A DNA stretch of 64,000 nucleotides. Source: Arenicellaceae bacterium. GTDB lineage: Bacteria > Pseudomonadota > Gammaproteobacteria > Arenicellales > Arenicellaceae. The notes under the pieces are model-generated. The model saw only the letters and a list, made by a program, of their open reading frames with translations, made no database searches and was not told the origin of the DNA. Position 1 is the first letter of the stretch, and the number at the start of each line of letters is the position of its first letter. The DNA lies in the NCBI GenBank assembly GCA_029246505.1, contig JAQWNC010000028.1:62001-126000 (forward strand), written 5' to 3'. Positions 1 through 64,000 of this stretch are shown piece after piece. The translations under genes and the position numbers were made by a program.

Positions 1-333
1 GGCCACCGCGATACCCTTTTGAAAACGCATTAACTCACCCAACATTTCCGCCCTTGGAATTACCGTAATGCGCGCATTCATCGCAGCGAGTACCTCAGGG
101 TTCACGGAATCAATCGCAGTTGATACAACCAGGACATCTGCTCCGACAATGTTTGTAGCAGAGTGCCCAATAGTCACCTGTGCTCCAAGCGAACTTAGCC
201 GTTGAATCGCAGCGCTATCTGCGATGTCTGAGCCACTCACTTTATATCCGCTGTTTACCAATACTTCTGCAATACCGCACATACCACTGCCACCAATGCC
301 GACAAAGTGAATATGTCTAACCCAATTACGCAT
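1..333 (-). CDS. murC: UDP-N-acetylmuramate--L-alanine ligase, N-terminal part (runs off window)
   Basis: Cytoplasmic Mur ligase that adds L-alanine to UDP-MurNAc, the first peptide step of peptidoglycan precursor synthesis. Only the first 111 codons are in the window. They read [20 protein letters not shown] and so on, with the dinucleotide-type GIGGSGM loop near residues 12-18 that is characteristic of the MurC N-terminal domain; the family is normally about 460-480 residues, so the ATP-binding and C-terminal domains lie beyond base 1. The ATG at 333-331 sits inside the last codons of murG (8-nt overlap), so the two are translationally coupled. It is the last visible gene of the dcw operon. 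Confidence 0.95.
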
Positions 334-1438
334 CTGCCGCCTCCATGCACACATCAGCGATCACGCTAGTAGAATCTTGCCTATACAGCTTGGCAGCTCG
401 AGAACCCATTTCCTTCATCCGCTCGCGGTCATCCAATAACTCTTTCAACGTACTCGCTAAATCTTCAGCACTGGTAGCGGCTTCTTGACAAATTAACGCC
501 GCGCCAGCACCAGACAAAAAATTTGCGTTAGCGGTTTGATGGTCACCGACAGCGTATGGGAATGGAATTAGTATAGAGGGGAGGCCCGCCGCTGCGATTT
601 CGGTAACCGTCATTGCACCAGATCTGGCAACTATAATATCTGCCCACTCATAGGCTTTACCCATATCCTTAATAAACTCATCCACGCGAGCAGCTATACC
701 TACTTTTTGATAGGCCGCAGTAACATCTGGTTCCTTGTTAGCACCGGTTTGATGCCAAACTTCAAATGTTTGACCTGCCCCTTTATCTCGCTCGCCTCCC
801 AGGTCTGTTTGTGTCAATTGCCTACACCGTATAAGTGCAAGCGCCTCTGACACAAGCTGATTTAATTTCAATGCACCTTGACTACCGCCTGTTATAAGAA
901 TGTGTGGATGCAGTGAAGATGATTCATCAAGGGCAGTATTTGGTGCAAACTTCCTAACTGGATTACCAACCCAACTAAAGTTCTTACTCAAACCCTCCAC
1001 GTTGGGGAAACCACTAAGCACACTATCAGCTAGTCTGGATAACAACTTGTTAGTTAATCCAACCGCTGCATTTTGTTCATGAATAATTAATGGAATACCG
1101 AGCAATTTAGCACTTACCCCACCTGGCCCGGCAACAAAGCCGCCCATGCCAAGCACAGACACCGGTTTGAGTTTTCGAAATACAGATAAGCTCTGTGCAA
1201 TCGCCTTGAAAATTCGCACTGGTGAAACTAACCAGCCTAAAGCACCATTCCCTCGTAACCCACGAATCGATATCCACTCAATTGGGAAGCCTGCTTGCGG
1301 GACTACTCGTGCTTCCATTCCATTGCGCGTCCCTAGCCAAATCACGTCTATGCCACGATCACGCAGCTCGCTGGCCACCGCTAAAGCAGGGAAAATGTGC
1401 CCCCCCGTACCACCGGCCATCACCATTACGAGGCTCAT
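326..1438 (-). CDS. murG: UDP-GlcNAc:lipid I N-acetylglucosaminyltransferase
   Basis: Membrane-associated GT-B glycosyltransferase that converts lipid I to lipid II on the inner face of the inner membrane. The 370-residue product has the N-terminal GGTGGH loop (residues 9-14), the second glycine-rich loop GGSQGA (184-189) and the donor-site stretch with [15 protein letters not shown] near 273-287. It is slightly longer than the usual roughly 355 residues because of a hydrophilic insertion at about 204-222, after the second glycine loop. The start overlaps the ftsW stop by 4 nt (ATGA), and its 3' end overlaps murC. It is placed exactly where murG sits in gammaproteobacterial dcw clusters. Confidence 0.97.
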
Positions 1439-2670
1439 ACCACGCCCCTTGATAGCCGCCTTTGTCCATCTTTAACGCTAGATACCCTGACCGGCGTCTT
1501 AAGCTTAGTGTTAGTAATTTTTACAGGCAAATCTACATACAAACATTGGCGTTGTACCGCAAGCAATAAACCTATCGCGGCACAGCACATCAACATACTA
1601 CTCCCACCATAACTTATGAACGGAAGGGTTAATCCTTTGGTTGGTAATACACCTAGGTTTACTCCTATATTAATGAGCGCCTGAACGACTAACAGTGCAC
1701 CAACACCCTCAGCCAACCTGGCTGCAAATAGATAACCCGCCTGCGCCGCCAAACGCCCGGTCTGTAACGCAAACCAAAGTAGGGGCCCAAATAGAAACAC
1801 TACAAAACTAATACCCAAAAAGCCTAACTCTTCGCCAATAATTGCCAGAATAAAGTCATTATTCGCGTGCGGTAAGTAATACAACTTTTGAATACTTCCG
1901 CCAAGTCCGACACCGAAGAGTTCGCCTCGACCAACTGCGATTAATGCCTGCACAAGCTGGAAACCGCTATTAAAAGGGTCAGCAAACGGATCAGTAAAAC
2001 TTAATACTCGAGCCATCCTATATGGCGCCATAACCACCATAAGAGTAAAGGCGCAAGCAGTAGCGCTCACACATAACAACATATGCCATATACGCACACC
2101 GCCCAAGAACATCATCACACCAACCGTAATGGTAATCACTACGAAACTACCAAAGTCGGGCTGTGCCAGCAGGAGCAGTCCAATTAGGCTCATAACGATA
2201 CCGATCATAACGATACCGTGGCTGAATGACTCTAATCGGGTTCGCATACGAGTCAGGTAGCCAGCGATATATATCACCACCACCAACTTGGCAAATTCTG
2301 CTGGTTGAAATCGAAACCCCGCCACGCCAATCCACCGCTTACTGCCGTTTACCTCGTGACCAACACCAGGGATCACCAAAAAAGCCAGTACGATTATCGT
2401 AGCTAACAGAATCCACTTGCCAAAACGCTCCCATAGATCAATCGGTATCAGTGCCGTCATGACCATGAAAATTAAGCCCGTACATACATGTAAAAGTTGA
2501 CGAAAAAACAATCCTGTTTCAGGCTGCAAGCTCTTGTCTGAGTTGGCAATCGTGCTCGAATACACCATTAATAAACCAAACATTAACAATACCGCAAGCA
2601 ACCCCAACAACCTCATGTCTACGCCCAAGCGACTGTCGTTGATAAACCTTGTGCTGGAATAATCTGTCAC
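1435..2670 (-). CDS. ftsW: SEDS-family peptidoglycan glycosyltransferase FtsW
   Basis: Polytopic inner-membrane SEDS protein that polymerises lipid II at the division septum together with the transpeptidase FtsI. The 411-residue sequence is almost entirely hydrophobic segments, with the family features KRWIGVAGFRFQPAEFAKL near 110-128, the loop with VGRGELFGVGLGGSIQKLYYLPHANNDF, and the C-terminal TKGLTLPFISYGGSSM. A hydrophilic N-terminal tail of about 18 residues precedes the first membrane segment. Start and stop overlap murD and murG by 4 nt each. RodA is the alternative family member, but the position between murD and murG and the longer termini favour FtsW. Confidence 0.96.
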   Translation of the reverse strand: MTDYSSTRFINDSRLGVDMRLLGLLAVLLMFGLLMVYSSTIANSDKSLQPETGLFFRQLLHVCTGLIFMVMTALIPIDLWERFGKWILLATIIVLAFLVIPGVGHEVNGSKRWIGVAGFRFQPAEFAKLVVVIYIAGYLTRMRTRLESFSHGIVMIGIVMSLIGLLLLAQPDFGSFVVITITVGVMMFLGGVRIWHMLLCVSATACAFTLMVVMAPYRMARVLSFTDPFADPFNSGFQLVQALIAVGRGELFGVGLGGSIQKLYYLPHANNDFILAIIGEELGFLGISFVVFLFGPLLWFALQTGRLAAQAGYLFAARLAEGVGALLVVQALINIGVNLGVLPTKGLTLPFISYGGSSMLMCCAAIGLLLAVQRQCLYVDLPVKITNTKLKTPVRVSSVKDGQRRLSRGVV

Positions 2671-4040
2671 TTCGGTGCTCCAGCATTAATATGCTCAACT
2701 GCACGAATGTATTGATTACCTCTATCTTCATAACTAGAAAACATGTCAAGGCTCGCACAAGCTGGAGACAACATAACCGTATCGCCAATATTCACAGATG
2801 TCTCAGCAAGTACCACCGCTTCTTCCAAGCTAGCCAACACAACCGTGTCCACCGCTACAATATGTTGGGCAATTAATTCCGAATCAGCACCAAACAGGAT
2901 AACTAGCTTTACGCTTGAAAGAGAAAGAACATAATTTAACCGCTCAAAATCCCCCCCCTTTCCTTGACCGCCAGCCAGTAAAACGGTAGGGCTTGAAAGA
3001 CCATCAAGAGCTGCAGCTGTTGCTGCGACATTGGTGGCCTTTGAATCATTTATCCACGTCACTCCCGCCCACTCACCGACTACTTGCATTCGGTGACGCA
3101 ACCCGGAAAACATGCGCGCGACATTGGCAATCACACCGTCATCAACACCTGCTTGATGGGCCATTGCCCAGCAAGCCATAAGATTTAGAATATTGTGCTG
3201 ACCACGAATCGCGATTTCGGAAACAGCTAATAGCCTTGTTTTACCTCGGCAAACAAACTGCGATTCACTACCCAGTAAACCGTAATCCCTTTCACCCTTA
3301 GGAAAGTTCAAGCCAAACGAAATATCATCACTGACAGGGTTTAGGTAACCATCCAAACACGGATCATCCCGCCAATAAACACAGCGTTCAGCACCGGCAT
3401 ATACTTGCGACTTTGCGTCCTGATAATCGGCAAATGTAGCGTAACGATCCATATGGTCGGGCGTCACATTCAACACCACCGCAGCTGTCGCTGGCAGTCC
3501 GTCAATCAGCTCCAGCTGAAAGCTGGATAACTCCAACACTGCACAAGAATAGGTCTCACCGTCCAGTAGTGCATCCAATACCGGGGTACCAATATTTCCA
3601 CCTACAAATACATTCTTACCAGCGGCCCGCATAATGTCACCAAGCAGTGTGGTTGCTGTGGTTTTCCCGTTAGAGCCAGTCACTAAAAAATTAGGCCAAC
3701 TTGCTTCCTCACCGTATAACTGGACATCGCCGGTTATTTTCACTCCGTTAGCTTCAGCGTCAGCGATCGAAGGGTGGTTTCGCGACAGACCGGGGCTTAC
3801 GACCAGCATATCGGCACTTCCTACGGATAATTTATTTGAACCTGTTATGCATGACACCTCCGGGTACATACTAGTTAGCCTATCGATAGCCGGTGGCGTT
3901 GCTCTAGTATCAACTACCGATACAGATGCTCCGCGAGCACGTAAATATCGAACCGCACTCATACCCGTCAAGCCAAGACCAACCACCAAAGCGTGGGTAT
4001 CACTGAATCTTGTTGAATTAATGGTATTCAAGGTATTCAA
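2667..4040 (-). CDS. murD: UDP-N-acetylmuramoyl-L-alanine--D-glutamate ligase
   Basis: Cytoplasmic ATP-dependent ligase that adds D-glutamate to UDP-MurNAc-L-Ala. The 457-residue protein shows the N-terminal nucleotide-binding fold ([10 protein letters not shown] near 19-28), the Mur-ligase P-loop TGSNGKTT (121-128), the [12 protein letters not shown] segment and the C-terminal WINDSKATN and [12 protein letters not shown] blocks. Length matches the family. It overlaps mraY upstream and ftsW downstream by 4 nt each, consistent with one polycistronic message. Confidence 0.97.
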
Positions 4041-5119
4041 CGCACCTTAAGTGTCGCTAAACCCACTAATACAAGAACCAAACTAATAATCCAGAAGCGC
4101 ACACAAACTCTTGGTTCAGGCCAACCCTTTAGCTCAAAATGGTGATGCAATGGCGCCATCCTAAAAAGGCGACGCCCGATCAACTTGAATGACATAACTT
4201 GCAGAATGACCGAGGCTGTCTCGATTACAAAAATCCCACCCATAATTAGCAAAACTATTTCCTGACGCACGATTACCGCGACAATTCCCAAGGCAGCGCC
4301 CAGAGCTAACGAGCCAATATCACCCATAAATAGTTGAGCGGGGTATGTGTTGAACCACAAAAACCCTAGACCTGCGCCAACTATTGCAGAGCAAAAAATA
4401 AGAACTTCGCCTACACCTGGAATACTCGGTATCGACAAGTATTCAGAAAACTCCGCGTGTCCCGTTAAATAGGCAAACATGCCCAAAGCTCCTGAAACTA
4501 ATACTGTCGGTAATATGGCAAGCCCGTCTAATCCGTCAGTTAGATTTACCGCGTTACTAAACCCGACCAACATAAAAACAGTTAAAAGCACATAACCAAA
4601 CCCTAATGGAATAACAATGTCTTTGAATACTGGAATAATCAGGGCAGTCTCAATCGGTTCTACCGCGGTAAAGTACAAAAACAGCGCACATATGCTACCC
4701 ACTAGACACTGACCGGTTAACTTAGCGCTGGCTCCCATGCCGCGAGGATTCTTATCCACCAATTTTCGGTAATCATCAAGCCAGCCAATAGCGCCGAAAC
4801 TTATACATGCAAAAAGAGATACCCATACAAAGCGGTTACCGAGATCACCCCACAGCAGAGTAGACAAAAGTATCGATATTAAAATCAATACCCCACCCAT
4901 AGTGGGGGTTCCTACTTTATCGAAATGCGTCGGCGGCCCATCCTGCCTAACCGTTTGCCCAATCTGATGATGGCTCAGCTTACGGATCGTATATGGACCA
5001 ATCGCAATACAAACTAATAGCGAGGTAAGTACTGCACAGATCGCCCGAAATGTAAGATACCGAAAGACATTAAAGGCGCTGTAGTCGATTGAAAGCCAAC
5101 TAAAAAAATCATATAGCAT
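4037..5119 (-). CDS. mraY: Phospho-N-acetylmuramoyl-pentapeptide transferase
   Basis: Inner-membrane enzyme that transfers phospho-MurNAc-pentapeptide to undecaprenyl phosphate to give lipid I. The 360-residue product has about ten membrane segments, the catalytic Asp pair in GWLDDYRK (D115-D116), the NLTDGLDGL motif in the middle, and the MAPLHHHFE signature on the last cytoplasmic loop. TPTMGG at about 71-76 is also diagnostic. Its ATG overlaps the murF stop by one base (TAATG), and murD follows with a 4-nt overlap. Confidence 0.98.
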
Positions 5120-6471
5120 TAGTGCACCTTGGCAGATTTAACCGTCAGACCTTTAACTATCTCTTCCATCCCAGCCGATCGAGAGCCCTTTATCAGCACG
5201 ACATCACCAGGTTTTAACTCTCGGCGCAAACACTTCAACATAAGCTGCTTACTACCAAAATGCTCGGCTCGTTCTCCCACAACAGCTACCATTGATTCCA
5301 TCAATTTTCCTACCGCATACACCGCAGATATGGGTCGATTTTCTATATAACGGCCAAGGGCTGCATGCTCCTCCAATTCACCTGCACCTAACTCAGCCAT
5401 ATCTCCAAGCACAACTACTCTCCGAGTAGCTTGTTGGGCAACGAGCATATCAACTGCCGCAGTCATAGATAATGGATTAGCGTTATACGAATCATCAATC
5501 ACTGTTAAGCCATTTACCTGCAACATATTTGACCGGCCCGAAATTGGTTTAAACGACTCCAGACCGTCAACAATATGTTCAAACGAAACATCTAAGGCGC
5601 GAGCCGCGGCAACGGCTGCGGCTGCGTTTAGAGCATTATGTGAACCCGACAAAGGCAGTGCGATACTTAGCTCACGATTCTCTAGCGCAATCAAAACCTT
5701 TTGCCCGAGCAAAGCTTCTTCCGCAAGCTTCACAAAAACATCTGATTCCGCAGAAAATCCAAACGAAACCTGCCTAGTTGAACCGACTACCTCTTTCCAA
5801 TAATCAGCGAATGGGTCATCAGTATTAATTACTGCAACACCATCGGCCTGAAGACCTTCAAATATTTCGGCCTTAGCCTTCGCCACTTCATCAATGGAGC
5901 CAAGACCATCTAAATGAGCAGACCCTGCATTTGTGATTATTGCGACACTAGGACGAGTAATTTTCGAAAGTCGAGATATTTCACCGCGATTACTCATACC
6001 CATTTCAATAACCGCATAATCATCACCAGCACCAAGGCGGGTGAGCGTAAGCGGTACCCCAATATGGTTATTTAGGTTCCCTTTGGTTACTACTCCTTGG
6101 CCTGTTAAAGACAAAATCGCCGCGAGCATTTCCTTAACGGTAGTTTTACCAGCACTGCCAGTTACACCTATCGTAGGTATTGAATATTTTTCACGCCAAG
6201 CCCTAGCTAGTTCGAGCAAAGCTTCAGATGTATTACTAACCCGCACGGCCGGAAGTGATCCGCTATAAGGTCGGTGCACCATTACGGCTGCCGCATCCTC
6301 CTTGATCGCAGCCTCAATATAATCATGCCCGTCAAAATTTGGCCCCTTTAGAGCCACAAACAGTTTTGCAGCACAATTCTTCCGTGTATCGGTAGTAACG
6401 CCTTCAAGGTGTGCATGACCAAAAACTTCCAAAGCATTGGTCGCTGTGCCAATTTCTGCCAAAGACATCAT
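5119..6471 (-). CDS. murF: UDP-MurNAc-tripeptide--D-alanyl-D-alanine ligase
   Basis: Last cytoplasmic Mur ligase; adds D-Ala-D-Ala to UDP-MurNAc-tripeptide. The 450-residue protein contains the P-loop TGSAGKTT (104-111), the [12 protein letters not shown] block after it, and the C-terminal [13 protein letters not shown] and VLGDMAELG motifs that are specific for MurF. Two tandem ATG codons exist at the start (6471 and 6468); the first overlaps the murE stop. Lies between murE and mraY in the usual dcw order. Confidence 0.97.
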
Positions 6472-7907
6472 GCCGCCTCCAACAGTTCGCGAACAAATTG
6501 ACGATCACTAAATTCAAGTTGAGAGTCAGCTAGTAGCTGCTGGGTCTCGTGACCTTTTCCAGCTACCAACACCCAATCTTTTGCCGATGCCTGATTAATC
6601 GCAAAGGCAATCGCATCAGCTCTATCAAAACGCACTTCTGGAACCAATTCCATCCCAGAACAAATATCTCGCACTATCGATTCCTGCGATTCAGTTCGTG
6701 GATTATCGTTAGTAAGCAGGACCACATCAGCTAGTCTTTCAGCGATAGCTCCCATCATTGCTCGCTTCTCAACATCACGATCTCCGCCGCAGCCAAATAC
6801 ACACCAAAGCAAACCCTTGCAATGATTGCGCAAGGATTTCAATGCTTGCTCCAAAGCGTCAGGTGTATGGGCGTAATCAATCACCACACTCGGTGTGCCA
6901 GGGCTCTTGAACAACTCCATTCGACCAGGTACCGCAGCAAGATTTGTAATTGCATCGACTATCTTAACTTCAGTAAATCCGAGTTCAGTTAGCGCGGAAT
7001 ATACCGCAAGAATATTTGGTACGTTGATTGCACCTACCAGAGCTGTTACCACGTTTAGATTTTTACCCTTGTCAGCGATAGTAAACGACAGCCCCCCCAA
7101 ATCCTGTTTCAGATTAATAGCAGAAATATCGGCAACTTCACCATAAGTACGTTTATTGCCAATGGACACCTCAGCTGCAAGCTGCCTACCAAAGCTATCG
7201 TCCACATTCAGCACTGACCAAATTGGCTCTAGATCTAAAAATAAACGTGATTTGGCTTTCGCGTAACGATCAATCGTTTGATGATAATCAAGGTGATCGT
7301 GCGTCAAATTAGTAAGTATCGCGCCTTCAAACCTTGTACCTGTCACACGACCTTGGTCCAAAGCATGTGAAGAAACCTCGATGCAAACAAACTCCACATC
7401 ACTGTCACGCCAATCAGCCAGTTGCTTTTGCAGGCTGATCGGGTCAGGAGTAGTGTGTCCAATTGGTCGAATAGTATCTCCCCGCACAGCGCCCAATGTA
7501 CCTAGATACGCCGCAGAACACTTGAGTCTTGTAAGTGCCTGAGTTAATAACATTGCGACAGTCGTTTTTCCATTCGTGCCCGTTACACCAATAACTTTTA
7601 GAGCCTTTGAGGGCTCACCATAAAAACGACTCGCTATCTCACCGATATGTTTGGATAGATCGGTTACTGGATAGCAAGGAACATTAGTTTCGGTTAACAA
7701 ATACTCAAACGGATCATAGACAACCGCAATAGCACCAGCCTTAATCGCGGCAGATATATAGTCCCGACCATCAACCTGATTACCCGGTACCGCCAAAAAT
7801 AACATTCCCTCACGGACATTTCGGCTATCCAGTGCCAAGCCTAGCACTTCACCATCAACCTTTTGGTTCACGATATCTTGCAAAAGATTAGCTAAACTAA
7901 AACTCAT
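6468..7907 (-). CDS. murE: UDP-MurNAc-L-Ala-D-Glu--meso-diaminopimelate ligase
   Basis: Cytoplasmic ligase that adds the third peptide residue. The 479-residue product has the P-loop GTNGKTT (110-116), the TNLTHDHLDYH segment (199-209) and, decisively, the DNPR sequence at 401-404, which marks meso-diaminopimelate rather than lysine specificity. The cell wall is therefore of the A1-gamma Gram-negative type. The start overlaps the last 11 nt of ftsI, so translation is probably coupled. Confidence 0.97.
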   Translation of the reverse strand: MSFSLANLLQDIVNQKVDGEVLGLALDSRNVREGMLFLAVPGNQVDGRDYISAAIKAGAIAVVYDPFEYLLTETNVPCYPVTDLSKHIGEIASRFYGEPSKALKVIGVTGTNGKTTVAMLLTQALTRLKCSAAYLGTLGAVRGDTIRPIGHTTPDPISLQKQLADWRDSDVEFVCIEVSSHALDQGRVTGTRFEGAILTNLTHDHLDYHQTIDRYAKAKSRLFLDLEPIWSVLNVDDSFGRQLAAEVSIGNKRTYGEVADISAINLKQDLGGLSFTIADKGKNLNVVTALVGAINVPNILAVYSALTELGFTEVKIVDAITNLAAVPGRMELFKSPGTPSVVIDYAHTPDALEQALKSLRNHCKGLLWCVFGCGGDRDVEKRAMMGAIAERLADVVLLTNDNPRTESQESIVRDICSGMELVPEVRFDRADAIAFAINQASAKDWVLVAGKGHETQQLLADSQLEFSDRQFVRELLEAA

Positions 7908-9639
7908 GCAAACCTAACTCTTCTGGCAAATTGGCTTCATCCGTAACTACCCACAATTGCTCTGCGACAGCTGGTCTAATATTACGTAGACGTAAAGCAC
8001 CTTTCATTACTGCCGAAAAAACTGGTGCGGCAACTGCGCCACCGAAATAATCTTCGCCTTTGGGATCATGCACTACAACCACCATAACAATATCGGGATC
8101 ATCCGCTGGTGCAAATCCGGCAAAAATCGAGATATAGCTGTCCTTTGCGTAACTCCCGTCGACCAATCGCTCTACAGTGCCCGTCTTGCCAGCAACACGA
8201 TAACTATCCACCCTCGCCAAAGATGCTGTACCGATATCACTAGTAACGCTTTCCAGCATTGGCACCATCTGATCGATAACGCTAGACTTGAACACCGGAA
8301 CTCCGATTGCCTTAGTTCTAGGCAATATGGTTGGACTAAGCATTAATCCACGATTTGCGAATGCGGTATACGCTTGAGCCAATTGCAGTGTAGTTACAGT
8401 AAATCCATGCCCGTAAGATAAGGTTGCATGCTCCACATCCCTCCATACTTTCCGATTGGTAGGGATATTCCCGCCTTGCTCTCCGGGTAGCCTGACACCT
8501 GTTATGGCCCCAAAACCTAATCTTGTTAAGGGCTCAAGCAAAGATCCAAGTTCAGATAAAAATGCTATCTGTACCGCCCCCACATTACTGGATTTTACAA
8601 TCACCCCTTCTGCTTTAAGCAAACCGTAATCGCCAGTATCGCTTATTGACTTTCTGCCCACGAACATCTGTGAAGTGTCAAACTCAGTGTCGACATCGAT
8701 CAATCCTTGCTGTAATGCCATAGCAATTGTTACGGGCTTAGCCGTAGAACCGGGCTCAAAGGCATCCGTTATTGCCCGGTTTCTTACCCGATAATTCACC
8801 CGCTCTGCGCCATCGTTGGGATTAAAGTCAGGTGCATTTACCATGGCTAGAATCTCTCCCGTCTGGGCATCAAGGGCGACTAGGCTTGCACTTTGAGCCT
8901 TATGGTATTTAAACGCTGCCAGCAAACTGCGGTGCGCGAGATATTGAATTCGCATATCTAGACTGATGCGCAGTTCCTTCCCTGCCCGAGGTGGGCTCAA
9001 CTGTTCAACATAATCTATAATATGGCCAACTCGATCCTGCATCACCCTAGTTCGCCCAGGGGCGCCTGTGAGCTGTTGATCAAATGTAAGTTCAAGCCCT
9101 TCCTGACCTTTATCATCTATGTTAGTAAAACCTACTACCTGAGCCGCAACTGCCGCGGTTGGGTAATACCTTCTATATTCGCGCTCCAAGTGGATACCTG
9201 GTACCTTAAGATCTTCCACTACGCGCGCCTCTCTTGGAGACAAATGACGCTTCAAGTACAAGAATTGTCGCCCAGTTGCATCCTGCAATTTTTTACTTAG
9301 TTCCTCGACCTCCATTCCTATTGCTCTCGTCAAATGCCCCCAAGCATGACCTTCATCTAATAAAGTCTGAGGATGAGCCCAAACAGAATCGACCGGAGTA
9401 CTAATCGCAAGCGGCGTGCCATTTCTATCAACAATCATCGCTCGAGGGACCGCTTGCTCGCGTATGCGAATATGTCGAGCCTCACCTTCAGAGACCAAAT
9501 ACTCTGGCTCAATGATTTGTAAATAAGCAGCCCTGACCAACATTGCAGCAAACATTCCCGTAAAAAGCACCAGCACTATCAGGTAACGAGCCCTTGAGGG
9601 TTTTGGTTGTTGTAATAACTTTTTAGTGACTTTAGCCAT
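7897..9639 (-). CDS. ftsI: Septal peptidoglycan transpeptidase FtsI (PBP3)
   Basis: Class B penicillin-binding protein that cross-links septal peptidoglycan in the periplasm as the partner of FtsW. Of 580 residues, a single membrane anchor lies at about 19-40, the PBP dimerisation domain at about 60-210, and the transpeptidase domain carries all three active-site motifs: STAK (S298-K301), SSN (350-352) and KTG (485-487). Length is normal for FtsI. It is separated from ftsL by 4 nt and overlaps murE at its 3' end. Confidence 0.97.
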   Translation of the reverse strand: MAKVTKKLLQQPKPSRARYLIVLVLFTGMFAAMLVRAAYLQIIEPEYLVSEGEARHIRIREQAVPRAMIVDRNGTPLAISTPVDSVWAHPQTLLDEGHAWGHLTRAIGMEVEELSKKLQDATGRQFLYLKRHLSPREARVVEDLKVPGIHLEREYRRYYPTAAVAAQVVGFTNIDDKGQEGLELTFDQQLTGAPGRTRVMQDRVGHIIDYVEQLSPPRAGKELRISLDMRIQYLAHRSLLAAFKYHKAQSASLVALDAQTGEILAMVNAPDFNPNDGAERVNYRVRNRAITDAFEPGSTAKPVTIAMALQQGLIDVDTEFDTSQMFVGRKSISDTGDYGLLKAEGVIVKSSNVGAVQIAFLSELGSLLEPLTRLGFGAITGVRLPGEQGGNIPTNRKVWRDVEHATLSYGHGFTVTTLQLAQAYTAFANRGLMLSPTILPRTKAIGVPVFKSSVIDQMVPMLESVTSDIGTASLARVDSYRVAGKTGTVERLVDGSYAKDSYISIFAGFAPADDPDIVMVVVVHDPKGEDYFGGAVAAPVFSAVMKGALRLRNIRPAVAEQLWVVTDEANLPEELGLHEF

Positions 9640-9643
9640 CAGT

Positions 9644-9904
9644 TTAATCGCCTTTTATATAAAAGACCTTTTCCGGCTCACGCATACTCAATCTTTGACG
9701 TGATTCGGATTCAATATTCCTAGGAGATGTCCACAAACTCTCCTCGATCAATAATCGACCCCACTCAACATTCAGCCGGTCTCGTTCTGCAGCCTCGGCC
9801 ACTACAGCCAGATACCCCAAGCGATGTTCATGGCGCATGTAAACCAAAGCCCCACCAGTGAAAAATGAGAAAGACACTAGTAACGGCAGAAACAGCCTAG
9901 ACAT
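9644..9904 (-). CDS. ftsL: Cell division protein FtsL
   Basis: Small bitopic divisome protein that joins FtsB and FtsQ to activate FtsWI. From the ATG at 9904 the product has 86 residues: one membrane segment within the first 25 residues, then a periplasmic segment of coiled-coil character containing VVAEAAERDRLNVEWGRLL. A start 7 codons upstream (9925) is possible, but the chosen ATG overlaps the rsmH stop by 8 nt in the usual way. Sequence is poorly conserved in this family, so the call rests on size, topology and location between rsmH and ftsI. Confidence 0.9.
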   Translation of the reverse strand: MSRLFLPLLVSFSFFTGGALVYMRHEHRLGYLAVVAEAAERDRLNVEWGRLLIEESLWTSPRNIESESRQRLSMREPEKVFYIKGD

Positions 9905-10862
9905 AGACCACCTCAGTACGCTCAACCACTCGCATTACCGCGCTACGTGCACGGGGGTTGAATCGCAGCTCTCTTGCTCCAGCTCTAATAGGTTTACCTA
10001 CCAGCTTTAGGGTTGCACCAAACTGACCCGCCTGTAGTGGAATATTTTTAGGCGCCCGTGACCCGCGAGCGTGATCCCGCATAAAACGCTTAACAATACG
10101 ATCCTCTAAAGAGTGAAAACTAATTACCACCAAACGCCCAGCCACTTTTAGGGCTTTCAAGATCTTTGGCAACACGTCCTGTAATTGCTGCAACTCATCG
10201 TTCAAAAATATCCTTATTGCCTGAAAGCTTCGAGTTGCCGGATGTTTGTGCTTGTCCGGCCGCACAACTGCGGCCTTAATAATGTCAGCCAATTGCTTGG
10301 TTGTTTCAATCGGTTTTTCGACGCGATATTCCACAATTGCTCTGGCGATTCGTCGAGACTGACGCTCTTCACCGTATCGCCATAGAACATCTGCGATTTC
10401 CTCCACCTCGGCAAAAGCAATCCACTTCGCTGCGGTCTGTCCGCTCGAATTATCCATCCGCATATCCAACGGTCCGTCGGTGCGAAAACTAAAACCACGC
10501 CCAGCTTGATCCAATTGCGGAGATGAAACGCCGAGATCGAGCAAGATACCATCTACAGAGCCGTCAGCCAGCCCATGTAAACGCATAATTTTATCTATGT
10601 CCGAAAATGCAGAATGAACCAAAGTCACCCGCTGATCCTTTCCAATGTGGTCCTCAGCGTGCGCTATCGCTTGCGGGTCACGATCCAGACAAAGTAACCG
10701 TCCAGCGCTACCTAACGAAGATAGGATTAACTGGGAATGACCAGCGCGACCAAGCGTACAATCTATAAACAAGCCTCCTTGGTAAACATGCAAAGCTGCA
10801 ACCGCCTCTGAGGCCAGGACTGGCAAATGCAAAGTTCCTGAGTTTAGAAGAGATTTTTCCAT
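9897..10862 (-). CDS. rsmH: 16S rRNA (cytosine-1402-N4)-methyltransferase
   Basis: SAM-dependent enzyme (formerly MraW) that methylates N4 of C1402 in the decoding centre of 16S rRNA. The 321-residue protein has the SAM-binding motif DCTLGRAGHS near 34-43 (usually GRGGHS, here with Ala), LLDLGVSSPQLDQAGRGFSF around 107-126, and the C-terminal VISFHSLEDRIVKRFM. Second gene of the mra operon, 4 nt after mraZ and overlapping ftsL. Confidence 0.97.
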   Translation of the reverse strand: MEKSLLNSGTLHLPVLASEAVAALHVYQGGLFIDCTLGRAGHSQLILSSLGSAGRLLCLDRDPQAIAHAEDHIGKDQRVTLVHSAFSDIDKIMRLHGLADGSVDGILLDLGVSSPQLDQAGRGFSFRTDGPLDMRMDNSSGQTAAKWIAFAEVEEIADVLWRYGEERQSRRIARAIVEYRVEKPIETTKQLADIIKAAVVRPDKHKHPATRSFQAIRIFLNDELQQLQDVLPKILKALKVAGRLVVISFHSLEDRIVKRFMRDHARGSRAPKNIPLQAGQFGATLKLVGKPIRAGARELRFNPRARSAVMRVVERTEVVYV

Positions 10863-10866
10863 CGGA

Positions 10867-11322
10867 CTATAAGGAGAGGGAGCTTATGTCTGCTGAAGGA
10901 GGTAAATCCTCAAAATCGTCCTCCATCCAAACGTCGCGACTTAAGGACCATGCCTCTTCACTCCAAATCTCGAACTTATTACCCTGCCCAATTACAACAA
11001 TCTTTTTACCTAGGCCGGCAAATTCACGCAACGGTGCGGACAACAACACACGACCAGTGCCATCAAGATCAACATCAGTAGCATGCCCAATCAACATTCG
11101 CTTCAAACGCTGGGAACGTGGATCAAAGCTTGGTAATTGAACCACCTTACGCTCAACAATGTCCCAGTCTGCTAATGGGTATAGCCATAAACAGCGTTCT
11201 TGTGGGCTAACCGTCACAATCACACTGCCTGCAGAAGACCGCTGCAGTAAATCCCGATAACGAGTAGGCATAACGAAACGTCCTTTCGCATCCAGATTCA
11301 TACTATTTACGCCACGAAACAC
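10867..11322 (-). CDS. mraZ: Transcriptional regulator MraZ
   Basis: DNA-binding protein with two AbrB-like MraZ domains that represses its own operon (established in E. coli). From GTG at 11322 the product is 151 residues and starts (V/M)FRG, as family members normally do; a TTG four codons upstream (11334) is the alternative. The double DAKGRFVMPTRYRD and DGTGRVLLSAPLRE signatures mark the two domains, each with the DxxGR core. Direct repeats that could be its operator lie just upstream (11348-11382). Length is normal. Confidence 0.95.
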   Translation of the reverse strand: MFRGVNSMNLDAKGRFVMPTRYRDLLQRSSAGSVIVTVSPQERCLWLYPLADWDIVERKVVQLPSFDPRSQRLKRMLIGHATDVDLDGTGRVLLSAPLREFAGLGKKIVVIGQGNKFEIWSEEAWSLSRDVWMEDDFEDLPPSADISSLSL

Positions 11323-11347
11323 TTTTTCACACAATTAGTGCTTTTTA

Positions 11348-11382
11348 GACACTTATCACCACGATATGACACGAAATGACAC
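11348..11382 (-). promoter_or_regulatory. Probable MraZ operator: four GTGTC-type repeats at 10-bp spacing
   Basis: Read on the minus strand, 5-base units GTGTC, GTGTC, GTGGT, GTGTC occur at 11382-11378, 11372-11368, 11362-11358 and 11352-11348, each separated by 5 nt, so all lie on one face of the helix. E. coli MraZ binds TGGGN repeats with the same 5-nt spacers next to its own promoter; the geometry is the same but the motif differs. The repeats begin within the -10 box and run over the transcription start, as expected for autorepression. A fifth, weak unit (GGTCA) precedes them at 11392-11388. Confidence 0.7.
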
Positions 11383-11408
11383 TATAGTGACCTGCAAAAC
11401 CAAGTCAA
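11381..11408 (-). promoter_or_regulatory. Sigma-70-type promoter of the mra/dcw operon
   Basis: On the minus strand TTGACT (11408-11403) is followed after 16 nt by TATAGT (11386-11381), a good -35/-10 pair about 60-70 nt upstream of mraZ. The predicted start of transcription near 11374 lies inside the GTGTC repeat array. Confidence 0.6.
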
Positions 11409-11564
11409 GCTAAAATTTTCTTTTACATCAAAGACTTAAGTAAATTTTGATCCACTTATTGATAAGTTACATTAAGTTTATTTCTCAACAAACTGAATGT
11501 TAGAGGGAAATATTGAAGTGCGAATTTCAAATGCCTTAAAACGAACTAAATTGATTTAAAAAAA

Positions 11565-11900
11565 TGAGCCAGCCTATAAGCCGGGTTCTGTCTAGGACAA
11601 TCATTCATCTGGGACATTTGTCGCCAAATGCCTCAAGCAACCTACCCGAACCCAGCGCGGGCAACGCCTTAAGGGTTCCTATTTGGTCTTGCTCCAGGTG
11701 GGGTTTACCCTGCCATCACTGTTACCAGTGACGCGGTGCGCTCTTACCGCACCATTTCACCCTTACCAGCACGCTGGCGGTATATTTTCTGTGGCACTTG
11801 CCATCGACTCGCGTCGCCCAGGCGTTACCTGGCACCCTGCCCTATGGAGCCCGGACTTTCCTCCCAAACCTAACGGTAAGAGCGACTGCCCAGCTGGCTC
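11565..11900 (-). ncRNA. rnpB: RNase P RNA, bacterial type A
   Basis: Catalytic RNA of RNase P, which matures tRNA 5' ends. On the minus strand the conserved 5' core GGAGGAAAGTCCGGGCTCC and the following CATAGGGCAGGGTGCCAGG are present (about 11870-11833), as are GGTAAACCCCACC and the 3' core ending CAGAACCCGGCTTA (about 11590-11577). The ends pair as helix P1: GAGCCAGC (11900-11893) with GCTGGCTC (11573-11566), followed by a run of seven T as terminator. At about 336 nt it is somewhat shorter than the 377-nt E. coli RNA. The end points are inferred from P1 pairing. Confidence 0.95.
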
Positions 11901-11945
11901 GCTGAGCATTCTATACCTCCACGCCGATAGGTAACAGCGCTACTG

Positions 11946-12782
11946 CTATTTATTTAACTCCAATATTCGCTGGTACAACTGATTTTTCTTCCTACCTGTA
12001 ATTTGTGCAGCCACAGACGCAGCTTTTTTCGCACTTAAGTCGGACAGCAACATCTCAAGCAGCTCATCCACCTCTTCCTGAGCAGACTCTTTAGGCTCAG
12101 TACCTGATACTAAAACCACAAATTCACCTCGAGTTTGATTTGGATCATCCAACATCCATTTGTATAGCTCGGCTAAACTCTGTTTATAAACAGTTTCATG
12201 TAATTTGGTAAGTTCCCGCGCAATAACTGCCAGCCTGGTTCCTCCAAAAATCAGCAACATATCTTTAACGCACGCCAAAATACGATGCGGCGATTCTAAA
12301 AAAATCAACGTATGCGAAAAACCCCGCAATTCACTTAATCGAGCTCTTCGACTAGCTGCCTTGGAAGGCAAGAATCCCTCAAAGAAAAAGCGATCCGACG
12401 GCAAGCCAGCAACTGACAACGCAGCGATCACAGAGGATGCGCCTGGAATCGGTTCTACACGCACGCCTTTATCATGCGCTGCTTGTACTAATCGATATCC
12501 TGGGTCACTCAAAAGCGGAGTTCCCGCATCGCTAATCAATGCTACGTCCTCTCCCGACTGCAACCGCTCTATAGCCCAACCGGCTCTAATTTCCTCATTA
12601 TGCTGGTGATAAGAGTGTAAATCAGCTTTAATCCCCAACCGCTTTAATAATCCACTGCTATGCCGGGTATCCTCTGCGAGAACAATATTTACCGAAGAAA
12701 GCGTTGCGCAGGCTCGCGTACTAATATCACCAACATTACCAATTGGCGTTGCAACAATATATAACACTCCAGCCTTGGGCAT
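11946..12782 (-). CDS. rsmI: 16S rRNA (cytidine-1402-2'-O)-methyltransferase
   Basis: Methylates the 2'-OH of C1402 in 16S rRNA, the same nucleotide modified by RsmH in the neighbouring operon. From ATG at 12782 the product is 278 residues (GTG at 12794 would add four). The tetrapyrrole-methylase fold is shown by LYIVATPIGNVGDIS at the N-terminus, AEDTRHS, LISDAGTPLLSDPGY and IPGASSVIAALSVAGLPSDRF. The C-terminal KKAASVAAQITGRKKNQLYQ is the usual RsmI tail. It is divergent from lpoA; about 25-40 bp between their starts must hold both promoters. Confidence 0.96.
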   Translation of the reverse strand: MPKAGVLYIVATPIGNVGDISTRACATLSSVNIVLAEDTRHSSGLLKRLGIKADLHSYHQHNEEIRAGWAIERLQSGEDVALISDAGTPLLSDPGYRLVQAAHDKGVRVEPIPGASSVIAALSVAGLPSDRFFFEGFLPSKAASRRARLSELRGFSHTLIFLESPHRILACVKDMLLIFGGTRLAVIARELTKLHETVYKQSLAELYKWMLDDPNQTRGEFVVLVSGTEPKESAQEEVDELLEMLLSDLSAKKAASVAAQITGRKKNQLYQRILELNK

Positions 12783-12818
12783 AATAGACGACACTCGTTA
12801 TACTTTAGCTATTCGAAT

Positions 12819-14822
12819 TTGGATCACAAACATCAATTGAATCATCTTATTTCAAATTATCTTAACTTAAATACCGATCAACGGATTATTGTAATTCCTG
12901 GTCGCGCACTCTTTGTTGTAGTTCTGGCGTTAATTGTCAGTGCCTGCGAAACCACGCCACGTTATGAGGCGCCGACGCGTACAGATATTACCGTGATCGC
13001 TACACCCGGTGCACAAATTCCCGAAAACACAAGGGACGTTAGAGACTCCACCTCAATCGAAACGCAGTATGACCCTATCATATTGGCGCAAAACAAAATT
13101 AACGAGGCCCGATATTTAACCGGCAGGCTCAAAGCAAAAACTCAACTCGAAGCTGCCGTGCTATTAATGGATTCCGGCAGAACATTATCTTCATCAAACG
13201 TAGTATCCGAAATCTCACAATTCTCACTTACGCCTATAGACCAACAAACTTACCGCATCCTGCAGTCAACGGCTCTATATAGGAGCCAGAACTACGAAGG
13301 CGCTTGGAGAAGGGTCCAACAAATCAATCTACAAGCGATAAAGAAGAAAAATACTCTCCAAAAGTACTGGCGCCTACGCGGATTTTTGGAATATCGCCAA
13401 GGGCGAATAGCAAACTCTCTCAACAGCCTAGTTCTTAGAGAAGACTACCTTAGCGACAGGCTTTCATTGTCGCAAAATCAAGAGCAAATACGTGTGATCA
13501 TCGAAAGCCTAACCGCTGAGCAAATTGCTCAGATAACCACCCGCGGCTTGCGCCCCAAGGTACTCAGCAGGTTCAACACATCGCGCCAAACCAATAATGA
13601 TTTACTTTATCCATCACCTTACACCCAAGTCTACACCGCAACTGCGCTCGACAGTTCACCACGAAAAATGCTACGGAATCCCGTTTGGTCGCCAAATGCA
13701 CCACGAAACATCGGATTATTGCTTCCACTGTCATCTCGGTTCGCCAGCTCATCTAGTGAGGTAGAACAAGGCTTTCGAGCCGCCCACAATAACGACCGTA
13801 GCCCGCGCAAACCAAACATACACCTTGTTGACGTAGGCGCGGATACAAGCTTAACCGGACGTTACTATGAAACCGCTATCGGTTCAGGTATCGACTTTAT
13901 AGTTGGCCCACTCGGCCGCGAAGCTGCCCAACACATATCAAGTATCGCAAATGGTACAACCCAAACTCTTATGCTCGGTACTCCAGACAATCCCGCATAC
14001 CGCCCGAATATAAATCTGACTCACTTCGACTTTTCCCCAGAAAATGAAGCTAAGGCAATTGCTGAAAAAATGTATAACGATGGGCATCGCTCTATCGTTA
14101 CATTTCACCCCAACCAAACTTGGAGCAACCGATACCTGGAAAGCTTTCGTGCCGAATGGCTAAGACTAGGCGGCAAAATCAAACGCGAACAAATATACTA
14201 CGGCGGTGCAGTTGATTTCTCAAGAGAGATTCGGAATTTACTTGGCGTTAACTTGAGCGAACGACGCAAAACCACGCTGCAATCAGCGCTTGCTGCCAAC
14301 ATCAACTTTCAGCCCCGACGAGACCGCTCTTTAGATGCAGTGTTACTGCTTGCAAGACCAGATGTCGGGCGCCTTATACGCCCACAGTTAAGTTTCCACC
14401 AAGGTCATGACCTTAATATTTACGCAAGTTCACATCTTTACGATGGAAATCCTGACGCTGCCAATAACCGCGATCTCGACAGCACCATTTTTCCGGTGAC
14501 CCCCGCATCTCTAAATACTGGCGATGGCTCTGCATTACACGCACTGGGTGCTGATGCCTATTTTTTGGTTTCTGCATTGACCCAAAACATAGGTACTGAT
14601 TTATCATTTTCCGGAAAATCCGGGTTAATTACACTCAATCAAGATGGAAGTATTTCCAGATCGCCATCTTGGGCAAAGTTCGAGAGCGGAGAACTACAAG
14701 TCGTTCTCGATAGCGAACAGACGCAAATAAACCCTACACCATTAACACCAGTATTGGTGAACGCAGAAAATGGCTATTTCTACCGAACAACAAGCAGAAC
14801 TGATCGCGAAGCGATACCTTAA
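12819..14822 (+). CDS. lpoA: Penicillin-binding protein activator LpoA (outer-membrane lipoprotein)
   Basis: Outer-membrane lipoprotein that in E. coli stimulates the class A synthase PBP1A. The 667-residue product has an N-terminal hydrophobic stretch ending in a lipobox (VSAC, Cys at about residue 43), a TPR-like helical N-domain to roughly residue 240, and a periplasmic-binding-protein-like C-domain (NIGLLLPLSSRFA, FIVGPLGREAA, SPENEAKAIAEKM). No ATG is in frame near the start; TTG at 12819 is the earliest plausible start and TTG at 12837 the next, so the N-terminus is uncertain. First gene of the lpoA-yraN-diaA-dolP run seen in other Gammaproteobacteria. Confidence 0.93.
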   Translation: MDHKHQLNHLISNYLNLNTDQRIIVIPGRALFVVVLALIVSACETTPRYEAPTRTDITVIATPGAQIPENTRDVRDSTSIETQYDPIILAQNKINEARYLTGRLKAKTQLEAAVLLMDSGRTLSSSNVVSEISQFSLTPIDQQTYRILQSTALYRSQNYEGAWRRVQQINLQAIKKKNTLQKYWRLRGFLEYRQGRIANSLNSLVLREDYLSDRLSLSQNQEQIRVIIESLTAEQIAQITTRGLRPKVLSRFNTSRQTNNDLLYPSPYTQVYTATALDSSPRKMLRNPVWSPNAPRNIGLLLPLSSRFASSSSEVEQGFRAAHNNDRSPRKPNIHLVDVGADTSLTGRYYETAIGSGIDFIVGPLGREAAQHISSIANGTTQTLMLGTPDNPAYRPNINLTHFDFSPENEAKAIAEKMYNDGHRSIVTFHPNQTWSNRYLESFRAEWLRLGGKIKREQIYYGGAVDFSREIRNLLGVNLSERRKTTLQSALAANINFQPRRDRSLDAVLLLARPDVGRLIRPQLSFHQGHDLNIYASSHLYDGNPDAANNRDLDSTIFPVTPASLNTGDGSALHALGADAYFLVSALTQNIGTDLSFSGKSGLITLNQDGSISRSPSWAKFESGELQVVLDSEQTQINPTPLTPVLVNAENGYFYRTTSRTDREAIP

Positions 14823-15112
14823 GAATCAAGGGCTTCGTTTTCTCGATGCAAATTTTAGCTTTCGAGTGGGAGAGATTGATTTAATTATGCACGACTTAGA
14901 TACCACAGTTTTCGTTGAGGTTAGGTATCGGAAAAACTCTTTGTATGGCTCAGCTCTGGCAACCATCGCCCAAACAAAGAAAAATCATACTTACTGCAGA
15001 AACCTACCTAGCCAAACACAATCTTAAAAATATTGCTTGCCGATTTGACACCGCCGGTCTTTGCGAAAATATAGCGTCCCCAACTATCGAATGGATAAAA
15101 AATGCGTTCTAA
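14770..15112 (+). pseudogene. yraN: YraN/UPF0102 family protein, broken by a 1-base frameshift
   Basis: YraN proteins have an endonuclease-like fold (restriction-endonuclease superfamily) and unknown function. The first frame (14770-15027) has the conserved GEIDLIMHD and VFVEVRYRKNSLYGSA blocks and then loses homology; the rest of the family sequence (ILTAETYLAKHN, ending EWIKNAF) continues in another frame up to TAA at 15112. The frames join at the A5 run 14980-14984: deleting one A restores a single protein of about 113 residues. Causes could be a real mutation, a sequencing or assembly error in the homopolymer, or slippage. The gene overlaps the lpoA end by 53 nt. Confidence 0.85.
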
Positions 15113-15142
15113 TACAACTAAATGGTTGATTACCCATCAAAT

Positions 15143-15727
15143 ATGAATACCACTAAAATCGTCCAGCAAGCATTCGAAGAAAGTATCGACGCCATTACGT
15201 CTGCCAAATCGCTTGACCAGATAATTGTCAATGCGGCTGAAAGAATGCTCAGTTGCTTTGCATGTGGCGGTAAAATTCTTATTTGCGGTAACGGTGGTTC
15301 AGCTGCCGATGCCCAGCACCTTTCATCTGAATTACTGAATCGCTATAAGGAAGAACGGCGAGAATTGCCCGGCATTACTCTCACCTCTGATGGCTCGACC
15401 CTAAGCTCTATTGGCAATGACTACGATTTTTCATTTGTGTATTCAAAGCAAATTAACGCGCTAGCTAACCCGAACGACTTGGTGTTTCTCATAACCACCT
15501 CTGGGAACTCTGCAAATATTGTGGAAGCCTGCAAAGCTGCGCACAACAAAGGAGCCTCAAATATTGTTCTAAACGGAAAAGATGGTGGAGCTTTAGCGAT
15601 ATTATTGTCTGATGATGATCTGGAAATACGTGTTCCTGGCACTACCACAGCACGAATTCAAGAAGTGCACGGTTTAATAATTCACTGCCTATGTGAACTG
15701 ATCGACCACCAACTCACCAGCTGTTGA
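15143..15727 (+). CDS. diaA: DiaA-family SIS-domain protein (DnaA initiator-associating type)
   Basis: SIS (sugar isomerase) domain protein of the DiaA/GmhA family; E. coli DiaA forms tetramers that bind DnaA and promote initiation at oriC. The 194-residue product starts at ATG 15143, which matches the family N-terminus; an upstream ATG at 15122 adds seven residues. SIS motifs GNGGSAADAQHLSSEL and TTSGNSANIVEA are clear, and ARIQEVHGLIIHCLCELID is the usual C-terminal helix. Phosphoheptose isomerase GmhA is a close relative and cannot be fully excluded, especially since hldC lies two genes downstream, but the yraN-diaA-dolP order favours DiaA. Confidence 0.88.
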   Translation: MNTTKIVQQAFEESIDAITSAKSLDQIIVNAAERMLSCFACGGKILICGNGGSAADAQHLSSELLNRYKEERRELPGITLTSDGSTLSSIGNDYDFSFVYSKQINALANPNDLVFLITTSGNSANIVEACKAAHNKGASNIVLNGKDGGALAILLSDDDLEIRVPGTTTARIQEVHGLIIHCLCELIDHQLTSC

Positions 15728-15847
15728 ACGGAAACATCTGATGTTCAATCGTTACGTTTGCATTAACTTATCGTTACCAGTTTTCCTCATATTTTTTTCT
15801 CCGGTAAACTTAGATAAACAGCTCAGCTAATTAGGAGACCCGCCGGT

Positions 15848-16462
15848 ATGTACATATCAAAGAATATTGGTTCAATTTCGCGATTTCTTCGCGTAATGGC
15901 ACTCAGCACTGCTATCGGGACTACACTTCTGGGCTGTGTGATGGCCGCAGTGGGCGTCGGAGCTGCATCAATCACTTCAGTCGATGTGGTTCACGACCGA
16001 CGGTCACTAGGAGAATATTTTGATGACAATGCAATTGAAGTAACGCTTAAGCAACATATATTGCGCGACTCCGTACTGCGTACCAATACCCACCTTAATG
16101 GCACAAGCTTTAACGGTATTTTGCTATTAACCGGCGAAATCTCGGATGAAACCAGCAAACAACAGATAACTGATTACGCCACCAACATTGAAGGTGTTAG
16201 ACAAGTTGTTAACGAAACCCGTATCGCCGGCAAAACAGCATTCTTCAGCCGTACTAACGACACGTGGCTAACCGGCAAGGTAAAATCCATCATGTTTAAG
16301 GAGCTTCGATTGGACGCTAACCGTATAAAGGTTAAATCCGAGTACGGTAATGTTTACCTTATGGGAATCGTCACTGAAGATGAAGCCGACGTAGCTACGC
16401 AAATTGCTAGTTCAGTGCGCGGAGTAGTGCGCGTCATTAAAGTGTTCGAATATCAAAGCTAG
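15848..16462 (+). CDS. dolP: BON-domain outer-membrane lipoprotein DolP (YraP)
   Basis: Outer-membrane lipoprotein with two BON domains; in E. coli DolP localises to the septum through anionic phospholipids and supports envelope integrity. Of 204 residues, a hydrophobic signal ends in the lipobox LLGC (Cys30); BON1 spans about 60-128 and BON2 about 133-203. The sequence VTLKQHILRDSVLR and later GVRQVVNETRI show the repeat pattern. A purine-rich TTAGGAGA lies about 11 nt upstream of the ATG. ATG at codon 17 is a weaker start. Confidence 0.92.
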   Translation: MYISKNIGSISRFLRVMALSTAIGTTLLGCVMAAVGVGAASITSVDVVHDRRSLGEYFDDNAIEVTLKQHILRDSVLRTNTHLNGTSFNGILLLTGEISDETSKQQITDYATNIEGVRQVVNETRIAGKTAFFSRTNDTWLTGKVKSIMFKELRLDANRIKVKSEYGNVYLMGIVTEDEADVATQIASSVRGVVRVIKVFEYQS

Positions 16463-16502
16463 CGATTCGTTTCCTAAAATTACCAAACTTAAGGGGCTCT
16501 CA

Positions 16503-16976
16503 GTGAATGTTAGTGCGCCCATTGTATCTCCAGAAAATGCACATACTGCCTGCGCTGAGCTCGCGCAACCTTTGGTGTTCACCAACGGTTGCTTCGACAT
16601 CCTCCATTGTGGCCACATAAACTACCTGTTCGCCGCTCGTGAGCTAGGCAATAATCTGGTGGTAGCTTTGAATACCGATGCCTCAGTACACCGGCTAGGA
16701 AAATCTAAAAACCGCCCGCTGAATAATTTAGAGGCTCGCGCCGAACTAATTGCCGCACTGCGCTGCGTCGACCTGGTCACCTGGTTTGATCAAGACACTC
16801 CAGAGGAAATCATCAAAAAAATCAACCCACAAGCCTTGGTCAAAGGTGGCGATTGGCCAACTAATAAAATCGTCGGCGCCGATTACGTGCTATCCACGGG
16901 TGGCACAGTCCACTCAATTCCTTTCAAACACCATACATCGACTAGTGGATTAATCGAAAAGATTAAAAACAGCTAG
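16503..16976 (+). CDS. hldC: D-glycero-beta-D-manno-heptose 1-phosphate adenylyltransferase (free-standing RfaE domain II)
   Basis: Cytidylyltransferase-fold enzyme that makes ADP-D-glycero-D-manno-heptose for the LPS inner core. The 157-residue product carries FTNGCFDILHCGHINYL with the nucleotidyl-transfer HxGH motif near 36-39, and LVKGGDWPTNKIVGAD toward the end. In E. coli this activity is the C-terminal half of HldE; here it is a separate protein, so a separate kinase (HldA type) is expected elsewhere. The start is GTG at 16503. Follows dolP by 40 nt. Confidence 0.92.
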   Translation: MNVSAPIVSPENAHTACAELAQPLVFTNGCFDILHCGHINYLFAARELGNNLVVALNTDASVHRLGKSKNRPLNNLEARAELIAALRCVDLVTWFDQDTPEEIIKKINPQALVKGGDWPTNKIVGADYVLSTGGTVHSIPFKHHTSTSGLIEKIKNS

Positions 16977-17015
16977 TTCCGTTAACTCTGCCGCTCACCA
17001 GCCCCTATAAACAAA

Positions 17016-18275
17016 CTATTCGATCGGCAAAGCTGCTAATTCAACTACCGCCGGCACTGCAAAAAATTCCTGTAAAAATAATCTCGCCACCATGGCTGAT
17101 CGTACGTACCATTTTTCCTTATTAATAACCAAAGAAGCATACGCAATTTTTCTTCCATCACTAGCCTCACCGTAGCCGACAAACCAATCATGGCGGCCAC
17201 GCGGAGAATAACCTGTCAACGAACCTGTTTTACCTCCCACACTGACCTCTCTAAGGTTCGGTTCTTTCCTATAATTAGTAAACGAATGTCTCGCAGAGCC
17301 TTGTAATACTGTCGCCATCATCAGCTTTTTCAATGCCAGAGCCGTAGCCGGTTTCATAATCTGCTGAAGCTTAGTTATCTCAGATTGGTACAACGGCTTT
17401 CTTGCCCCATCGACTAATGATTCCACAATATGGGGAGCCATTAACTTACCGCCGTTTACCACTGCCGCCGCCATCGCTGCAGCATGCACCGGACTTATTA
17501 GAATATCTTTGGTATAACCCGATGCGACCTCGGCAATCTGCCACTCATCATCTAAGGCCAAACTCACCAGACTAGGCGAGAGGTCAAAATCACTGAATAG
17601 AACACGGTCAAACCCGAACCGGTCAGCATAATCGCGCAATCCTTCAGCTCCTACCTGATAAATCCCCAGACGCGCAAAAACCGGATTTATCGACTTGGCA
17701 AATGCCTCAGTTAATTCCGGGTATCGAGTCCACCTATTATCTTGATGCCTCAATACCTGAGATTTATACAAACTGGTTGATTTGCCATTATACGGTAATA
17801 CTGTAGTAGGGGTTGCTTTACCTGAATCAATTGCCGCGGTAGCAGTAATTATTTTAAATACTGATGCAGCAGGGTATGTGGTCCTAACCGATAGGTTATC
17901 CAGCTGCTCCTCCCCACGAATAAAACTAGTCAAGGTTCGTATTGCCCCCGATTCCGGGTCAATCGAAACAAATGCCCCAAAGTCTGGGCGATATCTACGA
18001 TAAATAGCAGCCAGGGTGTCATGTAGGCTCGCGTCAAGCGTGTAATTGACGAGCGCATTAATGCTAATACCATCTATGTCCACTTCCATCGCACTTGGAA
18101 ATGCACCGGCTCGCGCCAGTGGGGTAATCCGCTCAATAACTTGTTCTCTCGACACAGGTTGCGGACTAGCTATTAGGTAAACTACAGGGCTAGCCGATAG
18201 CGACTGCGTATCATTCGAGCTAACCGATGACACAGTCAAAATGGTTAGAAGGGCTGTGTACAAAAGTGACTTCAA
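17016..18275 (-). CDS. Exported penicillin-binding transpeptidase-domain protein
   Basis: Predicted periplasmic D,D-transpeptidase of unknown role. The 419-residue protein has an N-terminal signal sequence (about 1-20) and the three serine-acyltransferase motifs: SVFK (S138-K141), SIN (195-197) and KTG (349-351). The region before residue 95 is too short for the usual class B dimerisation domain, so this is a transpeptidase unit with only a small N-terminal extension. The final residues lack a second membrane segment. It follows rppH by 16 nt on the same strand and is probably co-transcribed. It could also be a carboxypeptidase-like or regulatory member; substrate is unknown. Confidence 0.82.
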   Translation of the reverse strand: MKSLLYTALLTILTVSSVSSNDTQSLSASPVVYLIASPQPVSREQVIERITPLARAGAFPSAMEVDIDGISINALVNYTLDASLHDTLAAIYRRYRPDFGAFVSIDPESGAIRTLTSFIRGEEQLDNLSVRTTYPAASVFKIITATAAIDSGKATPTTVLPYNGKSTSLYKSQVLRHQDNRWTRYPELTEAFAKSINPVFARLGIYQVGAEGLRDYADRFGFDRVLFSDFDLSPSLVSLALDDEWQIAEVASGYTKDILISPVHAAAMAAAVVNGGKLMAPHIVESLVDGARKPLYQSEITKLQQIMKPATALALKKLMMATVLQGSARHSFTNYRKEPNLREVSVGGKTGSLTGYSPRGRHDWFVGYGEASDGRKIAYASLVINKEKWYVRSAMVARLFLQEFFAVPAVVELAALPIE

Positions 18276-18291
18276 TATAATTGTAACTAAC

Positions 18292-18822
18292 CTATAGCTG
18301 CCGAACGCCTGGCATATAGTTAGATAATTGACCTAAAGCCTCACGATAAACTTCACGCTTAAAATCGACAATCTCTTCTAGAACATCCCAATAATCAATC
18401 CATTTCCAGTCATCAAATTCTGGCTTAGCCGATCGATCCAGTTTTACGCTCGACTCATCACAATCCATTTCAAGTAAAAACCATATCTGCTTTTGACCGC
18501 GGATACGATTGCGTCGTCGCGCTACTGTAGTAGATAGAGGCCTTAAAAATTGTTGGGGAAGATCGTAATGCAACCAATCAGAAGTATGACCAACCAACTG
18601 AACATGGCTAACGTCCAGACCCGTCTCCTCTTTAAGTTCTCGATACATCGCTTGATCCGGAGTTTCATCTGGCCGCATACCCCCCTGAGGAAACTGCCAA
18701 CCATCATGTTTTGAGCGCCTAGCCCAAAACACTTTACCGGCACCATTAGACAGCACGATACCTACATTTGGCCGGTAGCCATCATCCGAAAATATCGGCT
18801 CTATGCTAGTGAAATCGAACAT
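18292..18822 (-). CDS. rppH: RNA pyrophosphohydrolase RppH
   Basis: Nudix hydrolase that removes pyrophosphate from triphosphorylated mRNA 5' ends and so starts RNase E-dependent decay. The 176-residue protein has [13 protein letters not shown] near the start, WQFPQGG before the Nudix box, and a complete Nudix box at residues 47-69 (G47, E53, R61-E62, E65-E66, G68). GQKQIWFLL and the substrate-side tail are typical. About 8 residues precede the usual N-terminus. Confidence 0.95.
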
Positions 18823-19009
18823 ACGTATGGTGAACTATACGCCATCTATTTTTATACCTGAATGTATCTATTCTCTGCTATGACGGAGTACTTATCAATC
18901 CCCTCGAAAATATAGCAATAGCTTGGCTTTCCATATTTGTACCTTATAATCACTACTTCAAATAGCACAATGTACTAAGGCCAACCCGACAGCCCCCCAA
19001 GTTTTTATA

Positions 19010-19696
19010 ATGCCACTAGCTTTATTCGATCTAGACAACACCTTACTCAATGGCGACTCGGACTATGCCTGGGGCCTATATCTATGTGCAATAGGCGCGG
19101 TAGATGCCGCAGATCACCGATCTAGACATGAGCAGTACTATAAAGACTATGTTGCCGGCGTACTGGATATCAATGAATTTCTGGAATTTCAGCTAAAATC
19201 CCTAGCAGAAAACTCCACCGATGTACTTAAGCAGTGGCGGGAGGACTATCTCACCCAACAAATCGAGCCGATGATCGAACATTCTGCAATAGCCTTAATA
19301 AATCAACATCGCGAGCAAGGACATGACCTAGTTGTCATAACAGCAACAAATAGCTTTATCACCAAGCCTATAGCGGAACGACTAGGAATTCCAACGTTAA
19401 TTGCAACCGAACCTGAAAGTATTAATGGCCAATTTACCGGCAAAGTAAATGGGACTCCCTGTTTCCAATCTGGCAAAGTCGAAAAGCTCACCGACTGGAT
19501 ATCGAAAAATAAATATAACCTGACTAATAGCTGGTTTTATTCAGACTCTTACAATGACCTCCCCCTGCTTCTTGAAGTTGACAATCCAGTGGTGACAAAC
19601 CCAGATGAAAAACTAGCTACCGTAGCCTCAGAAAAAGGTTGGCCAGTGCTTCACCTATTTTCCAACTTACCTTCAAACCTTATACCCCACTACTAA
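19010..19696 (+). CDS. HAD-superfamily subfamily IB phosphatase
   Basis: Cytoplasmic phosphoserine-phosphatase-like HAD hydrolase. The 228-residue product begins with motif I FDLDNTLL (nucleophile and acid/base Asp at 7 and 9), has motif II VVITATN near residue 106-112, the conserved lysine in GKVEKL and motif IV FYSDSYNDLPLL around 183-194. Members of this group lie next to rppH in Pseudomonas and relatives. Substrate not predictable; SerB proper is longer with an ACT-like N-domain. It is divergent from rppH, with nearly 190 bp between them. Confidence 0.85.
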   Translation: MPLALFDLDNTLLNGDSDYAWGLYLCAIGAVDAADHRSRHEQYYKDYVAGVLDINEFLEFQLKSLAENSTDVLKQWREDYLTQQIEPMIEHSAIALINQHREQGHDLVVITATNSFITKPIAERLGIPTLIATEPESINGQFTGKVNGTPCFQSGKVEKLTDWISKNKYNLTNSWFYSDSYNDLPLLLEVDNPVVTNPDEKLATVASEKGWPVLHLFSNLPSNLIPHY

Positions 19697-19919
19697 CTTT
19701 TCTAGATAAGGCGGAACATACTGCAAATACTTCCATCAACCCGAGTCATTACCGGGGAATTTGCCCGCATATGAATATCCGAGGCCTTGACCTACACTGA
19801 CGAACTAATTACTGTAGTCAGAAAATCCATAACAGACATGCCGCCAACTTGCGTATCAACTGGTTCTGACAAAAACTCCCGCCTTTAACCATATATTTGC
19901 CAAACAGCGATTGGAAAAA

Positions 19920-21008
19920 CTAGCCTATAAATGCCTGCAACCGGCGCAATGCATCGCCGCTATCCAAAGCTTCACGAACCATTGTTCGCGCAACAACTGG
20001 GTTACTCGCTAGCCCAACGTTATATAATATTAAGGCACCAGCTGTTGTCAGTAATTTTCTGGCATTTCCCTGCGCACCATTCAAAGCAGCTAACCCTTCT
20101 TCTGATATCTTGGCTACCTGAGCTTCACATTTATCCGTTGCTTTAAATTTGATTTCGGTACTTGAAACAACGTCCAGTGGATCAATCTCGAAATCTATTC
20201 GGGCTAATTCGCCAGAGCTATCACTTTCAACAAATTCTGCCTTAAGCGGTTTATCCAGCGCAGGGAAAACACCGCCCTCCATCCCCTTTACAATACACAC
20301 CGAATCATAGCCAGCTTGCATTGCCATCCTGGCATATATAGAAGGATAGGCTTTGTGCACATAACCAATATGAAGATGATTCTTGCCTGATGCCACCAAT
20401 GGATGCAGCAACCTTTCCAGCGTAGTCAAGGCAGTGCGTTTAACCATTAAATCTCGCTGTCCTCGTATCGCGTAAAGTGCTGGCGTACTATAGCTTTGCC
20501 CACAATATGCCCAACCCACATCGTTAGACTCTAATAGAGTTACTGCCTCAACCATACCTGGCAACTGCGTCTTCCCTAAAGACTCAAATATTTTCGATGC
20601 TGTCACACCATGCTTAGGGCCACAATCATGTACGCCACTAACGTAAGCAGGCAACCCACAAGCAGCCAACACAGCAGGTAAAAACGCACAGAAATTACGT
20701 TGTCGGTTACTACCATCAAAGGGTTCCGCCAGCTCAGCCAAATAATCCACGGCAATAGTAGTCGAGTTGGTCAGCTCTAATAACCCGTCCAAAATCCCTT
20801 CAAACTCATGCATTCGCTCACCTCGCATGCGCAAGGCAATTAAGAAAATACCTAACTGCATCATGTTCTCGTGACCATTTAGTGCCGACGTAATGGCCTC
20901 GGCTGCCTCTTGGCGGGTAATCTCTTTTTGCAATTTCGGACCTATTGCAACTCGCTGAACCAATTCTGGTAACTTCAGCTTCTCCAAGCTGGCTTCTGTA
21001 TCATTCAT
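19920..21008 (-). CDS. TrpD2/YbiB-type anthranilate phosphoribosyltransferase-like protein
   Basis: 362-residue member of the nucleoside-phosphorylase/TrpD fold. It has the helical N-domain (ITRQEAAEAI, LGIFLIALRMRGE) and the alpha/beta domain of TrpD, but the diagnostic PRPP-binding glycine motif of true TrpD (GTGGD type) is replaced by EPFDGSNRQRNF near 93-104, as in the YbiB group. E. coli YbiB is reported to bind nucleic acids and not to be a TrpD. So tryptophan synthesis is not inferred. The gene is divergent from cysG, an arrangement that may share regulation. Confidence 0.75.
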   Translation of the reverse strand: MNDTEASLEKLKLPELVQRVAIGPKLQKEITRQEAAEAITSALNGHENMMQLGIFLIALRMRGERMHEFEGILDGLLELTNSTTIAVDYLAELAEPFDGSNRQRNFCAFLPAVLAACGLPAYVSGVHDCGPKHGVTASKIFESLGKTQLPGMVEAVTLLESNDVGWAYCGQSYSTPALYAIRGQRDLMVKRTALTTLERLLHPLVASGKNHLHIGYVHKAYPSIYARMAMQAGYDSVCIVKGMEGGVFPALDKPLKAEFVESDSSGELARIDFEIDPLDVVSSTEIKFKATDKCEAQVAKISEEGLAALNGAQGNARKLLTTAGALILYNVGLASNPVVARTMVREALDSGDALRRLQAFIG

Positions 21009-21174
21009 TATAAATATTAATCAAATCAGGTTAACGAGAATAGAACCACTAATCATTGTTGGTAAGTGTAGCGCTGATTCCGCTCAATTCAATGCTTATC
21101 CGCGTCCGACTTCTACCCAAACTAACGCTCCCTTTGGTAGAATAAATTCTGACGACCTATACAGACCTTCCAAA

Positions 21175-22575
21175 TTGGACTATTTTCCTACATTTATGAA
21201 TCTCAAGTCACGCGAATGTGTGATCGTCGGTGGTGGTCAGGTAGCACTAAGAAAGGCTAGACTTCTAGCGTCTGCACACGCCAAGCTAGTGGTAATCGCT
21301 CCTGAGATTTGTGAGGAACTAAAAAATTTGGAGCAAGTCCATGCTATCTACCAACGCGAATTTCGAGATGACGATATTGATAACGCCACTCTGGTTGTGG
21401 TTACCACTAATGACACACAGCTGAATAGGCATGTTTCCAAGCTTGCCCAACAAAAGAACTTACCAGTAAACGTTGTCGACAACCCAGCTCTATGCAGCTT
21501 TATAACCCCCTCGATCGTCGATCGCTCACCGATTGTAGTAGCGATATCTAGTGGGGGTACCGCTCCAGTATTAGCACGTAGCCTGCGGGCCAGGCTAGAA
21601 TCATTAGTCCCACCAGAATACGGCCAGCTAGCAGCCAGTATGGGTAAACTTCGAGACCAACTGAAAAGTAAAATGCCAGCAGAAAAGGATAGAAGAATAT
21701 TTTGGGAAAAAATTGTGAACGGCCCTATCGCCAAAAAATTCTTAAGCGGCAACTCTGATAACGCTATTCAACAACTACAACGCGCGATTAACTCTACCGA
21801 AAAAAGTACAAATTATACTAATCATGGAAGCGTAGCACTGGTTGGCGCCGGCCCTGGCAATCCCGATTTATTAACCTTTCGAGCATTAAGGCTTATGCAG
21901 TCGGCTGATATTGTTTTATATGACCGTTTAGTATCCCCTGAAATCGTAGACCTTTGTCGCCGTGATGCTGAAAGAATCTACGTTGGGAAGCAGCGCAACA
22001 ATCACGCTGTGCCGCAACCGAAGATTAATCAGCTATTAGTCGAGCTGGCTCAAAAAGGAAACGCTGTTGTTCGGCTTAAAGGCGGTGACCCTTTCATTTT
22101 CGGCCGTGGTGGAGAAGAAATCGAAGATTTAGCTGAGGCTAGAATTTCATTCGAGGTGGTACCGGGAATAACTGCGGCTAGCGGTTGCTCAAGCTACAGT
22201 GGCATTCCATTAACACACCGCAACTACGCGCAAGCCTGTGTGTTTGTAACCGGGCATTTAAAAGGTGGCACCGTAAACCTTAATTGGCAACAACTCGCTA
22301 ATGCCAATCAGACTATTGTTGTATATATGGGGCTAGAAGGATTACCGATTATCTGCCGAGAGCTGATAAACCACGGGCTAGAAAGCAGTACACCAGCAGC
22401 TCTGATCGAGCAAGGTACTACCCCTCGCCAGCAGGTCATCACTAGCAATTTGGGTAACCTTAGTGAATTGGTAGCGGAAAGGTCAGTAACAGCGCCAACA
22501 CTAATGATCATCGGTGGCGTAGTTAATCTATACGAAAAACTTAATTGGTTTTCCGTAACGCCAAATACAGATTAA
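21175..22575 (+). CDS. cysG: Siroheme synthase CysG (uroporphyrinogen-III methyltransferase / precorrin-2 dehydrogenase / ferrochelatase)
   Basis: Trifunctional enzyme that makes siroheme for sulfite and nitrite reductases. From TTG at 21175 the 466-residue product starts MDYFPTFMNL, which matches the family start (MDxxPxF). The N-terminal half has the NAD-binding VIVGGGQVALRKARLL and VVDNPALCSFITPS; the C-terminal methyltransferase has VGAGPGNPDLLT, RLKGGDPFIFGRGGEE and PGITAASGCSSYSGIPLTHR. Full length, no defects seen. Confidence 0.97.
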   Translation: MDYFPTFMNLKSRECVIVGGGQVALRKARLLASAHAKLVVIAPEICEELKNLEQVHAIYQREFRDDDIDNATLVVVTTNDTQLNRHVSKLAQQKNLPVNVVDNPALCSFITPSIVDRSPIVVAISSGGTAPVLARSLRARLESLVPPEYGQLAASMGKLRDQLKSKMPAEKDRRIFWEKIVNGPIAKKFLSGNSDNAIQQLQRAINSTEKSTNYTNHGSVALVGAGPGNPDLLTFRALRLMQSADIVLYDRLVSPEIVDLCRRDAERIYVGKQRNNHAVPQPKINQLLVELAQKGNAVVRLKGGDPFIFGRGGEEIEDLAEARISFEVVPGITAASGCSSYSGIPLTHRNYAQACVFVTGHLKGGTVNLNWQQLANANQTIVVYMGLEGLPIICRELINHGLESSTPAALIEQGTTPRQQVITSNLGNLSELVAERSVTAPTLMIIGGVVNLYEKLNWFSVTPNTD

Positions 22576-22605
22576 CAATTACTAAAACCTCAATTTCTCT
22601 CCAGC

Positions 22606-22953
22606 TTACTTACATTTTCCTGAGAACGCGTTGCCCCCCATTAAATGTTCAATTTCTCCACTAATCGTATTACCGTCAACAACCCTAGCATAAGACATAT
22701 CCATATCACCCATTGGGGTTTAGCCAGTCACCGAAAAATTAAATTGATTGCCACTTATATTGGCTTCATCAAATCCAATTTTACCCATCATGCTATCAAG
22801 GCTAACGGTGCCGTCTTTGTTAATAATTAGTACCAACTCCATAACACCCAGTGGCGACTCAGAAGAAATGTCTTATGTACCCGGAACTTCAGCATTTACC
22901 GATAGTGAAGTGAGGATGATTCCGATAACCGCCGCATTCTTAACACGCTTCAT
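22606..22953 (-). pseudogene. Small exported lipocalin-like protein gene with two in-frame stops
   Basis: Read from ATG at 22953 the frame gives a signal peptide (MKRVKNAAVIGIILTSLSVNA), then a stop TAA at codon 27 (22875-22873), an open stretch with ESPLGVMELVLIINKDG and SLDSMMGKIGFDEANISG, a second TAA at codon 78 (22722-22720), and a final open stretch with TPMGDMDMSYARVVDGNTIS to the TAA at 22606. The repeated pattern xTPMGxMxMxxxxxVDGxTISG resembles small secreted beta-barrel-like proteins. The continuous protein-like frame of 116 codons cut only by two TAA codons indicates a recently inactivated gene. The flanks 22576-22605 and 22954-23209 show nothing else I recognise. Confidence 0.75.
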
Positions 22954-23209
22954 TTTTTATCTCATATACAGGTTGTGAACTGATGTAAGCACCACAAAAA
23001 ACACACCATGTTGGATAAAGCAATTCAGCCACGTTATTATCGCGATACTCGTAAATATGGTAAGTTTTTAATAGTTCTATCCAGCAATACTATCTGCGCC
23101 GCCCTCTGCGGTTCGCATCTTCTAGAGACGATGCACATAATACAGCCCGATATTGCTAATTAGTCAGGTTGATGAGATTAGCACCGCCACCTGATAACAT
23201 TGATAATCT

Positions 23210-24397
23210 ATGAAGCGCAGACATTTTATCCAGATCTCAAGCCTAGCGGTTGTTGCTAGTGGCACAGCCTATACGCTCAATCGTGGCCTTCGGTTTCCAA
23301 GCCTCGGGCTTGAATTGCCGGAATTATCGAGCAATTTCTTGGACCGTGATACTAACATCACCCATCAAGATGCAATTCTAGTTCGATCAGATGAACAGCA
23401 AATGCATTTTCGAGCCAACGTACCGGAACCTAAGTTTAGACTCTACGCGAATACTGCTCGCAAACTCAGTTTCATTGTTGAAAACTTGTCCACCAAAGCA
23501 CAGTTAGCGGTTACCGGAGCCAGCACAGTAAACGAAACAATATCAGGGCTTCAACGGCTAGTAGAACTAGATTTAACGGGCGGCTCTGAAGTACTTTTAC
23601 AATGGGATGTACCTTCCACCAAGAACTTTCGATTTGCCGCAATTGGCGATACTGGTGGCGGCCCTGAATTAGGCTGGTGTATAAGACGCGCGGCCGAGCT
23701 CGGTGCGGATTTCATACTGCATTTGGGTGATTTAAACTACCGCCCCGAGGATTACGACCTGGCTCGAGAAAACCTCCTAAATTCACCTATTCCAATCTAC
23801 GTTTCAATAGGAAATCATGACTATCGTGATGGCGGCATTTATTTTCATGGTCGGTTTCGTACCCTAATAGGTCCTCTGAATAGTGAATTTACGCTAGGCG
23901 GCATTCGTTTCCTGAATATTGATACTGCGAGCGATTTTTTTCCTGCATCTAGCGGACAACGAGGTAAATTTATTAGACGACTTCAAATCAATAAAAATAT
24001 CCGAGATACTATTGCCTTTACTCATAGGCCTATGGCTGATCCGCGATTAGGAAGCGCTCATGATATCGGCGGTGGCGGCCAAATTTCCTGGCTGGCATCT
24101 CAATTAAAACGGCTCAATTGCACCAACCTACTTGCTGGGCATATCCACAGCAAAGCCGAGATCGATCATGAAGGCATTTTTAATTTTATTGCCGGTCAGG
24201 GCCTTGCGATTGAAGATATTATTTCGGAACAATCTGTTGCCGAAATACTTATGGGAAACATCACCCCAAATGAAATGGTCCAATTCCACTGGGCGCCACT
24301 GTTGATGCCCTTTAATTATCATCGCAACCTGGAAGATCTGAGCACGCAAATTTCACCAGAAAAATTCGCCCGACTTAAATCAATATTACCCGGATAA
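23210..24397 (+). CDS. Tat-exported calcineurin-like metallophosphoesterase
   Basis: Predicted periplasmic metal-dependent phosphoesterase. The 395-residue protein starts with a Tat-like signal (MKRRHFIQISSLAVVASG). It then has a beta-rich N-domain to about residue 135, and a metallophosphoesterase domain with all metal-binding blocks: GDTGGG (D147), HLGDLNY (D174), GNHDY (N202, H203, D204), THRP (H272) and GHIH (H311, H313). The N-domain plus phosphatase arrangement resembles purple-acid-phosphatase-like proteins, but the Tyr ligand motif was not confirmed. It stands alone between two pseudogenes. Confidence 0.85.
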   Translation: MKRRHFIQISSLAVVASGTAYTLNRGLRFPSLGLELPELSSNFLDRDTNITHQDAILVRSDEQQMHFRANVPEPKFRLYANTARKLSFIVENLSTKAQLAVTGASTVNETISGLQRLVELDLTGGSEVLLQWDVPSTKNFRFAAIGDTGGGPELGWCIRRAAELGADFILHLGDLNYRPEDYDLARENLLNSPIPIYVSIGNHDYRDGGIYFHGRFRTLIGPLNSEFTLGGIRFLNIDTASDFFPASSGQRGKFIRRLQINKNIRDTIAFTHRPMADPRLGSAHDIGGGGQISWLASQLKRLNCTNLLAGHIHSKAEIDHEGIFNFIAGQGLAIEDIISEQSVAEILMGNITPNEMVQFHWAPLLMPFNYHRNLEDLSTQISPEKFARLKSILPG

Positions 24398-24409
24398 TAA
24401 ATAGGCCAA

Positions 24410-24945
24410 CTAGGCAGATTTGACTGAGCGTTTTTGTGATTTTCGTTGCAATGTTTGGCGATGAATATTCAATCGTCGTGCGACTTCTGACATATTAACA
24501 TTACAGTCGACAAGCACCTTTTGAATATGCTCCCACTCCAAATATCTCAAAAGAAAGGGGTTCCCCAAGTTCAACGTTCGCCTTACCCTTTTCTCGTGCA
24601 AACGCACCTACCACCTTATCGACATCTGTTAGTTTAGTCAGATAGTAAGTTGCTCCTGATTTGATCGCCTCAACCGCAGTAGGAATAATTCCATAGCCAG
24701 TTAATACAACAATTTTCATCGCCCAATTAGCAACTAACTAATAGTTCTGAAATAATTGTTAAGCAAGACTCCTCACCGATGCGCAGGTCGACCACCGCAA
24801 ACTCCGGTACCGCTTAAGCTACAGTCTGTTTGGCTTGCGTAATGTCCTGCGCAATAGAAACCGCGTATCCATTATTGCCCAACGCCCGCACCATTACCTG
24901 ACAAAAAATCACATCGTCGTCAATCAATAGTAGCGGTACGTTCAA
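24410..24945 (-). pseudogene. Remnant of a RegA/ActR/PrrA-type response regulator
   Basis: Three minus-strand frames add up to one two-domain regulator. From about 24945 a receiver start reads LLLIDDDVIF...AVVDLRIG (acidic pair and phospho-acceptor Asp), broken by TAA at 24816-24814 and TAA at 24729-24727. From 24719 in a second frame comes KIVVLTGYGIIPTAVEAIKSG. From about 24540 in a third frame comes the Fis-like helix-turn-helix YLEWEHIQKVL...VARRLNIHRQTLQRK. Wide homology of the IVVLTGYG and WEHIQ...RRLNxHRxTLQR blocks to RegA-family redox regulators is strong. At least two stops and two frameshifts rule out function. No sensor-kinase gene is nearby. Confidence 0.85.
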
Positions 24946-25004
24946 GCAATACCCCCCAACAACGCAGTCAACGGTAGTTCAAGATATGAGCCGTATTGTC
25001 GCGT

Positions 25005-25565
25005 TTAATTGACCTTTCGCATTTTCAAAAACTTACCAATCTTAGGTTTACCTACCAAAATTTCCTGATAATCCAAGCCTTCCAACTCATGTGGAAACAC
25101 GATCCAATTATCTGTCTCACAGACAAAGTAATCTGGCGTTCGGTGTGTTTTATTTTTCAAGGGTTTGTACCACGGACACGCTATTCGAATTGTATCTTCG
25201 TCGATATCGCTGTTAGTCACCAACGTATTAACAATCACGTTAATACTTCTACCAGTATCAAAAACATCGTCAACAAATAGTAAATTTGTTTCCCGATTCA
25301 CATGCGCCAGTAAATACTCAAGTGAATCTACCTTAATTTGTTTACTTTGCTGCTCGACCCCATAGTAAGAACGGCTCCTGATTGGAATATGATCAGCCAC
25401 TACCCCATGCCATAAGAAATACTCGTGTACAGCCACCGCGATCGAAGCACCTCCACGCCAAACACCACAAATAAGGTCTGGGCGAAACTCACTGTCATAA
25501 ATCATTTCAGCTAAGTGAAACGATTGCAGCAGTAATTCATCAGCAGTTAAAAATATTTTTGGCAT
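25005..25565 (-). CDS. Purine/hypoxanthine-type phosphoribosyltransferase family protein
   Basis: Type I phosphoribosyltransferase fold, probably cytoplasmic and involved in purine salvage. The 186-residue protein has the 5-phosphoribose-binding motif FVDDVFDTGRS (about 97-107; D99-D100, T104-S107), preceded by ICGVWRGGA (32-40), the pyrophosphate loop, and a flexible loop with RSRSYYGV. The C-terminal WIVFPHELEG resembles xanthine/hypoxanthine enzymes. Base specificity cannot be read from the sequence. Isolated gene, divergent from ggt. Confidence 0.83.
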   Translation of the reverse strand: MPKIFLTADELLLQSFHLAEMIYDSEFRPDLICGVWRGGASIAVAVHEYFLWHGVVADHIPIRSRSYYGVEQQSKQIKVDSLEYLLAHVNRETNLLFVDDVFDTGRSINVIVNTLVTNSDIDEDTIRIACPWYKPLKNKTHRTPDYFVCETDNWIVFPHELEGLDYQEILVGKPKIGKFLKMRKVN

Positions 25566-25742
25566 TTGGCAGCGCTATTAAAAGATTAAGCACTCATTAT
25601 GCGACACCCGACTGCTGAGTCAAACAGTATGTAAAGTGAGCGCGAAGTCGGTATAACCCGAGCACAAAGAGAGTGTAAACTTAGGCTCAAGCGTGATCCA
25701 CAAAATTAATCTTTATACGACATCTACCCCATAGCCGCATAT

Positions 25743-27557
25743 ATGCCTTTTCAATCTCAAAAGCCTTACCAATTCTCCAGCTTGCTTCTATCAACCCTAC
25801 TCTGCGTACCACTATCATTGCAAGCGCAGGGACCAAGTACAGATACCTCTACCATCCTTCGTTCAGCTGTGTTTCATCATCCGGTGATCGACACTCGCGG
25901 TATGGTTGTGACACAAAATGCGATTGCCAGCAAAGTAGGTGCACAAATACTCGCTAACGGCGGTAATGCGGTAGATGCGGCTGTCGCCACTGGATTTGCA
26001 CTTGCGGTAACGTTACCGCGTGCTGGAAATATCGGCGGCGGCGGTTTTATGCTCGTCTACCTAGCCGACAAAGATCAAACAATAGCAATTGATTACCGTG
26101 AAAAGGCACCCGCCGCCGCACACCGAGATTTATATATCGACGCCACCGGTGAGATCATTCCCAACGATTCTCGGTTTACCCACCGAGCCGCTGGGGTACC
26201 AGGTACCGTAGCAGGCCTACATCATGCCCTAATAAATTACGGTACTATGCAGTGGGCAGATGTCGTCGCACCAGCTATAGCGTTGGCAGATACGGGGATT
26301 ATTGTAAGTACGGATCTTGCGGAGAATCTAACACGAGCTAAAAGACGGTTAGCAAATAATCTAGCGAGTGCAAAAAAATTCTACAAAGACAACACTGGTA
26401 ACAAGGATAGTAACTACCAGGTTGGCGACCTATTTAAACAACCTGATCTGGCACAAACACTTGATCGCATATCTGTTGGCGGCCCTGAAGGGTTTTATAC
26501 AGGCCGGACCGCTGAGTTAATCGTTGCTGACATGCAGGCTAACAATGGCCTAATCACTATGGAGGATTTAGCCAGCTACCAAGCGGTCGAACGTAAACCA
26601 GTGCATGGTAGTTATCGCGGCCACGACATTGTTTCAATGCCACCTCCCAGTTCTGGCGGTATTCACGTTATTCAGATGCTCAACGTACTCGAAAATTTCG
26701 ATCTAAAAGTAGCCGGCCAAGGCAGCGCACTTTATATAAACCGTATGGCAGAGGTTATGAAATACGCCTATGCTGACCGTAGTATGCATTTAGGTGACCC
26801 TGATTTCTATGAGATCCCTCAGGAATGGCTGCTGGATAAATCATACGCTGCAAAAATTGCTACAAAAATTATTGCCGGTAAAGCTACTCCATCAGATGAA
26901 ATCCTCTCAGGCAAACCCAGTAACTATGAAAGCCCGGACACAACGCATTTCTCAATTATGGATAGTGCGGGTAACGCCGTTGCAAATACCTATACGCTAA
27001 ACTTTTCTTATGGTTCTGGTATCACAATCCCTGGTACGGGTATGCTAATAAATAACGAGATGGACGACTTTTCGTCAAAGCCTGGAGCCCCGAATGCCTT
27101 TGGACTGTTGGGTGATATGGCCAATGAAATACAGCCACATAAACGACCACTGTCATCAATGACGCCAACGTTTGTATTTAAAGACGGTAAACCATGGTTT
27201 GTAACCGGTAGCCCTGGCGGTAGCCGAATTATTAGCACTGTGTTACAGCAGATCGTCAATGTTATTGACTTCGGAATGAACAGTGCCGATTCTGCCGCTC
27301 AACCGCGCTTACATCACCAATGGCAGCCTGATCAATTGCAATTGGAAACCGGCTTTAGTCCCGACACTATTCAACTGCTAGAAGTAATGGGGTATGACGT
27401 GAAAACGGTGCCTCGTACATGGGGAGCCGTACAAAACATCTTATCGCAAAACGAACTATTTTTTGGTGGCGTCGACCCTCGTCGAGCAGACGCTGGTGCT
27501 CTCGGGCCGGACGGTCTGGAATGTCTAGATAATGCGGTCGCATGCAGACTTCCGTAA
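25743..27557 (+). CDS. ggt: Periplasmic gamma-glutamyltransferase
   Basis: N-terminal nucleophile hydrolase that cleaves gamma-glutamyl bonds such as in glutathione, in the periplasm. The 604-residue precursor has a signal peptide (about 1-29, ending LQAQG). Autocleavage is expected before Thr400 in DTTHFSIMD, giving large and small subunits as in E. coli GGT, where the nucleophile is the first Thr of TTHYS. GNAVDAAVATGFALAV and NIGGGGFMLVY are typical large-subunit blocks; YTLNFSYGSG and GSPGGSRII belong to the small subunit. Both catalytic halves are intact. Confidence 0.95.
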   Translation: MPFQSQKPYQFSSLLLSTLLCVPLSLQAQGPSTDTSTILRSAVFHHPVIDTRGMVVTQNAIASKVGAQILANGGNAVDAAVATGFALAVTLPRAGNIGGGGFMLVYLADKDQTIAIDYREKAPAAAHRDLYIDATGEIIPNDSRFTHRAAGVPGTVAGLHHALINYGTMQWADVVAPAIALADTGIIVSTDLAENLTRAKRRLANNLASAKKFYKDNTGNKDSNYQVGDLFKQPDLAQTLDRISVGGPEGFYTGRTAELIVADMQANNGLITMEDLASYQAVERKPVHGSYRGHDIVSMPPPSSGGIHVIQMLNVLENFDLKVAGQGSALYINRMAEVMKYAYADRSMHLGDPDFYEIPQEWLLDKSYAAKIATKIIAGKATPSDEILSGKPSNYESPDTTHFSIMDSAGNAVANTYTLNFSYGSGITIPGTGMLINNEMDDFSSKPGAPNAFGLLGDMANEIQPHKRPLSSMTPTFVFKDGKPWFVTGSPGGSRIISTVLQQIVNVIDFGMNSADSAAQPRLHHQWQPDQLQLETGFSPDTIQLLEVMGYDVKTVPRTWGAVQNILSQNELFFGGVDPRRADAGALGPDGLECLDNAVACRLP

Positions 27558-27737
27558 ACGGATTGTTATGTACCTGAAGTAGACTGGAAAATAACTGCTA
27601 AAGGATTTATTAAAGCTATGTGTTTGCACTGATTTTCACTGGCGTTTAGTGCTCATTTCGCCTATCATCCGCGCCCTTTATATAGTCAGGCCACAGTTTT
27701 GGTCTGTTTACCGTTACAAAAACCAGGTTTTGGAGCC

Positions 27738-29822
27738 ATGACTGACCTAAGCAATTATCGAAATATCGGCATTTTTGCCCACGTTGATGCGGGTAAAACT
27801 ACTACGACCGAACGTATACTCAGCTTGACTGGGAAAATCCATAAAATTGGAGAAGTGCATGATGGCGAAGCCACCACTGACTTTATGGATCAGGAGCGTG
27901 AGCGCGGAATTACTATTCAGTCAGCTGCCACTAGCTGTTTTTGGGATGAGCACCGTCTAAACATTATCGATACCCCTGGTCACGTAGACTTTACTGTAGA
28001 AGTTTATCGCTCCCTTAAGGTGCTCGACGGCGGTGTTGGTGTGTTTTGTGGATCAGGTGGCGTTGAGCCACAATCTGAAACCAACTGGCGTTATGCAAAT
28101 GATTCAGAAGTTGCACGAATCATTCTGGTAAACAAGATGGACCGTATGGGTGCTGATTTTTACCGCGTGGTCGAGCAAATTGAAAAAGTGCTGGGTGCGA
28201 ACCCAATAGTCATGACCTTACCGATTGGAATCGAAGATGAGTTCTCTGGCGTTGTTGACTTGCTAACTAGAAAATCCTGGATTTGGGATGACTCCAGTGA
28301 CCCTCTTAATTATAAAATCGGAGACGTGCCTGCCAATATGGTAGACAAAGTCGAAGAATTTCGGGAAGCATTAGTCGAAAAGGCACTTGATCAAGATGAC
28401 GATGCGATGGAAAAATATCTAGATGGTGAAGACCCAGATTTGGATACCTTAAAAGCCTGCATTCGAAAAGGAACGATTAGCTTGGACTTTTTCCCAACCT
28501 ACTGCGGTTCTGCTTTTAAGAACAAAGGTATTCAGCTGATTCTGAACGCGGTTATTGACTATCTGCCAAGCCCAACTGAAGTTAAGCCTCAGCCTGAAGT
28601 AGACGAAGAAGGCAACGAAACTGGAGAGCTCGCTATCGTGGATGCCGGCAAGCCTTTGCGCGCGTTGGCGTTCAAAATTATGGATGACCGGTTTGGTGCC
28701 CTGACATTCGTGCGAATATACTCTGGTGTACTTGCTAAAGGTACCAGCGTGCTTAATTCGTTTACCGGTAAAACCGAGCGTATTGGCCGAATTGTAGAAA
28801 TGCACGCGGACTCACGTGAAGAACTTAATAGCGCCTCTGCAGGTGACATTGTTGCGGTTGTCGGGATGAAGAACGTCCAAACCGGACACACGTTATGCGA
28901 CCCGAAATTTCCAGCGACTCTCGAGCCGATGGTCTTTCCGGATCCAGTTATCTCAATGGCAGTCTCACCGAAAGACAAGGCTGCTTCTGAGAAGCTGGGT
29001 ATCGCTCTAGGCAAAATGATTTCCGAAGATCCGTCGTTCCGCGTAGAAACCGACGAAGACTCAGGCGAAACCATCCTTAAGGGCATGGGTGAGCTACATC
29101 TGGATATCAAAATAGATATCCTAAAACGAACACACGCCGTCGAAGTTGAAAGTGGCAAACCACAAGTTGCCTACCGAGAAGCTATTACAAAACAGACTGA
29201 AGATAGCTACACGCATAAAAAGCAATCAGGTGGTTCAGGTCAATTCGGTAAAATCGAATATGTGTTGGAACCAGCTGAAACTGGTACTGGTTATGCATTC
29301 GAATCCAAGGTTACCGGTGGTAACGTACCCCGCGAATTCTGGCCCGCTATCGATAAGGGTTTTCGGAATTCAATGGCCGTCGGAGTACTGGCAGGGTTTC
29401 CATGCGTTGATGTTAAAGTCACGTTACTGGACGGTGCATTCCATGCAGTTGACTCCTCTGCTGTCGCCTTTGAAATTGCTGCGAAAGCGGCCTATCGTCA
29501 AACTATCCCCAAGGCTGGGCCTCAGTTAATGGAGCCAATTATGAAGGTTGACGTATTCACACCCGAAGATCACGTAGGGGATGTGATTGGTGACTTGAAT
29601 CGCCGTCGAGGTATGATTAGATCGCAAGATGCTACAACAACTGGCGTTCGGATTAATGGCGAAGTGCCCCTATCAGAAATGTTTGGTTACATTGGCGATT
29701 TACGAACTATGACTTCTGGACGTGGCCAATTCACCATGGAATTTGATCACTACAGTGCTTGCCCAAGAAACGTAGCAGAGGAAGTGATTGCAGAAGTGAA
29801 AGTACGTAACGCGGCCAAATAA
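27738..29822 (+). CDS. fusA2: Elongation factor G, EF-G2 (FusA2) subfamily
   Basis: Translational GTPase of the EF-G family. The 694-residue product from ATG 27738 (GGAG 4 nt upstream) has G1 [10 protein letters not shown]2 [10 protein letters not shown]3 DTPGHVDF and G4 NKMDRMG, then EF-G domains II-V. The sequence type ([36 protein letters not shown]) matches the second EF-G carried by Vibrio- and Shewanella-like bacteria rather than the str-operon FusA, and the gene stands alone without rpsL, rpsG or tuf. It ends in a strong terminator. The special role of the second EF-G is not settled. Confidence 0.9.
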
Positions 29823-29874
29823 AACTCCAGATTGCAGACTAATAAACTACCTAGAGAAAGCAGATAAAATCAAG

Positions 29875-29904
29875 CCCCGCTGGATGTTACCAGCGGGGTT
29901 TTTT
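29875..29904. terminator. Intrinsic terminator between fusA2 and the convergent exporter gene
   Basis: Perfect 9-bp stem CCCCGCTGG / CCAGCGGGG (29875-29883 and 29890-29898) with a 6-nt loop, followed by six T on the plus strand. It ends fusA2. The minus-strand side lacks a clean T run, so it may serve the convergent gene only weakly. Confidence 0.9.
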
Positions 29905-29905
29905 A

Positions 29906-32425
29906 TTACTTGCTAATCGCAGGTTTTTCAAAAGGCGTGAAAGCACCCAGCAAAATCGGCAACAAAGTGAGATTAGCAACCAGGGCGACCAGCATTGCCA
30001 AGCCCGTAAGTAGACCGAAATAAACCGTCGGGACAAAATTAGATAATGATAAAATCGAGAACCCTAAGGTAACGGTTACCGAAGTATAAAAAATTGCGCG
30101 GCCAACAGTGTCGTGCGCAACACCCAGTGCCTGATTGTGATCTCCGCTAACCCAATACTCTTCGCGATATCGGTACACATAATGAATCGCATTATCAACC
30201 GCGATCCCAATACAGATAGCCGCAATGGTTATCGTCATAAGATCCAAAGGAATCCGCACTAGCCCCATCACCCCTAGTACTGCAAACGCAGCGAGAATAT
30301 TTGGCGCTATTGCCACCAAAGAAACAGTTAGGTTTCGAAATAACACCAGGAACATTAAAACAATCGCAACGAACACTAACCCCAACGTTAAAATCTGGGA
30401 ACGGAATAAACTTAATAGCATATTGTTATACAACACAGCCACGCCAGTGAGCTTGACCTGATCAGCACCCAATTCAAGATCGTTCACCAAGGTATCTCGT
30501 ATTTCCGTTAACACCTCATTCCGAGGCCGGGTTTGATTTGACTCGTACATGCGAATTGAAAAGCGTAACTCGTTCCCATCCTCACTCATATAGGGGTCGA
30601 CCAAAGACTCCTTAATAATGGGAGGTAAGCTTTTGTATACCACCGACAGTAAGAAGTCATCATTTGCCACATTAGGTGCAATAAACCCCAGTATTTTCAT
30701 AGTGGTATCTATAGAAAGCACCTTTCCAGTTTCAGGTACGCTTTCCAAATACTGCTGGATCGTCTCCGCCTGCCTCAATTGAAATGTATTAAACCAGTAA
30801 CTGGTCGCAGTTATACCCGCATCCTCTTCGTCATACTCGTCATCGAAATCGTCTTCGAAGTCATCGTAAAAATCGGCATCCAAGTCATCAAAATATTCTC
30901 CCACTGGATCTACCATAGGCTCTTCAAATGGTGGCGCTGTTATCACAACATCCAGAGGGATAGTGCCTCCCAGTTCGCTATCAAGTAACTCCATACCCTG
31001 ATAAATCTCGGTTTCCGGATTAAAATAATCGATAAAACGGTTTTCCACTGACACTTTGGATATTCCCAATAACGCAATACCCAAAATCAACACGAAGGCA
31101 AAACTTGTAGGCTTCACCAAGCTACGGGTAATAACCGCGAGCCACCCAGTCACCTTTTCCGATATATCAAAACCCGCAGCAGAAGGTTTGCCAGGTGATA
31201 GCAACATGAGTGCCGCAGGGAATAATGTAAACGACAGAACAAAAGCGACCACAACGCCCAAACACATCATCCAGCCAAAATCGATCACCGGACGAATACC
31301 GCTAATCGTCAGGGAGCCAAACCCAACAATCGTAGTTAATCCAGTGTACATGCAGGGATAAAACTTTTGCTCCAAGGTGTGCGCGACCAATGTTAATTGA
31401 TCTCCACCCGGTTGCACACGGTGTTGCTCACGAAAATGCACGATCAAATGCACGCACAAAGAGAGTGTGATAATCAACATCAAAGAAATGAAGTTAGATG
31501 ACACCACCGTCACCGGCCAATCCAGTAAGCCGAGAATTCCCAGCATAACCGTACCCGAAGCAAAGCACGTAAGCACAGGCAAAATCACCCAGCGAGGCTT
31601 TCGGAAAGCAATCGCCAATAAGAGGATTATGAGCGACAGAACGCCAACACCAAATGTGTACAAATCACCACGAATATAGTCGATGGAGTCGGAGGCAATC
31701 ATTGGCACGCCCCCCAAAAATATCTCAGCAGCGGCTCGGTATCGTTCAGTGATTGCTCGCACTTCAACGATTAAGTCTGCTTGGCTGGCCTGTGCTGCCT
31801 CCGTCGCCCGGTTGTAATCAAAGGTCACTTGATCCAATTCAGCCTGCTGTTTAGAAGACAAACCTTGCTTGCGCAATACGCGCAGCTGATCGCGACGAAA
31901 CTGCAAATTTGCCAGCCCCGTGTTAGCGGTGAGATTCAGCTGTAGTGCCGTAGTCGTACCGGAAGAGTTAACCAATAAATTGGTGTAAAATGGGCTATTG
32001 GTCAATTCCTGCTTCGCCAATTCCGGCGAAGCACCGGCTTCAATTGTGTTAATACCCTCCGCCAACTCAGAAAGAGTCACTCTGGGGCTATCTATTAACG
32101 GAACATCCATCAGAGTCAGCACCGACTCAACTCGACCTAAAGCCGCGAACTCCACTTTCATTGCAGCCAGATTAACCAGCGCGACTTCGCTGAATAGATC
32201 GTCCTGAGGTGTATAAGTAACTACCAGGAACTCATCGCTGCCGTACGAATCTCGAGTATTGCGATAATCGTTCAGTGTCGGGTCATTCTCTAATAGCAGA
32301 GAATCCGACGAGGCATCCAAGCGAAAGTTCTTTGCAAAATAACCAACACTCCCTACAAGGCACAGAATAACAAACAACGCTAAAGCTGGGTTCTTAAGAA
32401 TAAGCCGGTGATATAGATCGATCAT
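29906..32425 (-). CDS. RND-superfamily (MMPL-type) exporter
   Basis: Inner-membrane transporter of the RND superfamily with two repeats, 839 residues. Each repeat has one leading membrane helix (about 12-32 and 440-460), a periplasmic domain, and a bundle of five helices (about 255-410 and 675-835). The second bundle has the conserved GIAVDNAIHY. Substrate unknown; related proteins move lipids or hopanoids. The second periplasmic domain holds an extremely acidic stretch at about 505-536 (Asp/Glu/Tyr/Phe only for most of it). No membrane-fusion or outer-membrane partner is encoded nearby, as is usual for this branch. Confidence 0.85.
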   Translation of the reverse strand: MIDLYHRLILKNPALALFVILCLVGSVGYFAKNFRLDASSDSLLLENDPTLNDYRNTRDSYGSDEFLVVTYTPQDDLFSEVALVNLAAMKVEFAALGRVESVLTLMDVPLIDSPRVTLSELAEGINTIEAGASPELAKQELTNSPFYTNLLVNSSGTTTALQLNLTANTGLANLQFRRDQLRVLRKQGLSSKQQAELDQVTFDYNRATEAAQASQADLIVEVRAITERYRAAAEIFLGGVPMIASDSIDYIRGDLYTFGVGVLSLIILLLAIAFRKPRWVILPVLTCFASGTVMLGILGLLDWPVTVVSSNFISLMLIITLSLCVHLIVHFREQHRVQPGGDQLTLVAHTLEQKFYPCMYTGLTTIVGFGSLTISGIRPVIDFGWMMCLGVVVAFVLSFTLFPAALMLLSPGKPSAAGFDISEKVTGWLAVITRSLVKPTSFAFVLILGIALLGISKVSVENRFIDYFNPETEIYQGMELLDSELGGTIPLDVVITAPPFEEPMVDPVGEYFDDLDADFYDDFEDDFDDEYDEEDAGITATSYWFNTFQLRQAETIQQYLESVPETGKVLSIDTTMKILGFIAPNVANDDFLLSVVYKSLPPIIKESLVDPYMSEDGNELRFSIRMYESNQTRPRNEVLTEIRDTLVNDLELGADQVKLTGVAVLYNNMLLSLFRSQILTLGLVFVAIVLMFLVLFRNLTVSLVAIAPNILAAFAVLGVMGLVRIPLDLMTITIAAICIGIAVDNAIHYVYRYREEYWVSGDHNQALGVAHDTVGRAIFYTSVTVTLGFSILSLSNFVPTVYFGLLTGLAMLVALVANLTLLPILLGAFTPFEKPAISK

Positions 32426-32629
32426 TTAATATTTTTAGCGAACATGCCCAGCTATTACCGTGCGATATCCCATGGTGAACTTCAACACACAGATGCTATC
32501 TAATTAGCCTATCGCGGGCTAGTAGAGATTGATGAGCATACTTTAAGTATGTGCTTCTTCATTATAATAACCACAAAAATTATACTCGACCAACAAGCTC
32601 GGTGTACGCCGTATCTCCACGATGACGTC

Positions 32630-32917
32630 TTACGGTAATTCCGCACCGTACGCAGCTAGTAATATCACTTCCACATCCAACTCATTGAGGAAAGGTCGCG
32701 GTCTCTCTATGTCTACCTGATGCTTATCTCACAATCTAAGATCAATTATGTGGATATAACCGTATTCAAACTCATCGCCCTGTTTTGCGCAATGAATGGC
32801 TCTTTCCAGGCTAGGTGTAGTAGATATGCTTCCAGCAGGATATGCCTTCGGTTGCAGTTTGTCGTCTTGATAAGCAAAATAGCTCGGGTTCTCGCCCCGA
32901 AAAACTCGGTTATTCAT
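32630..32917 (-). pseudogene. Unrecognised small gene interrupted by an in-frame TGA
   Basis: From ATG 32917 (directly preceded by an in-frame TAA) 62 codons run to TGA at 32731-32729. Beyond the TGA the same frame stays open for 32 further codons with protein-like composition (VDIERPRPFLNELDVEV then AAYGAELP) and stops at TAA 32632-32630. I do not recognise the family; GSISTTPSLERAIHCAKQG is its most distinctive part. Two readings are possible: a 95-residue protein broken by a nonsense mutation, or a genuine 62-residue protein. The rest of 32426-32984 shows no gene. Confidence 0.4.
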
Positions 32918-32984
32918 TTAACAATAAACTAATATTTCAATTCAGAACTACAAACAGACTAACCCAGATACTCCAGTGCATTCT

Positions 32985-34082
32985 TTATTTTTTAAATTGA
33001 GTAGCTATACCTTCTACACCCTCCCACTGAGGAGTGCAATTAAATAGCTCAACCTGACGACCGGGTTCCCACTTTCTGGAAGATTCACGTACATAAGGCT
33101 TAGTAAACACCACGGGGTCGTTGATGGTAATCTGATAACTCAACAAATTGCCATCATCCGAGGCCGAAAACCGCTCGCTATAACTCACTTGCTCCGACTG
33201 TGGAATACCCACTTCATCGTAGTACGCCCAACTCACGCCGGTGGTGTTCACTACCAGTGTGTTGCCTTCCCATTTACCCTCAGAATAACCAAGCGGAGAT
33301 AGCTCTTTTTCCATTTGAGTATTCTGGGCATTCATGTGGATTACACGCTCTACGTCATACTCTTGAAGGTGAATAAGAATACGCTCACCTTGATTGACTA
33401 TTTCCATTGGGGAGCCTCGATCAAACATTGTTTCTGGCATTCCTTGTGTGCAATCTAGCTCATAATTGTCTTTGAGTGGGTCATACGCTGCCGCTAATTG
33501 ACGACCTTTATCAGTAAAAAAAGGTTCATACTCAGCTGGCTTTATTCCGGGTTCCTGCACATTAGCCCAAACACGGAAAACACCATCTGCAGACTGTTTT
33601 GCCGCCTCGACCGTCGACACATCAAGATCTTGAAACTCACCTGCCATTCGTTGAGTGGACCAGCGCAGCTCGCGATTCCTACCATTTACGAACTCCCGAC
33701 CATTGGTAAGCAACATATGCAATACCCCGAGTGAGGCAGTCTCAATTTTTGATATAAACCCGGCAACTTTAATCTGATCGCCCACCTGAACTATGTCGGT
33801 GGCACCGATTCCCATGCGCCGATAACCGTTTATGCTTCCGTTCATTTCCAACTCCCAAATAGTTTCTTCCTTGGACTCGTTCACAACACTGAGTTTAAAT
33901 CGAGGATGCGGATTGCGCCAAAATATAGCGGTTACCTCGCCTTCAAGTTCAACCAAATTCTCAGCCCGATAAAGCTCCGGATTAACAATCGATCCATGAT
34001 GCGCAAGCGCTCCAGCTGGTGCGAATATCCCTATTGCCCAACCTAAAACAGCTAGTACGAAACGTCTATTTAAAATCAACAT
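32985..34082 (-). CDS. Exported DUF6152-like protein (paralogue A)
   Basis: Periplasmic protein of unknown function. From ATG 34082 it has 365 residues (a start at 34100 adds six). The signal peptide has NRR in its n-region and ends ALA, so the mature protein would begin HHGS (His28-His29). The first 100 mature residues form an OB-like unit (LVELEGEVTAIFWRNPHPRF), followed by a unique C-terminal part (SPLGYSEGKWEGNTLVVNTTGVSWAYYDEVG) present in its neighbour too. The WRNPHP/V motif and leading His-His are shared by both copies. Gene order suggests a three-gene operon with paralogue B and the DsrE-like gene (139- to 207-nt gaps). Confidence 0.75.
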   Translation of the reverse strand: MLILNRRFVLAVLGWAIGIFAPAGALAHHGSIVNPELYRAENLVELEGEVTAIFWRNPHPRFKLSVVNESKEETIWELEMNGSINGYRRMGIGATDIVQVGDQIKVAGFISKIETASLGVLHMLLTNGREFVNGRNRELRWSTQRMAGEFQDLDVSTVEAAKQSADGVFRVWANVQEPGIKPAEYEPFFTDKGRQLAAAYDPLKDNYELDCTQGMPETMFDRGSPMEIVNQGERILIHLQEYDVERVIHMNAQNTQMEKELSPLGYSEGKWEGNTLVVNTTGVSWAYYDEVGIPQSEQVSYSERFSASDDGNLLSYQITINDPVVFTKPYVRESSRKWEPGRQVELFNCTPQWEGVEGIATQFKK

Positions 34083-34239
34083 TGTAATGTCCCCATACAT
34101 TAAAAGTTCAGTATTAGCTTAATAACAATGCCTACTAATCCTTAATTGAAAAAAGTCTACGCCCAGCGGTAAGCTGAGTCTTGCGCTAGCTTACACCCCT
34201 AAGAGCTAAGAAAATATAACGAAGTTTCTTCAGGCAATG

Positions 34240-35289
34240 CTAAATCACGCAATCATACGGCTCTACTTTGGCATCTGGAAGCGCTAACCAACGTTTGGTA
34301 AGTTCAATCGGCTCGGTAAATGTCGTTGGGTCCGTAACAGTCAATTTATAACGTAAAGACTTCCCATTCTCGCTTAAAATAAAATGCTCTACAAATGTAG
34401 CATCAGGACCTTGCGGAAGACCAATTCCATTAAAATGAGCGTAATTGACGCGGCTGGTTTCTACTACCAGAATGTCAGCTTCCCAGTGCCCGACAGAATA
34501 CCCAAGTAGTGATAAAGGCTGCTCATCAGCTGTCGCATCCGATTTCATATGTACTATCCGCAACGCCGCGTACTCTTCTAGGCGGATATGAATAGCATCG
34601 CCTTGCTGCGAGATTTCCATAGGATATGGTTGCTCCATTGCTATCGGCATTCCTTTCGGTGCACAATTGAGTGTCGCTATATCGGTTAGAGGATCAAAAA
34701 CTTCTAGCGCAGCCCTTGCCTCATCTGTCATCGGATATCTAGCGGCAAGGGTAGGATCAAAGGTTTCGGGAAAAGGAAATGCATCAGGGTCAATCACCGA
34801 GGTACTCCAAACCCTAAAAATACCGGTCTTTTGGTCTTCTGCATCATCTTCCGTTGCCACCCACTTATTGGATGACGAAACTGATTCTCCCCAACGCGGC
34901 TTACCCCATGGTTCAAAAACAATCTCTAGTCCGCTTGGCAATAACAGGTTAATTACAAACATCGCATAATCCTGATGCCGTGCCGGATGACCCGCGACCT
35001 TAACCTTGTCACCAACTTTAAGGACGGTTGAATCAATATCCATCCTGCGCATAATGCTCAATGCGTGGCTTTCAACCTGATAAATTACTTCCTGCCCTTG
35101 CGCATCATTAACTTTAAGTTCAAATACCACATGCGGATTTCGCCAGCCCACACTGGTAATTTCACCTTCCAACTCATTTACCACTTCGATATTAAAAGTC
35201 GAAGCAAAACTATGGTGAGCGCTTGCAAAGCTTGGGCTGATCAACAGACACAAAACAGTCGTCCATCTAACTAATTTTGAAAATCTCAC
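34240..35289 (-). CDS. Exported DUF6152-like protein (paralogue B)
   Basis: Second copy, 349 residues from GTG 35289 (TTG at 35325 would add twelve). The chosen start gives a clean signal peptide MRFSKLVRWTTVLCLLISPS ending ASA, with a mature terminus HHSF (His25-His26). Shared with paralogue A: LEGEITSVGWRNPHVVF, the KVAGH/KVAGF turn, SLLGYSVGHWEADILVVETSRVNYAHF and TDPTTFTEP near the end. The copies are clearly divergent, so the duplication is old or they were acquired separately. Function unknown; the exposed mature His-His and further conserved His residues suggest metal binding (inference). Confidence 0.75.
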   Translation of the reverse strand: MRFSKLVRWTTVLCLLISPSFASAHHSFASTFNIEVVNELEGEITSVGWRNPHVVFELKVNDAQGQEVIYQVESHALSIMRRMDIDSTVLKVGDKVKVAGHPARHQDYAMFVINLLLPSGLEIVFEPWGKPRWGESVSSSNKWVATEDDAEDQKTGIFRVWSTSVIDPDAFPFPETFDPTLAARYPMTDEARAALEVFDPLTDIATLNCAPKGMPIAMEQPYPMEISQQGDAIHIRLEEYAALRIVHMKSDATADEQPLSLLGYSVGHWEADILVVETSRVNYAHFNGIGLPQGPDATFVEHFILSENGKSLRYKLTVTDPTTFTEPIELTKRWLALPDAKVEPYDCVI

Positions 35290-35356
35290 ACAGTTTTTCC
35301 CTATTAACTTATCGTTGGTTAACAAATTGTAGTATAGAACAAATAGATTTTAAATC

Positions 35357-35902
35357 TTACCCGCCTACTTTTACGTAACCATCGAGTTGAAATTCCAGCA
35401 AGGTAGTTAGTGCCCAGTAATCGAGCTGAACTTCGGAAACGATACTCGCAGGGTCAATTTTCTTGCTAACCACAGCTTGCCCACATTGCCGAAAATCTAC
35501 TCCAGCATTTTTAAGATCGGTAAGCAATTTCAGATTCGGGTTGTCACTGCCTCCGTTACGAGCTCGGTGAGCTTTATTGTTTAGGATTACTTCCGTCGCA
35601 TTTTGGTGAATCACCACCGCTATGTGTCGATGCTCTGCTGGCACTCCTTGCTTATCCAACGTGTTCAAAAACATGCCTACACCGACCAAACCAGGGTTTA
35701 CGGTATCCGCATCGGCTGCTCCTGCAACGATATCAAAAACCACCTTGTAGTCTAATTCGGAACTGGGCATACCGACCGCACCAGGAACCTCAACTTTTAC
35801 CCCAACATCAGGCACCGGCAAATCAGTATTCTCTTGCGCAAAAGTGTGGCCGGCCGTTAAAACAAAAGCCGACATAGATGTAAACATTAACCATGTTTTC
35901 AT
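35357..35902 (-). CDS. Exported DsrE/DsrF-like protein
   Basis: 181-residue protein with a signal peptide (about 1-22, ending TFA) and a DsrE-like alpha/beta domain (YKVVFDIVAGA, HIAVVIHQNATEV, LLTDLKNAGVDFRQCGQAV). Cys140 is at the position of the reactive cysteine in DsrE-fold sulfur-trafficking proteins. Periplasmic members are of unknown function. Probably first gene of the operon with the two DUF6152-like genes. Confidence 0.72.
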   Translation of the reverse strand: MKTWLMFTSMSAFVLTAGHTFAQENTDLPVPDVGVKVEVPGAVGMPSSELDYKVVFDIVAGAADADTVNPGLVGVGMFLNTLDKQGVPAEHRHIAVVIHQNATEVILNNKAHRARNGGSDNPNLKLLTDLKNAGVDFRQCGQAVVSKKIDPASIVSEVQLDYWALTTLLEFQLDGYVKVGG

Positions 35903-36142
35903 ATCTTTCCTCTAGGATGAATTTAACTACTCAACTGACTAGGCAAGTAGACAGCCCTATCAGCAGAAAATTGTTTCGTTAGCAAATAGTGTATCGATTT
36001 AAATAGCAGGAACCAAATCCTTACAAGTAATGAATATATGAAATGATAAGCTATTAAAGAAGCCATATTGATCAAGAACGCCCCAACGGGCTAAAATTAC
36101 ACATTACCGGCATCAGGCCGGAAATCTTTTGGGGAGAAAATC

Positions 36143-37390
36143 ATGTACCACCATTTTCGTAAATTGATATTGGCTATTCCTGTCGTGCTATTTGGATCTG
36201 GCTTGTTTGACTTGGCCCAAGCGCAAGAGTTACCGGATGGCCCAGGGAAAGAACTGGTTAGCGCCACATGCGTGGCGTGCCATGAGATTGAGTTAATTCC
36301 ACTGTCTGCGGGCTATACCCATGAACAATGGCGATATTTAGTATCGAAAATGATTGATCTACCAGAGCCTTTATCCAACGACATCCTTCAATACTTAGCT
36401 ACCAATTTCCCGCATAGCGACCGACTTCAACCAACGCTTGTTAACGGTGATTTGGAGATCACTTTTCAGGAGTGGCACGTACCAACACTCGGGCAACGTG
36501 CACGTGACCCAATAATGACGCCCGACGGCATGATCTGGTGGACTGGAATGTTTGGCAGCCTGGTTGGCCGACTGAACCCGGCAACGGGTGAGATGACAGA
36601 ATTCAAACTCGATCCAACCGCACGGCCGCACAGCATCATTAATGATGCTGCTGGGAATATCTGGTACACGGGTAATAGCAACGGAACTATGGGCAAACTG
36701 GACCCTAAAACTGGCGAAATTACCGTATACCCAATGCCGGACCCTGAAGCAAAGGATCCACATACGCCAATTGTCACGCAAAATGGCGATATTTGGTTCA
36801 CTATTCAAAATAGTAATATGCTCGGTCGCCTGGTGCCAGATACCGGTGATATTCGTTTGACGAAAATGCCTAGGGAACGTGCGCGACCATATGGAATAAA
36901 AGAAGATTCCAAGGGCACAGTTTGGATTGCTTATCGCGGCAGCAATGCAGTTGCCAGCGTAAATCCAGAAACCTGGAAAATTACAGAATACGAAACACCA
37001 AACCCGGACCCTGCATCCCATGCCGGTGGATATTACATACGTCGTTTGGCAATCGATAGCCAAGATAACATTTGGTACGCCGACTCCGGGCGTGGCTATT
37101 TAGGGCGACTCAACCCAAGCACGGGTGAAATCAAAGAATGGCCATCGCCCAGTGGGCCTAAATCTCACCCGTATGCGATTGAAGTTGTTGATGACATTAT
37201 TTGGTACAACGAATCTGACCAACGGCCGGATGCATTGGTTCGCTTCGACCCCCAAACCGAGAAATTCCAGAGCTGGACAATACCGTCAGGCATTGGGGTT
37301 ATTCGGCACATGACAAAAACACCCGACGGCAATCTGGTTATTCACCAAAGTAGTACCAATACAGTCGGATTGGTAACCATACCAAAATAG
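36143..37390 (+). CDS. Exported cytochrome c-like domain fused to a Vgb-type beta-propeller
   Basis: 415-residue periplasmic protein: signal peptide (about 1-27, ending AQA), a short cytochrome c-type region with one haem-binding motif CVACH (Cys43, Cys46, His47), then from about residue 105 a beta-propeller of the virginiamycin B lyase (streptogramin lyase) type made of repeated blades with x-G-x-I-W-(Y/F)-T and LGRL(N/D)PxTGE. A possible distal haem ligand Met lies in VSKMIDLPEP (about 68-77). In Vgb the propeller cleaves a cyclic lactone; here it may simply be a sensor or scaffold. A GGGGAGAA ribosome-binding site precedes the ATG. Confidence 0.83.
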   Translation: MYHHFRKLILAIPVVLFGSGLFDLAQAQELPDGPGKELVSATCVACHEIELIPLSAGYTHEQWRYLVSKMIDLPEPLSNDILQYLATNFPHSDRLQPTLVNGDLEITFQEWHVPTLGQRARDPIMTPDGMIWWTGMFGSLVGRLNPATGEMTEFKLDPTARPHSIINDAAGNIWYTGNSNGTMGKLDPKTGEITVYPMPDPEAKDPHTPIVTQNGDIWFTIQNSNMLGRLVPDTGDIRLTKMPRERARPYGIKEDSKGTVWIAYRGSNAVASVNPETWKITEYETPNPDPASHAGGYYIRRLAIDSQDNIWYADSGRGYLGRLNPSTGEIKEWPSPSGPKSHPYAIEVVDDIIWYNESDQRPDALVRFDPQTEKFQSWTIPSGIGVIRHMTKTPDGNLVIHQSSTNTVGLVTIPK

Positions 37391-37428
37391 CGCTCTATGC
37401 ACTTGCGGGACTGGCCGCTTGGAAGCTT

Positions 37429-37608
37429 TTATTGAAGAGCTTCTGGCGGCCGGAAAGGCACGAATCTGATCAGGCGCTTACGGGCGACTTCTCCGGAATA
37501 TATGTTACCGGAGAAATCGACGCCGAGTAATTCTATAAAGGCACCGACGTCTTCCTCATGTTGAGGAATAAAATGTGTTACCCATGCTTGTTCATAGAAA
37601 ATGCCTCT
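37429..37608 (-). pseudogene. Possible 3' remnant of an unknown gene
   Basis: An open minus-strand frame of about 60 codons with protein-like composition (GIFYEQAWVTHFIPQHEEDV, then VARKRLIRFVPFRPPEALQ) runs to TAA at 37431-37429, but has a TGA directly upstream and no start codon. It lies between the converging propeller genes. It includes a perfect inverted repeat TTCTCCGG/CCGGAGAA (37489-37496 and 37508-37515) with an 11-nt loop. No T tract follows, so I do not call a terminator. Confidence 0.3.
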
Positions 37609-37641
37609 TCAAATAGTCAATAAACTGCTCTGCTGAATTGC

Positions 37642-39162
37642 CTATCGATTGCGATCGTAAGATCCGATATCTTCGTAACCCACGCCACTGCAGGAAAGTG
37701 ATCCATAGCGAATAAACTTTTGAATACGGGGGCCGTTATCTACTTCGCCGGTATAAACATTACCTTCCGAATCCACTGCCAGAATATGAATCCAGTTAAA
37801 CTCTCCGACCTGCCGGCCACGTCTACCAACACGATCAAGTTCCGTATAGTTCTCGCGATTTACAATGTAAAAAGTTCCGTTAGCTAAATCAGCTACGTAC
37901 ATGCAGCTCTGTTCTGGGTCAGTAGAAAATGCTGCTGCCACGGCCGTACCGCTGGCGCTATATGGCGCTATAGGCACATCTCTTACAAAGCCACAGACCC
38001 CAGGTTCAGCATTAGGATTAGCACACTCGCCCTGACCAACCTCATTTACATCAAATACCTGAATTCGGTTATTGCTCCGGTCACAAGCATAAAGTAACCC
38101 ATCTTTACTAAGTGTGGCGCAATGCAATGGGCTACGATAAAACATCGGCGTCAAATTACCCGCCTTGTAATCCCCAGCCCACGGCCCTGCATTGTATGGG
38201 TCAATATCTGTTCCTTCAGGATCATCTACCGGGTTTTGCCCGTAGGCGCCAAAATGTGCGATGTATTGCCCGTTTTCAGCGTCGACAATTAATACGCGTT
38301 TATTTCCATAACCATCGGCGATGTACATTCGATTAGTTTCTGGATCCACCGTCATATCTGCAACTAGATACGGTTGCGGCGTGCCATTTGGGCCACTATT
38401 TGTATCTTCGCTATCCGGCGCTTCTCTACCGGCATGGCCAATCTGATAAATAAACTCTCCGTCCGCGGTAAATTTTAAAATATGTGAATCATCGCCATAG
38501 GTCGCGGCCCACGGAAACTGGCCGGTAAAATTTGTACCGTTACCGGAAATATATACAAAGTCGTTATGGTCAACATAAATGCCGTGCTCTCGACCAGGCC
38601 AGAAACAGCCATCCGGTTCACGACAATTATTTTCTAAAAATCCTGGATCCTGCGGCCCGCCCCAGGAATCCAGTAAATTTCCTTGCGGATCGAATTTCAA
38701 CACTGACGGCGCAACCGAACAACAACCGGCAATCTGATCTGCCAAAACCCTTGAATTGCCCATCGCATCAATTGGGTTTCCATCAGCATCGGTGCCCGCT
38801 ACGCCAAGACCTCGCACAGAACTCTCATCCAATGATCTTCCACGGTGATACACCCAAATATTGTCGTGGGAATCCACGGATAAACCACCGACCTGACCAA
38901 TTAGCCAGTTATTTGGCATATGCTTGGGCCAGGTTGGATCAACGACGAAACTTGGGGCTGTTGCTCCTTCAGCCACTCTAGGTTCAGACCGTTCTTTCAA
39001 AAAATCCAGAGTGTTGTGTGTAAAAGGTCCTGCGGCATCTGCTGCGGAAACATTCGCGGATGGAGTAACTACCTCGATCCCTGTATTTGAATCTGAACAC
39101 GCGGAAAGACCCAAAAAACTAATTAAAAGAACTGCTACACCCAAGCGTTTTGATTCAATCAT
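37642..39162 (-). CDS. NHL-repeat beta-propeller lipoprotein
   Basis: 506-residue exported protein with a lipoprotein signal (FLGLSAC, Cys22). The rest is a six-bladed NHL-type propeller: blades show the pattern of SVDSHDNIWVYHRG, ILKFTADGEFIYQIG, DPETNRMYIADGYGNKRVLI and LYACDRSNNRIQVFDV. Such propellers occur in peptidyl-alpha-hydroxyglycine lyase-like proteins and many bacterial secreted proteins with unknown ligands. Several Cys pairs (AGCCS and others) suggest disulfides. It converges with the cytochrome c/propeller gene. Confidence 0.82.
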   Translation of the reverse strand: MIESKRLGVAVLLISFLGLSACSDSNTGIEVVTPSANVSAADAAGPFTHNTLDFLKERSEPRVAEGATAPSFVVDPTWPKHMPNNWLIGQVGGLSVDSHDNIWVYHRGRSLDESSVRGLGVAGTDADGNPIDAMGNSRVLADQIAGCCSVAPSVLKFDPQGNLLDSWGGPQDPGFLENNCREPDGCFWPGREHGIYVDHNDFVYISGNGTNFTGQFPWAATYGDDSHILKFTADGEFIYQIGHAGREAPDSEDTNSGPNGTPQPYLVADMTVDPETNRMYIADGYGNKRVLIVDAENGQYIAHFGAYGQNPVDDPEGTDIDPYNAGPWAGDYKAGNLTPMFYRSPLHCATLSKDGLLYACDRSNNRIQVFDVNEVGQGECANPNAEPGVCGFVRDVPIAPYSASGTAVAAAFSTDPEQSCMYVADLANGTFYIVNRENYTELDRVGRRGRQVGEFNWIHILAVDSEGNVYTGEVDNGPRIQKFIRYGSLSCSGVGYEDIGSYDRNR

Positions 39163-39407
39163 CTTTTATCCCCCTAAATTTAGACCTGTGTAACCACCTA
39201 AATACTAAAACTGCGGTTTTACCACACATTCGTAATAGAACGAATAAGATTGGGCACAATAGTACGCAAATCTGGCGCAAATGCGATCCTCAGTGTTTTA
39301 AGGAAGGCTATAGCTAGCTCTGGCACCATCCTGATAACAGATCAAATTCAATTTACATCGGTAGTGGGCCGAAGCAGCGCTACTTGAGCGGTACTGCTTT
39401 GAGCCTA

Positions 39408-40340
39408 TTACAAGGATAAAAGGTGAGTACTCATCCGTTTACGAGTAGCTTCGTCAGGAAGCCCCCCATAGCCCGCTCGCATATTATCGATCAAATGGCT
39501 AACCTTGCTAGTTTCGGTAACAACACTGGTTATCGCTGGATTAGATAGAATGTATTTTAATGAGAACTGTGCCCACGACTCGCAGTCGAAGTCGGCCGTC
39601 CATTCGGGTAGTTCTTTATCCGCAACCACACTAAAAAATGCACCATCGTCAAAGGCTTTAAACGGCTCAACCGCAATAACTGCAATGCCAATATCTGCGG
39701 CCAGCGGCAAAATGCGCTCGGCTGGCCCCTGCTGGGTAATAGAATACCCCGGCATAATAAAATCAGGATTTTCATCCCTCATAAACTTTTCCAGTGGATC
39801 ATAATCAGTTTTTCTGGTCAGACTAACGCCAATGTATCGAACTCGGCCAGTATTTTTCCATTCTTTTAAGATCGGCCACTGGATGTCCAGTTCACGCATA
39901 TTGTGCAGTAACAGTAAATCAATAGGTTGCTTGTTTAAATTCGCCACCAACTTCTCAAGGTGCACGGTAGCAGCTTCCTTTCCGTTTACTGTGCTCTTTC
40001 CGATCAGGAATAGATCTTTCTGCACGCCCATCTCGGTAAGTAGTCCACCAACTGCCGGCACGTTTGGCCGAAAGAACGCAGGTGTATCCATTAATTTGCC
40101 GCCCATATCCATCATAGTTTGAATAATAGACATCGGTAGTTCTTTGCCTACCTCTTGATAGTCAACAAAAATATCGGGGGCACCCATTCCCACCACTGGT
40201 AATTGCTCGTCAGTCCCTGGAATCACGCGGGTACGCATCGATTCTTGTGCAAAAGCTGCTGTTGGCAACGAGGCAGCCGCGGCCAAAGTAGCGCTCTGCG
40301 TAAGGAATTTTCTTCTGTTCACTGATCTAAATTTTGACAC
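39408..40340 (-). CDS. Tat-exported aldo/keto reductase-family protein
   Basis: 310-residue AKR-fold protein preceded by a twin-arginine signal (VNRRKFLTQS, Arg9-Arg10; cleavage near AFA-QE). AKR barrel features: the catalytic Asp85 in LMDTP, Lys115 in LIGKS and His146 in LLLLHN. The tyrosine that completes the AKR tetrad, five residues after the Asp, is Phe90. NADPH-dependent reduction is therefore doubtful, both for the missing Tyr and because the periplasm has little NADPH. AKR-like Tat proteins are known in bacterial genomes without assigned function. Clustered with other exported proteins. Confidence 0.78.
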   Translation of the reverse strand: MSKFRSVNRRKFLTQSATLAAAASLPTAAFAQESMRTRVIPGTDEQLPVVGMGAPDIFVDYQEVGKELPMSIIQTMMDMGGKLMDTPAFFRPNVPAVGGLLTEMGVQKDLFLIGKSTVNGKEAATVHLEKLVANLNKQPIDLLLLHNMRELDIQWPILKEWKNTGRVRYIGVSLTRKTDYDPLEKFMRDENPDFIMPGYSITQQGPAERILPLAADIGIAVIAVEPFKAFDDGAFFSVVADKELPEWTADFDCESWAQFSLKYILSNPAITSVVTETSKVSHLIDNMRAGYGGLPDEATRKRMSTHLLSL

Positions 40341-40572
40341 TGGTACATACTCCTAGGCGTTCTTTCAATTATGGGGGTCGAATATAAATAGGCTAGCATC
40401 AGATCCGCACAAATGCAGCAGCCCTTACGTAGTAGGTACATAGAGTTGCAGATACCTAGATTAACAAGTAATAGGTTGTTGGTAGCCGTAAAGTAACAAT
40501 CTATCCTGATTTGGATATTACTAAACAAATAAGTAATTTATACTTGTTTTTTTAATTAAATAGGAGCATCAA

Positions 40573-41610
40573 ATGAATATAAATCGCGTTGTCGTTCTTT
40601 CCAGCTTACTTCTAATATTAGGTGTACCGTCTAGCTCCTTTGCTCAACAGGAACCAACGAGATCTATCACTCAGATAACCGGTGATTTATATCGCGGCCA
40701 AAATAATAATCACTTTACTGTTTTCCTGGTCACCGAAGAAGGGATTATCCTCGCCGACCCTATTAATCCAGAATTCTCTGCTTGGCTCAAAAGCGAACTT
40801 GATACCCGATTTGGCGTGCCAGTGAAGTATGTGCTGTACAGCCATCATCATGGCGATCACGCCTCTGGTGGTGATGTCTTTTCCGATACCGCCACGTTTA
40901 TTGGCCATGAAAACATGTTGACTCACATGGCAATGCCTCCAGAGTCCACGCCACTGCCTCTCGAGGGACAATACGCAATTGCCGCAACAATGGACGCCAA
41001 CGGCAATGGTATGGTTGAGCGAAGCGAAGCAAGTGGTGCTGTACTCGCTAATTTTGTCGGGTTTGACGAGAATGGCGACAACATCCTAAGCGGTGCAGAA
41101 ATATTACGTGGCCCGATTAGCCAAGTGCGAGAGCCTGAAGTTACCTATGCCACAAATACCGTAATTACACTGGGTGGTAAAAATGTTGAGATGACCTGGG
41201 TAGGAGAGATGAATCACTCAGCGGATATGAGCGTGATCACCTTTCCTGAAGAGAGAGCAATGCATATCGTCGATTTTATTACTTTCCAACGCTTGCCGTA
41301 TCGAGAAATGGACTTTGAGAACAGCATGTTTGACGAGTGGATGGCTGCTATAAATCATTGGGAGACTGTGTCGACAGACTACGAGTTCATCTCACCTGGG
41401 CACGGCCCCTTGGGCGATACTTCTGACGTTACAGAATGGCGTATTTATTTTGATCAATTACGTGGTGCTGTAAGCGAAGGTATTGCAGCAGGTCAAACAC
41501 TCGAAGATATGAGAGAAAATATTAAATTGGACGATTACAGCGAATGGTCAGGATATTCCTGGTTACATGAGAATGTACTAGGCATGTATCACTTTTTAAC
41601 GGATGAATAG
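40573..41610 (+). CDS. Exported metallo-beta-lactamase-fold hydrolase with inserted EF-hand pair
   Basis: 345-residue periplasmic protein: signal peptide (about 1-24, ending SFA), then an MBL-fold domain with the zinc motif HHHGDH (H91, H93, D95, H96), His215 in MNHSADM, Asp234 in HIVDF and SPGHGPLG near the end. Between the first strand-helix unit and the second zinc ligand there is an insert with two EF-hand-like loops: DANGNGMVERSE (141-152) and DENGDNILSGAE (165-176), both with acidic residues at calcium positions 1, 3, 5 and 12 (loop 1 has Asp, Asn, Asn, Glu). Calcium may thus gate or stabilise the enzyme. The substrate is unknown. Confidence 0.85.
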   Translation: MNINRVVVLSSLLLILGVPSSSFAQQEPTRSITQITGDLYRGQNNNHFTVFLVTEEGIILADPINPEFSAWLKSELDTRFGVPVKYVLYSHHHGDHASGGDVFSDTATFIGHENMLTHMAMPPESTPLPLEGQYAIAATMDANGNGMVERSEASGAVLANFVGFDENGDNILSGAEILRGPISQVREPEVTYATNTVITLGGKNVEMTWVGEMNHSADMSVITFPEERAMHIVDFITFQRLPYREMDFENSMFDEWMAAINHWETVSTDYEFISPGHGPLGDTSDVTEWRIYFDQLRGAVSEGIAAGQTLEDMRENIKLDDYSEWSGYSWLHENVLGMYHFLTDE

Positions 41611-41715
41611 TATCTAGTTGGGCACTCGCTTAGTTCCGAACGCGCTCCAGAATCAACTGATGAATAAGTTCGTTAAAAAATTTACACAGGGTCAAGCTTT
41701 GATTTTTTGACCTTT

Positions 41716-42624
41716 CTAAGCAACATGACTGGGTCCAACCAATGTGGTTAAAACAGCAGTGGTCAGGAGAATAATAAAACCCAGAACCATCTCGATCTGG
41801 ATAGAGCGAGCCAATCGGTCGGGATACTCTGATTGCAGCAGGAGCCCTGGAACCAGACGCAACTTATGATACAGCGCCAGTAAAAGGATGGTGGTGACCA
41901 CTATCAGTTTTGCGGACAAGATCTGCCCGTATTCGGTCAACCACAGCGCACTGACGGAGTTGAGCAATTGCGTCGCTACGAAAATGCCTACCGTAATCAG
42001 CAAAGCGACATTGAACTGGGCGAGCCGACCAAACCGCTGCATAATACTATGCAGGTGCCCTCTATCGAGCTTTTTGCAACTGAACCAGAGTGGCCAGAGC
42101 GTACCCATCCACCAAGCGATCGCCACCACATGTAAGCTCAAGGCAAGTTTTGCCCATAAATGAAGTTCTGCAGTGTGTCCAATATTTACAAAGGAAAACC
42201 CCAACAGATATAACGCAACTAACCACAGAGTAAAGGCCAAAAGACGTAAAAAACCTGCCCCATAGAAATTTTTGGGCGCTCGAAAAGCGGCCATCGCCAC
42301 AAGCATTAATGCAAATCCAAGTCCACGCCAGAGCGTTGATTCACCCACCGCCGAACCCCAAAGAATGGTACGTAATAGTGGATTCCACATACCGCCAAAT
42401 CCGGTCTCAGCAAGCGCTCCAATCTGCACAACAAAAGCCAATCCTGTAGCCAACAACGCGACAACTATCGATATCCATAAATATCGATTTAATGATTGCC
42501 TAAGACTGTTAGCATTTATTCCAAAAATAAATACTGTATTCACACCGCCGACTGCAGCTGAAAATCCAAGGTAAATACCCAGTTTACAAATTACTAGCAT
42601 TAGCGCCCAGAGACTCAGTTCCAT
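41716..42624 (-). CDS. copD: CopD-family copper resistance membrane protein
   Basis: 302-residue inner-membrane protein with about eight hydrophobic helices and the CopD family features (WRGLGFALMLVAMA, HTAELHLWAKLALSLHVVAIAWWMGTLWPLW). CopD is thought to take copper from periplasmic CopC into the cytoplasm or membrane. It follows copC by 14 nt and is probably in one transcript with copC and the cusA remnant. Several His residues within membrane helices are plausible copper ligands. Confidence 0.88.
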   Translation of the reverse strand: MELSLWALMLVICKLGIYLGFSAAVGGVNTVFIFGINANSLRQSLNRYLWISIVVALLATGLAFVVQIGALAETGFGGMWNPLLRTILWGSAVGESTLWRGLGFALMLVAMAAFRAPKNFYGAGFLRLLAFTLWLVALYLLGFSFVNIGHTAELHLWAKLALSLHVVAIAWWMGTLWPLWFSCKKLDRGHLHSIMQRFGRLAQFNVALLITVGIFVATQLLNSVSALWLTEYGQILSAKLIVVTTILLLALYHKLRLVPGLLLQSEYPDRLARSIQIEMVLGFIILLTTAVLTTLVGPSHVA

Positions 42625-42638
42625 AGAGCCTGCCTCAA

Positions 42639-43094
42639 TTACTGACCGCTGTGGCTCTGTTGATCGCCCGATGACTCCACTTCGCCCTCAGTCGTCGTTG
42701 GCATAGCCATCTCACCGTGATCTCTCATGGGCAAACCAGCACCCTGAACCATAAATTCAAATGAGCCAGTTATCTGGTGACCGTCACCACCTAGCAGCCC
42801 CCAAGTCACTTGATAATCACCAATGGCTAGCTCCGGTACGGCCACACTAAATGTAGCACTTGCCGTAACCGAGGGAATGAAATTCACCTCAACACGATAG
42901 CCGCTAATTTTGCTGACAACCTCGAACTTGATCAAATTGACTTTTGCCATAAATTTCAATTCGATCACTTCGGGGCTTCCCACCAGCATGGCGTTATTGT
43001 TAGGGACTGAGCTTTTCAATCCTGTATGCGCATAACTGTTAGCGCCCAGAATAAGGGTAATAAACAGAGTGAAAATTAGACTGGTTCTTTTCAT
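42639..43094 (-). CDS. copC: CopC-family periplasmic copper-binding protein
   Basis: 151-residue exported protein. The signal peptide ends SYA, leaving His23 as first mature residue; with Asp104 and His106 in GGDGHQITG this gives the known CopC Cu(II) site (N-terminal His, Asp and His of the DGH motif). Immunoglobulin-like strands LKSSVPNNNAMLVGSPEVIELKF and YQVTWGLLGGDGHQ are typical. A Met/His-containing tail (PMRDHGEMAMP, and QQSHSG) may add copper sites. The start overlaps the cusA stop by 4 nt. Confidence 0.9.
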   Translation of the reverse strand: MKRTSLIFTLFITLILGANSYAHTGLKSSVPNNNAMLVGSPEVIELKFMAKVNLIKFEVVSKISGYRVEVNFIPSVTASATFSVAVPELAIGDYQVTWGLLGGDGHQITGSFEFMVQGAGLPMRDHGEMAMPTTTEGEVESSGDQQSHSGQ

Positions 43095-44983
43095 GGTTTA
43101 GCTCCTGAGCGGTGGTTAACTGAAATATATTGAGTAGATTTAGTAAGCAGAAATCTCTGCCATAGAAAATAGATACTGGGTAATACCAGCAAGGTCAACA
43201 AGACTGAGCTAACCATACCCCCAACCATGGGTGCCGCTAGTCGGCTCATCACTTCTGAGCCGGTTCCAGTGCCTAACATAATGGGTACCAAACCAATGAT
43301 GGTGGCACCCGCGGTCATGAGAACGGGACGCACTCGCAACCCAGCGCCTTGCAACACCGCGCTAGCGAGCATCTGTGTCGTTATGCTTTGTTGTTGTGAG
43401 TGACTTTGCTCATGTAACTCTCGCAGCGACTGATTTAGATAGACAAGCATGATCACTCCAGTTTCCACCGCAAGACCTGCCAGAGCGATCAACCCCACAC
43501 CTACGGCGATCGAGAAGTTAAAATCAAGCCAATACATCAGCCACACACTTCCCACCAGCGAAAGCGGCATGATTACCATGAGAAGGACTACCGGCATCGC
43601 GCGTCCAAAATTTATGTAAAGCAGTATCACAATAATCGCAAGAGTGAGCGGCACCATGTAGTTAAGTTTTTCCTTTGCGCGCAGCATGTATTCATACTGA
43701 CCAGACCAGTTAAGTGAATACCCAACAGGTAGTTCCAGTTGAGAGTTAACCGTTTGCATGGCTTGCTTAACGTAGCTGCCTACATCGATACCATCGATGT
43801 CCACATAGGTCCAACCGTTAATACGCGAATTCTCACTTTTGATACTTGGTGGGCCGTTTTCTATGTAGACGCTAGCAACATCTCCTAGTGCAATGCGTTG
43901 TCCCATTGGGGTAATTATAGGCAGCAAAGCCAACTGCTCAGGAGAATCCCGATAGGCTTGTGGATAACGTAAATTAACCGGATAGCGCTCTAAACCTTCT
44001 ACTGTTTGAGTAACGTTCATACCACCAATCGCAGACGCTACAACTTGTTGCACATCGGCAATATTTAGACCAAAACGCGAAGCCCTTTCTCGATCAATGT
44101 CAACTCTTATGTAGCGACCACCTGCAACGCGCTCGGAATAGACAGACGCTGTACCTGGAACCTCTGCCAGAATCCGTTCAAGCTCTTGACCAATGGATTG
44201 AATTTTACTGAGATCCGCTCCAGCAACTTTGATACCGACGGGAGTTTTTATACCCGTTGCCAACATATCGATTCGGGTTTTAATCGGCATGACCCACGCG
44301 TTGGTGATACCAGGTAATTCTAGCAGTGTGTCGAATTCCTGCTTAAGGGATTCCGTCGTAACTCCTTCACGCCATTCGCTATGATCCTTTAGCTGGATAA
44401 ACGTCTCGATCATTGTCAACGGCGCAGGGTCTGTCGCCGTTTCAGCTCGCCCCACCTTACCAAACACTGTTTCCACCTCAGGCGCAGTGCGAATCAGCTT
44501 GTCAGTTTGTTGCAGCAATTCCCTAGCCTTTCCAATAGAAATACCTGGGTAGGTGATCGGCATATACATCAGGTCACCCTCATCTAGTTCGGGCATAAAC
44601 TCACTACCGATGCGTTGCAATGGCCAAAGACTAGTGGTAGCAATCAGCAAGGTTATAAGTAACGTGGATTTTGGGAAACGTAACACCGTTTTAAGCATAG
44701 GCATGTAGGCCGTAATCAAAATCCGATTCGCTGGATTCTTCTGTTCCGGCAGTATTTTTCCACGAATAAAAAAGCCCATTAAGACGGGCACCAGCGTGAT
44801 AGCTAACACAGCAGCAGCGCCCATCGCATAGGTTTTAGTGAATGCAAGTGGAGAGAACATGCGGCCTTCTTGCGCTTCCAATGTGAATACCGGAATAAAA
44901 CTGACGGTAATAATTAACAAACTAAAAAAAAGAGCTGGGCCAACTTCTGTAGCAGAATCTGCCACGATCTGCCAGCGGTTTTC
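43091..44983 (-). pseudogene. cusA: 5'-truncated CusA-type heavy-metal RND efflux pump
   Basis: The frame gives 624 residues from GTG 44965, matching only the C-terminal 60% of CusA (full length about 1,040). Homology begins at codons for ENRWQIVADSATEVGPALF, directly after an in-frame TAG (44986-44984); everything before that (first half of the pump, including the first porter domain and helix bundle start) is absent. Conserved CusA pieces remain: RIDMLATGIKTPVGIKVAG and GTGSEVMSRLAAPMVGG. No cusB or cusC is present. It cannot make a functional trimeric pump, though the downstream copC still depends on this region for coupled translation. Confidence 0.88.
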
Positions 44984-45015
44984 CTAGTTCAGCACTGCCG
45001 TTAAATTTGGCTTTA

Positions 45016-45147
45016 CCTTCCGCTTACACATCGTAATGGAAAAACTTGCCATTCGGCTAGCTGTTCTTTTAGTTGCATAAATAGCGGATTTATTATCGCC
45101 AATTCACCGCCGCCTATATTAAAATAGAGCAGCGCTCGGCACGCAAA
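45016..45147 (-). pseudogene. Possible 3' remnant of an unknown gene
   Basis: 44 codons of minus-strand open frame after a TAG (45150-45148) end at TAA 45015-45013, with protein-like text (ALLYFNIGGGELAIINPLF, then LKEQLAEWQVFP). No start and no homologue recognised. It lies between the truncated cusA and the radical SAM gene, as expected at a recombination scar. Confidence 0.25.
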
Positions 45148-45163
45148 CTACAAAGAAACAAAC

Positions 45164-46150
45164 TCATTGAGTGAGTTCGTTAATTATTCTTGCCGGAATA
45201 CTCGGAAGCCTTTTGCTTCCATAAAAATCACATCCTGCACAGTTTTTTAAGGAAACCCTATCACCAATGATAAGTTTTTCGCGGACATTTCTGAAGTGAT
45301 CGTTATTCCAGATTTCTAAAACCGTATTTTTATTTACGTCGCCCATTACATCGGAGAAATACAAATCAGAGCAGCACTTACTTACTTTTCCATTAGCAGT
45401 AATATTGAATTGTGTGAAAGGGTATTCACAAAAGCCTCTGGGAGCCATAGACTTTTCTTGTTTATTAGGGGCAGTTCCGCCTCTGCTATTTAACACCTCA
45501 TTTTGTAGACGTCTAAATATATTCCATCGAAAAATTCTTTCACTCGTAAATTCAGCATAATGGCCAGCCTGAATTTGATCTTCAGCATAATATTTTGGAA
45601 GAATTTCATTACGTATAATGTCGAATTTCTTAGGCAGAGCGCTCTCAAGATCATCGTTGTACCAATCGATTGTAATTTCATTGATGCCGCCAGCAATCAG
45701 AGCTTCTGCTTTTTTAGTCGTTAAAGCCACTCCGTTAGTTAAAATTTGAATCCATGCACGAGGTAGTTTTTGTCTAGCATTATCGACAAACCTTTGGAGT
45801 TCTTTGAATATTAGCGGATCGTTGTTTACGTGATAGGCTATACGTCCCTCGAAATCAAATTCCGCCAATTCTGAAATTACTTTGTCGTAAAGCTCAAAAG
45901 ACATGCTTTGGTCAGTGCGAGTTTCATTTTGAATGGAAGCAGCACAAAAAGAACACCTTCCATTACATAAAGTTCTTACTTCGAAAAAAACAGTATCAAA
46001 TAAAGGTGGATCTTCAACGCCCGTAATATTCAGAGACTCCATTCTGGGTTCATAAACATATTTATTTTGACAATAAACGATCAGGGTTTTTGGCAAGCTA
46101 CGTACGATAGACGGACCATATTTGCGGAGCATTGTTTTAAAAATAAGCAT
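45164..46150 (-). CDS. Radical SAM/SPASM-domain protein
   Basis: 328-residue radical SAM enzyme. The [4Fe-4S]-SAM motif is CNGRCSFC (Cys62, Cys66, Cys69). The C-terminal SPASM-type auxiliary cluster region has Cys241, Cys259, Cys260, Cys304 and Cys307 (the pair in KVSKCCSD, then NCAGCDF). FVDNARQKLPRAWIQILTNG is the typical central strand. SPASM proteins modify peptides or carry out sugar dehydrogenation and the like; the substrate here is not deducible, and no precursor-peptide ORF is evident close by. Codons are visibly more AT-rich than in flanking genes, which with the tRNA-Lys location suggests horizontal origin. Confidence 0.85.
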   Translation of the reverse strand: MLIFKTMLRKYGPSIVRSLPKTLIVYCQNKYVYEPRMESLNITGVEDPPLFDTVFFEVRTLCNGRCSFCAASIQNETRTDQSMSFELYDKVISELAEFDFEGRIAYHVNNDPLIFKELQRFVDNARQKLPRAWIQILTNGVALTTKKAEALIAGGINEITIDWYNDDLESALPKKFDIIRNEILPKYYAEDQIQAGHYAEFTSERIFRWNIFRRLQNEVLNSRGGTAPNKQEKSMAPRGFCEYPFTQFNITANGKVSKCCSDLYFSDVMGDVNKNTVLEIWNNDHFRNVREKLIIGDRVSLKNCAGCDFYGSKRLPSIPARIINELTQ

Positions 46151-46352
46151 AATAAACGATAGAGTTAGTTGTAATCGGCATTATAGCAAGTTTTAAACAT
46201 AGCCCGGGTGAAGAATTTGTTCAAAACATCGGCCTACGACTAAATCCATTTAACTCGATTTCAACCGGCCATTCTCAATGAAACGCAGTTTTTGAGCACA
46301 TTAGTGGCGGCCTATCTAAAAACTTCCAGTTAAAAGGGCACCCATAACACCT

Positions 46353-46380
46353 AAAAAAAAGGGGGGGGGTAGGAGCCCCC
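46353..46380 (-). terminator. Strong intrinsic terminator with G/C homopolymer stem
   Basis: On the minus strand GGGGG, loop CTCCTA, then a run of nine C and eight T. The G9/C9 and A8/T8 runs make a very stable short hairpin with a perfect U tract. It would end transcripts from the integrase-repeat remnant and tRNA-Lys side before the radical SAM gene. Homopolymer length may be misread. Confidence 0.8.
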
Positions 46381-46473
46381 AAGAGTATAAAAGTTCTTCG
46401 GTCGGAGCTAATTTCCTAATTAAGTTATTTGTTATTTTTTAAGGCATAGTCAAGGTTGGTTCTTTCTACCAAT

Positions 46474-46737
46474 CTAATCTCCCTTACCTAACCAATCGGG
46501 CATGGATATCCCGTCGTCTTTATAGATTACTTCAGGGCCAGCAGGAATATCATCAGGCCGCTCCCCTGACTTAGCCCATTTTCTCCACTCGGCCTGGCTC
46601 CCTAAATTTAATGCTCGAGCATACTGACGAGCTTCCTCAAATGGTAGGAATTCCTTCTTAGAATAACCTAACCAATCGGGCCAGGATATCCAGTCGTCTT
46701 TATAGATTACTTCAGGGCCAGCAGGAATATCATCAGT
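46474..46737 (-). pseudogene. Remnant of a phage-integrase-associated repeat protein
   Basis: 88 codons of open minus-strand frame with a TAA (46740-46738) in place of any start. It reads ...DIPAGPEVIYKDDWISWPDW-LGYSKKEFLPFEEARQYAR..., then SQAEWRKWAKSGERPDD and a second DIPAGPEVIYKDDGISMPDW copy, ending TAG at 46476. The (N/D)P-x-x-V/I-Y-K-D-x-W-x-S-W-x-D-W-L-G and FEEAR...AEWR motifs are the repeat often found attached to tyrosine recombinases. Only 1.5 repeat units remain, without a recombinase domain: the tail end of a deleted integrase-type gene. It lies about 95 bp from tRNA-Lys. Confidence 0.75.
46486..46736. repeat. 71-bp direct repeat pair, period 180 bp
   Basis: 46486-46556 and 46666-46736 match at 68 of 71 positions. 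The period of exactly 60 codons equals one integrase-repeat unit of the remnant gene above. The near identity at the DNA level suggests a recent tandem duplication or gene conversion inside this repeat. Confidence 0.9.
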
Positions 46738-46767
46738 TTAGGGCACGCTGTATTTTTCACACACGTT

Positions 46768-46786
46768 GTGTACCCCGCGTGTACCC
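46768..46786. repeat. Paired GTGTACCC repeats near tRNA-Lys
   Basis: GTGTACCC occurs at 46768-46775 and 46779-46786 (period 11 bp, one helical turn), 46 bp from the CCA end of tRNA-Lys. Tandem short repeats in phase with the helix next to a tRNA gene are typical of recombinase-binding sites. The function is inferred. Confidence 0.4.
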
Positions 46787-46831
46787 GAGAAGATACAAAA
46801 ACCTCCCTGTTCTCGTAAGCCATTGATTTAG

Positions 46832-46907
46832 TGGTGGGCCGTGCGCGGCTCGAACGCGCGACCACCTAATTAAAAGTCAGATGCTCTACCAACTGAGCTA
46901 ACGGCCC
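46832..46907 (-). tRNA. tRNA-Lys, anticodon UUU
   Basis: 76-nt cloverleaf on the minus strand including encoded CCA. Acceptor GGGCCGT/ACGGCCC, D-stem GCTC/GAGC, anticodon stem TCTGA/TTAGG with loop CTTTTAA (anticodon TTT), T-stem GCGCG/CGCGC with TTCGAGC. The 3' end faces the integrase-repeat remnant, the usual attachment side for integrative elements. Confidence 0.97.
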
Positions 46908-46986
46908 GTATATCCCACTAAATATTCACCTCAAAATAAGGCGAGGCGCGATTATCGTTATAGTTGTACGTAGTGTCAAACCTGAA

Positions 46987-48504
46987 TTACATTAATGCAT
47001 ATAACAATTCCACCACACTCACACATACGGTCGCATATATGATTACTCGAGTGGTGTCGCGGGCCACTTCTTCTCCAGAAATTTTCGGAGCCATTCCCAA
47101 ACCGGTAATCGTTATTGCCGTAAATGAGGAGTAAAGCGTAGTTTTAATCCAGAACTGACTCACCCGCAAATCATCGTCACTAACCGCCAAAATATTCCAC
47201 GGCTCTGCCACCTCAAATAGGTATCTGGCGCTTAATAAACTGCCGCCCCAAACTCCAATGGCAAAAACCGCAATGGTTACCACACAAGCGGCAAATACAC
47301 TTAACGTAACAGGAAAGCGTAAATATCGATCTGGGTTAACTCCCAAACTATCGAGCGCACGAACTTGACCACCTCGCTGCAATTCGCCTAACCAGGCACT
47401 ACAAATACTACCGGAACGTGCAACGAACAGCATGGAGGCGACCGCAGGAGCCAAGAAGACCACGTAAGCGCCACCCATCATTTCTAGCAAGCGGTCCGGT
47501 TTAAGCAGCATACCGATAATCCCGGTTAGGGCATTATCTGCCAGTGTGCGTACGACAGCTATGGTTGTTGCTCCAAGTGTGGTTCCTACTAAGAGATAAA
47601 AAAGTAAGCCACTCAAACAGGTTTGCCAAAACACTCGAATTGAAATATTGGCAAAATCTTTGATAGACGGCGTAAGTGTTAACAAACTTAGCAAACATTT
47701 CACCCCTCCCTTTAACCATTGCCATGCACCTGAGAACCAGACGGTTGGCATCAAGTAACCGATCTTGCCGGACTGTGATGGCACACCTTCATCTGGAATT
47801 GGCATTTCTTCAAGCGCCCGTGTTAGCGCACGATAGCGCTGATCAAATTGATCATCCGTCTCGGCGATAGTTTCCCAGTCAAATAGTTCGATGAGTTTAC
47901 CGGCGCGAAGCTCTAGCACGCGAGTAGCAATTCTTGAAATATAATACGGGTTGTGGCTAACCGTTACTGCCGACGTTATAGAGGTAACGCGATCCACTAC
48001 AGCGGACGCAACATCTTTAAGCGCCGACAAATCCATGCCGGTGTCAGGCTCATCAAACAAGAAAAGTTCTGGCTCTCTGACTAAAGCTCTGGCAATCGCT
48101 ACGCGGCGTTTTTGCCCGCCACTCAACGAAGACACGGGTCTACCCAACAAGCTGTCAGGGAGACCAATTTCAGCGATCACCTCTTTAGCTGTTAACAAGC
48201 TTTTCTGTTTTGAAAAGCGCTGCACCAGATCAATATTTTGCCGCACGTTAAAATAGTCGAGTAATGCACCTTTTTGATACACCATCGCGGTTTGCTGTCG
48301 ATTAACCGTAATATAACCGCTAGCTTTATTACCGTTTATCAGCACCTGCAATAGTGTTGATTTACCAGAGCCACTAGCGCCACATATAACAACGCTTTCA
48401 CCAAACCCAACAACCAGGTCCAGATTATCGAATAGCGGCGGCGCACCCTTCCTGGCTCTGGAACAGAGCCCCTTCACCGTCAAACAACCTCTATGTAACG
48501 TCAT
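46987..48504 (-). CDS. MlaF-like ATPase fused to MlaE-like permease (single-chain lipid ABC transporter)
   Basis: 505-residue fusion. Residues about 5-220 are an ABC ATPase: Walker [10 protein letters not shown] (42-50), Q77, signature LSGGQ (127-131), Walker B LFLFDEP (147-153), His184. Residues about 270-505 are an MlaE-type permease with [20 protein letters not shown] (the MlaE E-(L/M)-(G)-x-M...A(L/I)...G(V/I)(D/N)P motif) and about five helices. MlaFE normally are separate chains that move phospholipids between the membranes; both halves have the functional motifs here. No mlaD, mlaC or mlaB follows. The start overlaps the queC stop by 4 nt (ATGA), so it is translated from the queC message. 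Confidence 0.87.
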
Positions 48505-49196
48505 GCACTTGCCGGGTCTGAATAGCCTGCTTCAACAAACCCCGCCTCTCGAATTTGGCAACTATCGCATTCTCCACAAGCTTGACTCTTGCTACCAACC
48601 AATTGAGGGTTATAACAAGAAGAAGTTGCGCCATAATCAACCCCGAGCTGGATACCTAGCCGTATAATGTCCGCCTTTGCCATGTCGATAAGAGGGGCTT
48701 GGATTTGAATCGTATTTCCTTCGATACCGCACCTGGTCGCCAGGTTGGCTAGTTCCGTAAAAGCACTAATAAACTCCGGCCGGCAATCTGGATACCCTGA
48801 ATAGTCAACCGCATTTGCTCCAATAAATATATCTCGGGCACCGAGTACTTCGGCAAGGCCTAATGCCACTGATAAAAAAATAGTGTTACGAGCTGGCACG
48901 TAGGTGATTGGAATATCTTTCTGTTGTTTTAATTCCATTTGGGTAGGTACATCTATGGCCTTATCAGTTAAGGCCGAACCTCCAAAACCACCAATATCGA
49001 TTGCAACTTCTCGATGATCTGTAACGCCCATGTCAGCTACTAGCTTGCGTGCACACTCAAGTTCCACCAGGTGCCGCTGCCCATAATTTACGCTCAATGT
49101 AGTGCAAACATAACCGTCCGCAAGTGCTTCGGCCAATACCGTAGCGGAATCTAAACCACCAGAAACCAACACTACTGCTTTTTTATTACTAATCAT
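48501..49196 (-). CDS. queC: 7-cyano-7-deazaguanine synthase QueC
   Basis: ATP-dependent enzyme that makes preQ0 from 7-carboxy-7-deazaguanine in queuosine synthesis. The 231-residue protein has the PP-loop SGGLDS (12-17), a conserved [15 protein letters not shown] block and four C-terminal zinc-binding cysteines (in SSCYNP and [10 protein letters not shown]). Placed 12 nt after queE and coupled to the ABC fusion gene downstream. Confidence 0.95.
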
Positions 49197-49208
49197 CTTT
49201 TAAAACTT

Positions 49209-49838
49209 TTACCGCCCTGGGTCATCGCCCCAGATCACTTTATGTAACTGGGTTTGCACACGCACCGGCAGCCGGTCACGCAATACCCATACGGATAAAT
49301 CTTTGAGATCAAGTTGGCCCCATACTGGTGAAAATAAAATCGGGATCGATATGCTATTTTTGCTCAGAAAATCCTTAGACCACAAATAATCAGCTTCATC
49401 GCACAACACGAACTTAAGCTGATCGTTACTTTGCAAACATTCAAGGTTTTTATACTTATTATTAGATTCTTCGCCTGAACCCGGCGTTTTAATATCCAGA
49501 ACCACCGAAACCTCGGGGTTTATATTTTTGATACTAACTGCATTACCTGTTTCTAAAGAGACCTGATAGCCAGCGTTAACTAACGCGTCCAATAGTGGCC
49601 AGCATGCCTTCTGCGCAAGGGGTTCTCCACCCGTAACCGTTACGTAGTTAGTGCCAAACGCCGTAACCTTGGAGAGAACCTCGGCTTGGGTATATTTTTC
49701 GCCACCAACAAATGCATAGGCAGTATCACAATACGTACAACGCATCGGACATCCGGTAAGCCGAACAAATACGGTCGGGCACCCAACACTGAGTGACTCG
49801 CCCTGGATAGAGTGGAATATTTCGGTAACTTTAAGCAA
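49209..49838 (-). CDS. queE: 7-carboxy-7-deazaguanine synthase QueE
   Basis: Radical SAM enzyme that converts 6-carboxytetrahydropterin to 7-carboxy-7-deazaguanine. The 209-residue protein starts LKVTEIFHSIQGES, with the cluster motif CPMRCTYC (Cys30, Cys34, Cys37) and VTVTGGEPL. In many Gammaproteobacteria queE-queC follow the tol-pal-cpoB operon, as here. A long imperfect hairpin lies in its leader (49867-49904). Confidence 0.94.
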   Translation of the reverse strand: MLKVTEIFHSIQGESLSVGCPTVFVRLTGCPMRCTYCDTAYAFVGGEKYTQAEVLSKVTAFGTNYVTVTGGEPLAQKACWPLLDALVNAGYQVSLETGNAVSIKNINPEVSVVLDIKTPGSGEESNNKYKNLECLQSNDQLKFVLCDEADYLWSKDFLSKNSISIPILFSPVWGQLDLKDLSVWVLRDRLPVRVQTQLHKVIWGDDPGR

Positions 49839-49866
49839 GAATGCAATGCAATATGGCTAATTAGAC

Positions 49867-49904
49867 TTTACCGCCACTCACATGTATATGAATTAGTGGG
49901 GTAA
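49867..49904 (-). promoter_or_regulatory. Hairpin in the queE leader
   Basis: On the minus strand TTTACCCCACT (49904-49894) can pair with AGTGGCGGTAAA (49878-49867), 11 bp with one bulged C and a 15-nt loop, about 30 nt upstream of the queE ATG. It is not followed by a T run and does not match the class I preQ1 riboswitch pattern as I know it. A role in queE expression is only a possibility. Confidence 0.3.
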
Positions 49905-49928
49905 ATCCTCTACGGAAAATAAATTAGT

Positions 49929-50975
49929 CTAGATATCGCCTAAAACGCTATCTGTAGATGGTTGCATTTGTGATGGGAACGAATCGGTTTGATTTCCACC
50001 CGATTGCTCAACTTGCAAACCTGTAACAGGATCATCGAGAGGTACCGAACTTGGGCCCGAACTTCTAATAACCTGCCACTGCAACTCACTATTATTCTGA
50101 TTAGGTGTTGGAGCCGCACCAGTGGTATTACTACCTAACGGGTCAGATTGGCTATTCGGGTCGTTCTGCATTTGCCACGCACCAGAAGTAGTCAAATTCT
50201 CGTTACTCGTGGTGATCTGACTAGCTTGAAGCTTATTGGCTATAACCGCACCACCCAGAGGCACAACTTCCACAGTAATTGGCGTAACAATAGCTTGGCT
50301 AGCATCCGGCACGGCTACAATAACATTGCTAGTGCCTGCTTGCTGATAACTTCCACTAACGTCATTAAAAGCAGAGCCAGACACATCCTGAGATCCAACT
50401 GGCAAGATTGTTAATGCTCGTGTTGTCGAGCCAGTTGTAGTAAGCGCAGCAGTCTCTGGCTGACCATACCGACCCATCGATACACCTATCATTGCCACCT
50501 CAGGTTCTTCGTCAATAATACCTGGAACTTCCGGTGCGCTCTGATATTCACTATTTGCCAGAGGCGTCGTATCCAAATCAGCAGCGCTATCAGAATCACC
50601 TAAAGTAAACCCTGAATCGCCCCCGTCGGTTCGATTAAACTCCCCATCGTTTGCTCCACTTTGAATTGATCTCAACTGCTCACGTAACGCTAAAGTTTCC
50701 TGATCACTCTTACGCTTGTACTGATTAAATTCGTATCCCTGGCGTTCTATTAAATTACGTAGTTCACTCATCTCCCTGCGTACCGCATCCATCTCTTGCA
50801 ACTGCTGCAAAGATGAATTGACTCCCTGACCACGCCCTCCACCAGATGGATCAACTGCGCCAGGCGCTTGAGCAGCTGCCGGCTTACTGGCAATAAGCAC
50901 GAGTACAGCCGCACTTACTAATAAGGCTTCGACTAAACCTTTCAGCGAAGTTGGTGTCGATATATTTATATTCAT
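49929..50975 (-). CDS. CpoB/YbgF-position coiled-coil protein lacking the TPR domain
   Basis: 348-residue exported protein from ATG 50975 (TTG at 50993 adds six). Signal peptide ends PAAAQA. Then a coiled-coil segment at about 53-104 (SLQQLQEMDAVRREMSELRN, IERQGYEFNQYKRKSDQ) that matches the trimerising N-domain of CpoB, which couples Tol-Pal to PBP1B. Normal CpoB continues into TPR repeats of about 140 residues. Here the remaining 240 residues are Ser/Thr/Gln/Pro-rich without any TPR signature. It keeps the cpoB place between pal and queE. A hairpin terminator separates it from pal. Confidence 0.7.
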   Translation of the reverse strand: MNINISTPTSLKGLVEALLVSAAVLVLIASKPAAAQAPGAVDPSGGGRGQGVNSSLQQLQEMDAVRREMSELRNLIERQGYEFNQYKRKSDQETLALREQLRSIQSGANDGEFNRTDGGDSGFTLGDSDSAADLDTTPLANSEYQSAPEVPGIIDEEPEVAMIGVSMGRYGQPETAALTTTGSTTRALTILPVGSQDVSGSAFNDVSGSYQQAGTSNVIVAVPDASQAIVTPITVEVVPLGGAVIANKLQASQITTSNENLTTSGAWQMQNDPNSQSDPLGSNTTGAAPTPNQNNSELQWQVIRSSGPSSVPLDDPVTGLQVEQSGGNQTDSFPSQMQPSTDSVLGDI

Positions 50976-51003
50976 ATACAAAATTTTAGCCAAAATAAGA
51001 TAA

Positions 51004-51024
51004 GGGCCGCAACATGTGCGGCCC
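51004..51024 (-). terminator. Hairpin terminator after pal
   Basis: Perfect 8-bp stem GGGCCGCA/TGCGGCCC with a 5-nt loop, followed on the minus strand by TTATCTTATTTT, about 60 nt after the pal stop. It would end or weaken tol-pal transcripts ahead of the coiled-coil gene. Confidence 0.65.
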
Positions 51025-51083
51025 CAACCTTTTACTACTCGTCAATTACGATAAAGCCACTCCGATTAAACGGGAGCTCCTGT

Positions 51084-51590
51084 TTAATACAGGATTTCTA
51101 CGCGACGGTTTTGACTCCAAGCACCATCGTTATGCTCTAGTGCCACAGGGCGTTCTTCACCATAAGATACGCTTTGTGTTGGATTATTTCCAGCACCGGC
51201 GGCGCTCATTAAGCGCGCTACACCTTGTGCACGACGCTCACCAAGAGCCAGGTTGTATTCACGCGTTCCACGCTCATCACAGTGCCCTTCAAGTGTTACT
51301 TCCACACCTGATTGCGAACCAAGTGCTCTTGAATGCGCTTCAATAATAACTCGAGAACGTTCAGCAATTTCAGAACTATCGTATGCGAAAAATACTGTTC
51401 GATAATTAACCGGGTCACCCATAATCCCCATCGCTTCAAGATCAGTAACAGAATAACCGCTACCGAAAGCATTACTATCAACCACGGCTTGTGCCGGCTC
51501 TGTTTCAACGGCTACTGTTTCTTTTTTCCCACATGCAGTCAGTGTTAGCAACATGGCAACAACTAATGCACCAGACATTTTATAATTCAT
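51084..51590 (-). CDS. pal: Peptidoglycan-associated lipoprotein Pal
   Basis: Outer-membrane lipoprotein that binds peptidoglycan and TolB. 168 residues: lipoprotein signal with LTAC (Cys20), linker, then an OmpA-like domain from about residue 62 with TLEGHCDERGTREYNLALGE, the diaminopimelate-binding region, and RRVEI at the end. Fifth gene of the tol-pal operon; 123 bp separate it from tolB. Confidence 0.97.
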   Translation of the reverse strand: MNYKMSGALVVAMLLTLTACGKKETVAVETEPAQAVVDSNAFGSGYSVTDLEAMGIMGDPVNYRTVFFAYDSSEIAERSRVIIEAHSRALGSQSGVEVTLEGHCDERGTREYNLALGERRAQGVARLMSAAGAGNNPTQSVSYGEERPVALEHNDGAWSQNRRVEILY

Positions 51591-51713
51591 AATTAAGGCT
51601 CCTGAGTCTTAGACAGAGTTTTTAATAAGTTCAAATTAGACTTGTTACTGTAAAATTAAGCAGTAACACGCCCATACTAGCAAAATGACAGTGAAAAAGT
51701 AGAGTAATTTACA

Positions 51714-53054
51714 TCAAAATCGTGGGCCAGAAGGTGACCATGCTGGCTCCTTCACATCACCATTTTGAAATCTTAGCTCCTGCTTTACCCGACCATCAGC
51801 AGAAACTGCCGCTAATATACCATTATATTCCTTTTGTGCAGCATACAATATCATAGCGCCGTTGGGCGCAAAAGAGGGCGATTCAACCAAACTCACCTCA
51901 CCACCAGTCAACGATTTTTGCTCACCGGTCGCCAAATCCATTATTGCAACATGAAATTGCTTATTCGGCCGGCTAATCATTACCAGGCTTTGCCCATTAG
52001 GCGAATACGAGGCTCTGGCATTGTATTTACCGTTAAACGTTAAACGCTCAAGTCTAGAACCATCACGATCGATACGGTAGATATGTGGATTACCGGAGCG
52101 ATCAGAAGTAAATACTAGCGATTGTCCATCCGGGGACCAGGCTGCCTCTGTATCAATCGCCCAATGTTTGGTAATCTGTTGTCGAGTTCGAGTAGTCATA
52201 TCCATAACATATATATCTGCATTACCAGATGTCGATGACGTGTAGGCAAGAAAGTTACCATCCGGGGACCACGCAGGCGCTCCGTTTATTCCCTTAAAAG
52301 ACGCTACTACATTACGTTCTGGAGAATTGACATCTTGTACAACAATTTGTGAACGATTTGCCTCAAACGAAACATACGCCAGCCGTGTTGCATCCGGAGA
52401 CCAGGATGGGGAGATAATCGAATTACTTGACTGAAAGACGGTACGCGGACCATAGCCATCAGAATCAGCCACTCTTAAGTAGTTATTTACCAAGCCCTGT
52501 CCCAGTCGTTCAACGGTAACGTAGGCAATTTGGGTATCGAATGCACCTGGTCGACCAGTCATCGCTTCATATATATAATCGGCAATTTGATGGGACACCT
52601 TGCGTAATAAATTACCGGGCACCTCGTCAAAACGTCTACCGACAACCATTTTCTCGCGAAATACGTCATAACCACGAGCTTCAATACTGTAGGTGTCATT
52701 GCCCAAAGAGCGTATTTCGCCAATTACCAAGGCTTCAGCTTTTGCCACACGCCAATCTTTAAAACGTACATCTTCAGGTTTACTTGGAAGACTCAAAAAT
52801 CGATCACTAGGTATCGAATCAAACTCACCGCTTCTCGCCAAATCACTATTCACAATTTGTGAAACATCATGTGGCGGGCTAACAACGATCCCTGTCACAG
52901 GGTCAATCTGACCAGATAATGCAAAAGGGACAACCGCAACCGGTATTCCTCGAGCAACGCCCTGAGTAATCTCAATATTAATTTGTGCCTGGGCAGGACC
53001 CCATAAACTAGTTACAACAAGAATACCTAAAGATACGAACTTAAACGATTTCAT
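51714..53054 (-). CDS. tolB: Tol-Pal system translocation protein TolB
   Basis: Periplasmic protein of 446 residues with a signal peptide (ends GPAQA), an N-terminal alpha/beta domain and a C-terminal six-bladed WD40-like propeller (SWSPDATRLAYVS, AWSPDGNFLAYTS, AWSPDGQSLVFTS repeats). ATG at 53054 overlaps the tolA stop by 4 nt; TTG two codons upstream is unnecessary. Confidence 0.97.
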   Translation of the reverse strand: MKSFKFVSLGILVVTSLWGPAQAQINIEITQGVARGIPVAVVPFALSGQIDPVTGIVVSPPHDVSQIVNSDLARSGEFDSIPSDRFLSLPSKPEDVRFKDWRVAKAEALVIGEIRSLGNDTYSIEARGYDVFREKMVVGRRFDEVPGNLLRKVSHQIADYIYEAMTGRPGAFDTQIAYVTVERLGQGLVNNYLRVADSDGYGPRTVFQSSNSIISPSWSPDATRLAYVSFEANRSQIVVQDVNSPERNVVASFKGINGAPAWSPDGNFLAYTSSTSGNADIYVMDMTTRTRQQITKHWAIDTEAAWSPDGQSLVFTSDRSGNPHIYRIDRDGSRLERLTFNGKYNARASYSPNGQSLVMISRPNKQFHVAIMDLATGEQKSLTGGEVSLVESPSFAPNGAMILYAAQKEYNGILAAVSADGRVKQELRFQNGDVKEPAWSPSGPRF

Positions 53055-53836
53055 AAGCAACCTTTCGGTGAGAAGGTGAAATTAAACTCTTTCCAATACT
53101 TATAGAGCTTCGGATTTTCTGGAATTGGTAAAGGACTGGCAAATGTTACAGCAACCTCGCCGGCGCGATCAAAGTCTGACGAACCACTCGACCTACTAAG
53201 CCTTACTGCCTGCACGGTTCCATTTTGCGCTACATTGACATTGTAAACGGCGCGCATGGCACAGGAGGTTCCAGCGGGTTCACGAAAGTTATCCTGTACA
53301 GCACGCTTAATCGCACCTTCATAACTACCAAATAGCTGCTCTGCCTCAGCTTTTTCTGCAGCTTCGGCCCGCTTTTTGCGCTCAGCTTCTTCTTTTCGAT
53401 TTCGCTCAGCTTGCTCGCGCTCTCTCTGTTCAGCTTGTTCTGCAGCCTTCTGTTCTTCTTCCTTACGCTTCTTTTCGATCTCAAGCGATTTTTGTTCTTC
53501 TTCGCGCGACTGTTGCTTCAACTCTTCAATACGCTTTTCCTCTTCCTTGGTCTCTTTTTTTAACTCTTCAAGTCGCTCCTGCTCCTGAAGCACCTCCTCT
53601 TCTTGCAACTGCTCTTCCTGGCGCAACATTTCAGCCATTTCTTCAATTTCAGCAGCATCAACCGTAGTAGCTTGAATAATGTCTTCTTTAGGGGTCAGGC
53701 TGGAACTCTCCACTTGCATCACTTGATCCCAAAAGCCATATGCAGTAAACAAAAAAATCCCACCATATATTGCAATCGGTACTGCTGCTGCAGCCAACCG
53801 ATCCTTGAACGACAATTTTGACTCACGTCTACGCAT
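53051..53836 (-). CDS. tolA: Tol-Pal system protein TolA
   Basis: 261-residue inner-membrane protein: membrane helix at about 17-34, a very long charged helical domain at about 60-175 rich in Glu/Lys/Arg/Gln (EEL and EKA runs), and a C-terminal TolA-III-like domain (RAVQDNFREPAGTS, VRLSRSSGSSDFDRAGEVAV). It links TolQR in the inner membrane to Pal and TolB. The domain order and position in the operon fix the call. Confidence 0.95.
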   Translation of the reverse strand: MRRRESKLSFKDRLAAAAVPIAIYGGIFLFTAYGFWDQVMQVESSSLTPKEDIIQATTVDAAEIEEMAEMLRQEEQLQEEEVLQEQERLEELKKETKEEEKRIEELKQQSREEEQKSLEIEKKRKEEEQKAAEQAEQREREQAERNRKEEAERKKRAEAAEKAEAEQLFGSYEGAIKRAVQDNFREPAGTSCAMRAVYNVNVAQNGTVQAVRLSRSSGSSDFDRAGEVAVTFASPLPIPENPKLYKYWKEFNFTFSPKGCL

Positions 53837-54264
53837 TATTCGACTTCAGCCGCTGTTGGCGTTTCTGTGACCAAGCTCACAGATTCAACGCCAGCATCTT
53901 TAAGTAGTACCATCGCTTGCAATACATCATTGTAGACCGCAGCTTTGTCTCCTCTTACAAAAAAATCTGCCGATGGATTATTCAGTAAATAAGCAGCGGC
54001 ATAAATCTTTATTTCGTCTGAAGATTTTTGTAAGTCATCAACATAATAAATACCATCGACATCAACCGTAAGCACCATAGGTTCTGGAGCATCCTGATTT
54101 CGAGGAATAGGATTATTAGACAGCTGAGGTAAATCAACTTGCACCCCTTCGGTAAGCAAAGGAGCTGTCACCATAAAAATTATCAGCAACACCAGCATTA
54201 CATCAATGTAAGGCACTACATTAATGTCTGCCATTTGCTTACGTTTTCGATCCCGGTAACTCAT
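53836..54264 (-). CDS. tolR: Tol-Pal system protein TolR
   Basis: 142-residue inner-membrane protein of the ExbD/TolR family: one membrane helix (about 17-37) with the functional Asp21 of VVPYIDVMLVL, then a periplasmic domain. It forms the proton-driven motor with TolQ. Adjacent to tolA with a 1-nt overlap. Confidence 0.96.
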   Translation of the reverse strand: MSYRDRKRKQMADINVVPYIDVMLVLLIIFMVTAPLLTEGVQVDLPQLSNNPIPRNQDAPEPMVLTVDVDGIYYVDDLQKSSDEIKIYAAAYLLNNPSADFFVRGDKAAVYNDVLQAMVLLKDAGVESVSLVTETPTAAEVE

Positions 54265-54276
54265 TTTATACAGGGT

Positions 54277-54978
54277 TTACTTACTCCTAGCTTGGCGGTT
54301 AACAATACTTAGGAACTCTTCAATAAACAACTCATAACGCCCAACAAGACGTTCAACCAAATGGCTAAAACGGTTATAGGCAATGACCGCTGGAATGGCC
54401 GCAAATAAACCCATTGCGGTGGCAATAAGCGCCTCTGCGATGCCAGGTGCGACTGTAGCAATGGTAGCCTGTTGATCTGATATACCGAGAGCAAGAAAGG
54501 AATTCATGATTCCCCAGACAGTCCCAAACAATCCGACATAGGGGCTAGTTGAGCCAACCGTCGCCAAAAATGATAGATGCGCCTCTAGGTGATCAATCTC
54601 TCGGCCGAGCTCAACTCGCATCGCCCGATGCACTGCATCCATCGCCGATTCATTGCTACCTTCAGCTCTTACAATACGATTCAGCTCTTTGTAGCCCGAC
54701 ATAAATATGCCAGCCATACCCGACACCTGATGACCTCGCCTAGACCAATTGTCGTTCAACTGTTCCATACTACCGCCAGACCAAAATTCATCTTCAAATT
54801 GGTCGGCTAAACCGGACTCTTCTCGTAAAACCCGATGTTTTACACCGATATAATACAGTGAGACTGCAGAAGCCAGAAACAAAGCCAACATAACCATTTG
54901 CACGGTTAAACTCGCGTCCAATACCAGCCCAAATGTAGACAAGCCGCCAGCCGTCTGCTCAGTTAAAGTCGAATCCAT
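54277..54978 (-). CDS. tolQ: Tol-Pal system protein TolQ
   Basis: 233-residue inner-membrane protein of the ExbB/MotA family with three membrane helices (about 25-45, 135-160, 170-195). The conserved stretches are LATVGSTSPYVGLFGTVWGI and TVAPGIAEALIATAMGLFAAIPA. First tol gene, 64 nt after ybgC; 12 nt before tolR. Confidence 0.96.
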   Translation of the reverse strand: MDSTLTEQTAGGLSTFGLVLDASLTVQMVMLALFLASAVSLYYIGVKHRVLREESGLADQFEDEFWSGGSMEQLNDNWSRRGHQVSGMAGIFMSGYKELNRIVRAEGSNESAMDAVHRAMRVELGREIDHLEAHLSFLATVGSTSPYVGLFGTVWGIMNSFLALGISDQQATIATVAPGIAEALIATAMGLFAAIPAVIAYNRFSHLVERLVGRYELFIEEFLSIVNRQARSK

Positions 54979-55042
54979 TATTAATGCCCAATTTATTTAT
55001 AGGTTATATGTTTTTATGCAATTGCCGGGAAGCCAACAATAA

Positions 55043-55453
55043 TTACGCCGGTGCGCCCGTTGAGCTAGTAATAGCGTCAACTATAGGTCGCGGCACCTGT
55101 ATAGGCTTAAAAGTTTGATCATTCACACACGCGATCTTTAGTTCTCCACGACACAATAAGTCATTTTCTCGCCAAACTTCCTGGGCAAAAGAAAAACTCG
55201 CTGCACCCAGCCGCGTTAGCTCCACTTTAACAATTAAAACATCGTTAAGCCTTGCTGGCTGTAGATATTGCACCGATAATTTACTCACTGCAAACGCTAT
55301 TGCGAATTGTTCATTAACGCGTCGAACATTCCAACCAATTACTTCTAGCCAATCACTGCGGCAACGCTCCATATATTTTACATAATTTGCGTGATAAACC
55401 ACCCCGGTCGCATCGGTGTCTTCAAAAAACACCCTTAGCGTAAACTCATGCAT
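55043..55453 (-). CDS. ybgC: Hot-dog-fold acyl-CoA thioesterase YbgC
   Basis: 136-residue member of the 4-hydroxybenzoyl-CoA thioesterase family. The active-site FFEDTDATGVVYHANYVKYMER with Asp and His is conserved. YbgC genes start many tol-pal operons, where the enzyme is thought to act on acyl-CoA or ACP near phospholipid synthesis. ATG overlaps the ruvB stop (TAATG). Confidence 0.95.
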   Translation of the reverse strand: MHEFTLRVFFEDTDATGVVYHANYVKYMERCRSDWLEVIGWNVRRVNEQFAIAFAVSKLSVQYLQPARLNDVLIVKVELTRLGAASFSFAQEVWRENDLLCRGELKIACVNDQTFKPIQVPRPIVDAITSSTGAPA

Positions 55454-56493
55454 TAATCATCTTGCTCAAATATGCCCGCTTGCTCGGCTGGCGAATCAGG
55501 GGCTACCAACCCAAAATGTTGCCAGGCACGACGGGTTACTGTTCTCCCTCTGGGTGTCCGCATCATAAAACCGTTCTGGATTAAAAATGGCTCGATTACG
55601 TCTTCGATAGTGCCACGCTCCTCCCCAATTGCAGCAGCCAGGCTGTCTATGCCAACCGGACCGCCATCGAATTTATACATAATAGCTTGCAAAACGCTTC
55701 TATCCATAACATCCAACCCTAGATGGTCCACCTCAAGCATGTCCAGTGCGAGTTCGGAAACTTTTGCGCTTAAACCTCCATCGGTCTTAACCTGCGCAAA
55801 ATCACGAGCGCGCCGTAACAGGCGATTTGCAATTCTCGGCGTGCCTCTGGAACGAGTTGCAATAACTTCAATACCGCCTGGATCAGTACTAATTCCTAAA
55901 ATACCGGCAGAACGCTCAACGATGCAGCATAAATCCTCAATATTGTAGTATTCCAAGCGCTGTACAATCCCGAACCGGTCTCGCAAGGGTGACGTTAACA
56001 AGCCCGCGCGCGTGGTAGCACCCACTAAGGTAAATGGTGGCAACGAAAGCTTCACCGTTCTGGCAGCCGGCCCTTCACCGATAATAATATCCAATTCAAA
56101 ATCCTCCATTGCGGGGTAGAGAATCTCTTCTACAACAGGACTCAGGCGATGAATCTCATCAATAAATAATACATCGTGTGGTTCAAGATTAGTCAAAATC
56201 GCGGCCAAATCACCCGCTTTTTCGATCACTGGCCCGGAGGTCTGACGGATCATCACATCCAACTCACGAGCAATTATATTTGACAGTGTGGTTTTACCCA
56301 AACCTGGCGGCCCAAATAGCAACACATGATCCAATGCCTCATGGCGCTCGCGAGCGGCTTGTATATAAATTGCTAGCTGCTCTTTTAGCTTTGGCTGGCC
56401 CACAAAGTCAACCAACCGTTCAGGACGTAAACTGCGATCGGCGACTTCATCTTCATGGCCTAGCGGCTCGGGGTTTAGCGGTGTTTCGTTCAT
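55453..56493 (-). CDS. ruvB: Holliday junction branch-migration helicase RuvB
   Basis: AAA+ motor that drives branch migration with RuvA. The 346-residue product starts with an acidic leader, then [19 protein letters not shown], Walker [10 protein letters not shown] (61-69), Walker B with LFIDEIHRL, and a C-terminal winged helix with [10 protein letters not shown]. Length is slightly above the usual 330-340. The start overlaps the ruvA stop. Confidence 0.98.
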
Positions 56494-57098
56494 GTTCTAC
56501 CTCTCCCCATATTTTTTAACGCCGCGCGAATCAATGCTTCACTCGTCATACCCGCCTCAGCAACCCCACGGACGGCACCGCTAGCATCTGCTGGCTTATA
56601 GCCCAAGGTAATTAACGCATCGATTGCATCACGTTCATCAGAAGCCACGCTCGATATAGTAACTGTAGCAGCTTCGGGTAACGCGGAGCCGAACTCTTTC
56701 GCCAATCTATCTTTAAGTTCAACTAACAAACGCTGCGCCGTTTTCTTACCAATACCCGGCACCGCCACCAACGTCGCAACATCTTCATGGGCGACACAAG
56801 ACAATAAATCGTCCGCAGTAAGTGATGACAGAATCGCCAACCCAACTTTTGGACCAATTCCGCTTACCTTAATCAAGCTTCGGAATAAGTCACGTTGCTT
56901 GACACTAATAAAACCATATAAATTCTGCGTATCCTCACGCACCACCATGTGGACGTATAGACTGGCTTGAGAACCTAGATCGGGCAGATCATAAAAAACA
57001 TTTAGTGGGGCTTCAAGATCATAACCGACACCATTCACATTCAGCACTATCGACGGTGGCCGCTTATCTAGCAACTCTCCTTTCAACCAGGCGATCAC
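56490..57098 (-). CDS. ruvA: Holliday junction DNA-binding protein RuvA
   Basis: Tetrameric junction-binding subunit of RuvAB. From GTG 57098 the product is 202 residues and starts [19 protein letters not shown], matching the family start (MIGxLxG). It has the OB-fold, then two helix-hairpin-helix motifs ([13 protein letters not shown] and [16 protein letters not shown]) and the C-terminal RuvB-binding domain. A longer frame from 57149 exists but would overlap ruvC by over 50 nt; the chosen start overlaps the ruvC stop by 4 nt (GTGA). Confidence 0.95.
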
Positions 57099-57637
57099 TG
57101 TATCGACTCTCGAATAGACCGCTGCATTTGCATCAAATGTAGTTGACAAATCGCTGCAGCCAACGCATCTGATGCGTCTTCTTGTGGACTTTCTCGAAGT
57201 GATAACAGCACACGCACCATGTGTTGTACCTGTTTTTTATCCGCACGCCCTCTACCCACAATAGATTTCTTTATTTCGGTTGCCGCCAATTCCTGCACAT
57301 CTAAACCATTATTAACCGCAGCTAACATGGCAACGCCACGCGCATGTCCAAGCACCAAGGCTGAATGAGGATTCTTCGCAATAAACACTTTCTCAATGGC
57401 CATAACGGTCGGGCGGTATTGTAAAATAATTTCCAATAATTGCTGATATAGCACTCGCAAACGCTCCCCCAAATCACCTTTCGGCAACCGAATGGCCTCG
57501 TGCGCAATCCAGACCAGCTTGCTACCGTGCTGTTCAACAATACCAACTCCGGTGATCTGCGAGCCAGGATCCAAACCCATAACACGCGGGACTATTAGAG
57601 ATGATCCCGTCGATAAGTTTGGCGAAGAGTTCTTCAA
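57095..57637 (-). CDS. ruvC: Holliday junction resolvase RuvC
   Basis: Endonuclease that resolves Holliday junctions. 180 residues from TTG 57637 with GAGG six nt upstream. Catalytic acids: Asp in MGLDPGS, Glu in AIEKVFI, and Asp in DASDALAAA near the end. About 12-15 more N-terminal residues than usual; an ATG at 57580 would cut off the first core strand and is unlikely. Confidence 0.95.
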   Translation of the reverse strand: MKNSSPNLSTGSSLIVPRVMGLDPGSQITGVGIVEQHGSKLVWIAHEAIRLPKGDLGERLRVLYQQLLEIILQYRPTVMAIEKVFIAKNPHSALVLGHARGVAMLAAVNNGLDVQELAATEIKKSIVGRGRADKKQVQHMVRVLLSLRESPQEDASDALAAAICQLHLMQMQRSIRESIQ

Positions 57638-57717
57638 AAACGGCCTCAGCCAGTTGCGTTAGATCTAATATTACCTGCTATCACAATATAGTAACGCGTC
57701 GGTAACCGCATATGTCG

Positions 57718-58467
57718 TTATCCTTCAGTCCCATCAAGCACAGCATCTGGGAAATCGGCATTGGTGAACACATCATGTACATCGTCCAACTCCTCTATAG
57801 CATCGATCAGTTGCAATACTTTTTCGGCATCCTCGACACCCAGACTTGTCTCACTGGCCGCGCGTTGGACGATTTCTGAAGTTTCCGGCGTAAATCCGGC
57901 ATCTACCAATGCACTAACTACGGCATGAAAAGCCTCTGGCGGAGTAGTAACTTCGACAGATCCATCATCGTGCGTTTCAATATCTTCAGCTCCTGCTTCA
58001 AGAGCAATATCCATCACTTGCTCTTCGTCTGTTCCTTCTGACAATAACATCATTCCAAAACGCTCAAACAGAAAAGATACCGACCCGGCAACGCCCATAT
58101 TACCACCGTACTTACTAAAAGCGTGTCGAACCTCACTGACGGTACGTACCCGATTATCGGTCGTACATTCAACCAAAACTGCTATGCCTGAAGGGGCGTA
58201 ACCTTCATACCGTACTTCTTCATAATTAACGCCTTCGAGATCACCAGTACCACGCTTTACTGCTTTTTCTACCGTATCGCGCGTCATATTCACGCCTAAC
58301 GCTTTATCAATCGCCGTACGTAGCCTGGGGTTGTTCGCCGTATCAGCACCGCCTTCACGTGCCGCGACTGTTATCTCTCGGATATGTTTGGTGAATAATT
58401 TACCGCGCTTGGCATCCTGCGCGGCTTTGCGAAACTTGATGTTCGCCCACTTACTATGGCCTGCCAT
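57718..58467 (-). CDS. yebC: YebC/TACO1-family translation or transcription factor
   Basis: 249-residue three-domain protein that begins MAGHSKWANIKFRKAAQDAK, the family signature. YebC proteins have been linked to transcription control and, more recently, to relief of ribosome stalling. Its place directly before ruvC is conserved in Gammaproteobacteria. The gap 58468-58663 shows no gene. Confidence 0.96.
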   Translation of the reverse strand: MAGHSKWANIKFRKAAQDAKRGKLFTKHIREITVAAREGGADTANNPRLRTAIDKALGVNMTRDTVEKAVKRGTGDLEGVNYEEVRYEGYAPSGIAVLVECTTDNRVRTVSEVRHAFSKYGGNMGVAGSVSFLFERFGMMLLSEGTDEEQVMDIALEAGAEDIETHDDGSVEVTTPPEAFHAVVSALVDAGFTPETSEIVQRAASETSLGVEDAEKVLQLIDAIEELDDVHDVFTNADFPDAVLDGTEG

Positions 58468-58663
58468 AAATTAGAATCAAAAGTTATGCTCATTAAGTAG
58501 CCCGAATTCTAACACCCGCAGGCAAAGCACCCAAGAAATGAGCAGCATCATTAAGAGAATTATTCCCGATAAAACAAGAACCTTTTTATAATCTTTCTTT
58601 TGGTGATCACGACCTCATACTTCGGCTCTAATTTAAAAAGTCTGAACTCTAATTGACAAATAA

Positions 58664-60463
58664 TTAGTATCCACTAAATTGAAAGTACCATAGCTCAGCT
58701 ATTAGAAGTGTAATGGGGATTAGCGATAATCCAGATGTTTGTTGTTGACTTGGTCTCCTAGCTAAACAAACCGCCATTGCGAAAACTGCCGGGCCGATTA
58801 ACGGCACCCAATATCGCTCCCAGCTAACAATCTGTGCCAGCATTAGCATTACTAAATACGCGAATGAAAAAATCCCGACAGCAAGCACCATAGGTTCAGC
58901 GCTAGCTCGCCACCAACAAATCACACAAACCAGAAGCGGTACTCCCAAATTTAGCGCAGAAAACAAACCAAACTCTAAATAACTAAACAAACCCGAAAAC
59001 GAAACATCGGTAGCGGTAGAAGCCGCTACAAATAATGTGCCCGTTAAATTAAGTGCGTAATAGCAAGTAATTACCATCAATGAAGCCAGCACTGATGTTG
59101 AGAATAACATCACCTGCTGTTCACTAATTTTACGTTCGCGGCACATTAACAAAACCGCCAATCCCGCTGGAACCGATGCCAGAGGCAATAATGCGATACG
59201 GGTTTGTATGCCTACAGTAATACAAATTGCAACAACTACAACCGATAGAGACCGTCGCCAATATTCGAATTTCCCATCACCAATCAAATAATGTAACGCG
59301 AGATAAAATACGGCCACCACTGCGGCGCCGGCAATATCAGTGATTGGCGTTAGCATGGACTGGAGATGTAGATGGTGGCAAGCAATTAGTAAAAAGGCCG
59401 CTAGCACTAAATACATGTCCACAACGTAAATACGCAATAAACGCCACCAACATACCAACATTATAAATGTTAGCAAAAGATTAGCTGAGGTGAACGCATT
59501 TAACCACGCAATGTCTATTTGATATAACGCAGCCACAAAAAACGGATACACCCATGCCTGACCATTTCTATCAGCGGCCAGCCATTTAATAAACTGATCC
59601 CATGAAGTTGCTCCACCCCACCATCTATCTATCTGGTAGGCGATCCCAACATAATTATCGGGCCAGAAGTAATTCCAATATTCATCAAGACGCTTCTGCC
59701 ATGCTAATTCCGCCAGTGGTATCAAGAAAGCGACTAGCGCCAGGAATACAGGCCAGGATTTACGCTTAGGAATCGCTCTGGACGATACCTCGAACATTCC
59801 CGTATTACTCGCTAACCACGTGGCTAATAAAAATAAAACAGCAGCCACAACAGTAATATCGTTGAATCGACTCGACTTTGTATAGCGGGTTTGAACTCCC
59901 AGTTGCATACCTGCTAGCCCAGGCTTTTGTATGATTGATTCGTCGGTAAAACCAGCATTACGTTGAGCATCAAAAGCGGTGCTACCCAAAAGCAACAAGC
60001 CGTTCTTTGCATAGTTTGGGATATAAATATCCAGAACGATCGGATCGTCGCCGGACACACGATAATTCAAGCGAGAAAACACCAGCGCCGTTGGTTCAGG
60101 CGCAGTAGCGACAAATTCGCGATAAGCCAAGTCCCACTCACCTAACCGAACATCCCGAGATAAAGGGTCGACCGTACCCACACCTATACTTATGTTCAGA
60201 GGCATTTCTAGCGCGGATTGATACGAATTACTATCTACAAATAAAGCCAATTCTTCTATACGACGCACCGAAGCTGGCAATACGTATTGAACACGCTCAC
60301 CGGGCCGTAATTGCGGTAAAAATTGAATCGCAGTTGCTCCCAGAGTGTGTGTATTGTGTTGTCTGGAGCTGTACAATGCCTGTAAAGATAGCAATGCACT
60401 GGTCAAGGTTAAAAACCCCAAGCAGTAGACCAATATTTTTTTGTAGGAATTAATCAAAAACAC
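58664..60463 (-). CDS. Polytopic membrane protein, GT-C glycosyltransferase-like
   Basis: 599-residue protein from GTG 60463 (TTG at 60472 would overlap the divergent gene by 9 nt). An N-terminal membrane segment is followed by a soluble beta-rich region of about 150 residues, then about nine to ten membrane helices and a periplasmic loop with WWGGATSWDQF and NGQAWVYPFF between them, like GT-C lipid-linked sugar transferases. No catalytic Asp motif is secure. It starts next to, and opposite, a GT2 polyprenyl-sugar synthase, a pairing common for transfer of a lipid-linked sugar. Confidence 0.55.
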   Translation of the reverse strand: MFLINSYKKILVYCLGFLTLTSALLSLQALYSSRQHNTHTLGATAIQFLPQLRPGERVQYVLPASVRRIEELALFVDSNSYQSALEMPLNISIGVGTVDPLSRDVRLGEWDLAYREFVATAPEPTALVFSRLNYRVSGDDPIVLDIYIPNYAKNGLLLLGSTAFDAQRNAGFTDESIIQKPGLAGMQLGVQTRYTKSSRFNDITVVAAVLFLLATWLASNTGMFEVSSRAIPKRKSWPVFLALVAFLIPLAELAWQKRLDEYWNYFWPDNYVGIAYQIDRWWGGATSWDQFIKWLAADRNGQAWVYPFFVAALYQIDIAWLNAFTSANLLLTFIMLVCWWRLLRIYVVDMYLVLAAFLLIACHHLHLQSMLTPITDIAGAAVVAVFYLALHYLIGDGKFEYWRRSLSVVVVAICITVGIQTRIALLPLASVPAGLAVLLMCRERKISEQQVMLFSTSVLASLMVITCYYALNLTGTLFVAASTATDVSFSGLFSYLEFGLFSALNLGVPLLVCVICWWRASAEPMVLAVGIFSFAYLVMLMLAQIVSWERYWVPLIGPAVFAMAVCLARRPSQQQTSGLSLIPITLLIAELWYFQFSGY

Positions 60464-61213
60464 ATGAAGCAATCAAAAATATCTGTTGTGGTGCCTATGT
60501 ATAACGAACAGGCCACTATTGAAACTGTCCTCAACCAGCTCGATATATTGGAATTTGTCGGCGAGATCATTGTAGTGGACGATGGATCAAGTGATCAATC
60601 AGTAGCACTGACTAAGGCCCACCCTTCAAAAAAAGTCAAATTGATCCAACACGACAAAAATGCCGGCAAAACAGCTGCACTAAAAACTGGCTTTCAAGCG
60701 GTCACGTTGGAATTAATTGTAATACAAGATGCCGACCTAGAGTACGATCCACAAGAGCTAGTTCATGTCTGCGAGCCATTGTGGAGCGGGCGGGCAGATG
60801 TGGTTTATGGCTCTCGCTTTCTGGTAAGAAAAGCTCAGCGGGTACTGTATTTTTATCACTACCTTGGCAATTGCACGATTACCTTTTTTAGTAATCTATT
60901 TACCAACAAAAACATGACCGACGTAGAAACTTGTTACAAAGCTTTTCGCGCATCTCTTATTAAGGACATGCCAATTATTAGTGAGGGCTTTGGATTTGAA
61001 ATAGAAGTGACTGCAAAGGTAAGTAAAACTAATGCCCGCATTTACGAAACGCCAATTTCATATTACGGTCGCACATTTGAGGAGGGCAAGAAAATCACCT
61101 GGCTAGATGGCGTAGCTGCGATATGGTACATCATAAAATTCAACATATTCCTTACTCAAGAAACCAAAAATTACATATCGGAAGCGAATCGTAACTTAAG
61201 CCAAATTCGTTAA
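60464..61213 (+). CDS. GT2-family glycosyltransferase, dolichyl/polyprenyl-phosphate sugar synthase type
   Basis: 249-residue cytoplasmic-face enzyme that likely loads a sugar from a nucleotide donor onto polyprenyl phosphate. SVVVPMYNEQATI at the N-terminus, EIIVVDDGSSD, the DXD-type VIQDADLEYDP and VYGSRF are typical of DPM1-like proteins. It has no C-terminal membrane helices, unlike ArnC or GtrB. Starts back to back with the GT-C-like gene. GAGG-like TAGGAAT precedes the ATG. Sugar not predictable. Confidence 0.85.
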   Translation: MKQSKISVVVPMYNEQATIETVLNQLDILEFVGEIIVVDDGSSDQSVALTKAHPSKKVKLIQHDKNAGKTAALKTGFQAVTLELIVIQDADLEYDPQELVHVCEPLWSGRADVVYGSRFLVRKAQRVLYFYHYLGNCTITFFSNLFTNKNMTDVETCYKAFRASLIKDMPIISEGFGFEIEVTAKVSKTNARIYETPISYYGRTFEEGKKITWLDGVAAIWYIIKFNIFLTQETKNYISEANRNLSQIR

Positions 61214-61246
61214 TACGGACTGTAGTGCGAATCTAAGGAGAATTCG

Positions 61247-62137
61247 TTAAACCTCTTTTTGGGCTAGTTTAAGCACTTGATCCGCCAAGGCCGATGAAGC
61301 AGACGCAAGAAAGGGTTCTGCCATAAACGGGTTAACGGGACCGCCATCATGGCTTAAAAATACGCCGCCGGCTTCCTGCATAATTATCTGTGGTGCAGCA
61401 ATATCCCACACATCTTGTTTGACTTTAGTCGGATTGTTATCGTGAATCGTAAGATGGGGGGCATTTCTATGCTCTGCCATACGACAAGCTTGACCGGAGT
61501 TCGGTAAATATGAAGTCACAAGACAAGCGCCTTCTTCTGTTCGAAGACGATAGCGCAAAGTAGCAAAAAATGGTGTTTCCAAACGCGAATCACCATATTG
61601 ATTCATGTCTATCCATGCGTCGCGGATCCCAACAAACTTGGAACTATCTACCTGTATTCGTTCTCCGTCTTTATAGGCGCCTTGACCGCGAACCGCGTAA
61701 TAGCATTCGCCGGTGAGTGGATAATAACAAATCCCCAAATCCGTTTGTTGGCCTCGTCGACGCGCGACTAATACAGAACTATATTGTTTACCAGCATTAA
61801 GTAAAAATGCGCTGGTCGCATCAAGCGGGTCAATTATCCACATGTCAGCGTCAATTGAATCAGTATCAGGACTCATTTCTTCAGAAAGAATTGGTAAGTG
61901 CTCCGGGTCATCAGCCAGCACATCGGTCGCAGCAACGTCAGCTTGTTGATCAACAATCGAAACAAGATCGCCAACACCTTTTGACTCAACTCGATGCACG
62001 CGACCGTAACCCTCAGCGATAACCTGACCTGCCGCCAAGGTCGCCCGCATTGCAAGCTGCATACCTTCGCCTAAACTTTCCGCATGCTTAATTACCACGG
62101 GCTTCGGGCCTTTCATGTCTTGTTGTGGTCGCGGCAC
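61247..62137 (-). CDS. Inositol-monophosphatase/CysQ-family phosphatase
   Basis: 296-residue Mg-dependent, Li-sensitive-type phosphatase fold. Metal-binding motifs GDLVSIVDQQAD (57-68), ILSEE, and WIIDPLDATSAFL (about 109-121; D112, D115), plus VWDIAAPQIIMQEAGG near 248-263 are present. The Leu-Asp-Ala-Thr form (usually LDGT) is a small deviation in the substrate motif. CysQ (3'-phosphoadenosine phosphatase) and SuhB are the alternatives; CysQ is slightly favoured by the short C-terminus. The start is GTG at 62137 or ATG at 62116. Confidence 0.78.
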   Translation of the reverse strand: MPRPQQDMKGPKPVVIKHAESLGEGMQLAMRATLAAGQVIAEGYGRVHRVESKGVGDLVSIVDQQADVAATDVLADDPEHLPILSEEMSPDTDSIDADMWIIDPLDATSAFLLNAGKQYSSVLVARRRGQQTDLGICYYPLTGECYYAVRGQGAYKDGERIQVDSSKFVGIRDAWIDMNQYGDSRLETPFFATLRYRLRTEEGACLVTSYLPNSGQACRMAEHRNAPHLTIHDNNPTKVKQDVWDIAAPQIIMQEAGGVFLSHDGGPVNPFMAEPFLASASSALADQVLKLAQKEV

Positions 62138-62180
62138 TTATAAATTATCTAGCATTCTTCTGCAACAGCGTAGCACTATA

Positions 62181-63995
62181 TCAGCTCTTACCGCTGGCTG
62201 GAGCGCCATCATCGACTGAGGGCGATTTAGGTTTATTTCGTAATTTGATATGTAAATCTCTAAGTTGCTGATTATCCACTCGGCCTGGAGCCTCGGACAG
62301 TAAACAAGAGGCGCGCTGCGTTTTTGGAAATGCAATCACATCGCGAATCGAATCAACACCTAACATCATCGCAACGATACGATCCAAGCCGAACGCAATA
62401 CCACCATGTGGAGGGGCGCCATATTTCAACGCCTCAAGCAAAAAGCCAAATTTTTCCTGGGCCTCTTCCTCATCAATACCTAACGTTTTAAACACCGTTT
62501 GCTGAACATCAGACGTGTGAATACGTATTGATCCACCACCAATTTCTGTACCATTAAGCACCACATCATAAGCACGCGATAGCACTTCGCCAGGGTTAGC
62601 CTGCAAGTTTGCCACCTGATCTACCTTCGGTGCAGTAAAAGGGTGATGTAGCGACTGCCAGCGTTTGTTAGCTCCCTCCCATTCAAACATTGGAAAATCG
62701 ACCACCCATACTGGCGCCCATTCAGCTTGCAACAAGCCTAAATCATGACCCAGCTGCACTCGCAACGCAGCCAGTGAGTCATTTACCACTTTCGCTTCAT
62801 CCGCACCAAAGAACACCAGATCACCATCTTCCGCCTGTACGCGATCCATAATCGCTGATACCACATCATCCGATAAAAACTTTAAAATTGGAGACTGCAA
62901 ACCATCTTTACCTACAGATAGATCGTTAATCTTGATGTACGCTAAGCCTTTAGCGCCATAATTACTAACGTATTCGGTGTATTGATCAATTTGCTTACGA
63001 CTCAAACTACTGCCACCCGGAACCCGCAGCACAGCAACTCGGCCACTATGCGAATTTGCAGGACCAGAAAATACTTTAAACTCAACAGACTGCATCAAGT
63101 CAGTCACACTCACCAACTCGAGTGGATTGCGCAAATCAGGTCGGTCAATACCAAAGCGTTCTATAGATTCGCTATATGGCATACGTGGAAAGGGTGTTGG
63201 CAATTCAATATCCAAGGCATCTCTAAACAAACCGACAATCAATGCCTCCATCATCTCCATGATTTGTTCTTCATCCATAAAAGACATTTCGATATCTAGT
63301 TGGGTGAACTCTGGCTGACGGTCAGCACGTAGATCTTCGTCCCTAAAGCAACGTGCAATTTGATAATAGCGCTCAAAACCAGCCACCATTAACATTTGCT
63401 TAAATAATTGTGGCGACTGGGGTAATGCGAAAAATTCGCCATCGTGTACACGACTAGGCACCAAATAGTCCCGTGCGCCTTCCGGGGTCGAGCGAGTTAA
63501 TATAGGTGTTTCAATATCAACAAAACCCAGCTCATCAAGAAAACTGCGCATACTACGCGTAACCTGATGGCGTAAGCGTATAGCTTTTTGCATAGGCTCG
63601 CGACGCAGATCCAAATACCGATACTTGAGGCGTACAGGCTCACTCACATCATTTTCATCTAACTGAAATGGTATTGGTGCAGATCGATTAAGAATTTCAA
63701 GATTGGTGGCATACACTTCGACCATACCGGTAGCTAGATCACGATTCTGGGTGCCCTCAGGGCGATTACGAACCTTCGCAGTGACTTCAACGACGAACTC
63801 ATTGCGCACCGAGTCGGCAAGTTCAAAAGCGTCTTTCGCATCTGGATCGATGACGACTTGCAGTGTGCTACTAGCGTCACGCAAGTCAATAAAGATAACC
63901 CCACCGTGGTCTCGGCGTCGCTGAACCCATCCAGATACTGTAACTACCTCATCTACCAAACTTTCATTCACTTCGGCACATGCATGTGTGCGCAT
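62181..63995 (-). CDS. aspS: Aspartyl-tRNA synthetase
   Basis: Class II synthetase of 604 residues, bacterial type: N-terminal OB anticodon-binding domain ([21 protein letters not shown]), motif 2 and 3 blocks ([20 protein letters not shown], and [11 protein letters not shown] at 550-560), and a bacterial GAD insertion between. Start ATG 63995 gives [10 protein letters not shown]. aspS-yebC-ruvC is a frequent gene neighbourhood; here three genes intervene. Confidence 0.98.
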
Positions 63996-64000
63996 AAAAT

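Follow-up and report, generated by a model that had tools for sequence, protein, structure and literature searches.

Why should seven consecutive bacterial genes all encode proteins destined for export, and does such an arrangement mean that they act together? Here, I discuss a block of this kind at positions 32985-41610 of a 64,000-nucleotide stretch of DNA from an Arenicellaceae bacterium (this whole stretch being the window), which an initial annotation had proposed to be a single periplasmic system degrading or sensing a small, possibly lactone-like, organic compound. The answer that I will argue for is a different one, namely that the block is a run of genes for exported proteins, set in a genome that carries approximately 100 copies of the family DUF6152, and that DUF6152 is an exported, histidine-brace-like copper protein paired with a barrel, a reading that I consider evenly poised between right and wrong.

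All seven open reading frames are present, each with a recognizable domain (Table 1), and the identities first assigned to their products are borne out by Pfam matches and by haem-c, lipobox and Tat motifs. The curated cut-off of the DUF6152 family (PF19649) is 27 bits, which is exceeded by both DUF6152 proteins of the window and by the 100 matches in the genome, and the virginiamycin-B-lyase-type (Vgb) propeller protein reaches 125.8 bits with PF24684 against a cut-off of 50, its lyase activity being a prediction only. The proposal that all seven are exported through the Sec, lipoprotein or Tat routes also holds, since signals can be seen by eye in each protein, while a rough signal script flagged five of the seven and missed the DsrE-like protein and the Tat-exported aldo/keto-reductase-fold protein (AKR). 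The two EF-hand-like loops attributed to the MBL-fold hydrolase are visible (DANGNGMVERSE and DENGDNILSGAE), but their Pfam score is only E=0.15.

Table 1. Genes and sequence motifs of the block, in window coordinates.
Feature	Position	Strand	Supporting detail
D6152a, long-form DUF6152 (Sec signal, OB-fold domain, C-terminal barrel-like domain)	32985..34100	-	PF19649 3.5e-10, 40.3 bits
D6152a His-His codons	33996..34001	-	predicted mature N-terminus HH, cut after GALA
D6152a conserved NPH motif (invariant Pro-His)	33906..33914	-	
D6152b, long-form DUF6152 (Sec signal, OB-fold domain, C-terminal FABP-like barrel)	34240..35325	-	PF19649 5.5e-16, 58.9 bits; AlphaFold mean pLDDT 88.7
D6152b His1-His2 codons	35212..35217	-	predicted mature N-terminus HH, cut after ASA
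D6152b NPH motif (N27, invariant P28-H29)	35131..35139	-	
DsrE-like exported protein, 31 bp upstream of D6152b	35357..35902	-	Pfam DsrE 4.3e-7
Exported cytochrome c / virginiamycin-B-lyase-type propeller	36143..37390	+	Vgb_lyase 1.9e-36; haem-c motif CVACH at 36269-36283
NHL propeller lipoprotein	37642..39162	-	Pfam NHL 3.6e-9; lipobox LSAC
Tat-exported aldo/keto-reductase-fold protein (AKR)	39408..40340	-	Aldo_ket_red 9.5e-17; Tat motif NRRKFL
Exported MBL-fold hydrolase, two EF-hand-like loops	40573..41610	+	Lactamase_B 4.3e-5; HHHGDH at 40843-40860

Read from left to right, the strands of the seven genes run minus, minus, minus, plus, minus, minus, plus, a mixture that demands at least four transcription units and rules out a single operon for the whole block; the only plausible three-gene operon is the minus-strand trio on the left, consisting of the two DUF6152 genes and the DsrE-like gene. 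Exported genes are also frequent across the window as a whole, where the rough script counts approximately 25 among 55. An MMPL membrane protein borders the block on one side, and on the other are CopD, CopC and CusA-like RND genes, which directly adjoin it on the minus strand at 41716-44965.

The family behind the first two genes is listed in Pfam (PF19649) as one of unknown function and a literature search found no paper naming it; what is read here for DUF6152 is its mature N-terminal His-His, its OB fold, its partner domain and its copy number. In the 2.64 Mb of the source genome, PF19649 matches 100 times, or once per 26 kb; the matches are distributed over 20 of the 30 contigs, and four of these matches contain internal stops. 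The one other genome of the same genus carries 38, the remaining 19 members of the family carry none, and in an even draw the domain is present in 7 of 368 other genomes of the class and 40 of 398 other genomes of the phylum, with a maximum of eight copies. Sampling through loci encoding AKR relatives, which is biased, leads to genomes with at least 150, 148, 123, 74, 57, 56, 51 and 15 copies and to others with 0-2. An assembly or contamination artefact is ruled out by the 97.5% completeness and 0.22% contamination of the source genome, by the spread over 20 contigs and by the expansion in several independent metagenome-assembled genomes (MAGs).

Throughout this large and divergent family, one feature stays fixed. 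Among 61 regex matches from the source genome and its relatives, 60 obey the -3/-1 signal-peptidase rule for a cut placed exactly before His-His (the 61st being a partner-domain open reading frame and not a DUF6152), and none obeys it at positions HH+1 to HH+4; across all sampled DUF6152 proteins (>80 sequences), the same rule places the cut directly before HH save in one borderline case. An internal [N/Q]PH follows approximately 27 residues after HH, with PH ranging over approximately 26-31 residues, and among 57 aligned sequences, whose mean column identity is 22%, the invariant columns are H1, H2, P28 and H29 only. Similarly, 22 of 22 DUF6152 proteins in a phylum-wide sample keep the cut before HH together with PH at mature position 27-29, and both motifs are kept in six copies carried on alphaproteobacterial plasmids. 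A copy on a Novosphingobium plasmid (L135:4596-5324) carries the Tat-like signal RRAFLK and replaces NPH by MPH, its HH still being at the cut. It is thus strongly supported, by the signal-peptidase rule, that DUF6152 is exported by Sec and cleaved exactly before His-His, and the two N-terminal histidines together with the third conserved one suggest an undescribed metal site, perhaps for copper.

The predicted structure adds a second element. The N-terminal domain is modelled by AlphaFold as an OB fold with a pLDDT of 93.6, and Foldseek relates this model with a probability of 1.0 to the OB domains of SSB, LysRS and IF-1; the first ten residues are a less certain part of the models (mean pLDDT 72 and 82), and a sequence search for solved structures found none matching DUF6152. 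The C-terminal domain of the long form, taken from the D6152b model, matches CRABP, FABP and bile-acid-binding proteins at a Foldseek probability of 1.0 and an E-value of ~1e-3, a marginal likeness given the TM-score of ~0.5 and rmsd of 6-7 A. It differs from these FABP/calycin barrels in that there is no sequence match (nor does any Pfam family match the domain) and in having two invariant cysteines (C185 and C323), and I know of no FABP with the WEGDTLVV-type motif found here. The same barrel domain is also encoded as a separate exported protein that aligns to residues ~130-360 of the long forms, and each of the 14 such genes in the targeted stretches lies immediately beside a short DUF6152 gene, a pairing also seen in the cultured Croceibacterium atlanticum and Novosphingobium humi. 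Since the two domains are either fused or adjacent, gene-fusion evidence argues that DUF6152 and the barrel act together.

In the histidine-brace copper proteins, which include the lytic polysaccharide monooxygenases (LPMOs), PmoB, X325 and YcnI, removal of the signal peptide is what frees the ligating amine (PMC10952591). DUF6152 resembles them in its mature N-terminal histidine, as predicted by the sequence rule, and in possessing a further conserved internal histidine (H29), but it is unlike them in its predicted OB fold and in the invariance of a second histidine at position 2. To my knowledge, none of the known histidine-brace proteins is an OB fold, and a literature search found no description of an OB-fold histidine brace. 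The Ig-like beta-sandwich of LPMOs in particular is not what is predicted for DUF6152, the OB prediction being confident and no LPMO appearing among the PDB matches listed.

The periplasmic copper protein family CopC (PF04234) offers another comparison, as both it and DUF6152 are exported with a mature N-terminal histidine; however, there is no detectable homology between the two, and the OB fold is not the CopC beta-sandwich. As a candidate CopC relative, DUF6152 was rejected with an hhalign probability of 6% to the CopC of the window and no Pfam CopC match. The arrangement of CopC with CopD (PF05425) is nevertheless echoed in a single-copy branch of DUF6152 starting with HHGW, where a small membrane protein, DUF6644, directly follows in four genomes (L158, L159, L161 and L163), and nine columns of a six-sequence DUF6644 alignment are invariant, one of them a histidine. 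Here again the likeness stops short of detectable homology, with a profile comparison giving DUF6644 a 0.3% probability of being a CopD relative. A literature search found no paper naming DUF6644, and the HHGW-type DUF6152 with DUF6644 is a possible undescribed metal-handling pair. Such a CopC-CopD-like arrangement would fit a copper-handling origin. Counting against a copper site, most DUF6152 genes in the stretches that were annotated do not lie beside copper genes.

Now considering these elements together, the mature OB domain, after Sec export and signal-peptidase cleavage, would expose a free N-terminal His1, His2 and an internal Pro-His near residue 28, and these residues may form a putative histidine-brace-like site for a metal, most likely Cu(II), that could be occupied only after export because a free amine is needed. 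Metal binding of some kind I regard as quite likely from the conservation pattern, whereas the choice of copper in particular is a matter on which I would come down equally readily on either side. The second domain, fused or supplied as a separate exported partner by the next gene, would be an FABP/lipocalin-like barrel that binds a small hydrophobic or aromatic molecule, and such ligand binding has about an even chance of being correct. Divergent paralogues might then keep the metal site while varying the barrel for different ligands, and would work alongside periplasmic PQQ dehydrogenases, cytochromes, propellers, amidohydrolases and esterases, with the metal site serving as catalyst or chaperone. 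Oxygenase chemistry is improbable; it is similarly doubtful, and offered as a speculation, that DUF6152 is an undescribed OB-fold copper histidine-brace scaffold working as a periplasmic oxygenase or peroxygenase, in which the barrel, fused or as a partner, holds the substrate and the 50-150 copies reached in some proteobacteria provide a combinatorial kit for attacking diverse organic molecules.

The neighbours of DUF6152, surveyed over targeted stretches rather than whole gene-called genomes, bear on a competing interpretation. In the source genome and its relatives they include exported amidohydrolases, sulfatases, aryl-sulfotransferase-like proteins and esterases, as well as TonB receptors, TRAP and tricarboxylate transporters, a molybdopterin dehydrogenase and cytochromes. 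PQQ dehydrogenases (PQQ-cytochrome or PQQ) adjoin or nearly adjoin DUF6152 in the same-genus genome (L113) and in a genome of another class (L165), a dihaem cytochrome adjoins it in L118 and a cytochrome b561-YceI follows a DUF6152 cluster in L164. These associations would suit DUF6152 histidines that bind haem, or zinc, nickel or iron, instead of copper, making the protein a haem or metal carrier or an electron-transfer protein for periplasmic cytochromes and quinoproteins, and a precedent exists in the haem chaperone CcmE, which is likewise a periplasmic OB-fold protein with a haem-binding histidine. However, in the stretches retrieved, proteins with CxxCH are only mildly commoner close to DUF6152 (4 of 82 versus 3 of 207, a weak enrichment) and haem ligation requires no histidine exactly at the mature N-terminus, so that I consider this interpretation unlikely. 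I place in the same low range the idea that DUF6152 binds no metal at all, that HH and PH are structural or serve to bind a polymer or peptide, and that the expansion reflects nothing more than the duplication of ligand-binding proteins with an export signal: the metal site is, after all, deduced from sequence, OB folds commonly bind oligomers and the paired barrel resembles lipid-binding proteins, but an HH pinned to the cleavage site that is, with PH, the sole never-changing feature is hard to square with a purely structural role.

Preferring, for these reasons, a histidine-brace-like metal site paired with a barrel, I return to the block itself, whose conservation was followed in 109 genomes of the order, using five block proteins and the DUF6152 family as queries, and in 80 named loci encoding AKR relatives. 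The same-genus comparison consists of one genome (G020, MAG SI074_bin90), in which the findable orthologues are scattered over three contigs: a D6152a fragment (76% identity) on C184 with a PQQ-cytochrome dehydrogenase, NHL, DsrE and a TRAP transporter (DctP, Q and M), the Vgb orthologue (89%) on C232 and the MBL orthologue (78%) on C76. No AKR orthologue was found there, and the best AKR match, at only 61%, is probably a paralogue. Short contigs could explain part of this scatter, yet the immediate neighbours differ too, as at L113:520-8009 the PQQ-cytochrome dehydrogenase lies between the D6152a fragment and NHL. In the same place, NHL, DsrE, DctP, DctQ and DctM are co-directional with short gaps, so that DsrE there appears to belong to a TRAP transporter operon.

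Further afield, partial sets recur. One MAG locus (L009) brings together, in ~9 kb, Vgb (72% identity), AKR (65%), DUF6152, an NHL propeller and an MBL-fold protein from a subfamily other than that of the block, and a second (L015) combines MBL (57%), four DUF6152 and AKR (48%) within 8.7 kb. AKR adjoins DUF6152 in six loci elsewhere (L009, L010, L015, L063, L074 and L086) and at two of the source genome, adjacencies that may share inheritance and not be independent. Of the five AKR copies in the source genome, three have a DUF6152 within 2 kb, as against 12.6% of the genome at large; with DUF6152 so abundant there, its presence in the block carries little weight. AKR relatives with 63-68% identity are also present in the genomes of L012 and L014, which have no DUF6152. 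An NHL propeller gene adjoins a split DUF6152/partner pair in two other MAGs and at two places in the source genome (L055, L086, L122 and L126).

The AKR protein raises its own question of function. Asp85 and Lys115, which are invariant in its family, are kept, the canonical Tyr is replaced in the window protein and in most relatives and the His is not conserved in the family; with the Asp-Tyr-Lys-His tetrad incomplete, a canonical aldo/keto reductase is rejected, and by its residues this Tat-exported family is probably not a classical reductase. It is frequent in Gemmatimonadota and in gammaproteobacterial MAGs.

The expectation that the seven families would co-localize in other genomes was therefore borne out for pairs and partial sets but not for the whole, the complete seven-gene set having been seen in no other genome among those of the order and the AKR loci, and a fixed seven-gene system is rejected, not being kept even in the sister genome. 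Some block families keep company, at best as a loose association. The idea that all seven genes serve a single periplasmic pathway, degrading or sensing a small organic compound, has in its favor their shared export and this partial recurrence, but with mixed strands, a sister genome that holds the genes on three contigs with other partners, close AKR relatives in genomes lacking DUF6152 and an AKR without its catalytic Tyr, it is very improbable, and no evidence points towards the lactone-like compound.

What, then, would the proposed role of DUF6152 mean? If copper is confirmed, this would be a histidine brace on a fold where I know of none, and the invariant mature N-terminal histidines provide a specific and cheap test for the metal site; since DUF6152 genes also occur in cultured sphingomonads, the question can be taken to the bench. 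Estimating roughly one gene per kb, DUF6152 accounts for about 4% of the genes in a small proteobacterial genome, a share that, together with the 50-150 copies in several MAGs, points to a family central to how those bacteria live.
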